Assembly (NCBI GenBank): GCA_037355855.1
Contig: CM074766.1
Coordinates: 2,976,001 to 3,040,000 of the forward strand
Direction of reading: 5' to 3'
Length of the DNA stretch: 64,000 nt
DNA from: Pseudo-nitzschia pungens
Taxonomy: Eukaryota; Bacillariophyta; Bacillariophyceae; Bacillariales; Bacillariaceae
The position numbers and the translations under genes are program-made. Shown piece after piece: positions 1-64,000 of this stretch (position 1 is its first letter; each line of letters starts with the position of its first letter). A model generated the notes under the pieces. That model saw only the letters and a program-made list of their open reading frames with translations. It was not told the origin of the DNA and did no database searches.

Positions 1-242
1 ACATTTGCACTCGTCAAAAGAATATCTTCCCAAATTAAAGTTGCACCACAGCCTCCCCACTGAGCAAAGAACGGAAATTCCCCAGGACTTGCGTCCTCAC
101 CGACTAATCTTCTCCCATTATGTTCCCTTGATTCGCCCACTCTTCTTGTTACCTCTACCTCAGAGGATGTGTTGCCTGCGCCAGTTTTACCGATCCCTAA
201 CAAAACCCATAATCCCAAGAGGATATAACAAACCGATGACAT
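1..242 (-). CDS. Trypsin-like serine protease homologue, 5' end only
   Basis: The first 80 codons of a secreted S1 (chymotrypsin-family) protein read on the minus strand from an ATG at 242-240 to the window edge. A hydrophobic signal peptide covers residues 1-23 or so. It is followed by RRLVGED, which corresponds to the activation site and IVGG N-terminus, then EFPFFAQW and CGATLIWEDILLTSAN. This aligns closely with the complete trypsin at 10344-8678 ([24 protein letters not shown]). At the position of the catalytic His this gene has Asn. The last two bases read GT, exactly where the paralogue has its first intron, so the first exon probably ends at base 3. If so, the product is a catalytically dead protease homologue. 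The remainder lies outside the window. The family call is secure; inactivity is inferred from one residue. Confidence 0.75.
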   Translation of the reverse strand, partial: MSSVCYILLGLWVLLGIGKTGAGNTSSEVEVTRRVGESREHNGRRLVGEDASPGEFPFFAQWGGCGATLIWEDILLTSAN

Positions 243-1096
243 CGTCGCGATTATACTTTTTGTTTACACGCTACCGATTAAAATCTGTTCCGATTGACCT
301 TGGAAAGAGAAGTCTATCCACCGCGCTTACTCACTGATTTGCACTGTCCTCTGTCTCCAGTGGTCAATAGGAAGATGCGTTCTTCGATGATCGGTTGGAA
401 GTTGAAATTAAATCGTATTTGCGGTCCAAAATTCAAAAGTAACGGCATGCTTCATGTGACACAAACAAGATCATATGGAAAAATCGTTGCTACGACTAGA
501 AAAAGTAATACCGGTACTTCGTAATAACAATCGGAGAAAGTGTAAGTCGCAAGTGCATTTTGTGACCAACGGTTAACGGGATGATCTTCAGGGCAATTAT
601 TACAAAACTTTTGAAATAGGCGCAACGCGTCAATAATGAGATAGACTGTAACGGTAGGAAAATAAAAAGTTGTGAGTGAATAACAAAACAAGATGTGACT
701 AGAAAACAGTGCAAAGTAAGGTTACTTGTACGAGGACGGAATACAATCACAAAAATAAATACTGTACTGTATTGAGGGATGGTGCTTACCGTACGTAATG
801 TATTGGTAACCTTACCGGTACATCAAAGTATGCACGAAAAACGTGCTTCGTAGGATTATTAACCACCGGTATGTACGATCTTACGTACGGCTATTGAACT
901 CAATTGAACTCCTGTACAAGCATTGTATCCTACGGTAGGGTATGAGTAAGTTACGTTGTTCCTGAACGATCATCGTTGCAAAAATACAGCAAGGTTACTT
1001 GATAGCACAACCACACACGGGATTCATGGTAAGATCCGATACTCTGATTGATACCGGTACCCTTTTTTTTTTATTGAGAGAGAAAGTGCCCCATTG
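243..1096. other. Intergenic, no gene recognised
   Basis: AT-rich spacer between the partial protease and the DNA transposon. Short open frames on both strands resemble nothing recognisable. It contains several GTACGTA/TACGGTA/GTAAG words and a poly-T run near 1063-1072. Confidence 0.5.
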
Positions 1097-1100
1097 ATTT

Positions 1101-1127
1101 AAGACGGTCCGAATAAAAATGTGTTGT
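1101..1127 (+). repeat. Left terminal inverted repeat
   Basis: 27 bp beginning AAGACGGTCCGAATAAAAAT. It is the inverse complement of 4680-4706 apart from one base (position 23). Confidence 0.88.
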
Positions 1128-1598
1128 TGCTGCAAAATGACCCAAAATGACTGTAAAAACAAAAAAAGGCACATTGGACCAATCGATAGAGCTCATTTTA
1201 AGTTTGTAGCTGATGTTTTTCTTTAGTTCCAACTCCTTCTAGAAGAGAACTTATGAACAAATGACTGCAAAACAATCGATTAAAACGTTACTCACATGGT
1301 CTGTCAGTAGGTGCGCACATGTGTCAAAAACTATCAGTTTCATTCTTGTTAACCACTCCACTGTGCGCGATTGTTGAGTTTCTCTTTGTTTATCGAAAGC
1401 AAGACTCCCATGTTTTTTTTTTCTTCCTTCTTTTATTTTCGATCGATACAATCTCACCTGCAATGAGCTCAATGACAAGAAGTTAGTGTGAGCACCTCAT
1501 CAGCTCAGCACCTCTACTGCTAGTATTCAACTACTACCTCCTTAACACGCCGGGGATCGATACTTACTGCTGCTGGGTGCCTCTGAACAAGGCAGAAC

Positions 1599-4307
1599 AT
1601 GAGACTAAAACGCTCAATGATCACGCCGGAGGAGTTGTTAGAAGAAGAAGAACAACGCCAAGAAGAAGCAGATGAAGCAAGGATCCGGATCCACACAAGA
1701 AGAAGAGGGGAAAGCTGTCCAAGTGATGATGAGAGCATTGGTTTTGTTCCTTTCGATTGTGTTTCTCATCCATTTGTCACCTTCAGAAAGAAAGAAAACA
1801 AAAGAATGTCGGATGAGGAGAAGATAAAGCACTGTGTTAAATGGATCGATTTGGCACCTCCCTACTGCAAAAAGATCTACGTACCAAGGAAAGGAGTCGA
1901 CAAACTATCCAGATGTACCTGTCTCAGTATCATTGAATCCTTTGGTGAATGGAAAAAAAGAAGAGCAGTGGCAGAATACATGGTATTCTTTTCTAAGAAG
2001 ACAAGGGCAGAACAACAAGAGATTATCATGAATTGGATCAGATACACCACCACAACTTCTGAAGACCACGCCGCAGTACAAAATACTCCTAGTACTACTA
2101 CTAGTGATACTATCGGACGCCGGAAGTATTTCATTCCTTTTCTTTCTCCGGCTGCCGAAGAAGGAACAAGGACGAGGGACACGACAAGAACTGCTGATGC
2201 TGGCGCTGATCCCCAGAGAGTTTTGTTCCCTCGTCATGTCATCAATACTAACAATGCACAAGACTCGCCACCACCACCACCAGCAGGACCAGAAGGGAAC
2301 TTGTCAGGGATGGATAACTATAAAATCTGCAGATCAGCTGTTGCTTTTCTGCTGGACTTCGGGCTTCGAAAATGGAAGACTTGTGAGAGTGCTGTAAAAA
2401 AGAACATCATACCACTGCATGGAAATAAGAACAAACGCTCAGGGAATGGTCGCGAATTCGATACAGCAGTCAGGGAAGATCTACACCTTTACTTCCAGAA
2501 GATGTCCTTGTTTGCAGAGCCAACATCAACAAGAATTGTTCGTGAGATAGGAGGAGTAGGATTAAGGGATGGAGAAGATGAGATCAGAGAGCTTCCATCA
2601 AATCAGTCAAAGCGCGCGATGTATCATCGATTTGTTGAAAGCAGAGGATGGCTTGTACAGAGAAGGGGCAACAGCTACAGGTATGTTCTTAATGAAACTG
2701 AAGAAGACCCTGCAAAACCATACTGTGCTTTGTCTACCTTCTGCAATTTCTGGTCAGACAACTACAAGCATTTGAAACTTGCAAAGCCCCGCGAAGACAC
2801 TTGTACAATGTGCCATATCTACTACCACAGGATGAAGCACCTTGCAAGGAGAAACACGACGACTGCTGCCACCAGCAGCGAGGAAGTTGAAAAAATGTTA
2901 GAGTTTTGTTCCACAGCTTCCACTCTTCCAGAACAAACGTTCCCTGCGATGGAACTACCAGCAATTGTTCGAGAATCAACCTCCGGGGAAATGAAGGAGC
3001 AAGTGAGGGAAGCAATACTCCATGTGAAAAGGGTTCAAGATCAGAGGAAATATGCCAATGAGAAGATCGAACGTGCACGTGTGGATGCAAAGGCAAACAA
3101 GCCACACGCTGAATGTGTTCGAACCATAGTCATGGACTACAGTCAGAACGTTGGTCTTCCACAGCTCGGATCCACTCAGCCCGGAAAGACTTACTATTAC
3201 TGCCCCCTGAGAGTCTTTATTTTTGGTATTGTCGACTTTGGTGTCCCTGGAGAGTCCCTCGACGCCTTCGTATATCACGAGGGACAAGGGGGAAAGGGAG
3301 GCAATCATGTTGCTTCCATGCTGATGAAATACTTGAAAGAAAAGAACTGGCTTCGCGCCGATGAGTGTGGAAAAGAGCTGAATATTCTGTGTGACAACTG
3401 CCCTGGACAGAACAAGAATAATTTTGTTCTAAGACTAGCTGCGTTCCTTGTCCAAGCTGGATATTTCAAGCGTGTCAGCTTTATCTTCTACATTGCAGGA
3501 CACACAAAGAATGCATGTGACCGGTGGTTCAATATACTCAAGAGGCAGTATCGCGTCTCAAATATTTGGACGTTCAATCAGTTGTTGAAGAAGTTGGATA
3601 CACATAAGCGCGTTCAAGTTGTAACTATGAAGGAAGGTGAATTCAAAAAGTTTGATGAATACACCAACAAGGTCTTCAAGAGGATTAAGGATCTCCTGAC
3701 TGCCCATAACTTTCATGCAGACAACTCTCGTGTGGAATACATGACAATGGAACAGGATCGCATTGGAGGAAAGACTTGGACGCAAAAAATGCTGTTAGGT
3801 GGTATGACGCTTGAGCAGAGGAAGGAAGAATTTAGGAAGTGGGAAACTATAATCAACTGTGAGAGTACACCAGGGATCCCTCCAATAAAGCAGATGGAGC
3901 TGTTCACAAAGTGGCGTCCCATTGTCCCAGAGAAGCATCAAGACGAGATATGCCCAGAGCCCTCCGCCGAAGTCAAAGCAATGTATGACAAGGATAAGGC
4001 AAGGAGGAAGGAAAAAAGAGAGCAAAAGAATAGAAAACTAAAGAGGAACTCACCGGCAACAGGGGTACCACCACCGGCAGCAGCCCCTACAGAGTTGACA
4101 ACAGCTGAATCGATTGACGACGAGGTACAACGGCCGGTCGACAATCTAGAAAATTGCCCTCCTCGTCCTCCTGTTGGTGGTCAATCGACATCCACCATGG
4201 TGGAGAACATTACCAGCAGCAGTAGTGAAGCAGATAGTCTGCTGGATAGTGGAAGTACTCCTGTTGTTGCTGCTGCTGCTGCTCCTGTTGCACTTGCCAC
4301 GCTATAG
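1599..4307 (+). CDS. Putative DDD/GQNKN-motif transposase, 902 aa
   Basis: Single-exon ORF from an ATG at 1599. Residues 1-200 are charged and low complexity. Near residue 400 a DTCTMCH...H stretch could bind zinc. The central part resembles an RNase H-like fold. MDYSQN lies near residue 512, CDNCPGQNKNN near 598, and an H-x-K-N-x-C-D-R-W block near 640, giving three spaced Asp residues as a candidate catalytic triad. The CDNCxGQNKN signature occurs in a widespread set of uncharacterised eukaryotic proteins that I recall being treated as transposase-like (DUF7869); that is recollection, not a search result. The C-terminus is Lys/Arg-rich (about 790-815) and then Ser/Pro/Ala-rich. Its position inside a TIR element with a target duplication makes transposase the natural role. 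The catalytic assignment is inference. Confidence 0.78.
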   Translation: MRLKRSMITPEELLEEEEQRQEEADEARIRIHTRRRGESCPSDDESIGFVPFDCVSHPFVTFRKKENKRMSDEEKIKHCVKWIDLAPPYCKKIYVPRKGVDKLSRCTCLSIIESFGEWKKRRAVAEYMVFFSKKTRAEQQEIIMNWIRYTTTTSEDHAAVQNTPSTTTSDTIGRRKYFIPFLSPAAEEGTRTRDTTRTADAGADPQRVLFPRHVINTNNAQDSPPPPPAGPEGNLSGMDNYKICRSAVAFLLDFGLRKWKTCESAVKKNIIPLHGNKNKRSGNGREFDTAVREDLHLYFQKMSLFAEPTSTRIVREIGGVGLRDGEDEIRELPSNQSKRAMYHRFVESRGWLVQRRGNSYRYVLNETEEDPAKPYCALSTFCNFWSDNYKHLKLAKPREDTCTMCHIYYHRMKHLARRNTTTAATSSEEVEKMLEFCSTASTLPEQTFPAMELPAIVRESTSGEMKEQVREAILHVKRVQDQRKYANEKIERARVDAKANKPHAECVRTIVMDYSQNVGLPQLGSTQPGKTYYYCPLRVFIFGIVDFGVPGESLDAFVYHEGQGGKGGNHVASMLMKYLKEKNWLRADECGKELNILCDNCPGQNKNNFVLRLAAFLVQAGYFKRVSFIFYIAGHTKNACDRWFNILKRQYRVSNIWTFNQLLKKLDTHKRVQVVTMKEGEFKKFDEYTNKVFKRIKDLLTAHNFHADNSRVEYMTMEQDRIGGKTWTQKMLLGGMTLEQRKEEFRKWETIINCESTPGIPPIKQMELFTKWRPIVPEKHQDEICPEPSAEVKAMYDKDKARRKEKREQKNRKLKRNSPATGVPPPAAAPTELTTAESIDDEVQRPVDNLENCPPRPPVGGQSTSTMVENITSSSSEADSLLDSGSTPVVAAAAAPVALATL

Positions 4308-4523
4308 AAAATAATGAGTATACTCATCGTACTAGTGACAGATTATTCCCCCCGCCGCCTCGGTGCTCATACCAATGCTGCCTTGACTATTGTACCACAT
4401 AGCGCGCCTCCTCCTCCTTGAGTATGAAACAACGGATCAAACATGGTTGATTGTCGGGTAGGGTATTCGGAATGGAGACAATCAATGTTGACAGAACAAT
4501 TTCTCATGTGATGCATTCACGAC

Positions 4524-4586
4524 GTTCGAATAAAAATGTGTTGTGTTCGAATAAAAATGTGTCGTGTTCAAGTAATAATGTACTGA
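4524..4586 (+). repeat. Subterminal repeat, three 21-bp units
   Basis: Three adjacent 21-bp units start at 4524, 4545 and 4566. The first two read GTTCGAATAAAAATGTGT plus three bases and copy the inner half of the terminal inverted repeat, in the same orientation as the left TIR; the third is degenerate. Subterminal copies of TIR words commonly serve as extra transposase-binding sites, which is the likely role here. Confidence 0.7.
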
Positions 4587-4679
4587 CAGGGATTTTGGAG
4601 TCCCAAGATTGATTTCTTGACAGTCTTTTGACCATTTCTCGAAAAAACTATTTCCCGGGACATAGCTCGGCAGGCGCGG

Positions 4680-4706
4680 ACAATACATTTTTATTCGGAC
4701 CGTCTT
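4680..4706 (-). repeat. Right terminal inverted repeat
   Basis: Inverse complement of 1101-1127 with one mismatch, followed immediately by ATTT (4707-4710), the same four bases that precede the left repeat. Confidence 0.88.
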
Positions 4707-4710
4707 ATTT

Positions 4711-5042
4711 AAAGTTAACAGGACAAAAAAATTATAACTAATAGAAGCAAAAACAGCAAGAAAAAAACAAGCAAAAGGACAACCGGGGTCTCCGGCGCAC
4801 GTCAACTTCGGAGTGCACGTACTACTCTTTGCTCACATTATTTATCATTCGCTTTGCCAGCATACACTGGCCGGCATGAGGAGGCGAGGCATTGGTTGGG
4901 GGTGGTGTGGGGAGAGTGGAGCAAATGTTGCGAGCCATGCTTCATAGACGAAGGGGAGGCACGACTGAAGGAATGTAGGGTTGGTCTGACCGGGGTCAGG
5001 TAGGCTGGGTTGGTGCAGAGGCGGGGTTGGTGCCCTTCTTGT
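4711..5042. other. Intergenic, left flank of hairpin-rich insertion
   Basis: G-rich sequence without a convincing gene. On the minus strand a 71-codon open frame (5053-4838) would join, across the insertion, the frame that is open at 7385-7143 after one stop codon. This could be an interrupted old pseudogene, but the translation resembles nothing I know. Confidence 0.35.
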
Positions 5043-5611
5043 TTGAGTTGCATGAGAATGCCACAATTTGCGCGAAGCGCATTTTGTCCGACGTTCCGAT
5101 GTTCCAGTACTAAAAATACGTAGATTTCTACACAACTTTACCATGCGATATCTCGCTCCCTTATACACCCCCAATCACAACCCCAGGACCTACATGTATT
5201 AACCAAGACCTGCGCTCTTCGTTTCTGCTATCGGTTCAGTTGCTGGATGCTTCGTTTGGTTGCTTTGGTTGCCAATTCACCACTCGGCGGCCGATCGAGC
5301 AGCAGCAGCAGCAGCAAACCGACACATAATTTTCTACAGCACTTCCAGTACAGATTCTACCGTACAGCAAAACCGACAACAACAACGTTGTATTTCTGCT
5401 TCGATCTGTTTCCCAGCTCCATTCCAAGGCCCTTAAGTATATCTTATACTTAATGTTCTACACTGTTTCCAAGCTGCTTAAGTGATTCTCACTTAATGTT
5501 CTACATTCTTCGAAGTTCCTTGCTGAGTCCTCTTAAGTCTTTTCAAGTCGAAGTTCACGAACAGCCCCTTCCACTGTAGGAATCTTTTTTTTTAAAAAAA
5601 AAAGAAATTCT

Positions 5612-6440
5612 GTCATCTGTTTTCAAGTCCATTGCCCTGCTGGACCCTAAGTGTTTTCACTTATGGTCCTACTGTTTCTTGACCCAAGCCCCAAAGCCGC
5701 TAAGTACAGTTTGCTTAAGGCTCCACCACCTACATAACCCTCTCAGGTGTACTGTATAAATGTCATCTGTTTCCAAGTCTACTGCCCTGATGGACCCTAA
5801 GTGTTTTCGCTTATGGTCCTACTGTTTCCTGACCCAAGCCCTAAAGCCACTAAGTACAGTTTGCTTAAGGCTCCCCTACCTACATATACCTCTCAGATGC
5901 ATTCTTCAACTGTCATCTGTTTTCAAGTCTACTGCCCTGATGGACCATAAGTGTTTTCGCTTATGGTCCTACTGTTTCCTTACCCAAGCCCCAAAGCCGC
6001 TAAGTACAGCTTGCTTAAGGCTCTCCTACCTACATATACCTCTCAGATGCACACTTCAACTGTCATCTGTTTTCAAGTCTACTGCCCTGCTGGACCATAA
6101 GTGTTCTCACTTAAGGTCCTACTATTTCCTGACCCAAGCCCCAAAGCCGCTAAGTACAGCTTGCTTAAGGCTCTCCTACCTACATAACCCTCTCAGATGC
6201 ACACTTCAACTGTCATCTGTTTTCAAGTCTACTGCCCTGATAGTCCATAATTGTTTTTGATTATGGACCTACTGTTTTTATGACCCAAGCCCCAAAGCTG
6301 CTAAGTACATGTTACTTAACGCACCACCACCTACATATACCCCTCCAGTTCACAGTACAGCAGAGACCTGCTTTCAAGCCTACAGCCCTGATGGTCCATA
6401 AGTGTTTTCACTTAAAGGCCCTGTTTCCAAGCTACTACAG
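5612..6440. repeat. 150-bp tandem repeat array with conserved hairpins, about 5.5 copies
   Basis: Units of 150 bp begin with GTCATCTGTTTYCAAGTCTA near 5612, 5762, 5912, 6062 and 6212, with a diverged sixth near 6365. Each contains a 28-nt hairpin (5642-5669, 5792-5819, 5942-5969, 6092-6119, 6242-6269, 6393-6420) with a stem of about 10 bp and a T-rich loop, and a weaker stem of the form AGCC..TAAG/CTTA..GGCT. Because 150 is divisible by three, one frame stays open for 166 codons (5760-6260), but it encodes only the repeated sequence and is not taken as a gene. Confidence 0.85.
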
Positions 6441-6448
6441 GAGAGCAA

Positions 6449-6580
6449 GTTCAAGTTCGAACAGAAGGCCAGCTGTTACGAATTTGAATTTGGTAGTAGG
6501 CTCCACCGCCTCTAGGTGTTTCCGGCTACTACTAAGTTCGAACAGGAGGACAGCTGTTCTGAATTTGGTAGTAGGCTCTG
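6449..6580. repeat. Two-copy direct repeat with internal stems
   Basis: TTCGAACAG followed by CTGTT and then TTTGGTAGTAGGCTC occurs at about 6455-6502 and again at about 6536-6577. Each copy can fold TTCGAACAG against the downstream CTGTT-CGAA-like segment. It belongs to the same hairpin-rich insertion. Confidence 0.55.
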
Positions 6581-6635
6581 TACTTTATGTACCATACAGT
6601 GGTAAGGAATGTGGTTCGGGATGTGTTTGGGGATG

Positions 6636-6812
6636 ACTACTCGCATTACTGGTGATGCTGCAATCCAGCATTCAGAGAGGAGTTTTGCTTTTGTACGCTG
6701 ACCACTAGCATTACAGATACCATGTATCTAGTCAGGGTTTTGCTTGTGTCAGCTGACCACTAGCATTACGGATGCTGCACACCAGCATTGGAGGGACAGT
6801 TTTGCTTGTGTA
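6636..6812. repeat. Degenerate three-copy repeat
   Basis: Three imperfect units share GACCACTAGCATTAC, a GATGCTGCA/CCAGCATT segment and GTTTTGCTTGTGT, near 6636, 6700 and 6755. The function is unknown. Confidence 0.6.
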
Positions 6813-7121
6813 TTTCCCTTTCACGTTCTTGTTACCCCGTTTCCTGTACGCTTTGCAACAGCAGTGTCTGTTGTGCTCTGGACTGGTTCGTTTTTTTTTT
6901 TTCCTGTTTCTTACCAAGGTTCGTTTGCAAAATAGCCGTCCTTACAACCTGGGGCCTATTCCCCATGGTTGAGGCGGCGCGTCGTTCTACAACTTGGGGC
7001 CTAACCTCTCTTCGATTGAGGCGACGATAAAGTCTGGTTACAGACTGAGTAGCTTTTAACCACCTTCGGTGGATTTTCCTACTTAAATAAGTATATTATT
7101 ATTGAGTTGCATGAGAATGCC

Positions 7122-8677
7122 GTGGCCCAGGCCATTGGGGGTTCAGTTGCTTTCGTGGAAGAGGGCATGGTAGGTGTGGAGGCTGTGGCCAGAGTTTGTG
7201 GTGCGGATGAAATAGAGCGATTTCCAACAGATGGCGAACCCATTGTCGTACGTGTCCCGTGGGATGAGGTCCCTAAGGTGGAGTCCTGATGGGATTGCAA
7301 GGGTGACGGGCCACATCAGCTGGAGGAGGACAACTTGGGGCAGGGTGGCAGCGTCCCCATCATGGTTCAGGGGGGCGGAGCCCACCTGTGTACCTTGGTC
7401 AGTGCTGCTGAGGAACTGCGTTGTCCTCCGTGGTTGAGAATGCGCCAGCAGATGCTTTGGGTGCTATGCTGATGATGATGTCTTCTAGGAAGGTGGAGAG
7501 GATGACCAGAAGTGATTCAGATTGAATGGAATCGGTGTGAACACCAACGGAGAACAAGGTGTCGTCTTGAGGGGTCCACGGGACGAGGGAGCGGAAGCTC
7601 TTGAGGGTACTGTGTTTGTCAATGTGGTCATATCAGATTTTGGTCAAGTCCCAGTGATGCTGAGGGTGCAGGGGAAGGAGTTGCGTACAAAGTTGGTCAC
7701 TCCGGTGGGATGCTGGGTGGTGCACTGAAGAAAGACAGTATGCCTGCGGTCATGCACTGTACCTGGAGTTTTTGAGTTCGGGGATGTCAATCATGGTGTT
7801 TTGGTGGTGCAGTCCGTTAGTTTATACGAGAGACAAATTATTGGTGATTCGATGGGGAAGCAGACAAAGTGACTTGTTGCGTTGTGTAAAGCATAGGAGA
7901 AAAGAAAAGAAAAGAAAAGAAGAAAGTCACTATCGAACAATGAATTCGACGCCCAACGAATTGCAGATCGGCACGACGAATCTACTTCATCCAATCCCAC
8001 AGAAAATTCGACTGGAAAGGACATAGTTCTGGAAGATATGTGATCATGCCGCATTACTGAAACAGAGCCGAAGTCTGACTTCTGACAATACTTGTGCGGA
8101 CTGAGAGGGTGAGGGATGATCATCCAGGACAGGGATAAAAACTGATAGAAAAAATCAATCATGGAATCAGACTTTGCATCACACCATCTATGACACAATT
8201 ACTGGATGGTGCGGCTTTTCAGGCCGTTCATCGGTGGAAACAATGAATGTACAGACTCCTATCAATGAACTGGTGTTAAGCTTGTTTCATCTTTAATTTT
8301 AATCACATAGCCTCACCCTGTCGTAAACATGATGGTACTTTTGAGATGTAGGATGCGCGGGAGAGCAACCTTTCTATGATAGAAATTTGGGGTGTCGTGT
8401 CGTAGTTGTATCGTATAGTTTGATGCTATTTACATTTCGGTTCCATCTGAAACCCACTGGATTTGAGACATGTACGTTGTCTCTATCGTTTTCCTTCCAC
8501 TTTGATTCGATTTATTCGCTCTTCCCCGAGTGAAAAAACCAATAAGTGCCAAATAACTAAGCTTCATCAAGTTGATCCGAACCTCTCACTTAAATACGGC
8601 GAGGTAGCTGGTCCAGAAGTATTCGGTTTTTGGAAATAATCATTCTTCTCATCCGCTTCGACTTCAGAAGTGATCAG
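7122..8677. other. Intergenic, no gene recognised
   Basis: Right flank of the hairpin insertion. The stretch 7122-7740 is G-rich and could be decayed coding sequence on either strand, but it is broken by stops in all frames and I recognise no family. From 7740 to the end of the trypsin gene it is AT-rich, with a short AAAAG microsatellite near 7900-7920. Confidence 0.4.
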
Positions 8678-10344
8678 TTAGGGCGTCCTTCCCTGAAAGG
8701 CATCCCGAATCATTCCATTCATTCTCGCACTCGGTTGAAGCTTGTTCTCAACTCTAGAATTGTTTGCACTGCCTCTCAGGTTGTTGCTGCCATAGATAAT
8801 GGACTGTCGAACAGGGTTACTCGTTGTGCCCTGGGTTCTATACTTGATGTCGACACAGAAATCTGCACTGGTAGTATCATTCCCTTTGCAACCCGGTACG
8901 TCCTGTGCTTCTCCACTCGTCTTGTAGAAACAGAAAAGACCTGCTGCGCAGTCCGAATCTCTATCACAATCACCCTCGCACAATCCAAGCGGTAGCGGTG
9001 GCGGGTTTTCGGGATGCGTGAAGAGGCTCGGAATTTCCTCTTGTTCGTCCTCTTCGTCGGTCTCGCTTTCTCCATCCTCGTCATTTTGTTGCTGTTCCGG
9101 TTGCTGTTCCGGCTGCTGCTGCTGTTGTTGGATGTTTGTTATGTTCTTTGGCATTTCTCTGACAATAGCTACGGGTGTTGTGTCAGGAGTGACACCGGGA
9201 CATGTCGACGGTTTGACCGAAGAGAACTCGCATATTTGTTCCTGGATCCAATCATACGAAGAACTCACACGGTGGTAAACACCAGGTTTGTCCGGCCGGG
9301 CACATCCAGTCCCAAACGAGACGATTCCAACTTGCACGATCTCGTTCGTTTCGAGGTCTCTCTGCAGCAGTGGTCCACCACTATCACCGAAGCCTGGAGT
9401 GAAAGGAGAGACGGTACATCGAATTATTTCAATTGAGTGATCGTAGATGAAGCCTAAAACACATCGTGGAACGTAGACTGGAATTCAAAAGTACAAGCCT
9501 ATTCGTGTCACTGCACTTACAAGCATCTTGTCCTCCACCACTAACACCGGCGCATATCATACTGTCCTGTATCCAACCTGGGTACATCGGCGCCTTGTTA
9601 CACTTCGTAGAGTCAATGACTCGAACGTGAACCTCCTGTAATACATTTGGAAATGAGCCGTCAACTTCCGCCGTTCTACCCAACCCAAGTGGAGTTACCG
9701 TGTCAAGTACAGCAGGTTTTGAAGAGTCATTGTTTATTTTCACTTTTTCAACTGTTGTAACTGGTTCGGATAATTTCAATAGCATTACATCGAAGTTCCA
9801 TGTGTCTACATTGTACCGAGGATGAACGATCCTTCTCTCGATCCATCGCAGTTCGGAATTTTCAGAAGGTCTTCCTTTGTGGTATGCGTGAACAACCACT
9901 TGATTAATTTCGAGGGGATTGCACTGCGTAAGAAAAATGGATTGTTGCGTGTGTATTTGTGTACGTGTGAATGCGTGTTCGTCAAAAAAATGTCAGAAAA
10001 CGAGAATAAGTAGCGTCGAAAAAAGCGTTGGAGGGGTGAGAAGGATTTTGACTTGGTGCGAACTGTCGATTGGAAATTGTCGTGCCGATTATGGTATCAC
10101 TTACGTGTGCCGCAGTGAGTAAAAAATCGTCGTGGATCAAAGTTGCTCCACAACTTGTTCCCCAACTTGTAAAGAATGGATATTCATGCAAATCGGCATC
10201 CTGACCTCCCACAACCCGTGACACTGGTTCGTTGACTGCTGCGAGAGATGATATGCGACAGCTTAGTGTAAGGAAAATCAGGATGGTTGTCGCTGTATAT
10301 ACCGAAGGGAACATGCCACACAGAGAGAAACGTGCCGTTGTCAT
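8678..10344 (-). CDS. Secreted trypsin-like serine protease with diatom Cys-rich tail
   Basis: Three exons: 10344-10105, 9923-9521 and 9393-8678. Donors are GTAAGT in both introns and acceptors end in CAG. The exons join in frame to 452 aa. Residues 1-35 form a signal peptide. RVVGG marks the activated N-terminus (about residue 43). The S1 triad is complete: His80 in LLTAAH, Asp125 in NFDVMLLKL and Ser219 in GDSGGP, the last formed across the second splice. The protease domain ends near residue 265. A Gln/Pro/acidic linker (about 300-340) leads to a Cys-rich module (about 353-395, [11 protein letters not shown] ... VPGCKG ... FC), a pattern I associate with many secreted diatom proteins. The product is expected to be an active extracellular or vacuolar endopeptidase. 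Its first intron interrupts directly after the His codon, as in the partial paralogue at 1-242. Confidence 0.9.
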
Positions 10345-12587
10345 TATTGCAGGGTCGGTGATTTCTTGTTCGCAATGTTCTGTCGCATTTCAATACGAGT
10401 CATCTGTTGTTGTGAGCCAACCCTGGCTTTTTCGCATCCATTGAATTCATCCATCATGTCAATCGGAGAAAGTACAACATCATTGGATCCCTTGACGGAG
10501 TGGCGGGTGAAACATTTTAAACTAGAAAACAGGAATCGCAGAAACCCTTGCAAGATCTATCACAAAGTGAAACCCCATCCAACGCATCTGCTTTTTAAGT
10601 GTCTATCAATCTGGCGCGATCTCACCGACAACTTTAACTTGGTCGCTCGTGGTTGTATTAATTCTTCCAGTCGCATTTTGGTGAAGTTTTCAGCGTATGG
10701 ATCTATCGGCGCACCCAATTTTGTGAGACAACGGATGATTTTGGTTCATCTGCTTTGGTATTTTTCCAATCGTGCACCGAGTCGTATCCTCCATTGAAAA
10801 CGGCAACTCCGAATAAAAAACAAAACACATATGCCATAATATCAAAACATAAGTCATAAATCTATCATTTAGACCGACAATAATTAATCATAACAATCGA
10901 ATCATTCTTCTGAAACATAATGACACACGAACTCGGGAAAAAGGGACGTGATTCGGAGAAAGTTCTGGTGACACACGACACGAGACAGAAGCAAACAAAC
11001 GAGCACACGTAAGAGTTACGTACCGTAATTACGTACTCTTGCTCGTACGCTTGGTTTCGAAATTAGAGGTACGGTAACCTTACGTTCAAAATTTGAAGTA
11101 AGGTTTTACAGGGACACGTAATCTAACTCGTACTTCGCATGAAAAAATAATTCGTATTGCGAAGTATTTTTTGTTTTCCCGACTTCTCCTCTCTCTCCTC
11201 AACAACTACTAGAGAGTTCCTCAATCATGAGCAAGACTTCATTTCCATGCTTAAAATGCCAGAATGAAAAAAAGGAGTATTTTGTTACTTATTGAGGATA
11301 ACCAATTCACTTGTGCAGCTCTTGAAACACCAATTTGGAACATTTCACGACTTATATAAAGGAAGCCACTAGTATCAGTACTCGTATTTACTACTGCTGG
11401 TAGCAGTACTAGTAGTAGTACTACTAGTACTAATAATGAATGAGCGATGCGCAGCAAAACAACATTCTTCTTCTTCTCCTTCTCAATGCAACCTACCGCT
11501 GCCATGATAATTATGTACGCTTAGAAATGATATCACATCTATAGTTGGACATCTAGCAATATCTTTGCAGTACTGGTAGTACCACTAGTATGAGCATAAA
11601 TACTACTTCATACAACAAGAAGTGCTATGTTGGCTAAGTGCTCCAAGTGGATTTGAATAAGATGAATGGTGGTGAACAATGTTGGACATGAAATATTTTG
11701 GTACAAGATGGATATTCTGTGACCTTGACATGTTACCCCAAAGTATAGCCATGAGTGGACAGAGTATGCGGGATGCAAAAGAAGATCCAATTGCTTCTTG
11801 CATTGGATTTCTCCCTTATATCTGGGCTTTCTTTCAAAATCATGTTGGAAACAAAGTCTCATGGCAACAAAACAGATCTTGTAGCCCTGCAGATTGCTAC
11901 TATCTGTTATAATAATTGTTGCAAGCACTATTTTGCTGCAATCAATTTCGCAAAAGTGGGAATAAATACCGCCCCACTATTTCCCTGACTCGAACAACTG
12001 TGGTGTGCTGCTTGATTACAGTTGGGAGGAGAGTCATTCACTTGCTGCTTTAGGAGGATTGCTTACATTTTAGCCGATGAGTTCTGGTGTTGTTCCAAAA
12101 TCAGATAACTATTATTGACTCCCATCACCGATTCAATTTTTTCAGCTGCTTCCCCGCCGTTCAACTGATGTCGTATTTTGTCATTACTATCAATCTTCAG
12201 ATCCAACAACAGAGAAGTTGGCAGCAGGAGGTGGTGATTTGTTGTCCTGTTTCCATTCGTGTTTTGGATTTGACTCAGATTGGTCTAGACCCCGTCCCTC
12301 AATTGATTTTGTCGTCGGCTGCTAGGCATGGTCCTTATACCAAGTTTCACACTACTGTTCTGGCCCGCAGTGTCGTTCCTTCCCGCCACCGGACAGTCCC
12401 GCACTGGTTCCGAGAATTTTCGGTGATGGCCGAAGAGAAAAATAGGTTTGAGACTTTCTGCAGCATTTTTGGGGCTTTCGTCGAAACACACACCGGTCCG
12501 ATGAGTGCTTGTTTAAGCATTCAACGATCGCAATATTTGGTGGATTTCCAGAGTTGATCAACCATCATTTTGATTGAGAGGAATCGA
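10345..12587. other. Intergenic, no gene recognised
   Basis: Spacer of 2.2 kb. A block of ACTAGT/AGTAGT trinucleotide-like words lies around 11370-11440, and GTAAG/TACGTA words are dense at 11010-11170. Open frames at 10366-10797 and 12087-12557 have no family resemblance, no splice-supported extension and unlikely composition, so they are not called. Confidence 0.45.
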
Positions 12588-14771
12588 TCAATTCAAAACC
12601 GGAAGAGAAATAGATGACGACGCTACTGGTGGTTCATCGAACACTGTCCGTTGGAAGGTATCCCACGCGTATTTGTGTACGTCACCAAACTCGGTGGAGG
12701 TCACCGGATTCCCCTCTCCATAAATCCAAGCCCGATGTCCTTGTTGCATGATGCGTCGGAGTTCGTCCTTTTCCTTCGATTGAAACTTGTGAAACACTTG
12801 ATTCAACATTCCGGCTCCATCGTCTATAAAGCTTTGCTCATCGACTTCTGGGAATGTCTCCCACGGTATGTAGTCCCCGTGTGGCAAGTGAGGATAATCG
12901 GCACCACTGATTTGCCAACCCCAACCCGGCCGACAGGGCGGTTCACAGAGACCCCGAAGGCGACTCCCTACAAAGAGAGGAATGCATCCAGCAACTATTG
13001 CAGACGTGAGACTCCGAGAACTCGGTGTGTCTCCGCATAGAATGAGACAGTATTCACTGGTACTCATCAGAAGGTTGTACTCGTCTTGAGTAAGGCGTCC
13101 TGTGTGCCTGGATATCACTCGGACGTCAATGTTGTTCACGTCGTAATCCAACTTTTTGGCATCGGTACCACGCAACGACGATTGCAGCATCGATATGGTT
13201 TTGTTCCGATCACACCCGCCCCATTGCATTCCATTTGGTCGCATGTGACCTGCGTAGAAGACGCTATTCTCGATTTTTTTCAAGGGTTTCGACTCGTCGG
13301 TAGTGGTTTCTAGCAGTTGGTTCGACCGAACCACGTAAGGAATGGGAATGACTCGTCTCAAATCCATTCTCTGCCAGAAATCGTTCCGTTCGAAACCAAC
13401 GGACCATAAATTGACTCCTTTCAATCTCAAGTCACGAACGAAGTGTTTTATGCCAATTTTCAGACTGTGTGTGGGATTGGTTGCCGGCACCAGCAACAGA
13501 TGCGGCTTGGACGGTTCGGTAATGATGTTGCCGTAAATACGACCGAATTGCTTGAAGTTGACTTTCGCAGCACCACCGCGACTAAAATTCAGGTGAAAGT
13601 AACCGGCGAGCAGGAAGGCATCTGCTTCGGAAGGATCCAGCGTACGGCCTTCTTCATACGATAGACTTTCAAACGCTCGATGAAGCCACATTTCGGCGCT
13701 GTCCTCATTCAGTGCCCTACTATAGTGAGCCGAAACAAGGGGTTCGGTAATGCTTTCAACGAGAGAGCTTGTTAGTTCGGGCGGAGACAAAATGAAAAAT
13801 TTGTACCGCTTTGGAGAGGGTGTGCTGTTGTCGTCTTTTGGAGATTTCGCTTCGTTCGTTGTACCTTTTTCCTCGCCTTCGCCCCGGTCATCCTCCTTCT
13901 CTCCTTTGATTTTGTCGGAAGTGCTTCCAACAATCTCGTCACCGCCGGTCTCATTCTTTCCCCTCCCGGTGTCTTTTGGAGATTCCTCTTCGTTCGTTGT
14001 ACCTTTTTCCTCGCCTTCGCTCCGGTCATCCTCCTTCTCTCCTTTGCTCTTGGCGGAAGTGCTTCCAACAATCTCGTCACCGCCGGTCTCATTCTTTCCC
14101 CTCCCGGTGTCTTTTGGAGATTCCTCTTCGTTCGTTGTACCTTTTTCCTCGCCTTCGCTCCGGTCATCCTCCTTCTCTCCTTTGCTCTTGGCGGAAGTGC
14201 TTCCAACAATCTCGTCACCGCCGGTCTCATTCTTTCCCCTCCCGGTGTCTTTTGGAGATTCCTCTTCGTTCATTGTACCTTTTTCCTCGCCTTCGCCCCG
14301 GTCATCCTCCTTCTCTCCTTTGCTCTTGTCAGATTTGTTTCCAACAATCTTTACACCGCCGGTATCATTCTTTTCCCTCCCGTCGTTGATCTCTTGGTCG
14401 TCGGCATCTTTTCCCCCGTCTTTTCCTTTCTCGTCCTCCCCTTCGCCATCGCTAACCTCGTTCGTTCCAACGACAACACGCTCGTCCTTGTCGTCCTCCC
14501 TGTTGCTCTCGTCGTGGCTGCCGTCAACAACGACGCTCACCCGTGACGATTCTGCCAACGAACCATGCTCGTGCACCACATTCGGTTCGGCGGCCGTGTT
14601 CTGATACAAAAAGGTGTCCAGGGTTTCGGAGGTCAAAATTTCGCACAATTTTCTGGAAATGAACCACCCCCAACACCGCAAACGCAACGACGAAGAGCAA
14701 CGCTGTCGGACCGCGTCCATTCCCCATAGTGAAGAACGGCGTGAACACGCGCGTTCTTGTTCTCGTCGCAT
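12588..14771 (-). CDS. Exostosin-family (GT47-like) glycosyltransferase with acidic repeat stem
   Basis: The 727-codon frame ends with an exostosin-type domain (about residues 335-700): YKFFIL...PEL near its start, DADAFLL-like SEADAFLLAGYFH, and the C-terminal half typical of GT47, with SEYCLILCGDTPSSRSLTSAIVAGCIPLFV. GT47 enzymes are Golgi type II membrane proteins that transfer sugars during proteoglycan or wall-polysaccharide synthesis. In this frame the N-terminus lacks a membrane anchor. In the adjacent frame an ATG at 14727 encodes MGNGRGPTALLFVVAFAVLG, a clear signal anchor, and a G5 run lies at its end near 14668-14672. The true start is probably 14727 with a one-base indel (assembly error or real frameshift). 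Residues 140-325 are Glu/Lys/Ser-rich and contain four 46-aa repeats, presumably the luminal stem. Donor and acceptor specificity cannot be read. Confidence 0.82.
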   Translation of the reverse strand: MRREQERACSRRSSLWGMDAVRQRCSSSLRLRCWGWFISRKLCEILTSETLDTFLYQNTAAEPNVVHEHGSLAESSRVSVVVDGSHDESNREDDKDERVVVGTNEVSDGEGEDEKGKDGGKDADDQEINDGREKNDTGGVKIVGNKSDKSKGEKEDDRGEGEEKGTMNEEESPKDTGRGKNETGGDEIVGSTSAKSKGEKEDDRSEGEEKGTTNEEESPKDTGRGKNETGGDEIVGSTSAKSKGEKEDDRSEGEEKGTTNEEESPKDTGRGKNETGGDEIVGSTSDKIKGEKEDDRGEGEEKGTTNEAKSPKDDNSTPSPKRYKFFILSPPELTSSLVESITEPLVSAHYSRALNEDSAEMWLHRAFESLSYEEGRTLDPSEADAFLLAGYFHLNFSRGGAAKVNFKQFGRIYGNIITEPSKPHLLLVPATNPTHSLKIGIKHFVRDLRLKGVNLWSVGFERNDFWQRMDLRRVIPIPYVVRSNQLLETTTDESKPLKKIENSVFYAGHMRPNGMQWGGCDRNKTISMLQSSLRGTDAKKLDYDVNNIDVRVISRHTGRLTQDEYNLLMSTSEYCLILCGDTPSSRSLTSAIVAGCIPLFVGSRLRGLCEPPCRPGWGWQISGADYPHLPHGDYIPWETFPEVDEQSFIDDGAGMLNQVFHKFQSKEKDELRRIMQQGHRAWIYGEGNPVTSTEFGDVHKYAWDTFQRTVFDEPPVASSSISLPVLN
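13834..14385 (-). repeat. 138-bp coding tandem repeat, four copies
   Basis: Units start at 13834, 13972, 14110 and 14248 and encode 46 residues rich in Glu, Lys, Asp and Ser inside the exostosin-like protein. The two central copies are virtually identical, which points to recent expansion or slippage. Confidence 0.9.
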
Positions 14772-16038
14772 GCAAGGTTTCTTTCTCGGCCGTAGGATCG
14801 CGATTCGTCTATCGGCCTCATAGAGAGATGCTGCGAACCGTTCGAGCGGATCTGTGCGAGTTAGGATCTGTGACGCGTATTGTACGGTAAGATTTTACGG
14901 TAGGTGGTTGGTCGATGACCTTCGAAGAAAAAAAAGCGACCATGGACTTCTTTCGGACTTTCTCGTTCATTGTCGAGTAACCTTAGGAATCAGTCATCAT
15001 GGCATGCTAGTAAGACTTACCTTCTTACGCAAAATTATTATTACTCCATAACCTTACCGGTTAGTAACAACCGCCGTACTTGTTTTTTTTAAAATTGGAT
15101 ACACATAATCTTACCGTAAGGTTACCGTATTACAGTAAGTTACGAAGTAAGTTACAGTAAGGTTAACCTTAAGGTTTACTTCGTACTTCGTATTACTTCG
15201 GTATTATTAATTTTTATCCATTGGCTCGATTTTAGCACTTCATAACAAGCACGAGTAAGGTATTTTGCATGGGTGCGAGTTCTTCTGTTCATTCCTGCCT
15301 TGCCCAAAAGCCAAAAAACCTGGAAAGTACGAAGTACCGTAAACCTTACTATGGTAGGGGTTGCTGAAGCGTCGGACAGCCGTGAGGAATTCTGGAAAAG
15401 AATTTTTGCGGTAGCATACGGGTAAGATTTTACTTACCCGACGCGCGCCGAGATATTTTTCATCCGAAGGATCGAGCATTCGCCAGAAACTGCGAGCACG
15501 CACGATGACAATTTTTTCGAAATATCTATGTGGTATTCGGGCCTATGGAAAATCGCAAGTTTTCATTGGTGCAATCAATCCCACATCAGTACGGTAATTA
15601 CGAATGACGTGTACCAACTAGGGGTAAGCTTTACGGACCGTACTCGTAATACGTCACGGTTTCAAACTGTTGGCCACAATTCGACACAAGAGACAAATGA
15701 GAACCCCAACAAGTAGAAATCAATCACTTTCATACTGAAATGTACAGGGGAATTTAAATATATAGGATCCATACGGAATATTGTGACTCTTCAATAAAAA
15801 ATTGAATCGTCATACGATTTTTGGACGGTCTGTAGCGTACCGGTAGTGAACGAGCATTGGAAAATAGAAAATGTCCCAAGAAAAGCGACGTAAAACTCTA
15901 CTGTTGTGTCATCACATATGGCAATAGAAGTAGTGGTAAATATTCATATATCTTTTTCTGCAACACGTAAAAACTCCAAAATCGACTCCGCAGGTCATAA
16001 TACGTACTCCGACTCAAAACGACAACGGAAGCACCATC
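14772..16038. other. Intergenic with dense TACCGTAA/GTAAGG words
   Basis: No gene is recognised. The stretch 15100-15205 is built almost entirely from permuted GTAAG, TTACCG, CTTCGTA and GTTAC words. It includes the promoter region of the carrier gene that follows, but no TATA box or known element is convincing. Confidence 0.45.
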
Positions 16039-16995
16039 ATGAGCACCAAGAGCAGCGGCATGTTTTCCAGCGAGTACTTCCAAGTCCAGAAGGGGGGCTT
16101 GTCCCAATTTCAGGCCATGTCCGCCTACCTCGGTGGTAGTGCCTTCCAGACCATCATGGACAATCCCGTCACATCCTACAGGCAGCTCGTCCAACAATAC
16201 GCGAAGGACTTGAACGGCAAGGTTGTCGATCCGAAGGTAGCCTCGGCGGAAGCCAAAGCTGTCTTTCGTGCCAACCCGGTTGCCGCCAGTCTGAGTGGTG
16301 TCGGACCCCGACTTGTGGGTGTTGGATTCAAGCGCGTTCCGAAATTCGGAGTGCTTTTGGGTATTTCGTTCCTCTTGGGAAATGGCGAGAACCCCGGACC
16401 TCTCGCCGCCACCGGTGCTTCCATCTTGTCCGCTCCTTTCATCAACCCTATCCGCATGATCGAAAAGCAACAACGAGCCTACTTCAAACAAACCGGTGCC
16501 GCCAAGCCCATAATGGAAATTCTCAAAGAGTCCGCCGCCCAGAATTTCAAGCCGCTCTTCCGTGGAACAATCCCCCTGATGGGACACTCCCTCGCCAGTG
16601 CTCTCCTCGGACTCGTCGGACAACCCAGACTCCAAAAGTACATCCAGCAAGAAGTCGGCAGCAAGACGGGCATGGGACGATCGCTCACCGGTTTGATTGC
16701 CTCTGCCGTTGTTTCTCCTATTTACGTCGTTGTCACAAACCCTCTCTCCAGATTGGAAGTTATCATGCAAACCAGCAAGATCTCCGGCAAGTCTATCGGT
16801 GTCGTCGAGGCCATCAAGGAAGTCGTCCGTGATAGTCGTGAATTCGGAATGCGAGGCGTCTTCCGTGGACAAGGTATTGGAATTGCCAAGGCCGTCATCT
16901 CTCTTTCTCTATTCCACGAGGGACGTCACTTCCTCCAAGATGCCTTCAAGAATTACAACATCCAAAACGGATACTACGAAGAACCTAGCAACTAA
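16039..16995 (+). CDS. Divergent mitochondrial-carrier-family-like membrane protein, 318 aa
   Basis: Single exon from the ATG at 16039, with a length typical of mitochondrial carriers. Three spaced segments resemble the carrier repeat signature P-x-[DE]-x-x-[KR] in degenerate form: DNPVTSYRQL (about residue 40), INPIRMIEKQQ (about 148) and TNPLSRLEVIMQ (about 233). Each is preceded by a small-residue-rich hydrophobic stretch, and GxxxG-like pairs (GVLLGISFLLG, SALLGLVG) are frequent. Carriers move metabolites across mitochondrial or peroxisomal membranes by alternating access. The acidic residue of the signature is missing or displaced in all three repeats, so the substrate is not predictable and a non-transport role is possible. 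No cleavable presequence is evident, as usual in the family. The 324-codon frame antisense to it is a shadow. Confidence 0.7.
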   Translation: MSTKSSGMFSSEYFQVQKGGLSQFQAMSAYLGGSAFQTIMDNPVTSYRQLVQQYAKDLNGKVVDPKVASAEAKAVFRANPVAASLSGVGPRLVGVGFKRVPKFGVLLGISFLLGNGENPGPLAATGASILSAPFINPIRMIEKQQRAYFKQTGAAKPIMEILKESAAQNFKPLFRGTIPLMGHSLASALLGLVGQPRLQKYIQQEVGSKTGMGRSLTGLIASAVVSPIYVVVTNPLSRLEVIMQTSKISGKSIGVVEAIKEVVRDSREFGMRGVFRGQGIGIAKAVISLSLFHEGRHFLQDAFKNYNIQNGYYEEPSN

Positions 16996-17556
16996 AAGAA
17001 CTCAATTTTTCTCTCGTCAGAATACCCCGTCCGCAGTACTATATTATTTGCGCATCGGTTTTTCTGCCAATCGAAGCAAACTCGGCTCCGAAAGCAAGGA
17101 AAAAATCTGCAAGACCTGCCAACTATCTCACGTGTTCAACAATGGTACAAGTTCAAATCACAAACAAAACACTGTGACTCACTCAAAATAGCGCTCTCTA
17201 GACTTAAAATCCACTAGACATAATTTCCAAGTCGTTCTCGTCCAACCGTACCCGCGTTTCTAGTTTCGTAGAGAAACGAGTTGCCAATCGAATTTCATTC
17301 GAAAATTCTTGTATGAACCCTCGCAGAGATTACACTTGTTGTCTTGAGAACGATCCATTCCTGCGAAGTCGTCCGTGCGACAGTCGCTTTTTCTGTCGAA
17401 CCCCGATATTGATTGAAATGAACGGATATGAGCACGGACGGTACGTACAAGTACTGTATCGTTCCACCATAGTTTTTCATATCATCTTGAATGAATAGCA
17501 GACGATTACTGTTGTGATTTCTTGCAGTATTACTAGCAGTCTATTATTATTTTTCG
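16996..17556. other. Convergent intergenic spacer
   Basis: Lies between the 3' ends of the carrier (+) and kinase (-) genes, so it must hold both terminator/polyadenylation regions. No further gene is seen. Confidence 0.5.
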
Positions 17557-19698
17557 CTAGACTAAGCTCTTTGTTGAGTAAGGACGAATCAGCGAATCGT
17601 CGGAATCCGTGAATAAATCCGCCACCCCGGGGATGGCTTCGATCGAGCTTTTCAATTCGGCCTTGGCCTTCGTTGTGAATACTTTGAAAGCGTTTGTCAA
17701 GTCTTTCAATCGGAAATTCTTGTCTTTTACCACACGCATCGTCGACGTAAGGCTTCGCTCCGACAAATATTCGTCGGATATGCCCGCAATCCACCTGGAT
17801 CGGAGCGCTTGTTCGGCCGTGAGCCGCTTGTCAACGCTCAGATTCAAACAGCCCTGGATGAGGTCTTTTGCTTCGGTGGAAATGTGAGACCAATCTTCTA
17901 GCTCGAACGTATAGTCTCCCTCCTTGATGAGTTCAAACATCTCTTCTTGATCATCTGCACTGAAAGGAGTATAACCGCAAAGCATGACGTACAAGACCAC
18001 GCCGACGGACCACATGTCGCAGGACTGATCGTAGGGCTGGTTCTTGAGGATTTCTGGTGCCACGTAGCTTGGTGTTCCACATCTCATTGTGAGAGATTTC
18101 GGTGTGTACACCCGCTTGGCAAAGCCAAAGTCACCAACTTTGATGGCGCAATTGCTGTCTTTCGATTCGAGCAACAGATTTTGTGGCTTGATGTCTCTGT
18201 GAACAATCCCGTTCTTGTGCATGTAGTCGACGGCTTCTAGCAAAATCTTGGCTAGATCGCGGGCATCCTTCTCGGTGTAATTGTGCAATTGGATGATTCG
18301 GTCGAAAACGTCCCCTCCAGCCATGAGTTCCATAACAATATAAAAATAATCCTCCTCTTCGAAAAAATCTACCACCGCTACCAAATTGTCATGGTGGAGT
18401 TCGTTCATGATGTTAACCTCGTGAAGAACTTGCTCGTCTTTTTCGGGATTTCTCTTGATGATTTTGACCGCAAAATCTTTCTGGTACACGACGGAAAAAC
18501 ACATTTTGACGACACCAGCCGAGCCGGTTTGAATCTCGTCCTTCACCTCGTAGAGCTGCGCGAACGTTTTCTTTTTGGTCAGGGACAAGTTCAGCTTGTG
18601 TACAGAGGGGGGAGCCGAAATTTTTCCCTCATCGACCTCCTCTTGTTCTGCTTCCACGTGCTTGTCGGTTTGCTTCAAAAGATCCGAGATCTTCTCGACA
18701 TTGAAGGCCTGCGCAACGGCCTCCACGGCGTCCTTGAGAGCGTACGACGCTTTGAACTTCTTGATTTCCGAGATACTCCCGGACAAATCCCGAGTCGATA
18801 AATTGTCGTCTTGCTCCCGAAACCACGCCGCGGACAGTGCTTCCTCGGCATCCAATCGATCATTGGGATCCACTGTCAAGAGATTTGTAATGAGTTGTTT
18901 CGCCTCGATGCTCACATTCTTCCAATAGGTTTCGTGGAAGGAGAAATTGGAGCCACGGATTTTTCGAAACAACCCTCTGTGCGTCTCGTCCCGGAACGGA
19001 GCATAACCAGCAATTATCATGTATATAAGACATCCCACACTCCACATGTCGACTTGTGTATCGTACGGTTTTCCAACCAGGATTTCCGGAGCCACGAACG
19101 CCGGTGTCCCACATCTCGTCTTGAGCCCCTCGTCCGGAACGTACTTGGCGAATCCAAAGTCTGCCACTAAAATAGTCGAATCATCGTGCGAACTCTTCAG
19201 CAAGAGGTTTTCGGGTTTCATGTCTCGGTGGCAGATTTTCCTCCTGTGCATATCGCGCATGGTCTTGATGAGTATCACAGACAATTCCCGCGCATCCATT
19301 TCCGAATAGGAAACCCGTTTCGACAGACGGTCAAACACATCTCCCCCCTTGGCGTAGAATTGTACAATGTAGAACGTTTCTGGGATTATATATACATCGA
19401 TCAACCTGACAACGGTCTCGAGGTCCATCAAATCTCTCATGATCTTTATTTCTCGAAAGGTGGATCTGTCGTCTCTTTCCTTGAGTCTGGTTCGGTCAAT
19501 GACCTTGACGGCAAACTCTTCGTGTGTTTTCTTGTGTCTCGTGGTGTAAACAACACCAAAGCTTCCCGATTGGAGCTTCTTGTAGAGGCTGTAGTCATTT
19601 TCGAACACCTGATCTGTTTCACCGATCTCGACTCCTTCGAGGGTCAGGCCGGGGTATTCCGAAGGTGCCGCTTGCGCGGATTCATCGCCAAAGCCCAT
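17557..19698 (-). CDS. Tandem double Ser/Thr kinase, CaMK-like, 713 aa
   Basis: Start taken at the ATG at 19698; the open frame continues upstream to 19830 without an ATG. Two complete kinase domains follow each other. Domain 1 spans about residues 35-295: P-loop QSGSFGVV, Lys65 in FAVK, HRDMKPEN with Asp159, DFG Asp180, APE. Domain 2 spans about 382-640: QTGSAGVV, Lys412, HRDIKPQN with Asp502, DFG Asp523, APE. All catalytic residues are present in both. In each P-loop the first Gly is replaced by Gln, a shared oddity suggesting that the domains arose by duplication. Sequence style (GTPxxVAPEIL, YAPF/YTPF, DPNDRLxAEEAL) places them in the CaMK group. No EF-hands, membrane segment or clear calmodulin site is seen. 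The linker (about 300-380) is charged and may be regulatory. A soluble signalling kinase is expected; its input is unknown. Confidence 0.9.
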   Translation of the reverse strand: MGFGDESAQAAPSEYPGLTLEGVEIGETDQVFENDYSLYKKLQSGSFGVVYTTRHKKTHEEFAVKVIDRTRLKERDDRSTFREIKIMRDLMDLETVVRLIDVYIIPETFYIVQFYAKGGDVFDRLSKRVSYSEMDARELSVILIKTMRDMHRRKICHRDMKPENLLLKSSHDDSTILVADFGFAKYVPDEGLKTRCGTPAFVAPEILVGKPYDTQVDMWSVGCLIYMIIAGYAPFRDETHRGLFRKIRGSNFSFHETYWKNVSIEAKQLITNLLTVDPNDRLDAEEALSAAWFREQDDNLSTRDLSGSISEIKKFKASYALKDAVEAVAQAFNVEKISDLLKQTDKHVEAEQEEVDEGKISAPPSVHKLNLSLTKKKTFAQLYEVKDEIQTGSAGVVKMCFSVVYQKDFAVKIIKRNPEKDEQVLHEVNIMNELHHDNLVAVVDFFEEEDYFYIVMELMAGGDVFDRIIQLHNYTEKDARDLAKILLEAVDYMHKNGIVHRDIKPQNLLLESKDSNCAIKVGDFGFAKRVYTPKSLTMRCGTPSYVAPEILKNQPYDQSCDMWSVGVVLYVMLCGYTPFSADDQEEMFELIKEGDYTFELEDWSHISTEAKDLIQGCLNLSVDKRLTAEQALRSRWIAGISDEYLSERSLTSTMRVVKDKNFRLKDLTNAFKVFTTKAKAELKSSIEAIPGVADLFTDSDDSLIRPYSTKSLV

Positions 19699-20752
19699 GA
19701 TCGACGGATTCGATTGACTCTGCCCAGAGGGAACAAAACAAATGACGGGACACGATGATGTTGTGTTTGGTTGGAAAGAATCTGCGATCGGTGAATCTCT
19801 ACCGGTATGCTCTTCAGCGTTCCTTCTCAAGCATCAAAAGTTGGAACGGGTGTGCGAGAGTGCGATCCAGTTGGTATGACGGCATGCAATGGTGGTCTGT
19901 TTTTGAAAGAATGGATTCAAATCATACAATGAGTGTACTCGTACACGACACAGGAAATTAAAATGATGATAACGATGAGTAATTACGGTAAGATCTTGGT
20001 ACAGAGAGCAGAGAGAGGCAGAATTCCGTCTTGTACTGTCTTTGAAAATCCCGTTAGTTACCATACACATGCATGTGTCAACGTCAAAGTTTTTCTTATA
20101 CCCGTAAGGTTACCCATAAATGTAGTCTTATTCAAAATAGTAAGCCTTATACTCTCATTGCGCTCAACGCCTAACGCTCAAAACAATCCAAAAACCAAAA
20201 AACACATATTATTTAGCACTTTCTTTGAACATCAAGACTACCCTACCGGTAATTACGGGTTAGTTACCGTGTGATGAATAACCACCTTTTTTGGATTCAC
20301 GGTAAATTTGGCGCGTGTAAGTTACACAGTAGCAGTACAAAAGATGTGAAGCAAAGTTTCTTACCGTAAGGCATACCTTGTACGCTACGAATAGTATCTT
20401 ACCTCTGCGCGATCAAAACTTGAGCGACAAAAAAAACCCGAAGTAACCTTACCATCTTTCTCATGATCAAAATCCTTCTGTTGATGTCCTCTCGACGTCG
20501 CCGGTGTTCGTTCTCGTGCGGGCAATCATGATGGCGGCAACAAGCACGGAAGTTGCGAGTTACATGGATTGTTGAAACTACTTGTACAAGCAAGTTGGAT
20601 TTCTTTTACTCTTGTTGCAGAACGTACGAAGTAAGGTACTACGTACTTCGTATATTCTCTCATCATCATTATTTATTGTTCAATACAATCCGATATTTCG
20701 AGTACGGCCGAGATTGGTCTCCGACGAACCCCCCCCCCCCCTTCCCCCGACC
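19699..20752. other. Intergenic, divergent promoters of kinase and VOC genes
   Basis: About 1 kb between the kinase (-) and the VOC-fold gene (+). It contains several CCGTAAG/GTAATTACGG words and a poly-C run at about 20729-20740 just before the VOC start codon. No coding sequence is recognised. Confidence 0.45.
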
Positions 20753-21103
20753 ATGCAGATTTACTACCTCGAGATCGTCACCACCGACGTCGACGCGACG
20801 TGCGAGCTCTACGCCAGGCTCCATCGCACCACAACGTGGAGCGATCCGGATCCCTCGCTCGGTGGCGCCCGCACGGCGACGACGAAGGGCGGGAGTCTCG
20901 TCGGCGTTCGCGCGCCCATGCACGACGCCGAAAAGGCCGTCACCCGGGCCTACACCCTGGTGGAGGACATCCGGGCGGCCGTGGAGTCTCTCGAGTCGTC
21001 GGAGGGAGCCGTGATCGCCGTCCCGCCCATGGAGATTCCCGGGCGCGGCTGGTGCGCCATCTACTTTCTCGGCGGGATCGAAGCGGGGCTCTGGCAGCTG
21101 TGA
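20753..21103 (+). CDS. VOC/glyoxalase-fold protein, 116 aa, bacterial-like
   Basis: Start chosen at the ATG at 20753, because the frame upstream is low complexity and the conserved part begins MQIYYLEIVTTDVDATCELY, the usual opening of a vicinal-oxygen-chelate module. VGVRAPMHDAEK, AYTLVEDIRAAVESLES and VPPMEIPGRGWCAIYFLGGIEAGLWQL follow, giving one complete VOC module of about 115 residues. Such single-module proteins normally dimerise and bind a metal between subunits; members include glyoxalase I, dioxygenases and antibiotic-binding proteins. Family-level similarity is clear, but the reaction is not identifiable. The compact, intronless, GC-rich gene resembles bacterial VOC proteins of the GGARTAT/APMHEAEK type, suggesting acquisition from bacteria; that is inference. 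No targeting peptide is seen. Confidence 0.8.
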   Translation: MQIYYLEIVTTDVDATCELYARLHRTTTWSDPDPSLGGARTATTKGGSLVGVRAPMHDAEKAVTRAYTLVEDIRAAVESLESSEGAVIAVPPMEIPGRGWCAIYFLGGIEAGLWQL

Positions 21104-21743
21104 GAGATCGATGCTTGCACACTGTGCACACACACACACACACCGCGAGGACGTGCATGACTAGTGACGAACGATTGAAAGATTGGAATGGGTAAATTCT
21201 AGGTTGAAATGTTCGGATTTTAATGATTTGGTTTCTAGCGACAACATCCACCCACCGATTCCTTGTCTCGGATTTTTGCAAACGTCGAGATCTGGACTGG
21301 CAAGTCCGAATGCCGCGGAAAAATGCACACCAAGAGCTTCTCGTACCAGCATGTCATTTCCATACTTTGCCATGATATCGAGAAAATGCCACCATAATGT
21401 TCCTTGTTCGTGGAATTTCCGATTTCGAGCCACCGCGAGAAAGCCTCCGGAATATCGTCCCGATCCAAACTCCAATCCGGTCCTCTGTTCCAACAAACAC
21501 CGTGATCATTCTTCGATTCTCATCGCGATGAAACCGTTCGTGCCCGCAAAAGTCTTGAATCGCGGCGCACTTTTCGGAGCGACCGACTCTTCCGACCCGA
21601 TTGCGATTCTCCGTACCGAGCGCAAATAGCATCGAGAACCCTCGCATTCCACAACTCCACACCTCCACGACCGGGTGGTTCGTGTTTGTACTCTGTGTCC
21701 GTGTCTCTTTTTGTGCGCACCGCGGTTGCTGCGTCTGCTGCTC
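21104..21743. other. Convergent intergenic spacer
   Basis: Holds the 3' regions of the VOC gene and the Popeye-domain gene. A CA dinucleotide run lies at 21123-21141. Open frames here look incidental. Confidence 0.5.
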
Positions 21744-23251
21744 CTACGACCACCGATTCGTTCTCATGCGCCGGAATTCCTTTCGCTGCGGCATGGCCAG
21801 GGCGATCTGCTCCAGGTCGTCCTGCTCCACGACCGAGAGCTGCCGTCGGACCTCCCTCTGTTTGAGCAGGGACCGGACCAGGTGCTGGCTGAGCGTGTAC
21901 TTCATGTTGCGGTCCGTTTCGGGGCGTTGCTCCAGGTAGTCCCGCAGCTCCTCCTGGTCCCACACCAGGACCTTGCACTCACCGTTGGTGATGACGGTTC
22001 CGTAGGCTCCGCCGTCGTGGCACGGGGCTCCGTCCGGGCCCGCGGGATCCTCGCTAACGCTGGAACCCGAACCGGGACCGGTATTGGCACTTTTGGTCGG
22101 GCACCTCGGTTGCTGAAAGGCAACGTCGTTCACAAAACCTCCCTCGTCGACGTACGCGGCAAAGGTCCCGTGGTGGTAGACCTTGGCCCGGCCCTTTTCG
22201 ATAAAGTACAGATAGGGCGACACCTGTCCCTCCTTGGTGAGGACGACCCCGTCGTCGACCTCCCGGGTGCTGGCCATCTTCACCAGGTAATAGAACTGTC
22301 CCGACGTGAGACCGTCACTGAAGTGTTCCTCGTACAGGGCCCGTTCCTCGTCCGACAGGAGGGCCCCGATCCACTGGTCGACAAACAACAGGATGGCGGC
22401 GCCGGCGTTTACCACCACAAAGAGGGCCGACCACCGCAGCGGGATCTGCAGCGGTTTGGCGTGCAGGGCGTGGAAGCTCACGAGGCCGGCGTAGCCACCG
22501 ACCAGCATGAGCCGGAGCTGCAGCATGTCCGTCATGAGAAATCCAGAGGCCAGGGCCTGTCGCAATCGAGTCGGGTCGAGTCGATTCCAAACGAAACAAC
22601 AAAACAAACACCACATTGCAATCACGGATTTGGATTCGTGAGAAAGAAAGGAATTGCATGAGAATCAAAATGTGTCCAACTGCAGTGCAGTGCAGTGCAT
22701 TGAGTTCCAGTGCAGTGCATCGTTAATTCGTTCCCCGTCGCAAAACTCGATCCCTCCCATTGCGTTCCACCGTCCGCCCAACTGCTCGCCACACCCATTG
22801 CATCGCTCGCTCGCTCGGTCCGTCCACCCTTCTATCCATCATTCAATCGCTCCGTTAGTCGGTCGGTCACGAAACTCACCATGTAGGCTCCGTTCCCGAT
22901 AATGGGCAGCGCGTTGCGAAAGGTCTCCTTGGAAAACAGGGGGATCGGAAGCGCAGTCGTCCGCGAGAGCACCGATGCCGCCGTGCTTGTCGTGGCCGAC
23001 GAGCTGGCCCTCGTCGTTTTGGTTTTCGTGGGTCCGCCGCTGCCCCGAATGCCGCCCCGCGTGGTGGTCGTCGTTCGGGCGGACGACAAGAGCCGGAGCG
23101 ATCGCGATCGCGACGACGATCGCGACGACGACGAGGAGCCAAGGTGGTTCGCAATCAGCAGTTGTTGTTGTTGCTGCTGTTGGCGTTGGAACATGCACCG
23201 CCCGGAATGCAGGCTCCGCTTGGCAACGGCGTTGCAGGATTGTCGAATCAT
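21744..23251 (-). CDS. Popeye-domain (POPDC-like) membrane protein with organelle-type presequence
   Basis: Two exons, 23251-22880 and 22556-21744, separated by a 323-bp intron with a GTGAGT donor and ACAG acceptor; the joined frame is 394 aa. Residues 1-60 start MIRQSCNAVAKRSLHSGR and are Arg/Ser/Gln-rich without acidic residues, like a mitochondrial presequence. Near residue 115-195 come ASGFLMTDMLQLRLMLVGGYAGLVSF and two further hydrophobic segments, matching the three-helix start of Popeye proteins. A cyclic-nucleotide-binding-like beta domain follows (EEHFSDGLTSGQFYYLVKMA, LTKEGQ, LYFIEKGRAKVYHHG, YVDEGGFVNDVAFQQ). In animals this domain binds cAMP. The animal DSPE-type phosphate-binding motif is not visible here, so ligand binding is uncertain. 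A Gly/Ser/Pro insert sits around residue 290. An upstream in-frame ATG at 23371 is less likely as the start. Confidence 0.82.
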
Positions 23252-25495
23252 GGTCGGATGGCCTTTGCGACGGGGAAGCGATGCGAACGGAAGGATCGGT
23301 CGCAGCGGGTTGATTGATTGATTCAATTCCTTTTCGAAAAAATTGCTTTCTGTTTCGTTGCGTCGGGACAAATCAAAACAATGTGCGGAAGGCCAAATTG
23401 TGATGATGACGTCGATTCGTCGCCAAAATCAAATACTACAAAATTTGCAGCACGCAATCTTAGTCTACTTCTTCACCGTTTGCACTTGTTGACCCGGAGT
23501 CGTGGAGGGAGTTTTCGCCGAAACGAGTGCGATGGACGATCAGTTAATATTGTTGTTGATTGAAGCAAAGTTCAATGTTTGGCGCACTTTCGAACGAGAG
23601 AGCAAGGAAGGGATGACGACCACCGCGACAACGACGAGAAGAGACGAACGTTTTCGGAACGCGTTCGTGGGACACAATGAACGCGCAACGAATGCGGTAA
23701 GATTATCGTACGGTACCGTACGGTGATAAGTAAATAATGAGGAACGAAAGGATTGAAGTGAAGGAACAAATCTCTCGCAATCTGGTGCTCATCTCATCTT
23801 CACCAATGAACACCCGCACTTTTCGAAACTCTGCGCTTCCTTCCGGTTCTGACTCACATGACATCATACATCATCCCCCCCCCCGATGCGAATCTTCTTG
23901 CACTTTCCGTTTTGGCACAAAATTCAAGAGACAGAACGAGAACAGCTGTATTATTCTTATTTTTCCATAGTCGAAGAAAATACATATGAGAAGGATGCTG
24001 GAGAGAAAGCACGATCGTACTAAGAATTATATACCGTTCCCGTTCCCTATCCCTCGCTTATTTTGTTGCAATTATGGTTTTGGAGACCGTTCGCGCAGAG
24101 TGAAAATACAAGTAATTATCACCTACTTACAATTACAAGTACATGTGTACCGGTAACAAACGGTTTGCATCGCCGTAAAAAACAATACTACGAAGTAAGT
24201 TAATTACACGTAAGGTTTACTTGTTCTTCGTACTCGTAATCATCGATGATCTCAACATGGAATTTCTTTATTTTTTGCTGAGGTGGAGAACTGCGCCACG
24301 TTGACCCGGAAGTGTGAGTAAACCCACCAATCACAAGAACAGAATGAAGGATGAGAGGGTTGAAGGAAGGAAGGAATCAATCATCATCGAATGAACAAAA
24401 ATGAATGAATGAATCAATCGAATTGATGTTGAATCTTCTCGATCGAATTCCCAAGAATTCTGACACCCTCACGACCAACGACTGACTCGACTCGCTCGAC
24501 CCTTCCCATTGTTCGGGAGGAACGCCTCGATCGTATTGTATTAGTAGTACCATATTAGTATACCTTTGTAGAATAGTAGAGTACCGTACCGTACGACACA
24601 AAGGATACCGTACCGTAATCTTACGGTAACTTACCGGTAGTAAGATTAAGTTACTGTACCGTATGCAGAAGTGCTGCCATGGTGGATCGCTTCTCCGCGA
24701 GCGCGCCGTTCGAAAAAGTTTCTGCAAAAAATGGCCAAGTAGGTACGGTACGGTACGGTACGGTACGGTAAGTTACTTTGGGTAAGTTAATTAGAGTAAC
24801 CTTACATCGTACAACAAGTAAAGCTCGTTCCTGTAGGACGTGCCGCCGGCAACAAAATCGCGGCGCACGAACACTGTATTAACATCCTAACTCGTACCGG
24901 TAAACCTTACTCGCCGGACAGTAAGGTTTTTTAACCTTACTGGTAGACTCACTCGGATTGATTTTGATTGATTCATTCATTTTGCCGCACCGCACAACGC
25001 CGCCGGATCGTCCATGATTGATGATCCATTTCGCTGTTAGCTATTCGCGTGGTAATCTTACCGTACAACTACTACAACTAAGTGAATTAAGTTACCCGCA
25101 AGTTTTACGAGTAAGGTCGCGAGCAGACAAAAGAAGGATTGTTGATCCAACATTTGTCTGTCAATCCAACCAACAAAAACTCTCAACAAAAGATTGTTGC
25201 CATCGACTCACTCATCGATCCCCAAACATTCGCTCGCAAGCAAAGCCCGTTCGTTCTATCTCCACCGACCGAGTAACCAATTAATTAACAAGTGTCTCTC
25301 CTACTACCTATGCTGCAAACCAATACCATAATGGGCGAGCATTATTGATGGCGTGCCGGTGAAGTCAACACAGAATCAATCAATCAATCAATCGATCCTC
25401 TCAACACTCCAATTTCCTCGTCGCGGGAGCGGACTCGGTGAAAACGAAAACGACAACGAAAACGAAAACGTATTCCAGCGACCCATCGATCCATC
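23252..25495. other. Intergenic, 2.2 kb, word-repeat rich
   Basis: Divergent spacer upstream of both the Popeye gene and the large PHD gene. It contains a GTACG-based microsatellite at 24744-24769 and blocks dense in TACCGTA/GTAAGTTA words at 23695-23725, 24185-24240, 24560-24665 and 24880-24945. No coding sequence is recognised. Confidence 0.5.
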
Positions 25496-28400
25496 ATGCC
25501 CCGGCCCCGATCCACAACCCCCAAGACCGGCGGACGGGGCAAGCGGGGTCGACCACGCGGAAGCGGGAGTGGAAGCACTCCGCGGCGACGATCGCTGGAT
25601 CCGGCATCGCAGTCGCAATCCCAATCCCAATCGCGGAGGGGACTGCAGCAAAGCCAGCGATCCATGTCGGACCCGGGATCCTTTGGCGGAAGCGACGGCT
25701 CCGTCTATAGAAATAGCAACACCAACACCGCCAACGCCAGGTTCCCCGTGGATTCGCGTGGATTTTACGGCGGCGGAGCTCCGTCCCCCAACGGATTGCC
25801 GGCGGGAGTCCTGGGAAGAAGGACCCCCGGCGTGGGCATGGGAGTCGGTGTCGGTGTTGGCGTCGGCGTCGGCGTCGGCGTCGGAGTTGGTGGGATGCCA
25901 ATGGGCGTCGGGATGGGCGTCGGAGGAGTGGGCCTCGGTGTCGGTGTCTCTGCCCCCGACCCCATGGGGATGAACGTAGCGGCGGCGGCGGCAGCAGCAG
26001 CTGCGATGAATCGCAGTCGAACTCACAATCACGGTCACAGTCACAGTCACCACGCCGTTGGCCACAATCACGGTCACAATCCATACGCCGGAGCGGGCGG
26101 ACACTTTGACAATCGGTTTGCCCAGCACGTTCCCTCTCCCGGGCACCTCGTGGTGGGAGTTCGGGGAGGAATGCTGGACCATATTCCGCAGGCCCAGCAC
26201 AATCGCAACCACAACCACAACCACAATCAGAATCAGAATCGCAACCACACTCCGTCTCCCCATCACCTCAACCAAACCGATATCACCGGCGGTGGCGGCT
26301 CTAGCAATTCCATGGTGGGAACTCCCACGGTGCACGGCACTCCCGGATCGGTCCGCCCGCGATCGTCGCTCGGATACGACGGTGCTGCCGTCGATGTCGA
26401 GGTCGATGTCGGCGTCGACGAGTTGGGCTTGGAACCGACTCCCATCGGACCGGGAGCCGTCGTTTGCAACGCTCCCATGAGACCCCTCGCCGGAGCCGAA
26501 CCGGGGGTCAACCCGATGGATCTCGACCCGCGCATGGCCGCTGCCGTGAATGCGAATGCGAGTGCGAATGCAAATGCAAATGCAAATGCAAATGCGAACG
26601 TGCATGCCAACGCCAACGCCAACGAAACCACTTCGGCGACTGCTCCCTCGGACGTGTCCGTGTCCGTGTCGGTGCCGGTTTCCTTTGCCGCTCCCCAGGC
26701 GGCACCGGCACCTACGGGACGGAGCATGGAGTACGGAGACGACGACCTGTTCGACGCTCTCTCTCCGACACCCCTGCCGCCGACTCCCGTTCGAACCGAC
26801 CACCAACAGCGACAGCGATCCCCCGGACCGCTCTTTGCGAATCCGGCGAGCGCCGATTCCCTCTTTCCGGTCTCGACCACATCGGCATCGACATCGACAT
26901 CGACATCGGAACCTTCGCTCCACACGAAGCAAGCGTCCAACGACCAGTCCGGAACGACGCCGCCGCCGCCGTTGCCGGGGAAGAAAAAGTCGGTTCGGTC
27001 GGGAGCGGCCGGTGGTGCTTCCAAGAGCCTGCCCGGAGTCCGTTCTTCGCTGCCGTCCAAGTCGAAAGGAGCAGCCCCGAAACAACGAAAGGACAAGATC
27101 GTTCGTCGCCGCACGAAAAACAACAAGGTCCGGCCCTCGGAGGACAATGGCTCGGTGAAAGAATCTTCCGAGGTCGCTTTTTCCACGACGAAATCCCACG
27201 GTTTCGGCGGCAAGCAACCTCCGCAAGGCGCGAACGACACGCCGACGACGGAGCCCGGAGATCGTCCCACTGCTCCGGGCACCGAAGCAATGAGGGGCAG
27301 CGGCGGCAGCGATGGAGGTGGCGGTGGTGGAGCCCGAAAGATTCCCAACAAGGGGTCGACGGGCAAGGCCGCTTCCATCAAAACGCAATACAGCAACGTT
27401 CCCGAACCGCAGCGCAGCAGCAGCAGCAACGTCAACGTCAATGTCAATGTCAACACGACGCAGAAGGGGACTCTTGGCTCGATTCGCAAGATGAGCCGCG
27501 GCAAGGCCGGTCGTTTCAAGAAAAGCGGTAGCAGCGGCGGCAGGCGGAGCAACGAACGAGTCGCGGAAGGCAACCACCACGCAAGGACGGAACGCATCGA
27601 GGCCCACCACTCGCTTTCCGCCGAATTCGAGAGGGATCGCGAGCCTGCGGAGGGGCGCAGGAGCGGCCGAAAGAGCGGGGGAGGTGGCCGTGGACGCGGC
27701 CGTCGGAGGTCTTCCTCGTCTCGACAAGCGTCCTGCATGACCGACGACGGGGACGAGGAAAGCACCACCCAGGTACCGGACCACCACAATTACAATCCCA
27801 ATCACAATCACAATCACAACTATCACTACAACGACGACAGCGACTATGGGGATCCCTGCGACAACGACCGCGTGTACGGATTCCTGTCGCTCGAATCCAG
27901 GCCCCGCCGAAACCGACACCGACCGACTCCCCACACCCAACTCGTCATTGTCAACGACGAAGAACCGGACCGGCTGACCAACCCCCTCCTGGCGATGGTT
28001 CCACCCAACTTTCGGAGGGACCAGAACGAGCTCAACAAGGAAATCGAGAAGGACCGCAAGGCCGCCGAACAAGAGGCCGCTGCCAAGCAAGCAGCCAACA
28101 GGCCCTCGACGGCGGCGGCGGCGGCTTCGGCTTGCGCCGGTTCGGTGGCGCGCTCGAGCGGATCGGGACACGGACACAAGCAATCCGCTGCCAGGGGCAA
28201 CGACAATTATAATGACAATGACAGCAACAACGACGACAACGACGGCAACAACAACAACGACAACAACAGCGACAGCGAGTCGAGCGAGGATGACCACGGG
28301 GGGCCATTCTCCGCTCCATACGTGACCGGAATGATTCCGGTCGGGGAATTCATGAACTCGGCATCCATCGTCTTTCACCGTCCCGATACCTATCCCCTCT

Positions 28401-31400
28401 CCTTTTTGGCACGTCTGCTGGGGTTTGACGTGGACGTTCCGGATTGCACCCGGATGATTCTCCCGCCGAACCATTCGAGCGATACTGCCAGTGCCGGTGC
28501 CAAATCCAATACCAATACCGATACCAATACCAATACCAATAGTTCAAACACTAGCGCCGAGTCCGTGCCGTCGTGCGGTCGGATTCCGCCAGCACTGCCC
28601 TTGTTTCCGACCCCCATACAGGATCCCAAAACCCTGCCCCTGCGCAAGGACACTGTTTTTCTCAACGTACCCCCGGAAGGACGGTATTTTCGAAACCGGA
28701 GACTCCCGAAAGCAAACCGGGATCGGAACGGCCTCGGAGACCACGACGATCGGCGGGTTCTCGATTACATGGATCCCGTGTACAGATCCTTCTTGAAACA
28801 CGGATGGGAGATCGGTCGGTCGACGCCGGCGCTGCGCCAGAAATCCATCCGGTTCATCGAGGAACAGAAAAAACAGGAACCCGTCCGGCAACACGTCGCG
28901 CAACTGGCGCGAGACACGCTGGGGTTGTCCGAGGACTGGACGTTTCGGGATTGGGGATCCTTTCAATCGAAATTGCAACGGGAGGAAAGGGAAAAAGAAC
29001 GGGCGGCCCGGGCGGCGGCCCTCGGCAGCGGCAACATAAGCGCCAACGCCAGCGCCAACGATCCGCGGCGGTCTGCGACCGTTCCGGAAACCGGCAAGGA
29101 ATCTTCGGCGGCACCCCGGTCCTCGCCCTCGCAGCCTCAAAAACGTCTTCGGCGGCACCCCGGCGGACCCCTCTGGACGATCGACGGAAAAAAGACCTTT
29201 GGACACATGTCCCAGCACGTGTTTGGAATCCTGGCCCTCCACAAGGGAGAACCCGTTGCCCTCCTCAAGTATCAGTTTTATTGGTATCGATTGCCGTCTC
29301 GATCGCAGAACAACAACAACAATCATGATCCTGCGACTATCGACTGCGCCGAGCAAAAACAGGACGAGTTGATAATGGTCATTCACGGATTTGGGCATCG
29401 GACGAGCAGCGACCACCACAACGAAGCCGGAAACGATCCAAAGACAAAGACAAACACCAACACCAACACGGTGGTGGGTGCGAGTGGTACGTGTAGTAGC
29501 AGTAGCAGTAGTGAACCGGCAAAACCCCGAGACGGCAAAGGCAACGCGATCCGGTCGGCCGATCCGTGCGCCAATAAGGCAATGGCGCGCGATGGCGATG
29601 GCGATGGCGATGGCGATGACAATAGCACACCGAGGACCAAAGAGAGCAAATTCACGAGCCATGTCGACGGATTCGAGCACAGACCAACCAACAGTTGGTG
29701 CGGGTCGTAGTGAACCAACAACCGGAGACCGCAATGCCAGCACGAGCCAGTCGGTGAATCCAAGCCCAGCGGTGACTGATGCACGCACGATTAGTAGCGA
29801 ACCAACAATTGGAGAAAGCAAAGGCGCGAGCCAGTCGGTCGATCCAAACAGAAGCATGACTGATGCCTGTTGTGATAGCGAACCAACCACCATTGGAGAG
29901 ACTGAAGGCGCGAACCATTCGGACACAATGATGACCGATGCGTGCGCTACCGATTCAAAACTCGGAGAGAAGGAAGGCACGAGCCGATCGGCAGATCCAA
30001 ACAGAGACATGAATGATACATGTGGTAGCGAACCAACAATCGGAGAAAGCAAAGGCACGAGCCAGTCGGCCGATCCAAGCACCAAGATGACTGATGCATT
30101 TATGAGTAATAGCGAACCGACAATTCGGGAAAGCGAAGGCACGAGCCAGTCGGCCGATCCAAGCAGAACTCCTTCCACTGATGACACCTGCAACCACAGT
30201 CGCAGCCTCGGATTCATCAGAGAAACTCATTCAAGACTGATTCACCAGAATGCGAATCCGCTACGATCCAATGACGTCCAAAAACCTGTTTGCGACGGTG
30301 ACAAAAACGCTTCTTCGTTGCCCATTGGGAGCAATGACGTCCGAAACGCGACTCGCGATGGTGAGGAGAAAGCGACTCATCCGTTTCCGATTGCACTTGA
30401 TTTGGACAGTGCGGTCCGAGTCGTAATGATGGCGTTGGCTCTGGAACATACACGTGCGTGTGGCGTGTTGTACGGACTTTGGGAAACTCCCGAAGCGTTG
30501 GTGCAAGAGAGTCGGAGTTGTTTTCGAATGGTGGAGTTGCACCGAAGTGACGGCCCAACGATCGACCAGGCTACGATAACGAGTCATCCGAAACGCGGCG
30601 ATGCGAGAAAGGGAGGTTCTTCGGAAGGGGACGTGTTGGGAAGCATCATTTCCCATCCAATGATATGCGATTTGAAAAAATGTAGCTCGCGCCTGGCAAT
30701 ACTGAAACTCAAGGAAGACAAGGAATGCAAAGGCAAAGGTAGCAACAACGCTGAATGTATTTCGGGGAATGCTGCGACGGTTATGGATGAAGATTTCGCT
30801 TCGTCACCGGAGCGTCTTCTAGTCGAAATGCCGTCGTACGATAGGGCTCACATGTTTTTCAAAGGTCCTACCAACACTCACACAGAATCCCGACACTCGA
30901 AACGAGGTGCGGAGGGAGATTCGGTGTCGACGCACATATTTTCCGATGCCGCCACTCAAACCCGAGGGATTTCGCTGAAACTGCGAGCAAAAATAGACGG
31001 AAGCAGCGATAACCATCTGGATCTTTACAAAGTCAACTCAACGGATGGGAGCGAAGTCGAAACTCCATTGCGCATTGAATTACCAGTCGCAAGACACGAA
31101 GCGAAGGAGGGCGAAGTTGCAGTCCCGAAAAATGGAGACAAAGAAATCACGGCGAATGCGAAGAAACAGACTCTCGTAGCCTGGAACCTACTGAAACGTT
31201 TTCCAATTCAAGAAAAGATTTTTCAGAGCATCACCGAACCAGAGAATAATTTGCTGACCGAGCTCAAAAGAAAACAAGACGAATTGATTGCCCTTGAGAA
31301 GTGTTTGGAACCACAGGTCCGCGGACTTCTCGCTAAGACAATAGAAGAGAGGATTGAGTACGAAAAACCAGAAGCTAGGCAGCGACGCATAGATGAGGAC

Positions 31401-34400
31401 CGGACTTTGAACGAATTTAAAGAATATGTTAAGAAAAGAAAGAAGATTGATCAAGTTCGTCAAGAACTACGGGAGGAAGACATGGATGCAGTCTGCTCCA
31501 TTTGTCAAGACGGCGATGTAACTCCAGATAACCAAATCCTATTTTGTGAGTCATGCAATGTAGCGGTTCATCAGCAATGTTATGGAGTGGAAAGAATTCC
31601 GGAAGGGGACTATTACTGTATTGCATGCCGTCATTATGAACGTGACAAGATGATACAGTCAATGTCTGAGACTTCGCGTCTCCAAGCGAGAGCCGAGCTC
31701 CCCCCTCTACCAGTTGTTTGCGAGCTCTGTCCATTCAAAAATGGGGCCTTCACTCGAGTGCACAATTCAAAAGCAGGATCCAAATCTTCTGTTGCAAAAT
31801 GGGTGCACATGACTTGCGCAAAATGGCAAGGACTTGATTTTGTGACGAAAGGGGACGCGTCTTTGGTCGAGGACGTGACTCAGCTGAAGCAGTTTTATCG
31901 ACGCAAAGATATATCGTGCTGCATTTGCAAAGGGATGAGAGGTGCGTATACGCAGTGCAGGGAAAAAGATTGCGAAAACTGGTGCCACATTACCTGTGCC
32001 CTCGAAAGTGGGCTGTGCAATGTGGTGCATGGGGAGGACGTGAAGGGAACCCCGGTTGACAATAATCCTTGGACGATATTGTGCCCAGAGCATTCAACGG
32101 TTGATAAAAAGCAAAAGAACATGAAACGTGTTGACGAGTTGATCAGAGCGTCGAAAGAATTCCCGGACGAGCCACAACCACCACCTCTATTGGAAGAGCT
32201 AGGAGCATACAACAAACTTACTGGAGAAGAACGCAAAGTCGCCCTTTCTGTCCCAGAATATGAAGAGAAATACATATCCGATATTCTCAAGACCAAACTT
32301 TCGGGTGTTAGATGCGAGGTTTGTGATACGATAGAGGACATTCATGGCAGAAACCTTTGCCGATGTGAGGTCTGTGGCAGTGTGATTTGCCACAATTGTG
32401 AGTTATTCTCAGAAAATCCCGGCCAGAGGTCATTTAGATGTCATGGTTGTCGTTCTCGATCTCGATCAAAAGAAGGCGGCGAGATCGAACCACAGTGTAG
32501 CATGTGCAATCAGAAAGGAGGTATTTTAGTCCCAGCCAAGTCGGCACCAATGCTCAAACAAGGATACTGGAACAATAATCCAAGAATATTCGAGAAGTCC
32601 TTGTTCAAAAAGGCCGAATGGGCTCATGTATTGTGTTCATAGTAAGTTGTCGAATCAGTAGGATTGGGATTTTGATGTTTCGAGAGCCTCATTTCATTTA
32701 TCTCACATCTTTCTGTCTATTCCACAAAGTTGGCTCAAGTATGTAGAAATCGATCATAATGCTAAGGCAGTTGATTTATCCAATGTAATTGCTGCAAATG
32801 GAAGGCATTTTTTATTGAATGGCAACCGTTGTGGCCTATGCGGAATGAGAAACGGATACAAAACAAAATGTGCAACTGGGCGCTGCCATGCCCACGGGGA
32901 ATTGAATAAACCGTATTGTTTCCATGCAACATGCGCAAGACAAATCGGATTTGAGGTTGCGCATAATGAAGATGATGAATTTGTAGGTGAGTACATTTTC
33001 AATCGTGTTTTGCTACAGTGTATACCAGACAAGAGTTATTGATCTACCAAAAATCTGGGCTAAATTTTGCTTGCTTTGCAGTCAATTGCTACATTCACGG
33101 GAGTAACGAAAACAACCTTCGTGCAAGGCTAGAGGATTTAATCGAAACAGAAAAGAAGAGAGCAGGAAAAGATTTTTCACGATCAGATGCGCCGATGAAA
33201 TTTAGTGACGGAAGTAAGTTGCTGCATGGAGCGATCATGGTGATGCGAATATTAGGCTGGGCGTGGAGATGGGCAGAATGGTGGGTCCAACATGGATCTA
33301 CATGGGAGCCACTGTTAGAAGAAGGTCAAGACGAATCTGAGATGACAGCACAGGAACTAAGGATTATTGAAAGCACAAAAGAGCTTCGGAGGGATGACGC
33401 AAGAAGATGTCGTTTGTCTGCCTTCGGAGCAGCTCTTCGTAACCGCTGCTACGACACCGAAGATGGGTTCGACAATGAATCGTTGGAACGTGCTCTGCGA
33501 GCAATTCTCCACACACAGAGCCTTGTGGGTCCGCTAGAAGAAATTGAAATAGACTTCTTTGCGGACCTGCTAGCTCGGGCCTACAGATCAAAATCCAGAT
33601 TGTTGGGTTTTGGTATAGACAAAATACCAGTGGCGAACGAAGGTTTCTGCTTACATTTAGACGATGGGTCCCCAAAATTTGAATTGGGTAATCGTCCTCT
33701 CCCTGGATTACAAGTCCTTCCTCCTGAACGGATATTCGAAGATTCTATTTCAGAACCAGACGACTTCTTGATATATAAAAAACATGAAAATGGGGATGAG
33801 GTCGATTTGAATATTTTCCAGGAAATCGATTACAAATACAAAGGGAAGATGCTAGAAGAAGACTCTTCTAGTAGACATCAGTTGATCGCAGCAATTAACC
33901 CTGGGGAACTTGATAGGGAAAAGAGTTACATTCTGAAACAGCGCCGCGGGCGTATTCCGAATGTTATGATTCTACGGGTCGTAGTAAAATTGGGCGATGA
34001 AGAGGTGAAGTTTGACGATCTTGGAAAAAGGAATAGGCATGGCACTCGCAAATCACTCGGGTATAAGGCAGAAGAGGAAAAAATGAAGTTCGACAAGGAT
34101 GGGTTCGGGCCTTTATCGCAGACTAAGGTAGACTTCCTTAGACACGTAGGGATACAATCTGTCGATGAATTCATGAAAACACAAACGGCAGGAATTTCCG
34201 ATTCATACAACAAATGGCGCGAAGATAACGGATTGCCCCCTTTGAAAGAGATGAGTTCAGCCAACAATACTCTTAACAAATGGAAATCAGATGTCAGGAA
34301 ACACTACATCCACTTTATTGGCACTAATGACGAGGCTTCTCAAGAAAGCAAGGTATCCCCAGCTCCAGAAATAGAACTGCTACCAGAGTCCACTGAAGAG

Positions 34401-36110
34401 CACGCAGAGAGCCAAGATAAATCCATGAAGAGGTCGCGAAGTTCAGGAGAAACACAAGAAAGCCAGGGTAAATCTGCGAAGAGGTCACGAAGTTCGGCAG
34501 AAACGCAAGAAAGCCAAGATAAATCAATGAAGAGGTCGCGAAGTTTGGCAGAAACACAAGAAAGTCAAGAAAGCCAAGATAAATCTTTTAAAATGTCGCG
34601 AAGTTCGGCAGAAACGCAAGAAAGCCAAGATAGATCTGTTAAAAAGTCGCGAGGTTCAGCAGAAACGCAAGAAAGCCAAGATAAATCTGTGAAGAAGTCG
34701 CGAGGTTCAACAGAAACACAAGAAAACTCTGATGACTCAGTAGTTGAACATGCCAGACCCTTGAAAAAATCTCGACCACAGTTGGAAATCAATGCAAGCT
34801 ATTCTGAATCGACACAAGGCGACGACGAGGGACCAGGCGACAATTCGAAAGCGAACGATCGAGCTAGAAGCAAGAGAACCAGGTTAGTACGAGATAGACA
34901 AACACCCACTTCTTCTGTTGAAAAATCAGTAGATAATGTAAAATCAACGACCTATGGAACTAGACCACGTCGATCGAATCAATATCAAGAGGGATCCTTG
35001 AAGGAGACGGATGACGACACCAATGACAATGACTCAAATGATGCTGACTTCAAGGATGCTGATTTCGAAAAAGAGGATAGTCGTCTGCCCAAGCCTGCGA
35101 AGAAAAGGCGCGGTAGGCCTCCAAACATCGAGAGAAAAATCTTCCACAAGCTTCCAGACGAGGCAATCGATTTTCTCCAAAAATTAGGAATCACAACGGC
35201 GAGAGGTTTTTTGACTTCTAATACAGGTCGACTTGGTTCCGCGTATTCAGAATTTCGCGTGGAAACAAATCAAAAACCTTTAAAAGGTTGCGGTGCTGCA
35301 TCTAAAGTGAGTACGTGGAAGAGAGTTGTGAAAGATGCAGCGCGGGCTGAGGGTGTTACCGACCTTGTCAACATGGGGTTTTATCAGTCTGGAGAAGCCA
35401 TTGGTAATGACGATGAGGACGATAACGACAAATGCGTTCTTTGTAACGAGGGAGGCAAATTGATTGTTTGTGACGGTTGTGACAAAGCGTATCACATAAA
35501 ATGCGTTGGGCTTCCCGAAGTCCCTAAAGGCGACTGGTTCTGCTCCAATTGCGGCGATGAAGATGGCGACGTTTGCGCTATTTGCAACATTGGAGGGGAT
35601 TTGATCGTTTGTGATGGCTGCGAGAAATCATATCACATGGAATGTGTTGATCTGAACGAAGTCCCGGATGACGATTGGTTCTGTTTTAAGTGTAGAGATG
35701 ACAATGACGACGACAAGTGTGTTCTCTGCGATGAGGGAGGCGAGTTGATTGTATGTGGTGGCTGTAAGAAATCATATCACACTGGTTGTGCTGGTCTGAG
35801 CGAAGTCCCGGAAGGCGATTGGTTTTGTCGAAAATGTGAGGACAACGACAGATGTGTTAGCTGCGGAGAAGGAGGGGAGCTTCTACTCTGTGATGGTTGT
35901 GAGAAAGCCTATCACACTAGTTGCGTCGGTCTTGATGAAGTCCCGGAAGGCGATTGGTTTTGTCCAGAGTGCGTTGACAGATGTGTTAGCTGCGGAGAAG
36001 GAGGGGAGCTTCTACTTTGTGATGGTTGTGAGAAAGCCTATCACATTGGCTGCGTCGGTCTTGATGAAGTCCCCGAGGGCGATTGGTTTTGCCCCAAGTG
36101 TAACAAATAA
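25496..36110 (+). CDS. Giant PHD/ePHD chromatin reader, about 3,400 aa
   Basis: Proposed exons: 25496-29486, 29695-32641, 32730-32986 and 33082-36110 (3,407 aa in frame). The last two introns are solid (GTAAGT...AAAG; GTGAGT...TTTGCAG). The first (GTACGT...AACAG, 208 bp) is the simplest way to pass from the first frame to the second, but it could instead be an indel. Order of parts: AT-hook-like KRGRPRG near residue 18; long low-complexity tracts (Gly-Val, Ala, His-Asn, Asn-Ala); basic NLS-like runs; a conserved block about 935-1300; a PHD finger (nt 31492-31650, CSICQDG...HQQCYG); Zn knuckle plus ePHD (31719-32095); and a second ePHD split across exons 2-3 (WAHVLCS...FHATCARQIGFEV). Then come an SQ/TQ repeat (34408-34730), KKRRGRPP, and five PHD fingers (35431-36107). 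The PHD-knuckle-ePHD module is typical of BRPF/JADE-type histone readers, so a nuclear chromatin-binding role is expected. No enzymatic domain is seen. Confidence 0.82.
32642..32729 (+). other. Intron of PHD/ePHD gene, 88 bp
   Basis: The GTAAGT donor at 32642 overlaps the TAG that would otherwise end the frame. The acceptor CACAAAG ends at 32729. Splicing joins TA to T and restores WAHVLCSYWLKYV, a typical ePHD core sequence, which supports the call. Confidence 0.9.
34408..34730 (+). repeat. 51-bp coding repeat forming an SQ/TQ cluster
   Basis: About six to seven units of 17 residues of the form ESQDKSxKRSRSSAETQ. Each carries one SQ and one TQ dipeptide beside a basic RSR patch. One unit has an extra ESQ. 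Confidence 0.88.
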
Positions 36111-36265
36111 ACAATTGATGGATTCACAAGGTAGCTTAATAAAAACCCCTATTGTTCATTCTAATTTAATCAGATAAATGGTCCAAAATTGGAATCATCG
36201 AACGCAATAGTACTCTTATCAAGCTGCCCCACAACTTCATTATCTAGCACTGCGCGATGCTGACT
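36111..36265. terminator. Short convergent 3' spacer
   Basis: Only 155 bp separate the stop codons of the PHD gene (+) and ALG8 (-). Both 3' ends must lie here or overlap. AATAAA-like words occur at 36138-36143 on the plus strand. Confidence 0.4.
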
Positions 36266-37912
36266 TTAATTGGTTCCAGCACGGATGAGAAGCCAGAGCG
36301 TCATTGCCCAACATCCCAACAGACCAAATGCGCAAGCAATGGATGTTGCCATGAGGGGGAAAAACTCCCATTTTCCTTGGATTGGAATCATTTCTAGCAA
36401 AGCGATTACCAATGCAACCATTCCAAACGTACTGTATTGCATATCCTGCATCCAACGCGGGGGCGTCCGCAACAGAAAAGACGTCAATCCCATAAAGCTC
36501 AAAAATGAACCAAGCTTGAAGGTCAATTCGATGGGACGAAACAAAAGAGGAAAGAGACCCAATAGTCCCCATGTCGCAATGTGCCAAAAGAGCAAGTTGT
36601 GGTACTCCGCACGGGGACTTGGCTCCACGAGCAACGTCAGGGGTATCAGGGTGGTGAGAATGGCTTTTTCGTGAACGTGGTAGGCCAGCATAAATGCACA
36701 GAATGAAACATATACCACGGCCTCGACGAGCTTTTTGTTTGTCAGTCGAAGCGATGCCATCTGGAGGCCGGGGATTATCGATAAAAACAGAACCACAGCA
36801 CAAAACAGAGGACTCGGTTCAGGAAGGCTCATCCGTTCCAACCTCGTGGCGATAGCTGGAACCAAGGGCAACAGTATAGGGACTAATCGACGGGTCACAG
36901 CAAGGAAGATGCGGTCTGCAAAGGTGTATATTGCCCAAAAATTACCAGCCCAGTAATCGTGAACCAAACCCCGACCGAAGGGAAAGAGACGACTCAAAAT
37001 TTGTATTAATTGTGCCTTGGGATCTTTTTGGTCTTTCACAAATGGTATCCAAGGCAGAACCAAACAGCTTCCGGTAATTAGGGCCAGCACGAGAAATTTT
37101 CCGGGAAGAAACCGCTTCTTTGTTTTGCCCGGATCTGTCAGGCAATATCTCTCCAAGAGGTAGCAAAAGAACAACGGAGCCAAGGGGAGATATAGATGTT
37201 TCAGGTTCAACAGCAAGGCATAGAGAGCAGCCCCGGCCAAGTGGTAGAGATCGTAAGCTATGGGTTGCCTCGCAAATGGATCATTGTTGTTCTCGTTGTG
37301 AGCAGTTGCAACGTTGTTTCCCATCATAAAACAACCCAGGGAGGCTAGCATCACGCCGATCATCATTCCGTTGTATTGAAAATGGATATGATCCAGCCAC
37401 AACAGAGCGGGGTTGAAGACAATCAACAAAAACGATGTCACCGCAAACGGCAGGGGCTTTCCGTAATGGTATGCCCGGCACGCAAAGTAGGAACCTGCCC
37501 AAAACACGACGTCGCCAAGGATAACAGTCGCTCTCTGAAACAGAACGCAAGCCTCGGATGGATCGTTGTTCGTGTCGGGGAGTAACTCGAGGCATCGATC
37601 GCCGGGGGGCAAAACCAAGTCGGTTATCGGATTGTTGGACAGAACGTACTCAAAAAATGCAAATGCGGGAGGATAGTCCAATGTGTGGACGGTACCCCCA
37701 TCGACATCATTCCAATACCATTCCGAGATTGGCAATTGTCGGGTGATGGCCAACCAGTTCCTGTGAACGTCAAAGTCGGTCGATCGATACGATGGAATGA
37801 GCAGAATCTTGAGACAAGACGCAACCAGGAAGAGTGGTGGTAGAATCTTATCTGGGTGCCCGAGGAAGGAAGGCACGGATGGCTTTTTCGCGAATGATGT
37901 TCTTTGGCTCAT
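36266..37912 (-). CDS. ALG8: ALG8-type dolichyl-P-Glc alpha-1,3-glucosyltransferase
   Basis: Single exon, 548 aa, starting at the ATG at 37912; upstream frame to 37957 lacks an ATG. The first luminal region carries YRSTDFDVHRNWLAITRQLP...WYW and TLDYPPAFAFFEYVLS, the family hallmark, with the acidic pair thought to act in catalysis. LDHIHFQYNGMMIGVMLASLG and LLNLKHLYLPLAPLFFCYLL further match ALG8 rather than ALG6. About a dozen hydrophobic helices are apparent, as expected for an ER membrane GT-C enzyme. The enzyme adds the second glucose to Glc1Man9GlcNAc2-PP-dolichol before oligosaccharide transfer to nascent proteins, so its presence implies a glucosylated N-glycan precursor. The length is close to the family norm and no damage is seen. 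Confidence 0.93.
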   Translation of the reverse strand: MSQRTSFAKKPSVPSFLGHPDKILPPLFLVASCLKILLIPSYRSTDFDVHRNWLAITRQLPISEWYWNDVDGGTVHTLDYPPAFAFFEYVLSNNPITDLVLPPGDRCLELLPDTNNDPSEACVLFQRATVILGDVVFWAGSYFACRAYHYGKPLPFAVTSFLLIVFNPALLWLDHIHFQYNGMMIGVMLASLGCFMMGNNVATAHNENNNDPFARQPIAYDLYHLAGAALYALLLNLKHLYLPLAPLFFCYLLERYCLTDPGKTKKRFLPGKFLVLALITGSCLVLPWIPFVKDQKDPKAQLIQILSRLFPFGRGLVHDYWAGNFWAIYTFADRIFLAVTRRLVPILLPLVPAIATRLERMSLPEPSPLFCAVVLFLSIIPGLQMASLRLTNKKLVEAVVYVSFCAFMLAYHVHEKAILTTLIPLTLLVEPSPRAEYHNLLFWHIATWGLLGLFPLLFRPIELTFKLGSFLSFMGLTSFLLRTPPRWMQDMQYSTFGMVALVIALLEMIPIQGKWEFFPLMATSIACAFGLLGCWAMTLWLLIRAGTN

Positions 37913-39092
37913 GCTATCGTATCGTTTCGGAATCGATTGCTCAAAGACTTGCGTCAAAGACTTTGGTCATGCATGTACTCCCAGTGATATCTTGATCTCA
38001 AAAGATTAGATTTTACCGCATCAAAAACAAACGACGATAATTTTTTTTTGTTGGATTTCTGTCGTCGTTTTGATACTGCGACGATGGGTTGATCGGTCCG
38101 GGGTGGAGGCACTGGAGTCACACCATCATCGAGAGGTCATTCAACGTCGATCGCATATATGCCCTTTGACGAAGTTTGACTAAGGGTAATTACGGACGGT
38201 AAAAAAACAAAAAACCTTACTTCTACCAATTTTTCTCACCAGGTGTCGATTTCGCTTTGCTAACTACCGGCTCGAAGTACAGGTAATAAATACGAAGTGC
38301 ATGCATCGGTAAATCTTACGATGCGGTGCAGAAGGCTAAAAAAGTATGATGATGCTCTCTTTCTTTTGTTCTAATTAAAACTCAAAATCTCAGAACAAGA
38401 AGTTATTGATTGAATAAGAACAATAAAAATACAAAATACAGCACTTCGTACCTGTACCAACTTGTACGCAAGAATGAACATCAGCCAAGATCCTGCCGTG
38501 TTTTGGATCCTTTTCCAACCCTACAACATTGTGCATTGCGTATTGAATACTTCGTACCATTTCAATTATTGTAAATAATATCATAGCAATGGTCGATCTC
38601 ATCGTTTTCGGCCGAAGTAGCTGTTTACCAAATTCGATGGGATTGTTGCATTCTTGCTTGTACTAATTTTGTTTTGTCGGATAACGTGTCTACAATCTAC
38701 AATTTCTGCATGCGCGCGGTTGAAAAACACCTCCATTAGAATGTTCCCAGGCTCTAGGCGGTTAAAGTTCTACAATGTCTGTGGGCACCTCGTGCGGCTA
38801 GGAATAGGAGGGGCAGGGAGCATTCGGATCGAAGGCGGAAGAAATCGATCCATCCGTAACTGGTGCGGCAGCGGGATCCCATCTTGCACTGATACACGAA
38901 TTATCAATCAAAAGAATAATTATCATTAGCGGATTCGTCGGCAGCGTGGATCGCATATACTGGGTGCTTGCTAGTGGGTTCCGTAGCTATTTCGGAGGGG
39001 ATTTGTTCGTTCGTTCGTTCTTTCAATATGCATTGTTCGTACGGGTCAAGTTACGGTTCCATCCCGAGTCCAAATCCAGATCCAGATCCAAA
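37913..39092. other. Intergenic, no gene recognised
   Basis: Spacer of 1.2 kb between ALG8 (5' end) and PAM68 (3' end). It contains a poly-T run at 38041-38049 and scattered GTAAGG words. Open frames at 38390-38602 (-) and 38654-38929 (+) look incidental. Confidence 0.5.
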
Positions 39093-40186
39093 TTACTCCA
39101 TTTCATCCCCCATTTTTTGGGTGAATGAGGACGGTGCTGGCTTTTTCTCCTTGGCCTGCTTTTGCAGGGCAATGTTTTCCTCGAACATCATTTGTTCGCG
39201 GACCTGTGCATTGTCTCTGGATCGGCCCAGACCGGCCTTGATGTTCTCGACGTTGCGAGAAAATTCGTCCGTGCCCAGGGCGGAACCTTCGCGTTCGGGA
39301 TCCCAAGACGCGCTCATCATCGAATATGTGATGCCCTTTTTCCACATCGGATCGCGGCGGATTCGCAACATCATCATTCCATCGGTGTGGCAGAGGAAAC
39401 GGGGGAAAGGCAAATGAGGGACAGTCAAGAACAATCACAAGAACAATCACAAGAACAATCACAACCACCATCACGCGAGAGAGAAAAATTATTGCGGGTG
39501 TTCCCTGCCATGTGTCTTTCAGGCTTTCGACCTTCCATCGAAACACACTCGTCGTCTCTCTCAACTCCAAGAATTGCAAGGATACGTACAACCAAACCAA
39601 TCGCCAAAAAGGCAATCGTTGTTCCCGCAACCAAGACGGGCTGGAATTCCATGTCCCGATAGGTCGCCATGTACCAGAATCCGACAAACGCCCCCATGGA
39701 ACCGAACAGCGGGATTCCGACAAACGGAAGCATGCGCTTTCCCATCCGCTGGGCAACCTTTTCGGGGATCACGGCGGCTTCTCCCCCCGTCTCGCGCACC
39801 AGCTGGTCCTGCTGCTGGACCTCCTTCATCTTTTGCAGCTCGGCGTTGCGCTGCTCGGCCTTTTCGCGCCGCATTCGTTCGAGGGCGGCCTTTCCGCGAG
39901 AGGTGTCGATCGGTGTCTGGCTCCGATCGTCGAACGGATTGTAGATCTCGGTTTCTTCCGTCGCTCGCGTCGCTTCTTCCGAAACCGTCGGGACGACCGG
40001 GGCGGGAGCCGACTTCTTTTTGGGCGGCGGTGGCGGGGTGTTTCCAAATCCCTTGCCGCCCTTTGCCATTTCGAGCAAAGTGCGAGCGGGAGAAGTCTTG
40101 GCCGCGGGGACGGAGAATCCGCTCGCTGTCGTTGACAAGGCGGCCAGTATTATCGCCGTTGTGGTTGCTGCTGCGGTCGACCTCAT
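39093..40186 (-). CDS. PAM68: PAM68-like photosystem II assembly factor, plastid-targeted
   Basis: Two exons, 40186-39590 and 39335-39093, with a GTACGT donor and AAAAAG acceptor; the joined frame is 279 aa. Residues 1-23 form a signal peptide ending in TASGF|SVP, the ASAFAP-type site that directs proteins into complex plastids; a Ser/Ala/Pro/Lys-rich transit region follows. IPEKVAQRMGKRMLPFVGIPLFGSMGAF, two transmembrane helices and then GITYSMMSASWDPEREGSALG formed across the splice match PAM68. In plants and cyanobacteria PAM68 is a thylakoid membrane protein that helps assemble the PSII reaction centre with D1 and CP43/CP47. The C-terminus (NVENIKAGLGRSRDN ... KEKKP) is charged. Its start lies 657 bp from that of the divergently transcribed PPR gene. 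Confidence 0.9.
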
Positions 40187-40843
40187 GGTAAAATTATGAT
40201 TATTGGTATTATTGTTATTTCTTTGTATTCTTTCTGTTTGTCTGTTGCAATGGTTTCTGTCTTCGAAACTCGGGATGGTTCTTCCGCGCTAAACTGGTTG
40301 TTGTGTTCCGTCAATCTGCGATCCAGCACGATCAATACCAAGACCCTCCAAAGAAGCTGTCACTTGGTGTACTCGTAATTACCGTAATTTTTTATGTCGT
40401 TGTTTCCTTTCTGTACCGGTAAGCCTTAAGGTTACTGTGCTTGACGCAATGATGTCATAAACTCCAAGTTCCAAGATCGTCGTTGAAAACGTTCTGTGCG
40501 TTGCCGTTTGCATCATTATTGCGCATGCCAAGTGGAAGTGACACACCATTGAAGAAGAGCGCAAAAATTGGACTGTATCTTCAAAATCAATATAGTCGAA
40601 GTAGTCGATTATTCCTTTGATACCTTCTTGGAATCGCAACACAAACCCTCATCATCTTCTGATCATTCTTCTGGAACACACGAACAACCACGAACAACAA
40701 CAACCATGACAGAAAAATTCTGAAAGATTTGCGATTTGCGATACAAGTTAAGTTAATACCCAACACAAAACCAGAACTTTTCGAACGACAGGCCCCAGGC
40801 TCGGCGGGTGATCCGAAGAAGTCATTCCCAACCATATTGAACA
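40187..40843. promoter_or_regulatory. Divergent promoter region between PAM68 and PPR genes
   Basis: The 657-bp interval must hold both 5' regions. No TATA box or known diatom element stands out. GTAAG/CCGTAA words occur near 40378-40440. Confidence 0.45.
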
Positions 40844-43326
40844 ATGAATCGCAATGCCCTTGCACGGAGAGGCTATTGCACTGTCCCGCTGCTACTAGTG
40901 GTGGCAGTATTGTTGCTGGTGAATGACGATCGTTGTTTCTTGTCCTCGGCATTGTCACCGACCACGAAGGGAAGAATGCGAGACCATTCGGCATCGTCGC
41001 CGGCGCAACGAAACCAACGGCGGCATTCGCGGGACCTTCGATCCCCGTTTCCATCGTCGATCTCGTCATCGTCCACAACGAATCATCACGAGCACACACC
41101 GAGCGTTTCGGCCTCGGACGATCGACGGAACCAGTCCCTCGAACAGGGCCACCACCCGCTGTGGTCGCTCAACCTCAACCTGGATTCGATGGCGCAGGCG
41201 GGTGCCGGGAACCGCGCCCAGGAATTGCTGAAGAGAATACACGCTCTCTACAGGGAAGGATATTACGAGGTCTCTCCCGACATTGTCTCCTACAATTCGG
41301 TTCTGAAAGCATGGAAGGAAGAAGATGAGCCGGAGGCAGCCCTGGAACTATTGGAAACCATGATTCGAAACGAAAAGGAGGGCGAACAACGCGAATTAAT
41401 GCGGAACGAAGGATTGTCTGCCGAGGCGTCCAATGATAGCAGCGACAACACGATCCGAGTCGATGTCATTTCGTTCAATACGGTCATAGCTGCATTCGCG
41501 AACCAGGGAAATTACAAGAAAGCCCTGGAACTCTTGCGAAAGATGCAAAAAGAACCCAGCAAACGCGATAACGACGGTACGGATGGCGACAGCGACAAGG
41601 ACAACGACAACGACAACTATTATTACCCAAATCCAGACACCATCACCTACAACATTGTCCTGTACAGTCTGGCTCAATCGAACGACTCCGGAACGGCAGC
41701 CCGGGCAGAGAATCTTTTGAGGGAAATGATGATGCGGAAGGAACGGACGGGCCTCTCGGTGGTCGACACGATGAGTTTCAACACGGTCCTGTACGCCTGG
41801 TCCCGAGAGGCGGAAAAGAAAAACACCGATGCGAGACCCGCGAAACAATCCTCCGCGGCGGGGGCCGGGTCCGACCGAGTGGTGCGGAAGCGACCGGTGT
41901 CGCCCAAAATGGCCGCCCAGCGCGCCGAAGACCTGCTGACCATAATGGAGGAGTTGTCCCAGGCCGGCAACCTGAACGTTCGGCCCGACGTTTATTCCTA
42001 CACCACCGTGATCCAGAGCTGGGCCAAGTGTGGCAGGGCGGGTGGCACCGACAAGGCCCGAGCCATCCTCGACCAGATGGTCGACAAGGGCCTGCGGCCC
42101 AACCAATTGACGTACACGGCCCTGATGAGCGCTCTCAGCAAGGCGGGGGAACCGGAAGAGGCCGAGTCCGTTCTGCACCAAATGATAGCAGCCCACCACA
42201 CGCCCGATACGGTCGCGATGTCCTCGATCATTGATGGGTGGGCGAGGGTCTCCAGCAAGGACCGCCCCGAGGCCGCACGGCGTGCCCTGCAGATTCTCCG
42301 GAAAATGAAGCAAAACGACTCCGCGGGGATGAGACCGACCGCTACGACGTACACGTCGGTCTTGACGGCGCTTGCCAAGAGCGGGACGCGAAACGCCTGC
42401 GACAAAGCCCTCGAGCTGCTGCGGGAAATGGAACAAGCGTACGCCGCATCAACGACCGAAACGAACAACCACAACAACAGCAACCACCAAAACCAAAACC
42501 ACCACCTCGATCCCAAAAAGCAAAACAAATGGTCCACGCGTCCGAAGAACATTCACTACAATTGTGTCTTGGATGCGTACGCCCGGAGCTCGAGGGCCGA
42601 TAAGGCCATCAAAGCTCAGAATGTCGTGACGGTCATGGAAAATCACTCGCGATTGGACTGCCGCCCCGATACCATCAGTTACAAGTGAGTAATGAAACAT
42701 TCCTCCTCCCCCCCCGCTGGTTTTCTGTTTTGGCGCGGAATGGGTTTGAAGCCGGCACTTTTTGTTCCGTGCCTAGTTCGAGAACCATCCACCTGTTCGT
42801 TGAGTGAGTGAGTGAGTGAGTGGCTCTATTTACTAACCGGCAAACACTTTTGACTTTTCGAATCCGTCGTTGCAGCTCACTGATGATGGCGTGCGCCCAT
42901 GCGACGGGGAACCAAGAATTGAGGAGGCAATCCTTCGAGATCGCGCTCCGAACCTTCAAGATATTGGTGTCCAAGGGTGGTACCGCCAACGGCATCCACC
43001 GTCCGGAAACCTTTCTTCCCGGGAAGCCCGTTCACGATCTCTACCCGACCTCCGCGACGTTCGCGCATTTCTTTCGGGCCTGCCGAAAGCTGCTCCGTCC
43101 CGACAACGAGCGACGGAACACCATTCTCACCAAGAGCCTGACCATTTGTCGGAAATTGGGGCTGCTGAATTTCCTGGTGGTGCACCAGATTCAGCTGGCG
43201 TGCCAGTCGGAGAGGGTTTGGAGGGAAATCGCCGGGGAACTCTCCGACTATGTCGGTTGGAAGGACGATTTCAAGCGATGCGGTCACAGGGTTCCGCGGG
43301 AGTGGACCTGCAACGCCAGACGGTAG
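40844..43326 (+). CDS. Pentatricopeptide repeat (PPR) protein, 763 aa
   Basis: Two exons, 40844-42684 and 42876-43326. The GTGAGT donor and TTGCAG acceptor restore ISYNSLMMACAHA, a typical PPR helix, across the splice. Residues 1-35 have an Arg-rich start and a strong hydrophobic stretch (TVPLLLVVAVLLLV), then a Ser/Arg-rich region, suggesting organelle targeting via a signal-type leader. From about residue 125 on come at least nine PPR-like helical pairs: PDIVSYNSVLKAWKE, DVISFNTVIAAFANQGNYKKALELL, PDTITYNIVLYSLAQS, DTMSFNTVLYAWSR, PDVYSYTTVIQSWAKCG, PNQLTYTALMSALSKAG, TATTYTSVLTALAKSG, NIHYNCVLDAYARSS. PPR proteins bind organellar RNA base by base and act in editing, splicing, stability or translation. 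No DYW, SMR or other catalytic tail is visible. The RNA target is unknown. Confidence 0.92.
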
Positions 43327-44002
43327 CAACAGACGCTCTGCAGTTTTGGGTTGTGCGGAGTGAGTGAGTCGGTCGGTCGGTCGATCGGTCCGTCCCGAAT
43401 GGTACATAGAACGTTAACGACAAAAAATGATAGAGGAACACGTGTAGATACTGTACAATATGGTTTCACGTCCCGTGCTAGTACCGGTACGTGTTGGGTC
43501 TTGACCTGTGAACGTTGCGTTTTCTACGTCTGAATGAATGAATCAATCATTCAGAAAAAGACTCTCAAGCGAACCCAGAATGATCTTTGGAATGCATTTC
43601 TTTGAATTCATTTTGAATGTAGCGTCTCTTGAAAGTCGCTCGAAAATCACTGCGACGTCCTTTTGAAAACAATACACTATTACAATTTTGGCCGATGTAA
43701 AATGAGAGCAATGACTTTAAAAAGACAAGAAGACGAATGGCAGCGGCAAGCAGGGAATGCTTACATTTCCACGCACCTTGCTCTAGTTGAATCGGAATGG
43801 TACGTACAATAACTGGGTTTCCTAGATATAAGATGTTTCGACACAGTGCGACTCAAGACGTGAGGTGTTGTCGTGTGCGGATTTCAGAAACCAAGTGGCA
43901 ATTCCCTCACCTACAGTTGGATTTTGCAAAGCACCTAGAAATAAACTATGATTGGTTCGGAAAGATGTTGCTTCAAAAATGGGCTATAACGTTCGGTTTC
44001 GA
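43327..44002. other. Convergent intergenic spacer
   Basis: Between the 3' ends of the PPR gene and isocitrate dehydrogenase. It includes a GTCG/GTGA short repeat (43358-43390). No gene is recognised. Confidence 0.5.
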
Positions 44003-46890
44003 TTAAAGCGTGTCTCCAATGGAGGCCAAGATCTTGTTGAGGGTAGGCGAAGGATTCATTGCTTTGGTAACCTTCACGGGGTCAACAAGGTAGTAGCCGC
44101 CGAGTTCTACGGCATCTCCTTGGCATTCTTTGAATTCGTCTACAATTTTAGCACGCGAGTTCGAAAGAGCTTCGAACATTGGCTTGTAGATAGGATCTTC
44201 TTGTGCAAGGAAGTCTGCCCAGTACAGAGCGACGTAGAAGTTGGTCGCTCGATTGTCGATTTGGTTGACCTTACGAGACGGACTCTTGCGGTTCGTCAGG
44301 ATGCGTCCAACGGCCTTGTTGAGGCATTCCCCGAGGAGAACTGCCTTTGCGTTATCGGTCGTGGCTCCGAGTTGTTCAAAGGCAACAGCAAGCGCGAGGT
44401 ATTCACCCAAACTATCCCATCGCAAGTGACCCTCCTCGACAAACTGTTGGACGTGCTTCGGAGCAGAGCCTCCAGCACCCGTTTCGTACAAACCACCACC
44501 TGCCAACAGTGGCACAATGGACAACATTTTCGCGGAAGTTCCTAGTTCTAGAATGGGGAAGAGATCTGTCAGGTAGTCACGGAGGACGTTTCCGGTGACA
44601 CTGATGGTGTTCTTACCCAGGGTGGCTCGCTCCATTGAAATGCGAACTGCATCGACCGGTTTCATAATCGAGATATCAAGTCCGCTGAGGTCGTGGTCTT
44701 GGAGGTACGTGTTGACCTTGTCAATCAACGAACGATCGTGGGCTCGCTTTTTGTCGAGCCAGAAAATGACACGATCCTTCGTGGCCCGACCTCTTTCTAC
44801 TGCCAACCGAACCCAGTCACGAATTGGTTCGTCCTTCGTTTGGCACATTCGCCAGATGTCACCGTCTCCAACAATGTGTTGGAAATAAACCTCGCCAGTG
44901 TTCTTGTCAGTGACCGTCACGTGACCAGCTTCCAGCTCGAAGGTCTTGTCATGGGAACCGTACTCCTCGGCCTTGCGGGCCATCAGACCAACATTGCTAA
45001 CATTTCCCATTGTAGCAACATCAAATTGTCCGTGCGTCTTGACGTAATTAATGACCTCTTGGTACAAAGTTGCGTAGCATCGATCAGGAATAACGCACTT
45101 GCAGTCCTCCAATTCCTAAGGAATCAAGAACCGGGAACAAGAGTTGAAAATGTGAGAAATTCCCATCCTCAGACATATAGAAACAAACAAGCAAAACAAG
45201 AATCATCCAATGACTTCTGATTCGTTGTGGAAAAATCATTTCCTTTGGAGCAATGACAAACCCCATTCTATGATACTCACCCCATCTTCGTTCCACATCA
45301 TTCCCGAATCTCGAATGACTACGGGCATGGATGCATCAATAATAATGTCGTTGGGAGCGTGCAGATTGGTGATTCCCTTGTCGGAGTTAACCATGGCGAG
45401 CCAAGGTCGGTCTTCCGTCCCGTAAGATCCCTTGAAATCCAACAGGATTTCTTTCTTTTTCTTCTTGTCTTCGACCTTGTTTTCAACGGCTTCCAAAATG
45501 CTGGCGAGACCCTGTTTGGGATCGGCGCCAATCTCTTTCAAAATATGCCCGTGCTTGGCAAAGACATCCTTGAAAAAGACCTTGATGCAGTGACCAAACA
45601 TGATCGGGTCCGAGACCTTCATCATGGTGGCCTTGAGATGGATACTGAAGAGAATGTCCGTGTTCTTGGCGTCCTCGATTTCTTCTTCCAAGAAATCCGT
45701 CAGCGCCGCGGCGCTCATGAACGAAGCATCAATCACCTCGCCTGCCTCGAGGGGAATGTCCTCCTTGAGGACTCGAGAAGCTCCCCCGTTCTTGGGTTGG
45801 AATTCGATCTTGACGCTGGTGGGCTTATCGCCAATGATGGTCGATTGTTCCGATCCGTAAAAGTCACCCTGTGACATGTGGGCGACGTGGGTTCGACTGG
45901 CCTTGGACCAGATTCCCATGCGGTGGGGATTTTTCTGTGCGTAGGCCTTGACTGGAGGAGCAACGCGGCGGTCGGAATTTCCCTCCCGCAGAACCGGATT
46001 CACGGCAGAACCCATGACTTTTTGGTATCGCTGTTGGATCTCGCGTTCGCTGTCATTCGAAGGTTCACGGGGATAAATTGGAACGTCGTATCCCTTGGAT
46101 CGAAGTTCGTTGATGCAATCCTCGAGCTGATTGAGGGGAGCGGAGACTACATTTCGAGTTCAAATGGTTCCAGACAAATGATGTCATTTACGAGTAAAAA
46201 CAACAAATGCGAATTGGAAGAGTGTACGTCGAAGATTTTCGTTTTCCGACAAAAAGCAGCAGGAGTGCAGAGAGCGTAGTCGTTCGGGCAGGGAGACACG
46301 GCAAGGAAGGGTAAGTGAACATTAAAAGAAGCTCTAATTTGAAAGAAATTCAATGATCCGTTGAGCAATACATGCACTTGACAGCAATCCGTCGCACAGC
46401 ACGACTGTATCCGATGCCCGTTCGACTTACTGTTTGGAAGTTTGATGATGTTCGCTTCCGGAGTCTTCGCCAATTCACCAAGATAAGCGAGATTGTCTGG
46501 AACACGCTGATCTGGATCCAACTTTTCAGGAAAGAGGGCCAAAACGCGACCCGACAGCGAAATGTCGCAGGGAATAATGTCAATGTCCGCGAGGGCCCCG
46601 ATCTTGTTCACGACCGGGAAGAGACTGTATGTAGCCAGTGCCGGAGCCTCGTCAGTTTCCGTGTAGATGATGGAAGCCTGGGCATTGGGCAGATCGGTGT
46701 GGGCGTGGTTCGAGGTGGGAGCATTTGGGATCTCCAGGTCGGAGGTAGCTTCGGATGCGGCGAAGCGAGTGGTCGAAAACGATTTGGCCGTCATTCGAGA
46801 AAGAGCAGCAGTCGTGGTGCCTGTGTTGGTGCGACGAAGACTTGCCAGAGACAAAGAGCGAGCGGCGATGGCCGCACGTTGCATCATCAT
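44003..46890 (-). CDS. Monomeric-type isocitrate dehydrogenase, mitochondrial
   Basis: Three exons: 46890-46431, 46146-45281 and 45115-44003. Donors are GTAAGT and GTGAGT, acceptors TGTAG and CCTTAG. The joined frame is 812 aa. The first 60 residues are Arg/Ser/Ala/Thr-rich with a FSTTRF-type motif, typical of mitochondrial import. The rest matches the monomeric isocitrate dehydrogenase family of bacteria (about 740 aa): [129 protein letters not shown] and [13 protein letters not shown]. The enzyme oxidises isocitrate to 2-oxoglutarate and CO2, usually with NADP; cofactor preference was not resolved here. This form is unrelated in length and layout to the dimeric eukaryotic enzyme, so it implies an origin by transfer or ancient loss elsewhere. 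Confidence 0.93.
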
Positions 46891-47719
46891 GGCGGATTGG
46901 TTTGCTATCGGTAGAGACTTGGTTTTTGTGATGGAACCTGGAAAGCGATGTTACGGCAATCGTCCGGTGCGGCTGTTCCATCCAGGGGGTGTTGCAAGAT
47001 CTCTTTTTTCGTTTCCTTCTTTCTCCGCCAACAAGAAAGGAGAAAGGAAATGACGCAAAGTGCAGGAAGATTTCCGGCGGTTAACGGACGAAGGATCGAA
47101 AATACAGATCACGCGATTGGATCATGTCTTTGGCAAAACAGACAGCTGTTCCTCGGGATTCGATTTATCCAATCACATCTATCCACGTGAAATCTGTTCG
47201 AAACAAGAACGCTCTTCATGTTTCCACGTTCCTTCAGTTCGCCTCCAATCGGACTTAGTAAAAAACTACGACTGATATACTCGTACGTACCGGTACGTAC
47301 CAGGTGCCGAACCCATCCAAAATTACAATGAAGCATGTTTTAGTGACAGATGTTCCCTTACTATGGGATCAAAAAATAATACCTCCTCCCCAAAGCAAGT
47401 TCCAACTTTTCTTCTCTGAGTAGTACCGTAAGGTTTTTTTGTGTAAAGAACAATAAAGCGCAAGTTACAACATCCCTATTCCAATTACTGACTTGCATCC
47501 ATAGCTTTGGCCCCCCTTACTAGTAAGAAGCCCTTCCGTCACCAAGTTCCAAAAACTTGATTCATTTCCTGACAGTGCAGACATTACTACTAGTACTAGT
47601 AGTAGTACATTTTACTATACACGTGACCATACTACTAGTACTAGTACCATCAGAGTGACAGCATGATGTTGCCATCAAAAATTCCCCCCTTATTAGGCCC
47701 AGCAGGTAACAAATACATG
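46891..47719. other. Intergenic, no gene recognised
   Basis: Upstream region of isocitrate dehydrogenase, then a spacer with ACTAGTAGTAGTAC-type words at 47585-47655. No coding sequence is recognised. Confidence 0.5.
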
Positions 47720-48355
47720 ATGATCCCAGTCCTTTCGAAGTGCAGTGTAAGAAATAGGACTACATCATGATCCCGTCAGTCTTTCAGGAGTGTAGGGAGT
47801 CACATACAGATGATCCTGACATGTTGGGATAGCAGGGAAACATATGGTATACATGATGATCCTGGTCTTTTGGGAGTGAATGGAGGCAAGTACATGATTA
47901 CCCCAGTCTTTTGGGAATGCAGAAAGACAACAACACAATGATCCTGGTCTTTAGGGAATGCAGCAAATCAAATGCAGCAAATTAAATACACATGATCCCT
48001 GTCTTATGTGAATGCAGAGAAATAATGACACAATGATCCTAGTCTTTTGTGAGTGCAGAGAAACAACAACACAATGATCCCGGATGACACAATGCTCCAT
48101 GTCCTCGTGTATGAGCAATAAGTATACAGAACCAAAATACACAATGATCCTGGTCGTTTGGGAGTGTGGCAAATCACATACACAAGGCTCCCAGCATTTT
48201 GTGGTGAATGCAGAGAAACAACAGCAAGATGATCCTGGTCTTTTGTGAGTGACTGCAGGGAACCCAATATAAGATGATCCTGGTCTTTTGGGAGTGCAGA
48301 GAATGAAAGGCATGATGATCTCAATGATGATCCTGGTCTTTCATGAAAGCAGGGA
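47720..48355. repeat. Degenerate tandem repeat, about 13 units of 40-65 bp
   Basis: The core ATGATCCTGGTCTTTTGGGA followed by GTGCAG recurs with variation near 47720, 47766, 47808, 47852, 47896, 47937, 47992, 48033, 48074, 48143, 48229, 48271 and 48326. The sequence between cores varies in length and content (often CAAATCACA or AAACAACAACACA). Degeneracy and variable spacing argue for an old minisatellite. Confidence 0.8.
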
Positions 48356-49130
48356 ACCAACACACATGGTGCAGGGGACCAAATATATTACTAGTAATCT
48401 GAAGCATGCATTCATTGTTATGGTGATGTATACTTGGTAACAATCATGGATGAGGTGAAAGTATCATTTATTTTGTCCCTGGAGCGGTCGGAAATAGAAA
48501 AACGTGCGCACCGCGCGACAGGTTAAGTTTTTTCGAAATGATACATATGAACTTACCATACATACTAAATATATCAATGTGTGATTTACGTATTAATACG
48601 TAGAACGAGATAAGAACCGTTCATGAAAAAAATCTCCACGATTCAAATTTAAAAAGGGGGAACCGGGAAACTAAACATTGGGTTTTTTACGGAATTAATT
48701 AATTACGTACGTAATAAACTTGCTTACGTGCGTAATTAATTAATTAATTACGCAAAATATTATGTACGATTGCAGTTAATGAGTGATTCCCAGAAGTACA
48801 TATCGACATAATACGTATAAGCAATCCCGGAATGACATAACACATATAAAAATTGCGCGCCCAACAGAAAACCTAGATCTCTCTCAACGCACGAGGCCTA
48901 TTTTGGAATTAGGAATCTTGGGAAAAGAAACAAAAATTCCCTTTTAACTGTCAACCCGCGCCTCTATCGACTATTTTTTGCGCGCCAGCAATCTTGTGTC
49001 GAGTGACTGAAATTTTTGATTCTTAGATTCCATCTAGGTTTATGTCGAGTGGAAGTCGGACAGACGGCCCTTCCACTATATATGTGCTGAAAACCTTAAT
49101 ATATCTCCCTATGTTTTCAGGAACGTTCTA
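48356..49130. other. AT-rich spacer before the retrotransposon
   Basis: No gene is recognised. It holds the inverted repeat at 48694-48744 and an 8-bp stem AGTGGAAG/CTTCCACT near 49049-49077. Confidence 0.5.
48694..48744. repeat. Short inverted repeat
   Basis: The 21-bp arms 48694-48714 and 48724-48744 are inverse complements at 20 of 21 positions, separated by 9 bp. They are composed of ATTAATTAATTACGTACGTA words. Confidence 0.85.
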
Positions 49131-49870
49131 TGAAGATATTCAAGGTGGTGCTATGATCTGTGCTAGCAAGGCTCCTGTGTAGAAGGGCTACTGGGTCTAC
49201 AGTCAGCAACACCCAGTAACTGACTAACAGGTGCTGAGCTCAGTGCTAGAGCTGTGTGCTAATTGCTAGCATACAGGCTCAGCAACAGGCTTAGCAACAG
49301 GCTTAGCAGCAGGCTTAGCAGCAGACCTATCCTGTCTAGTATTGCTAGCAGAATTACTAGGGTCGCCGCGTACGATTTGTACCAATCGTACGTACCCCGA
49401 GTAAAGCACCTTTTGTGGTGTAGCTAAATGCTACAGGGTTAGGGTTGCTAAGGTTGCGAGACACTGAAAGATGCTAGCCTACCATGATACCATGCTAAGA
49501 TATGATGCTACCGCCGGGGTCGGGTCATTGGTGTATAATATGTACCATGACCGCATACCCGGCCCAAACAGTTACCAAACGTGCTAGCATAAGTGAGCTA
49601 GCACACGATTCGATCTAATTAATCGGATACTCCGATACGGTACGCTACTCGTAGAATACAGTACCAGAGCTACAGGAGTTCTGTTATTATACGAGTTAGC
49701 GAGTTAGCGAATCGATGTCACGATACGATACAGAGCTGAGCGCTTTGGCTCAGCTCCCCTTTTATTCACTCTTTCTTTTATGCTCTAAAATAAACACACC
49801 TATCATGCCCTCCTTTACGACCGATTCCGATGTACCTCTAGGGAAGTGCTTTGTATTGCTTGAGTGTATG
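49131..49870 (+). repeat. LTR of first copy (right end approximate)
   Basis: Begins TGAAGATATTC. It contains a 12-bp tandem CAGGCTTAGCAA/G repeat (about 49273-49322), a TATA-like TATAATA at 49534-49540, a perfect 9-bp hairpin (49733-49756, GAGCTGAGC/GCTCAGCTC) and AATAAA at 49789-49794, an order consistent with U3-R. The right boundary is a guess, because both copies continue into the same internal sequence. Confidence 0.65.
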
Positions 49871-50590
49871 CAATAGGCCTTGAACAGTCCACTGTAGACT
49901 CACGATTTGCCAGGACTTTACGTCTTATTATTGTTAAGGCTTTCCCCTATTTTTCAGTACGCAGTACAAGATGTTTATCTACGATTAGACCCCGAAGACC
50001 GCTGACGAGCGGATATCAACACAGTTTATCAGACCCACCGCTCGACCCACTACGAACCGGGACGCCGGCTAGAGCGTGTGACGAAACCCAGCTGGCTGAT
50101 CACCACTGGCATCCATACCTACACTTGGATGTAAAACATCAGCTTATTGGACCTACAGCTGACATCGCGAGATCCCTGATGTTAATGGGGAGCCCTTCCC
50201 CAGCAGACACGCGGACCGACCGGAGCCCAGCACATCCACCTCTGGGGGTCTACTGATACATGATACGGTAGTTGAGCATCATGGTGGCACCATGGAGCTC
50301 GATCCGGTGGGGAAGGAGCAGGACGTGGAGAAAGCAGCGTCCATGATTCCCTGTTATTTACAGGATTCAAGGGGACGCTTGTTTGCAACGGATGGAACCA
50401 CACTGGAAAAAGAAAAGGCTTTCGTGGAGACAGACCACCACGTATTCCAGTGAGAACGGTCAGTTATATCCAGCAGAATAAGAACATGACGTCAGGACCA
50501 TCCATCAGAATAGTGAGGCGCAGACAACCTCCAATCTGCCATACCATCGATTTTTTGATTTTAGCCAAGGGAACTTGGAATCAGAACTCC

Positions 50591-50677
50591 GAGACCAGTC
50601 ATGTCTCTGAGGCCAGTCATGCCTCTGAGGCCAATCATGCCTCAAAACCGATAGATCCCTGGGACCAGTCATGTCCC
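50591..50677 (+). other. Four co-varying hairpins in the retrotransposon leader
   Basis: At 50591-50607, 50609-50625, 50627-50643 and 50661-50677 stand four 17-nt hairpins with 5-bp stems and 7-nt loops. Stems are GAGAC/GTCTC, GAGGC/GCCTC, GAGGC/GCCTC and GGGAC/GTCCC; loops are CAGTCAT except CAATCAT in the third. Stem bases change in compensating pairs while the loop is kept. The same array occurs in the second copy at 59737-59823. Position between LTR and gag suggests a packaging or dimerisation signal. Confidence 0.75.
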
Positions 50678-51020
50678 AAGAATCAAATCGATTGGTCCAG
50701 AGCAGAAAGACCGATAGAATTCTTCTTCTTTTGGTCATAACCAACCATCCAACCATCGGACCGGAAATGGATACCTTTCTAGCCAACCATCGATGTGGAT
50801 ACCTTCCTTCGAAGACGTCGGCACGAAACTGTTGACACCAATGCTGACGTGACACATGATACCTTTCTTTTGATTGTCGACGCGTGACCTCCGATCGACA
50901 CGGACCATCGATTCGGATGTTCGATTGACAAATTGGATGGAAACAATCCCCATCACAAAAGAATTTGGTTTAGAAATCCGAAGCAAGTTAGTTACTCAAA
51001 GCAAGTCAGCAAAGTCAACC

Positions 51021-53024
51021 ATGGCCAAGCAAACTAGAAGCCAAGCCGCCGCCGCTGCAGCCGCCGCCAGAGACGGCGCCCCTGGAGCTGTCCCTGGAGG
51101 TGGCGCTGCCCCTGGAGGAGACGCCGCCCCTGGAGATGGTGGTGGAGCTGTCCCCGGAGCCGGAGCCGGAGTCGGCGCTCCCCCACCTGGAGATGTCCCT
51201 GGAGTCGTCGATGGAGTCGGCGTTCCCCCTGTCGGAGCGCCTGGAGTCCCTCCTGTTGCTCCTGCTGTCCCTGCTGCGTTTGGAGCCTCCAGAGTCCGAC
51301 AAGAACCAAACCTTGAAATCCAACCCCGATCTGAGATGATCCTGCTTGCTGCTATTCAGGAACTGAGAGCAATGCGCAGCGAAAATGCAGCCCGGATTGC
51401 TGCTGACGCTGCTGCTGCCGCCGCTCGTGAGGATGCAGCCCGGATTGCTGCTGAAACTGCTGCTGCTGCTGCTGCTGCTGCCGCCGCCGCCGCTCGTGCT
51501 CCTGCTCCTGCTCCCGCTCCTGCACCTGCAGGGGCTAGCCCTGATATCCTCCAAGCTCACGCCACAGCCCAGGCTAACGGAGGCATCTCTGGATACAAGA
51601 ATGGAGCGAAGCTCACCTCAAGAGAATTAGACCTCCACAAGATCCTTTCTGGTTTCAGCAACAACGATACGGCGGATGAACTATTCCGGAATGGCCTCAA
51701 CAGCATCGAGGCGATCCAGCAGCTCTCTGCCAAGGAACTCCCCAAGTACCTACGTGATTTCAATAGCGACCGTCATCCGATGTGCCCCCACCCTGAACGA
51801 GTATTCATCGGACTTTCCTTCAGACAATCCTTTAAGCTTCTTTCTGAGTGGATCCGCTACCAACCACTCATTGGTATCAAGCCTACAGCCCATACTTGGC
51901 TTAGTGATCCCCTCGCAGCCGACCGAACTCGTGATCGCCTACACGGAATGGAAACCTCCGACAAGGAGACAGTCGCATCCATTACCCCGCCGAAGCTCGC
52001 CAGCCTTGACAACTTCCGTAAGTGGGAAGAAAACTTCCGCCAGTTCCTCCGCTTCCAGTACAATGAACGAGGATTCCCCTTATCATATGTCATTCGCCCG
52101 AAGGAGCAAGAGACGGTGACTGCAGCTGACAGGTCCGCCACTGTTGGGAACGACGGGACCTATTCCAACTGGATGGATTATAATGTTCGATGCGCCACGC
52201 TTGAAGGCCCACAGTTTGTCACTGACAACCACGACGTTTGGGTGCTGCTCTGTAACGCGGTCAGCGACGGGCCCGGTTGGGCCTACACTCGAAAGTACAA
52301 AGACGCGAAGCATCCAACTGGGAATGCCCGAGCCGCATTCCTAACTCTATACGAGAATGCCTTCTCTCAGACGAACGTCACGGCTATCCTTGACAAGGTC
52401 CGTACCGGTATGTACACCTCTCGCTACACAGGAGACTCTCGAACATACGACTTTGAGAAGCACTGCAGAACTTGGTTGAATTTCCAGACTACGCTCACCA
52501 ATCACGGCAAGTTGCCAGACGAGCAAGACTTCACCATGAATTTCATCCACAGCATCCAAGACGATCGGTTTGAGAACCCCAAGATCCAAGCCCTCGACAG
52601 TGACAAGTATACCACGAACTTCAATGAATGCGTCTCATTCTTCAAGAAATGCCTCGGCATACGGAAGATGGGTGCGGCTTCAACCAAGCGAGCGCGAAGT
52701 ATTTCCTCTGTACGTCAAGATGGTGGCGATGGTCAAGGAAGTAGCAACCACGGCGGATCGTATAGCGGGAAGGTCGAAGACAAGAAGTATCCCTACGAAG
52801 TTTACAAGACCTTCTCCAAGGAACAACGAAAGCAGTTGTACGACCTCCGCCAGAAGAAGAAGGCCCGAACCATTCAGTCCACGAGTTCGAGCCATGCCAC
52901 GCCTGCTGCCTCCGCGAACGCGAACGCGACCCAAGGCGCAGGGAACAGTTTTGGGCCCAAGGGGCGCAAGAAGGGCAAGAAGAAGGGCAACGGCTTGAAC
53001 CAAGGACAGACCCCCAAGAACTGA
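51021..53024 (+). CDS. gag: Retrotransposon Gag, first copy, 667 aa
   Basis: Start taken at the ATG at 51021 (MAKQTRSQ); the frame is open upstream to 50874 without an obvious better ATG. Residues 8-190 are Ala/Gly/Pro-rich and low complexity, and a long Ala tract precedes residue 200. The conserved capsid-like part (about 210-560) includes WLSDPLAADRTRDRLHGME, FRKWEENFRQFLRFQYNERGFPLSYVIRPKEQE and a helical C-terminal part typical of copia Gag. No CCHC zinc knuckle is seen. The C-terminus is instead strongly basic (GRKKGKKKGNG), which may bind RNA. The frame ends in TGA at 53022 and the next codons continue in the same frame into pol. It differs from the second copy by Arg against Gly at codon 17 (51069). 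Confidence 0.88.
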   Translation: MAKQTRSQAAAAAAAARDGAPGAVPGGGAAPGGDAAPGDGGGAVPGAGAGVGAPPPGDVPGVVDGVGVPPVGAPGVPPVAPAVPAAFGASRVRQEPNLEIQPRSEMILLAAIQELRAMRSENAARIAADAAAAAAREDAARIAAETAAAAAAAAAAAARAPAPAPAPAPAGASPDILQAHATAQANGGISGYKNGAKLTSRELDLHKILSGFSNNDTADELFRNGLNSIEAIQQLSAKELPKYLRDFNSDRHPMCPHPERVFIGLSFRQSFKLLSEWIRYQPLIGIKPTAHTWLSDPLAADRTRDRLHGMETSDKETVASITPPKLASLDNFRKWEENFRQFLRFQYNERGFPLSYVIRPKEQETVTAADRSATVGNDGTYSNWMDYNVRCATLEGPQFVTDNHDVWVLLCNAVSDGPGWAYTRKYKDAKHPTGNARAAFLTLYENAFSQTNVTAILDKVRTGMYTSRYTGDSRTYDFEKHCRTWLNFQTTLTNHGKLPDEQDFTMNFIHSIQDDRFENPKIQALDSDKYTTNFNECVSFFKKCLGIRKMGAASTKRARSISSVRQDGGDGQGSSNHGGSYSGKVEDKKYPYEVYKTFSKEQRKQLYDLRQKKKARTIQSTSSSHATPAASANANATQGAGNSFGPKGRKKGKKKGNGLNQGQTPKN

Positions 53025-53065
53025 AACGACGGCCGGTGCCCGAAATTAAGTAAGGTTGGCCGGCT
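53022..53065 (+). promoter_or_regulatory. Candidate stop-codon readthrough signal
   Basis: The gag stop TGA (53022-53024) is followed after 6 nt by GGCCGGT (53031-53037), which can pair with GCCGGCT (53059-53065) across a 21-nt loop, with two G-U pairs at the ends. A stable stem a few bases after a leaky stop is the arrangement known from readthrough retroelements. The second copy has the same at 62168-62211. Confidence 0.55.
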
Positions 53066-56000
53066 ATTGTACCAGATGGATCTGCCGCGCGCGCGCCCGA
53101 GTCCTGAGGGACAGTGCGAGCTGGACAGCCACGCTGATACGACCGCCGCCGGTTCCAATATGATCTTGCTTGAAGACCAAGTCGTCAGCCACGTCGATGT
53201 TCATCCTTTTTCGCCTGAGCTCGAGCCTATCAAGAACATTCCTATTGGGACCTGTGTTACGGCCTACACAGATACCGACGGGAAAGTTTGGTTGATTTAT
53301 TTCCACGAAGCCCTGTATTTTGGTGACAAGTTGTCCCACAGCTTGATTTGTCCGAATCAGATACGGGATTGCCATCCCAATCGTGTCAGCGAAACGCCCC
53401 GTCAGTATGATGAACAGTCCAGTCACTCCATCCATATTGACAATACCGATCCTGAAGATCCCCATGCGGGACACACCCTCGACATCAAGCTCATGCTTGA
53501 TGGGGTCGTGTCCTATTTCCCTTCCCGCAAGCCAACCAAGCATGAAATGGCTACATGCGATCATGTCGTTGCTACCCGAGACTTCCCTTGGGATCCGAAG
53601 AGCAAGAAGTTCGAGCAAGCCGAAGAAGCCATCGACGGATCTCATCCGTTGAATCCTACGCTGTCTGTCCTTCGCGCGGGGACGCCCCATGCGTCCGCGC
53701 CGACCACGAAGCAGTCCAAGAAGTCCAACAAGCGTAAGCTGGAGCCCGTCGAAACACGGTCCAACTTCAGTCCCCATTTGTACGACAAGCCTCTTCGGAG
53801 CGACGAGCTGATCCTCCCACAGCATGATTGCTATGAGAAGTACAAGCTGCGGAGCCTTCAGCAACTCTGTACCCGCCGTGATCTGACCCCATGTGCGATC
53901 GCATCCGACTCGCGTCTGGATGCGCGGCTATCTTCTCTTTTTCATTCGGGCGATTCCCTGAAGACTTGCGGGGACGATGATGTAGACGAGGATACAGTTC
54001 CAAGTCTTACAGTCAACGCCCTGCATACCCCTCTGTACGAGCGCGCCTACACCGATGGACGCGAGCGCTTCGAATTGGATCCCCGTTGCAGGGATTCCCC
54101 CGTCTGCCTGTCTGCCGTTTACAAGCATGTTCGATGGGACGACGATGCAGTCGAACCAGTCGATCCCGAGCTCGACACTATCGCCAGACGAGCCAAGTGG
54201 GGTCCGACGATTGACACCGAACGATACTGCAAGATCGACTCCGACCGTCTGTCCAAGATTTGGGATGTATCTCCGAGAAAGGCTGCGGATACTCTTCGAG
54301 TCACGACCCAGAAAGGCTTCCGCAACCCTATGCATCCCCTTGTCCGTCGATTGCCAACGCAGAGCTTCAGAAACAAGCGCATCGCGGCTGGCAAATGGTA
54401 CACCGACACCTGGATGGCAAAGGTCCCGAGCATCATGCGACAAGATTCAGCCGCCCAAGTTTTCAGTAATGGTAAGGGCTACAACGAGTTCATACCTATA
54501 CAGGGCAAGAAGCAAGCGTATGAAGGCCTGAAGATTTTCATCCACGACGTCGGTATCCCCGAGCATTTGATATCTGATGGCGCTCGAGAGCAAGGCGCCC
54601 CTGGTACTTACAAGACTCCATGGAATAAGGTCGTCAGCAAAAACCATATCCATCAGACCTTTATCCAGCCAAGATGCCCATTCCAGAATCGCGCGGAGCT
54701 CAGCATCGGCCATATCAGCAGAAGCATCCGCAAGAAGACGGCTCGGAAGCGATCCCCCAAGCGCCTGTGGGCTTTCTGCGGAGAGCTCGTTGCTGCCATC
54801 CGACAGCGCACTGCTTCCAGTGATCCTACGATGATGGGTCGAACGCCGTTCGAAATTGTACATGGGTACATGCCTGACATATCTCTGTACCAAGCCCATG
54901 AATGGTATGATTTCGTCTATTGGGTTGATCTCTCTGATGGGACTGAGAAGCTGGGACGATGGCTTGGCCCGTGCGGTGACCGATTCGGAGGCGGAGACTG
55001 CCACTGGATCCTGAACGAGGCGGCCATGCCGGTAAGCACTAACACAGTCCGTGCTGTTACTGAAGAAGAATGGCGTTCCCATGACGTCAAGCGCTATATG
55101 GACTCATTTGACCAAGCAGTGGAATCCAAGATCGGGGACAAGGTTGAGGATAACGACGCAAAGTTCCAAGCTACGTACCCTGATCCCCCTGCCGAGTTAT
55201 TTGAAGGACACCAAGAACGGTGGGAGCTCGCCGAGCCTGAAGCCTCTATTCCAGATATCGACGACCTCATACCTGATGGGGATGACTATGATGAGTATAT
55301 TGGTAATAATGTCATGATCCAGAAGGGCGATGAACGACTACGGTGTGTCGTGAAGAATCGTTCTGCTGACCTTAATGGCAATCCGATTGGTAAGAGGAAT
55401 GATAACCCTATCCTTGATACCAGAATGTATGATCTGCAGTTTCCAGATGGTTCCGTCGAGCAGTACACCGCCAATATCGTTGCTGAGAGCATGTACAGCG
55501 AGATCGATGACGACGGACGAATGTTCTCTCTACTGGACGAGATTATCGACCACGAGAAGGACGGATCGGCCGTCAGGAAGCAAGACGCGACGATCACCAA
55601 CAAGTATGGTCGTAAAGTCCCAAGGCCTACAACGAAGGGTTGGCGATTGCTCGTCAGTTGGAAAGACGGAACCGAATCCTGGTGTAAGTTGAGCGATCTG
55701 AAAGAGTCCTTTCCTGTGCAGACCGCAGAATACGCCATATCTGCCAAGATCTCGGATCAGCCAGCATTCCGATGGTGGATCCACCATGTACTACGAAGGA
55801 AGAAGCGAATCCTCAAGGCCACCAAGCGAAACAAGTACTGGGATCGGACCCACAAGTTCGGAGTGGAGTTACCACATTCTATCCCTGAAGCTCTTGCCAT
55901 CGACCGAAAGACGGGAACGGACTATTGGGAGAAGGCGATTGCAAAGGAGATGAGGAACAACGAGATGGCGTTCGAGTTTGACTCCAGCTACACCGTCGAA

Positions 56001-57578
56001 GGTCTGAAGGCCGAAGGATTCAGCAAGATCACGACGCACATGATCTTTGACGTGAAGTTGGGGTCTCTGACGCGGAAAGCACGGCTTGTCGCCGACGGCC
56101 ACAAGGTACAAGCCACAGCCAAGGAACATACCTTCAGCAGTGTTCCAAGCAGAGATTCAGTCCGTATCTTCTTCCTGTTGGCAGCGCTGAACAATTTGGA
56201 TGTGCTGTCTGCGGACATACAGAACGCATATCTTACAGCGCCGATCAAGAAGAAGTATTATCTAGTTGCACGGGCTGAAGATGGTTTCCCCCAGCATTTG
56301 GTAGGTCAGGTATGTAAGATCGTCCGAGCACTGTATGGACTTCCTGTTGCAGGCGCGTCGTTCCGATCCTATTTGACCAAGCACCTACGAACGCTAGGGT
56401 ATCAGCCTTGTAAAGCTGACCCTGATGTTCATATGCGAGTGGAGACGCGAAAGGATGGTTCTAGGTACTGGGCATACCTGATTGCATACGTCGACGATAT
56501 TATCTGTTGCAGCGAGGACCCTCGACGACAGTTGGAAAGTATCGAGCAGCGCTTCACGCTGAAGGACGGGACTATAGAGGTTCCAACCTTGTATCTGGGC
56601 GCTGATGTCCATCCGCATGTGGTCGAAGACGATCCAATTCCCAAGTGGGCAATGTCCTCCGAGAAATATGCTAAGAAGGCCATCGACGCAGTGGAAAAGG
56701 AGCTTGGCACCGAGCAATATGGTTACAAGTATCTTCCGAACAAGGTGTCTACCCCGTTGACATCCGATTATCGTCCAGAAGTGGATGTAACCGCCGAGCT
56801 GGATCCAAGCAAGCAGAACTACTACCAGGGTCTGATTGGCGTATTGAGATGGTTATGTGAGCTCGGTCGACTGGATTTGGTCATGCCTGTATCTCTCATG
56901 TCTAGGTACCTAGCCCAAGCAAGAACAGGGCATCTGAACCAAGTATTGCACATGTTCGCTTATATCAAGGCGCATGCACGATCCAAGTTAGTATTTGACG
57001 AGACGCGTCCTGATGTGGACGAGACTAGATTTTCCAATTGTGATTGGAGTGAGTTCTATCCGGACGCCAAGGAGGTGTTGCCACCAGATGCCCCTGAAGC
57101 GCTTGGAAAAGCAGTTATTATGAGTTGTTTTGTCGATGCGGACCATGCTGGATGCAAAGCCACGAGAAGATCCCATACCGGAATTATCATCTTTGTAAAC
57201 AGAGCCCCTATCCTGTGGTTCAGCAAACGCCAGACCACTGTCGAGACGTCAACCTTTGGTTCTGAGATAGTGGCATTGCGGATTGCCATTGAACTGATTG
57301 AGGGTCTCAGGTACAAGCTCCGGATGATGGGCGTTCCTATTGAAGGTCCTACGAATGTGTACTGTGACAACGAGTCTGTTGTTAAGAATACCACCAGACC
57401 GGAGAGTCCATGCAACAAGAAGCACAACAGCGTTGCTTACCACAAAGCGCGCGAGTCTATTGCTGCTGGAACAATCCGAATCGCAAAGGAGCCTGGTGAG
57501 ACCAACATTGCTGATTTATTCACTAAGTTGCTGAATGGTCCGGCTCTGAAAGACCATTGCGCTCGATGCATGTGGTAA
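53025..57578 (+). CDS. pol: Retrotransposon Pol, first copy (in frame with gag after TGA)
   Basis: Open in the gag frame from the codon after TGA to 57578, about 1,517 codons, with the first ATG only at 53076. Domains: aspartic protease (ELDSHADTTAAGSN, near 53120-53160); integrase with D (WYTDTW, about 54403), D (ISDGARE, about 54565) and E (QNRAELSIGH, about 54688); reverse transcriptase (KARLVADGHK, DIQNAYLTAPI, YVDDI at 56487); and RNase H (FVDADHAG about 57133, YCDNESV about 57360). Integrase before RT is the Ty1/copia order. The lack of an early ATG and the shared frame imply expression as a Gag-Pol fusion by reading through the TGA. All catalytic residues look intact. Confidence 0.9.
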   Translation, partial: NDGRCPKLSKVGRLLYQMDLPRARPSPEGQCELDSHADTTAAGSNMILLEDQVVSHVDVHPFSPELEPIKNIPIGTCVTAYTDTDGKVWLIYFHEALYFGDKLSHSLICPNQIRDCHPNRVSETPRQYDEQSSHSIHIDNTDPEDPHAGHTLDIKLMLDGVVSYFPSRKPTKHEMATCDHVVATRDFPWDPKSKKFEQAEEAIDGSHPLNPTLSVLRAGTPHASAPTTKQSKKSNKRKLEPVETRSNFSPHLYDKPLRSDELILPQHDCYEKYKLRSLQQLCTRRDLTPCAIASDSRLDARLSSLFHSGDSLKTCGDDDVDEDTVPSLTVNALHTPLYERAYTDGRERFELDPRCRDSPVCLSAVYKHVRWDDDAVEPVDPELDTIARRAKWGPTIDTERYCKIDSDRLSKIWDVSPRKAADTLRVTTQKGFRNPMHPLVRRLPTQSFRNKRIAAGKWYTDTWMAKVPSIMRQDSAAQVFSNGKGYNEFIPIQGKKQAYEGLKIFIHDVGIPEHLISDGAREQGAPGTYKTPWNKVVSKNHIHQTFIQPRCPFQNRAELSIGHISRSIRKKTARKRSPKRLWAFCGELVAAIRQRTASSDPTMMGRTPFEIVHGYMPDISLYQAHEWYDFVYWVDLSDGTEKLGRWLGPCGDRFGGGDCHWILNEAAMPVSTNTVRAVTEEEWRSHDVKRYMDSFDQAVESKIGDKVEDNDAKFQATYPDPPAELFEGHQERWELAEPEASIPDIDDLIPDGDDYDEYIGNNVMIQKGDERLRCVVKNRSADLNGNPIGKRNDNPILDTRMYDLQFPDGSVEQYTANIVAESMYSEIDDDGRMFSLLDEIIDHEKDGSAVRKQDATITNKYGRKVPRPTTKGWRLLVSWKDGTESWCKLSDLKESFPVQTAEYAISAKISDQPAFRWWIHHVLRRKKRILKATKRNKYWDRTHKFGVELPHSIPEALAIDRKTGTDYWEKAIAKEMRNNEMAFEFDSSYTVEGLKAEGFSKITTHMIFDVKLGSLTRKARLVADGHKVQATAKEHTFSSVPSRDSVRIFFLLAALNNLDVLSADIQNAYLTAPIKKKYYLVARAEDGFPQHLVGQVCKIVRALYGLPVAGASFRSYLTKHLRTLGYQPCKADPDVHMRVETRKDGSRYWAYLIAYVDDIICCSEDPRRQLESIEQRFTLKDGTIEVPTLYLGADVHPHVVEDDPIPKWAMSSEKYAKKAIDAVEKELGTEQYGYKYLPNKVSTPLTSDYRPEVDVTAELDPSKQNYYQGLIGVLRWLCELGRLDLVMPVSLMSRYLAQARTGHLNQVLHMFAYIKAHARSKLVFDETRPDVDETRFSNCDWSEFYPDAKEVLPPDAPEALGKAVIMSCFVDADHAGCKATRRSHTGIIIFVNRAPILWFSKRQTTVETSTFGSEIVALRIAIELIEGLRYKLRMMGVPIEGPTNVYCDNESVVKNTTRPESPCNKKHNSVAYHKARESIAAGTIRIAKEPGETNIADLFTKLLNGPALKDHCARCMW

Positions 57579-58252
57579 ATTGCTTCAGCTGCATTATTTG
57601 AGGTACCTTTGGTCCCTGACAAGCAGCCCGGACGCAGCAGATTTTTTGATTTTGATTTTCGGAAGCAGTCGATTTCGAATTTCGATTACGGATTTCGGTT
57701 GCAGCGGACTTCGATTTCGATTTCGGACGTAACTTCGACTTCGGACGTAGCTTTGTTTCGGACGCAACAACCTTTTGTTTCGGACGCAATCTATTCCGGA
57801 CGCAACCTCTTTTCGGAACGCAACCAACTTCGATTTCGATACCGATTTGCAACATGTTTTCGGATACAGTCCTTTCGATCCGACCTTATGATTACGTTAT
57901 ATGTTACATTGGGAGTCTCCGGTACACCGGTTCCGGGGACTATAAACTTGAACGACAATAGGCTGATTGATCTCCTCGTACGTGTCGAGGAATGGAACCA
58001 AGGGCAAAACGTCCTCCGGTCCGAACCCCCTTTTTTTTTGCTACGAATCAGCCGGGCCTCTGATAGAGAACTGCAATATTTGGTGCAGTTTGATCTCTGA
58101 CAAGTGACATGGATACATCCCTGAATTTCTGTTATGATCCATCCAAGTGTCCTGGTACAGCAAGCAAGAGTATTGGTGTTCCCCCGGGAGTATCAGTTTC
58201 CGGGGACCAGTATGGTTGCTCGTACAGGCACTAGCATGAATCACGGGGACTA
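57579..58252 (+). other. Retrotransposon 3' tail with TTCGGACGCAAC repeats
   Basis: After pol comes a tract of short direct repeats built from TTCGGACGCAAC and CGATTTCG (57640-57860), then three copies of a CCGGGGAC-type word (about 57935, 58198, 58243), the last, CACGGGGACTA, abutting the LTR start at 58253. A short purine run there is the best candidate for the plus-strand primer, but it is weak. Confidence 0.55.
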
Positions 58253-59016
58253 TGAAGATATTCAAGGTGGTGCTATGATCTGTGCTAGCAAGGCTCCTGT
58301 GTAGAAGGGCTACTGGGTCTACAGTCAGCAACACCCAGTAACTGACTAACAGGTGCTGAGCTCAGTGCTAGAGCTGTGTGCTAATTGCTAGCATACAGGC
58401 TCAGCAACAGGCTTAGCAACAGGCTTAGCAGCAGGCTTAGCAACAGGCTTAGCAGCAGGCTTAGCAGCAGACCTATCCTGTCTAGTATTGCTAGCAGAAT
58501 TACTAGGGTCGCCGCGTACGATTTGTACCAATCGTACGTACCCCGAGTAAAGCACCTTTTGTGGTGTAGCTAAATGCTACAGGGTTAGGGTTGCTAAGGT
58601 TGCGAGACACTGAAAGATGCTAGCCTACCATGATACCATGCTAAGATATGATGCTACCGCCGGGGTCGGGTCATTGGTGTATAATATGTACCATGACCGC
58701 ATACCCGGCCCAAACAGTTACCAAACGTGCTAGCATAAGTGAGCTAGCACACGATTCGATCTAATTAATCGGATACTCCGATACGGTACGCTACTCGTAG
58801 AATACAGTACCAGAGCTACAGGAGTTCTGTTATTATACGAGTTAGCGAGTTAGCGAATCGATGTCACGATACGATACAGAGCTGAGCGCTTTGGCTCAGC
58901 TCCCCTTTTATTCACTCTTTCTTTTATGCTCTAAAATAAACACACCTATCATGCCCTCCTTTACGACCGATTCCGATGTACCTCTAGGGAAGTGCTTTGT
59001 ATTGCTTGAGTGTATG
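58253..59016 (+). repeat. Shared middle LTR (right end approximate)
   Basis: Same as 49131 onward except for two extra 12-bp CAGGCTTAGCA-type units. It serves as 3' LTR of the first copy and 5' LTR of the second. Confidence 0.65.
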
Positions 59017-59736
59017 CAATAGGCCTTGAACAGTCCACTGTAGACTCACGATTTGCCAGGACTTTACGTCTTATTATTGTTAAGGCTTTCCCCTATTTTT
59101 CAGTACGCAGTACAAGATGTTTATCTACGATTAGACCCCGAAGACCGCTGACGAGCGGATATCAACACAGTTTATCAGACCCACCGCTCGACCCACTACG
59201 AACCGGGACGCCGGCTAGAGCGTGTGACGAAACCCAGCTGGCTGATCACCACTGGCATCCATACCTACACTTGGATGTAAAACATCAGCTTATTGGACCT
59301 ACAGCTGACATCGCGAGATCCCTGATGTTAATGGGGAGCCCTTCCCCAGCAGACACGCGGACCGACCGGAGCCCAGCACATCCACCTCTGGGGGTCTACT
59401 GATACATGATACGGTAGTTGAGCATCATGGTGGCACCATGGAGCTCGATCCGGTGGGGAAGGAGCAGGACGTGGAGAAAGCAGCGTCCATGATTCCCTGT
59501 TATTTACAGGATTCAAGGGGACGCTTGTTTGCAACGGATGGAACCACACTGGAAAAAGAAAAGGCTTTCGTGGAGACAGACCACCACGTATTCCAGTGAG
59601 AACGGTCAGTTATATCCAGCAGAATAAGAACATGACGTCAGGACCATCCATCAGAATAGTGAGGCGCAGACAACCTCCAATCTGCCATACCATCGATTTT
59701 TTGATTTTAGCCAAGGGAACTTGGAATCAGAACTCC

Positions 59737-59823
59737 GAGACCAGTCATGTCTCTGAGGCCAGTCATGCCTCTGAGGCCAATCATGCCTCAAAACCGATAG
59801 ATCCCTGGGACCAGTCATGTCCC
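59737..59823 (+). other. Four co-varying leader hairpins, second copy
   Basis: Identical to 50591-50677, with 17-nt hairpins at 59737, 59755, 59773 and 59807. Confidence 0.75.
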
Positions 59824-60166
59824 AAGAATCAAATCGATTGGTCCAGAGCAGAAAGACCGATAGAATTCTTCTTCTTTTGGTCATAACCAACCATCCAACC
59901 ATCGGACCGGAAATGGATACCTTTCTAGCCAACCATCGATGTGGATACCTTCCTTCGAAGACGTCGGCACGAAACTGTTGACACCAATGCTGACGTGACA
60001 CATGATACCTTTCTTTTGATTGTCGACGCGTGACCTCCGATCGACACGGACCATCGATTCGGATGTTCGATTGACAAATTGGATGGAAACAATCCCCATC
60101 ACAAAAGAATTTGGTTTAGAAATCCGAAGCAAGTTAGTTACTCAAAGCAAGTCAGCAAAGTCAACC

Positions 60167-62170
60167 ATGGCCAAGCAAACTAGAAGCCAAGCCGCCGCCG
60201 CTGCAGCCGCCGCCGGAGACGGCGCCCCTGGAGCTGTCCCTGGAGGTGGCGCTGCCCCTGGAGGAGACGCCGCCCCTGGAGATGGTGGTGGAGCTGTCCC
60301 CGGAGCCGGAGCCGGAGTCGGCGCTCCCCCACCTGGAGATGTCCCTGGAGTCGTCGATGGAGTCGGCGTTCCCCCTGTCGGAGCGCCTGGAGTCCCTCCT
60401 GTTGCTCCTGCTGTCCCTGCTGCGTTTGGAGCCTCCAGAGTCCGACAAGAACCAAACCTTGAAATCCAACCCCGATCTGAGATGATCCTGCTTGCTGCTA
60501 TTCAGGAACTGAGAGCAATGCGCAGCGAAAATGCAGCCCGGATTGCTGCTGACGCTGCTGCTGCCGCCGCTCGTGAGGATGCAGCCCGGATTGCTGCTGA
60601 AACTGCTGCTGCTGCTGCTGCTGCTGCCGCCGCCGCCGCTCGTGCTCCTGCTCCTGCTCCCGCTCCTGCACCTGCAGGGGCTAGCCCTGATATCCTCCAA
60701 GCTCACGCCACAGCCCAGGCTAACGGAGGCATCTCTGGATACAAGAATGGAGCGAAGCTCACCTCAAGAGAATTAGACCTCCACAAGATCCTTTCTGGTT
60801 TCAGCAACAACGATACGGCGGATGAACTATTCCGGAATGGCCTCAACAGCATCGAGGCGATCCAGCAGCTCTCTGCCAAGGAACTCCCCAAGTACCTACG
60901 TGATTTCAATAGCGACCGTCATCCGATGTGCCCCCACCCTGAACGAGTATTCATCGGACTTTCCTTCAGACAATCCTTTAAGCTTCTTTCTGAGTGGATC
61001 CGCTACCAACCACTCATTGGTATCAAGCCTACAGCCCATACTTGGCTTAGTGATCCCCTCGCAGCCGACCGAACTCGTGATCGCCTACACGGAATGGAAA
61101 CCTCCGACAAGGAGACAGTCGCATCCATTACCCCGCCGAAGCTCGCCAGCCTTGACAACTTCCGTAAGTGGGAAGAAAACTTCCGCCAGTTCCTCCGCTT
61201 CCAGTACAATGAACGAGGATTCCCCTTATCATATGTCATTCGCCCGAAGGAGCAAGAGACGGTGACTGCAGCTGACAGGTCCGCCACTGTTGGGAACGAC
61301 GGGACCTATTCCAACTGGATGGATTATAATGTTCGATGCGCCACGCTTGAAGGCCCACAGTTTGTCACTGACAACCACGACGTTTGGGTGCTGCTCTGTA
61401 ACGCGGTCAGCGACGGGCCCGGTTGGGCCTACACTCGAAAGTACAAAGACGCGAAGCATCCAACTGGGAATGCCCGAGCCGCATTCCTAACTCTATACGA
61501 GAATGCCTTCTCTCAGACGAACGTCACGGCTATCCTTGACAAGGTCCGTACCGGTATGTACACCTCTCGCTACACAGGAGACTCTCGAACATACGACTTT
61601 GAGAAGCACTGCAGAACTTGGTTGAATTTCCAGACTACGCTCACCAATCACGGCAAGTTGCCAGACGAGCAAGACTTCACCATGAATTTCATCCACAGCA
61701 TCCAAGACGATCGGTTTGAGAACCCCAAGATCCAAGCCCTCGACAGTGACAAGTATACCACGAACTTCAATGAATGCGTCTCATTCTTCAAGAAATGCCT
61801 CGGCATACGGAAGATGGGTGCGGCTTCAACCAAGCGAGCGCGAAGTATTTCCTCTGTACGTCAAGATGGTGGCGATGGTCAAGGAAGTAGCAACCACGGC
61901 GGATCGTATAGCGGGAAGGTCGAAGACAAGAAGTATCCCTACGAAGTTTACAAGACCTTCTCCAAGGAACAACGAAAGCAGTTGTACGACCTCCGCCAGA
62001 AGAAGAAGGCCCGAACCATTCAGTCCACGAGTTCGAGCCATGCCACGCCTGCTGCCTCCGCGAACGCGAACGCGACCCAAGGCGCAGGGAACAGTTTTGG
62101 GCCCAAGGGGCGCAAGAAGGGCAAGAAGAAGGGCAACGGCTTGAACCAAGGACAGACCCCCAAGAACTGA
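60167..62170 (+). CDS. gag: Retrotransposon Gag, second copy, 667 aa
   Basis: Same frame and length as the first copy, starting at the ATG at 60167 and ending in the same TGA (62168). Gly replaces Arg at codon 17. The Ala/Gly/Pro-rich N-terminus, capsid-like core and basic C-terminus are otherwise unchanged, so the copy shows no sign of decay. Confidence 0.88.
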   Translation: MAKQTRSQAAAAAAAAGDGAPGAVPGGGAAPGGDAAPGDGGGAVPGAGAGVGAPPPGDVPGVVDGVGVPPVGAPGVPPVAPAVPAAFGASRVRQEPNLEIQPRSEMILLAAIQELRAMRSENAARIAADAAAAAAREDAARIAAETAAAAAAAAAAAARAPAPAPAPAPAGASPDILQAHATAQANGGISGYKNGAKLTSRELDLHKILSGFSNNDTADELFRNGLNSIEAIQQLSAKELPKYLRDFNSDRHPMCPHPERVFIGLSFRQSFKLLSEWIRYQPLIGIKPTAHTWLSDPLAADRTRDRLHGMETSDKETVASITPPKLASLDNFRKWEENFRQFLRFQYNERGFPLSYVIRPKEQETVTAADRSATVGNDGTYSNWMDYNVRCATLEGPQFVTDNHDVWVLLCNAVSDGPGWAYTRKYKDAKHPTGNARAAFLTLYENAFSQTNVTAILDKVRTGMYTSRYTGDSRTYDFEKHCRTWLNFQTTLTNHGKLPDEQDFTMNFIHSIQDDRFENPKIQALDSDKYTTNFNECVSFFKKCLGIRKMGAASTKRARSISSVRQDGGDGQGSSNHGGSYSGKVEDKKYPYEVYKTFSKEQRKQLYDLRQKKKARTIQSTSSSHATPAASANANATQGAGNSFGPKGRKKGKKKGNGLNQGQTPKN

Positions 62171-64000
62171 AACGACGGCCGGTGCCCGAAATTAAGTAAG
62201 GTTGGCCGGCTATTGTACCAGATGGATCTGCCGCGCGCGCGCCCGAGTCCTGAGGGACAGTGCGAGCTGGACAGCCACGCTGATACGACCGCCGCCGGTT
62301 CCAATATGATCTTGCTTGAAGACCAAGTCGTCAGCCACGTCGATGTTCATCCTTTTTCGCCTGAGCTCGAGCCTATCAAGAACATTCCTATTGGGACCTG
62401 TGTTACGGCCTACACAGATACCGACGGGAAAGTTTGGTTGATTTATTTCCACGAAGCCCTGTATTTTGGTGACAAGTTGTCCCACAGCTTGATTTGTCCG
62501 AATCAGATACGGGATTGCCATCCCAATCGTGTCAGCGAAACGCCCCGTCAGTATGATGAACAGTCCAGTCACTCCATCCATATTGACAATACCGATCCTG
62601 AAGATCCCCATGCGGGACACACCCTCGACATCAAGCTCATGCTTGATGGGGTCGTGTCCTATTTCCCTTCCCGCAAGCCAACCAAGCATGAAATGGCTAC
62701 ATGCGATCATGTCGTTGCTACCCGAGACTTCCCTTGGGATCCGAAGAGCAAGAAGTTCGAGCAAGCCGAAGAAGCCATCGACGGATCTCATCCGTTGAAT
62801 CCTACGCTGTCTGTCCTTCGCGCGGGGACGCCCCATGCGTCCGCGCCGACCACGAAGCAGTCCAAGAAGTCCAACAAGCGTAAGCTGGAGCCCGTCGAAA
62901 CACGGTCCAACTTCAGTCCCCATTTGTACGACAAGCCTCTTCGGAGCGACGAGCTGATCCTCCCACAGCATGATTGCTATGAGAAGTACAAGCTGCGGAG
63001 CCTTCAGCAACTCTGTACCCGCCGTGATCTGACCCCATGTGCGATCGCATCCGACTCGCGTCTGGATGCGCGGCTATCTTCTCTTTTTCATTCGGGCGAT
63101 TCCCTGAAGACTTGCGGGGACGATGATGTAGACGAGGATACAGTTCCAAGTCTTACAGTCAACGCCCTGCATACCCCTCTGTACGAGCGCGCCTACACCG
63201 ATGGACGCGAGCGCTTCGAATTGGATCCCCGTTGCAGGGATTCCCCCGTCTGCCTGTCTGCCGTTTACAAGCATGTTCGATGGGACGACGATGCAGTCGA
63301 ACCAGTCGATCCCGAGCTCGACACTATCGCCAGACGAGCCAAGTGGGGTCCGACGATTGACACCGAACGATACTGCAAGATCGACTCCGACCGTCTGTCC
63401 AAGATTTGGGATGTATCTCCGAGAAAGGCTGCGGATACTCTTCGAGTCACGACCCAGAAAGGCTTCCGCAACCCTATGCATCCCCTTGTCCGTCGATTGC
63501 CAACGCAGAGCTTCAGAAACAAGCGCATCGCGGCTGGCAAATGGTACACCGACACCTGGATGGCAAAGGTCCCGAGCATCATGCGACAAGATTCAGCCGC
63601 CCAAGTTTTCAGTAATGGTAAGGGCTACGACGAGTTCATACCTATACAGGGCAAGAAGCAAGCGTATGAAGGCCTGAAGATTTTCATCCACGACGTCGGT
63701 ATCCCCGAGCATTTGATATCTGATGGCGCTCGAGAGCAAGGCGCCCCTGGTACTTACAAGACTCCATGGAATAAGGTCGTCAGCAAAAACCATATCCATC
63801 AGACCTTTATCCAGCCAAGATGCCCATTCCAGAATCGCGCGGAGCTCAGCATCGGCCATATCAGCAGAAGCATCCGCAAGAAGACGGCTCGGAAGCGATC
63901 CCCCAAGCGCCTGTGGGCTTTCTGCGGAGAGCTCGTTGCTGCCATCCGACAGCGCACTGCTTCCAGTGATCCTACGATGATGGGTCGAACGCCGTTCGAA
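62171..64000 (+). CDS. pol: Retrotransposon Pol, second copy, 5' part
   Basis: Continues in the gag frame after TGA with the protease (ELDSHADTT) and integrase up to and past the third catalytic residue (QNRAELS, about 63834), then leaves the window at a GRTPFE segment. One substitution from the first copy was seen: Asn to Asp in KGYNEF at 63629. Reverse transcriptase and RNase H would lie outside. Confidence 0.88.

Follow-up and report, generated by a model that had tools for sequence, protein, structure and literature searches.

The 64,000-nucleotide stretch of the Pseudo-nitzschia pungens genome analysed here, called the window below, contains what is, with a probability of about 0.93, an intact class II (cut-and-paste) DNA transposon of the diatom that has moved recently and whose single gene encodes a DDD transposase. 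The element spans 3,606 bp (1101-4706) between two copies of an ATTT target-site duplication, and its 27-nt terminal inverted repeats (TIRs), paired at 26 of 27 positions, are the longest inverted repeat listed for positions 1080-4730. It holds one long open reading frame (ORF) of 902 aa without internal stop, and the next-longest frame is antisense and reaches 123 aa. The first-pass annotation had described 27-bp TIRs, a 4-bp ATTT duplication and an unbroken 902-aa frame, which were all borne out, and the motif CDNCPGQNKN that it had singled out with two further Asp motifs was found to be present and conserved across the aligned proteins. The features are collected in Table 1; among them, the subterminal repeats are candidate extra binding sites for the transposase.

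Table 1. Parts of the transposon, with positions in the window
Feature	Position	Strand	Basis
Left target-site duplication, ATTT	1097..1100	.	Flank sequence and comparison of copies
Left TIR, 27 nt	1101..1127	+	26/27 paired; initial 22 nt matched at 29 genome sites
Transposase ORF, 902 aa	1599..4307	+	Open in 10 full-length copies
CxxCH motif (C402, C405, H406)	2802..2816	+	Conservation; precedes the catalytic core
RNase H-like catalytic core, about residues 507-652	3117..3554	+	Predicted structure
Presumed catalytic Asp 1, D513 (VMDYSQN)	3135..3137	+	First strand of the predicted fold
Pfam DUF7869 match, residues 538-718	3210..3752	+	E 9.6e-21
Presumed catalytic Asp 2, D599 (CDNCPGQNKN)	3393..3395	+	Immediately after strand 4 of the fold
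Presumed catalytic Asp 3, D641 (GHTKNACDRWF)	3519..3521	+	Helix following the fifth strand
Subterminal tandem pair of 21-nt copies of the inner TIR motif	4524..4565	+	Repeat comparison
Right TIR, 27 nt	4680..4706	-	Pairing with the left TIR
Right target-site duplication, ATTT	4707..4710	.	Flank sequence and comparison of copies

Copies and related families in the diatom genome

The genome assembly comprises 66.9 Mb in 28 contigs. Its 11 matches to the silicon transporter family PF03842 (best score 774.7 bits), a family characteristic of diatoms and other algae that form silica, agree with a diatom host. The first 22 nt of the left TIR, AAGACGGTCCGAATAAAAATGT, were found at 29 sites in it with up to 3 mismatches, versus none for the reversed control. 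Twenty of these sites are the ends of 10 full copies, four belong to two broken-up copies and five are single ends with no partner within the surrounding stretch examined. In parallel, the 902-aa protein gave at least 65 matches in the genome, many of the non-full-length ones being fragments, some with stops. At least 10 copies are full-length with open frames, which answers the search for further copies with 4-bp duplications that the first-pass annotation had proposed; the way these 10 were found selects for openness.

The full copies fall into two subfamilies that are 91.5-91.8% identical to each other. Within the first, L009-L012 are 99.83-99.97% identical among themselves and L013 stands at 98%; within the second, L014-L017 are 99.78-99.83% identical and L018 stands at 98.2-98.3%. 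The element has apparently been active recently. The 4-bp flanks are identical in nine of the ten copies (ATAT, ATTT for the window, TTAT, AAAT, ACAT, ATAT, AAGT, AAGT and ATTT) and the 5-bp flanks in none. The remaining copy, L017 (G000:C4:6116611-6122289), has the left flank AAAT and the right flank AGCC. It lies between direct repeats of roughly 107 bp of target sequence that end in AAAT, as though a very long duplication had arisen during insertion or repair. ATTT also flanks both ends of two more elements that later insertions seem to have broken up, one of about 41 kb (C1:6921013-6962031) and one of about 11.9 kb (C2:2868486-2880350). TIRs and a duplication of fixed length thus accompany 9/10 full and 2/2 broken-up independent copies. 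In the larger of the two (L045, L046), collinear fragments of one element lie between two matching ends, and the target site resembles the middle of a palindrome.

Empty sites had also been proposed as a check, and an exact one, albeit paralogous, was observed for one of the ten full copies. When joined, the L014 flanks are identical to C1:5105027-5105246 over 220/220 bases (100%), where the duplication is present in one copy. The junction is crossed by 41 of the 47 matches listed, most of them 84-96% identical with small length differences. These sites are paralogous, since L014 inserted into a dispersed repeat of which the matching sequences are members. No exact empty site was found for the other nine copies among the best 40 of 782 candidates scored, a listing dominated by the L014 target repeat. 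The L014 site speaks for insertion only, excision and the catalysis of integration being presumed. The repeat itself (at G000:C1:5105027 and about 40 other places) is in several cases paired about 2.8 kb apart and may be an LTR.

The same type of end, AAG...CTT, also occurs in two other families, whose identity within the conserved region is 42-46%. In family 2, L029 (769 aa) ends in AAGGACGGTATTACAG between ATCT/ATCT flanks and the variant L035 in AAGAGCGGTATCACAG between ATAT/ATAT, while the two flanks of L033 differ (CAAT and ATAT). In family 3, L030 and L031 (759 aa) end in AAGCATGGCGCTACAG and are flanked by AAAT/AAAT and ATTT/ATTT. Both ends were thus located at five of the ten family 2 and 3 loci that were extended upstream (L036 being left out), with a 4-bp duplication in four of these five copies; they were not found after this extension at L026, L027, L028, L032 and L034. 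Over the three families, 15 of 17 flank pairs are identical, and 22/34 flanks read AWWT and 30/34 ANNT, AWWT making up 1.7% of the 4-mers in the window. The flank preference is looser than strict AWWT.

Some family 2 elements, including L026 (2885-3330), carry a tandem repeat 3' of the transposase gene, with a period of probably about 175 bp and copies about 77% alike, as judged from offset matches. The frame at C8:437349 (L080), whose N-terminal match was weak, was dropped, no element ends being seen there.

A transposase with a predicted RNase H fold

The 902-aa protein matches the Pfam family PF25273 (DUF7869) with 74.7 bits against a cut-off of 26, giving a positive answer to the profile check proposed in the first-pass annotation, and the proteins of families 2 and 3 also match above the cut-off. 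The match contains Asp 2 and Asp 3 but starts after the first conserved Asp, and Pfam gives the domain no function. Relatives were gathered with search words drawn from the core, which yielded 39 of 211 candidates; two earlier protein searches yielded at least three and at least five. In the alignment of 47 proteins, position 513 is Asp in 46, position 599 in all 47 and position 641 in 45, and the gap between Asp 2 and Asp 3 is 41 residues in 46. C402 and C405 are kept in 46/47 rows and H406 in 26/47, and the CxxCH motif is a possible metal site.

The model of the core (pLDDT 86.7) has a predicted RNase H fold, in line with earlier expectation, and the structures that it matches best are those of retroviral integrases and DDE/D transposases; a full-length model with a pLDDT of 59 was put aside in its favour. 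As in the cores of retroviral integrases, Mos1 (mariner-type), IstA and TnsB, the first acidic residue lies on strand 1, the second follows strand 4 and the third is in the helix after strand 5; D513-D599-D641 is the presumed catalytic triad of the modelled fold. The protein differs from these enzymes by its Asp 2-Asp 3 spacing of 41, and it matched none of them by sequence in the PDB, where the search gave six matches, all at E 0.11 or worse and none to a transposase, and where the profile of 47 relatives gave none. Against viral structures, the core model had no Foldseek match at E <= 0.001. The KDZ (Kyakuja-Dileera-Zisupton) group, which likewise has large eukaryotic transposases and was among the models that the first-pass annotation had proposed to search, was not supported. 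Its family PF18758 is absent among the four Pfam families listed up to E 10 for the window protein, a listing limited by HMMER filters that drop most matches above E of about 0.1.

The analysis indicates that DUF7869 is the cutting core of a transposase. A domain of unknown function would thereby gain a specific and testable role, that of a transposase nuclease core, with three likely catalytic residues named for the proteins that carry it, and the intact young copies with measured ends are usable for assaying the chemistry. The enzyme would be a metal-dependent nuclease and strand-transfer enzyme acting through the triad. Its N-terminal part may bind the 27-nt TIRs and perhaps the subterminal repeats too, while the core would cut both ends and excise the element, by cut-and-paste rather than copy-and-paste. 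Insertion would take place at ANNT sites, mostly AWWT, with a 4-bp staggered strand transfer, and repair of the stagger would give the duplication.

Other explanations of the copies can be weighed against this mechanism. It is very improbable that the copies were moved in trans by another transposase, with the 902-aa protein as a passenger. The element has one long ORF, open in 10 full copies (with the selection for openness mentioned above), whose product has a DDE/D integrase-like core, and each of three families with different ends carries its own version of the protein. Still less credible is the reading that inverted repeats frame, by chance, an immobile host gene or a segmental duplication. 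The small number of full copies would suit it, as would the long flanks that some relatives have in common; for instance, L026 and L028 are 99.7% identical over 4,119 bases, so this genome has segmental duplications as well. Against such an origin stand the differing flanks and the exact 4-bp duplications at 9/10 copies, the paralogous empty site, and the TIRs and duplications that the related families have of their own.

Bacterial relatives

Relatives of the protein are encoded at 11 loci (L081-L091) in the prokaryote collection, with 20-31% identity in the best segment. Their hosts include Thiomargarita, Desulfobacterales such as Desulfocicer vacuolatum, Nitrospirales, Legionellales, Cycloclasticus and Verrucomicrobia, among others. 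DUF7869 is matched by each of the four bacterial proteins that were scanned (57.5-79.8 bits), and none of them has an NCBIfam family at cut-off; one of the four, L087, also reached E 0.018 with the DDE transposase model PF07592, below the cut-off. In a tree of 47 rows, whose root serves for drawing only, the four bacterial rows and P0041 were grouped apart from the other 42 with full support (100/100). Bacterial relatives are rare; in a sample of the Desulfocicer phylum the domain was found in 1/297 genomes, namely the starting genome. Neither the bacterial nor the diatom protein had a match in plasmid records, two scans of viral contigs gave no relative, and phage families gave two weak matches only, both of unknown function.

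The first-pass annotation had made its reading depend on TIRs at related loci; these are present at the family 2 and 3 loci described above and, as inverted repeats around the gene with a common outer edge GGG, at 6/11 bacterial loci. Convincing TIRs were not found at the other five (L083, L084, L086, L090 and L091). With the element end placed by eye at the GGG edge, the flanks are identical at L081 (ATTT/ATTT), L087 (AAAT/AAAT) and L088 (AATT/AATT) and non-identical at L085 (AAAT/ATTT), L082 (ATAT/ATTT) and L089 (AAAT/ATAT, read on L100). All 12 flanks of these six loci are AWWT, and the 3/6 identical pairs are no more than chance gives within AWWT words (P 0.32). A 4-bp duplication in bacteria is only suggestive, because the edge was set by eye and the identity matches chance; the preference for AWWT flanks is the stronger observation. 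The bacterial loci, chiefly these six with DUF7869 proteins and GGG repeats, are rare and resemble insertion sequences. They encode the same kind of enzyme and, lying likewise between AWWT flanks, link a group of eukaryotic transposons to insertion sequences of bacteria, ones for which the proteins scanned had no NCBIfam family above cut-off.

Affiliation of the transposase

Judged by reported features rather than by comparison with any Sola protein sequence, the element probably belongs to the Sola superfamily and to its Sola2 type. Sola transposons are described in a section of a review as having a DDD transposase and 4-bp duplications and as occurring also in bacteria (PMC10741241). The element has the 4-bp duplication and a conserved DDD triad whose positions fit the predicted fold. 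For Sola2 of dictyostelids, passages of PMC3627910 report TIRs of 12-21 bp, 4-bp duplications of AWWT or similar AT-rich sequence and, in one family, an 888-aa transposase, to be compared with 27 nt, mostly AWWT flanks and 902 aa here. Sola is therefore likelier than an undescribed superfamily, because the AWWT duplication has been reported for Sola2 (PMC3627910). Moreover, Sola appears in a list for the diatom Cyclotella cryptica (PMC7466962). A point of difference is that the dictyostelid families are linked to Fanzor1 in the passages cited (PMC3627910), whereas the longest other frame here is the antisense one of 123 aa. Tc1/mariner elements, with the TA duplication given in the same review section, differ from the 4-bp AWWT-like one of this element (PMC10741241).

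Less probably, as a tentative alternative, DUF7869 would be the catalytic half and the hallmark of an undescribed DDE/D superfamily distinct from Sola1-3, with eukaryotic and bacterial branches, a DD41D signature, AWWT-like 4-bp sites and TIRs of AAG type in the diatom and GGG type in bacteria. The domain function still missing from Pfam, the four scanned bacterial proteins with no NCBIfam family at cut-off and the profile of 47 relatives without PDB match would fit such a proposal. In the same way, no earlier link of DUF7869 or GQNKN to such elements was found in the open-licence full-text literature, where DUF7869 is not mentioned and GQNKN occurs in texts that are off topic, as judged by title and abstract start. 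The features reported for Sola2 and the occurrence of Sola in bacteria and in a diatom speak against it, and the literature negatives cover open-licence papers only. Under the Repbase rule, as worded in an excerpt of PMC4455052, a transposase joins a known superfamily in an iterated profile search at E < 0.005. If DUF7869 is Sola2, the element provides a clean reference for it; if not, it founds a superfamily.

Elsewhere in the window (50874-57578 and from 60020 to the window end), two near-identical 716-aa frames are read in the same direction at a distance of about 9.1 kb. The first is followed by a 1,503-aa frame that, read from its translation alone, resembles a Copia-type retrotransposon polyprotein.
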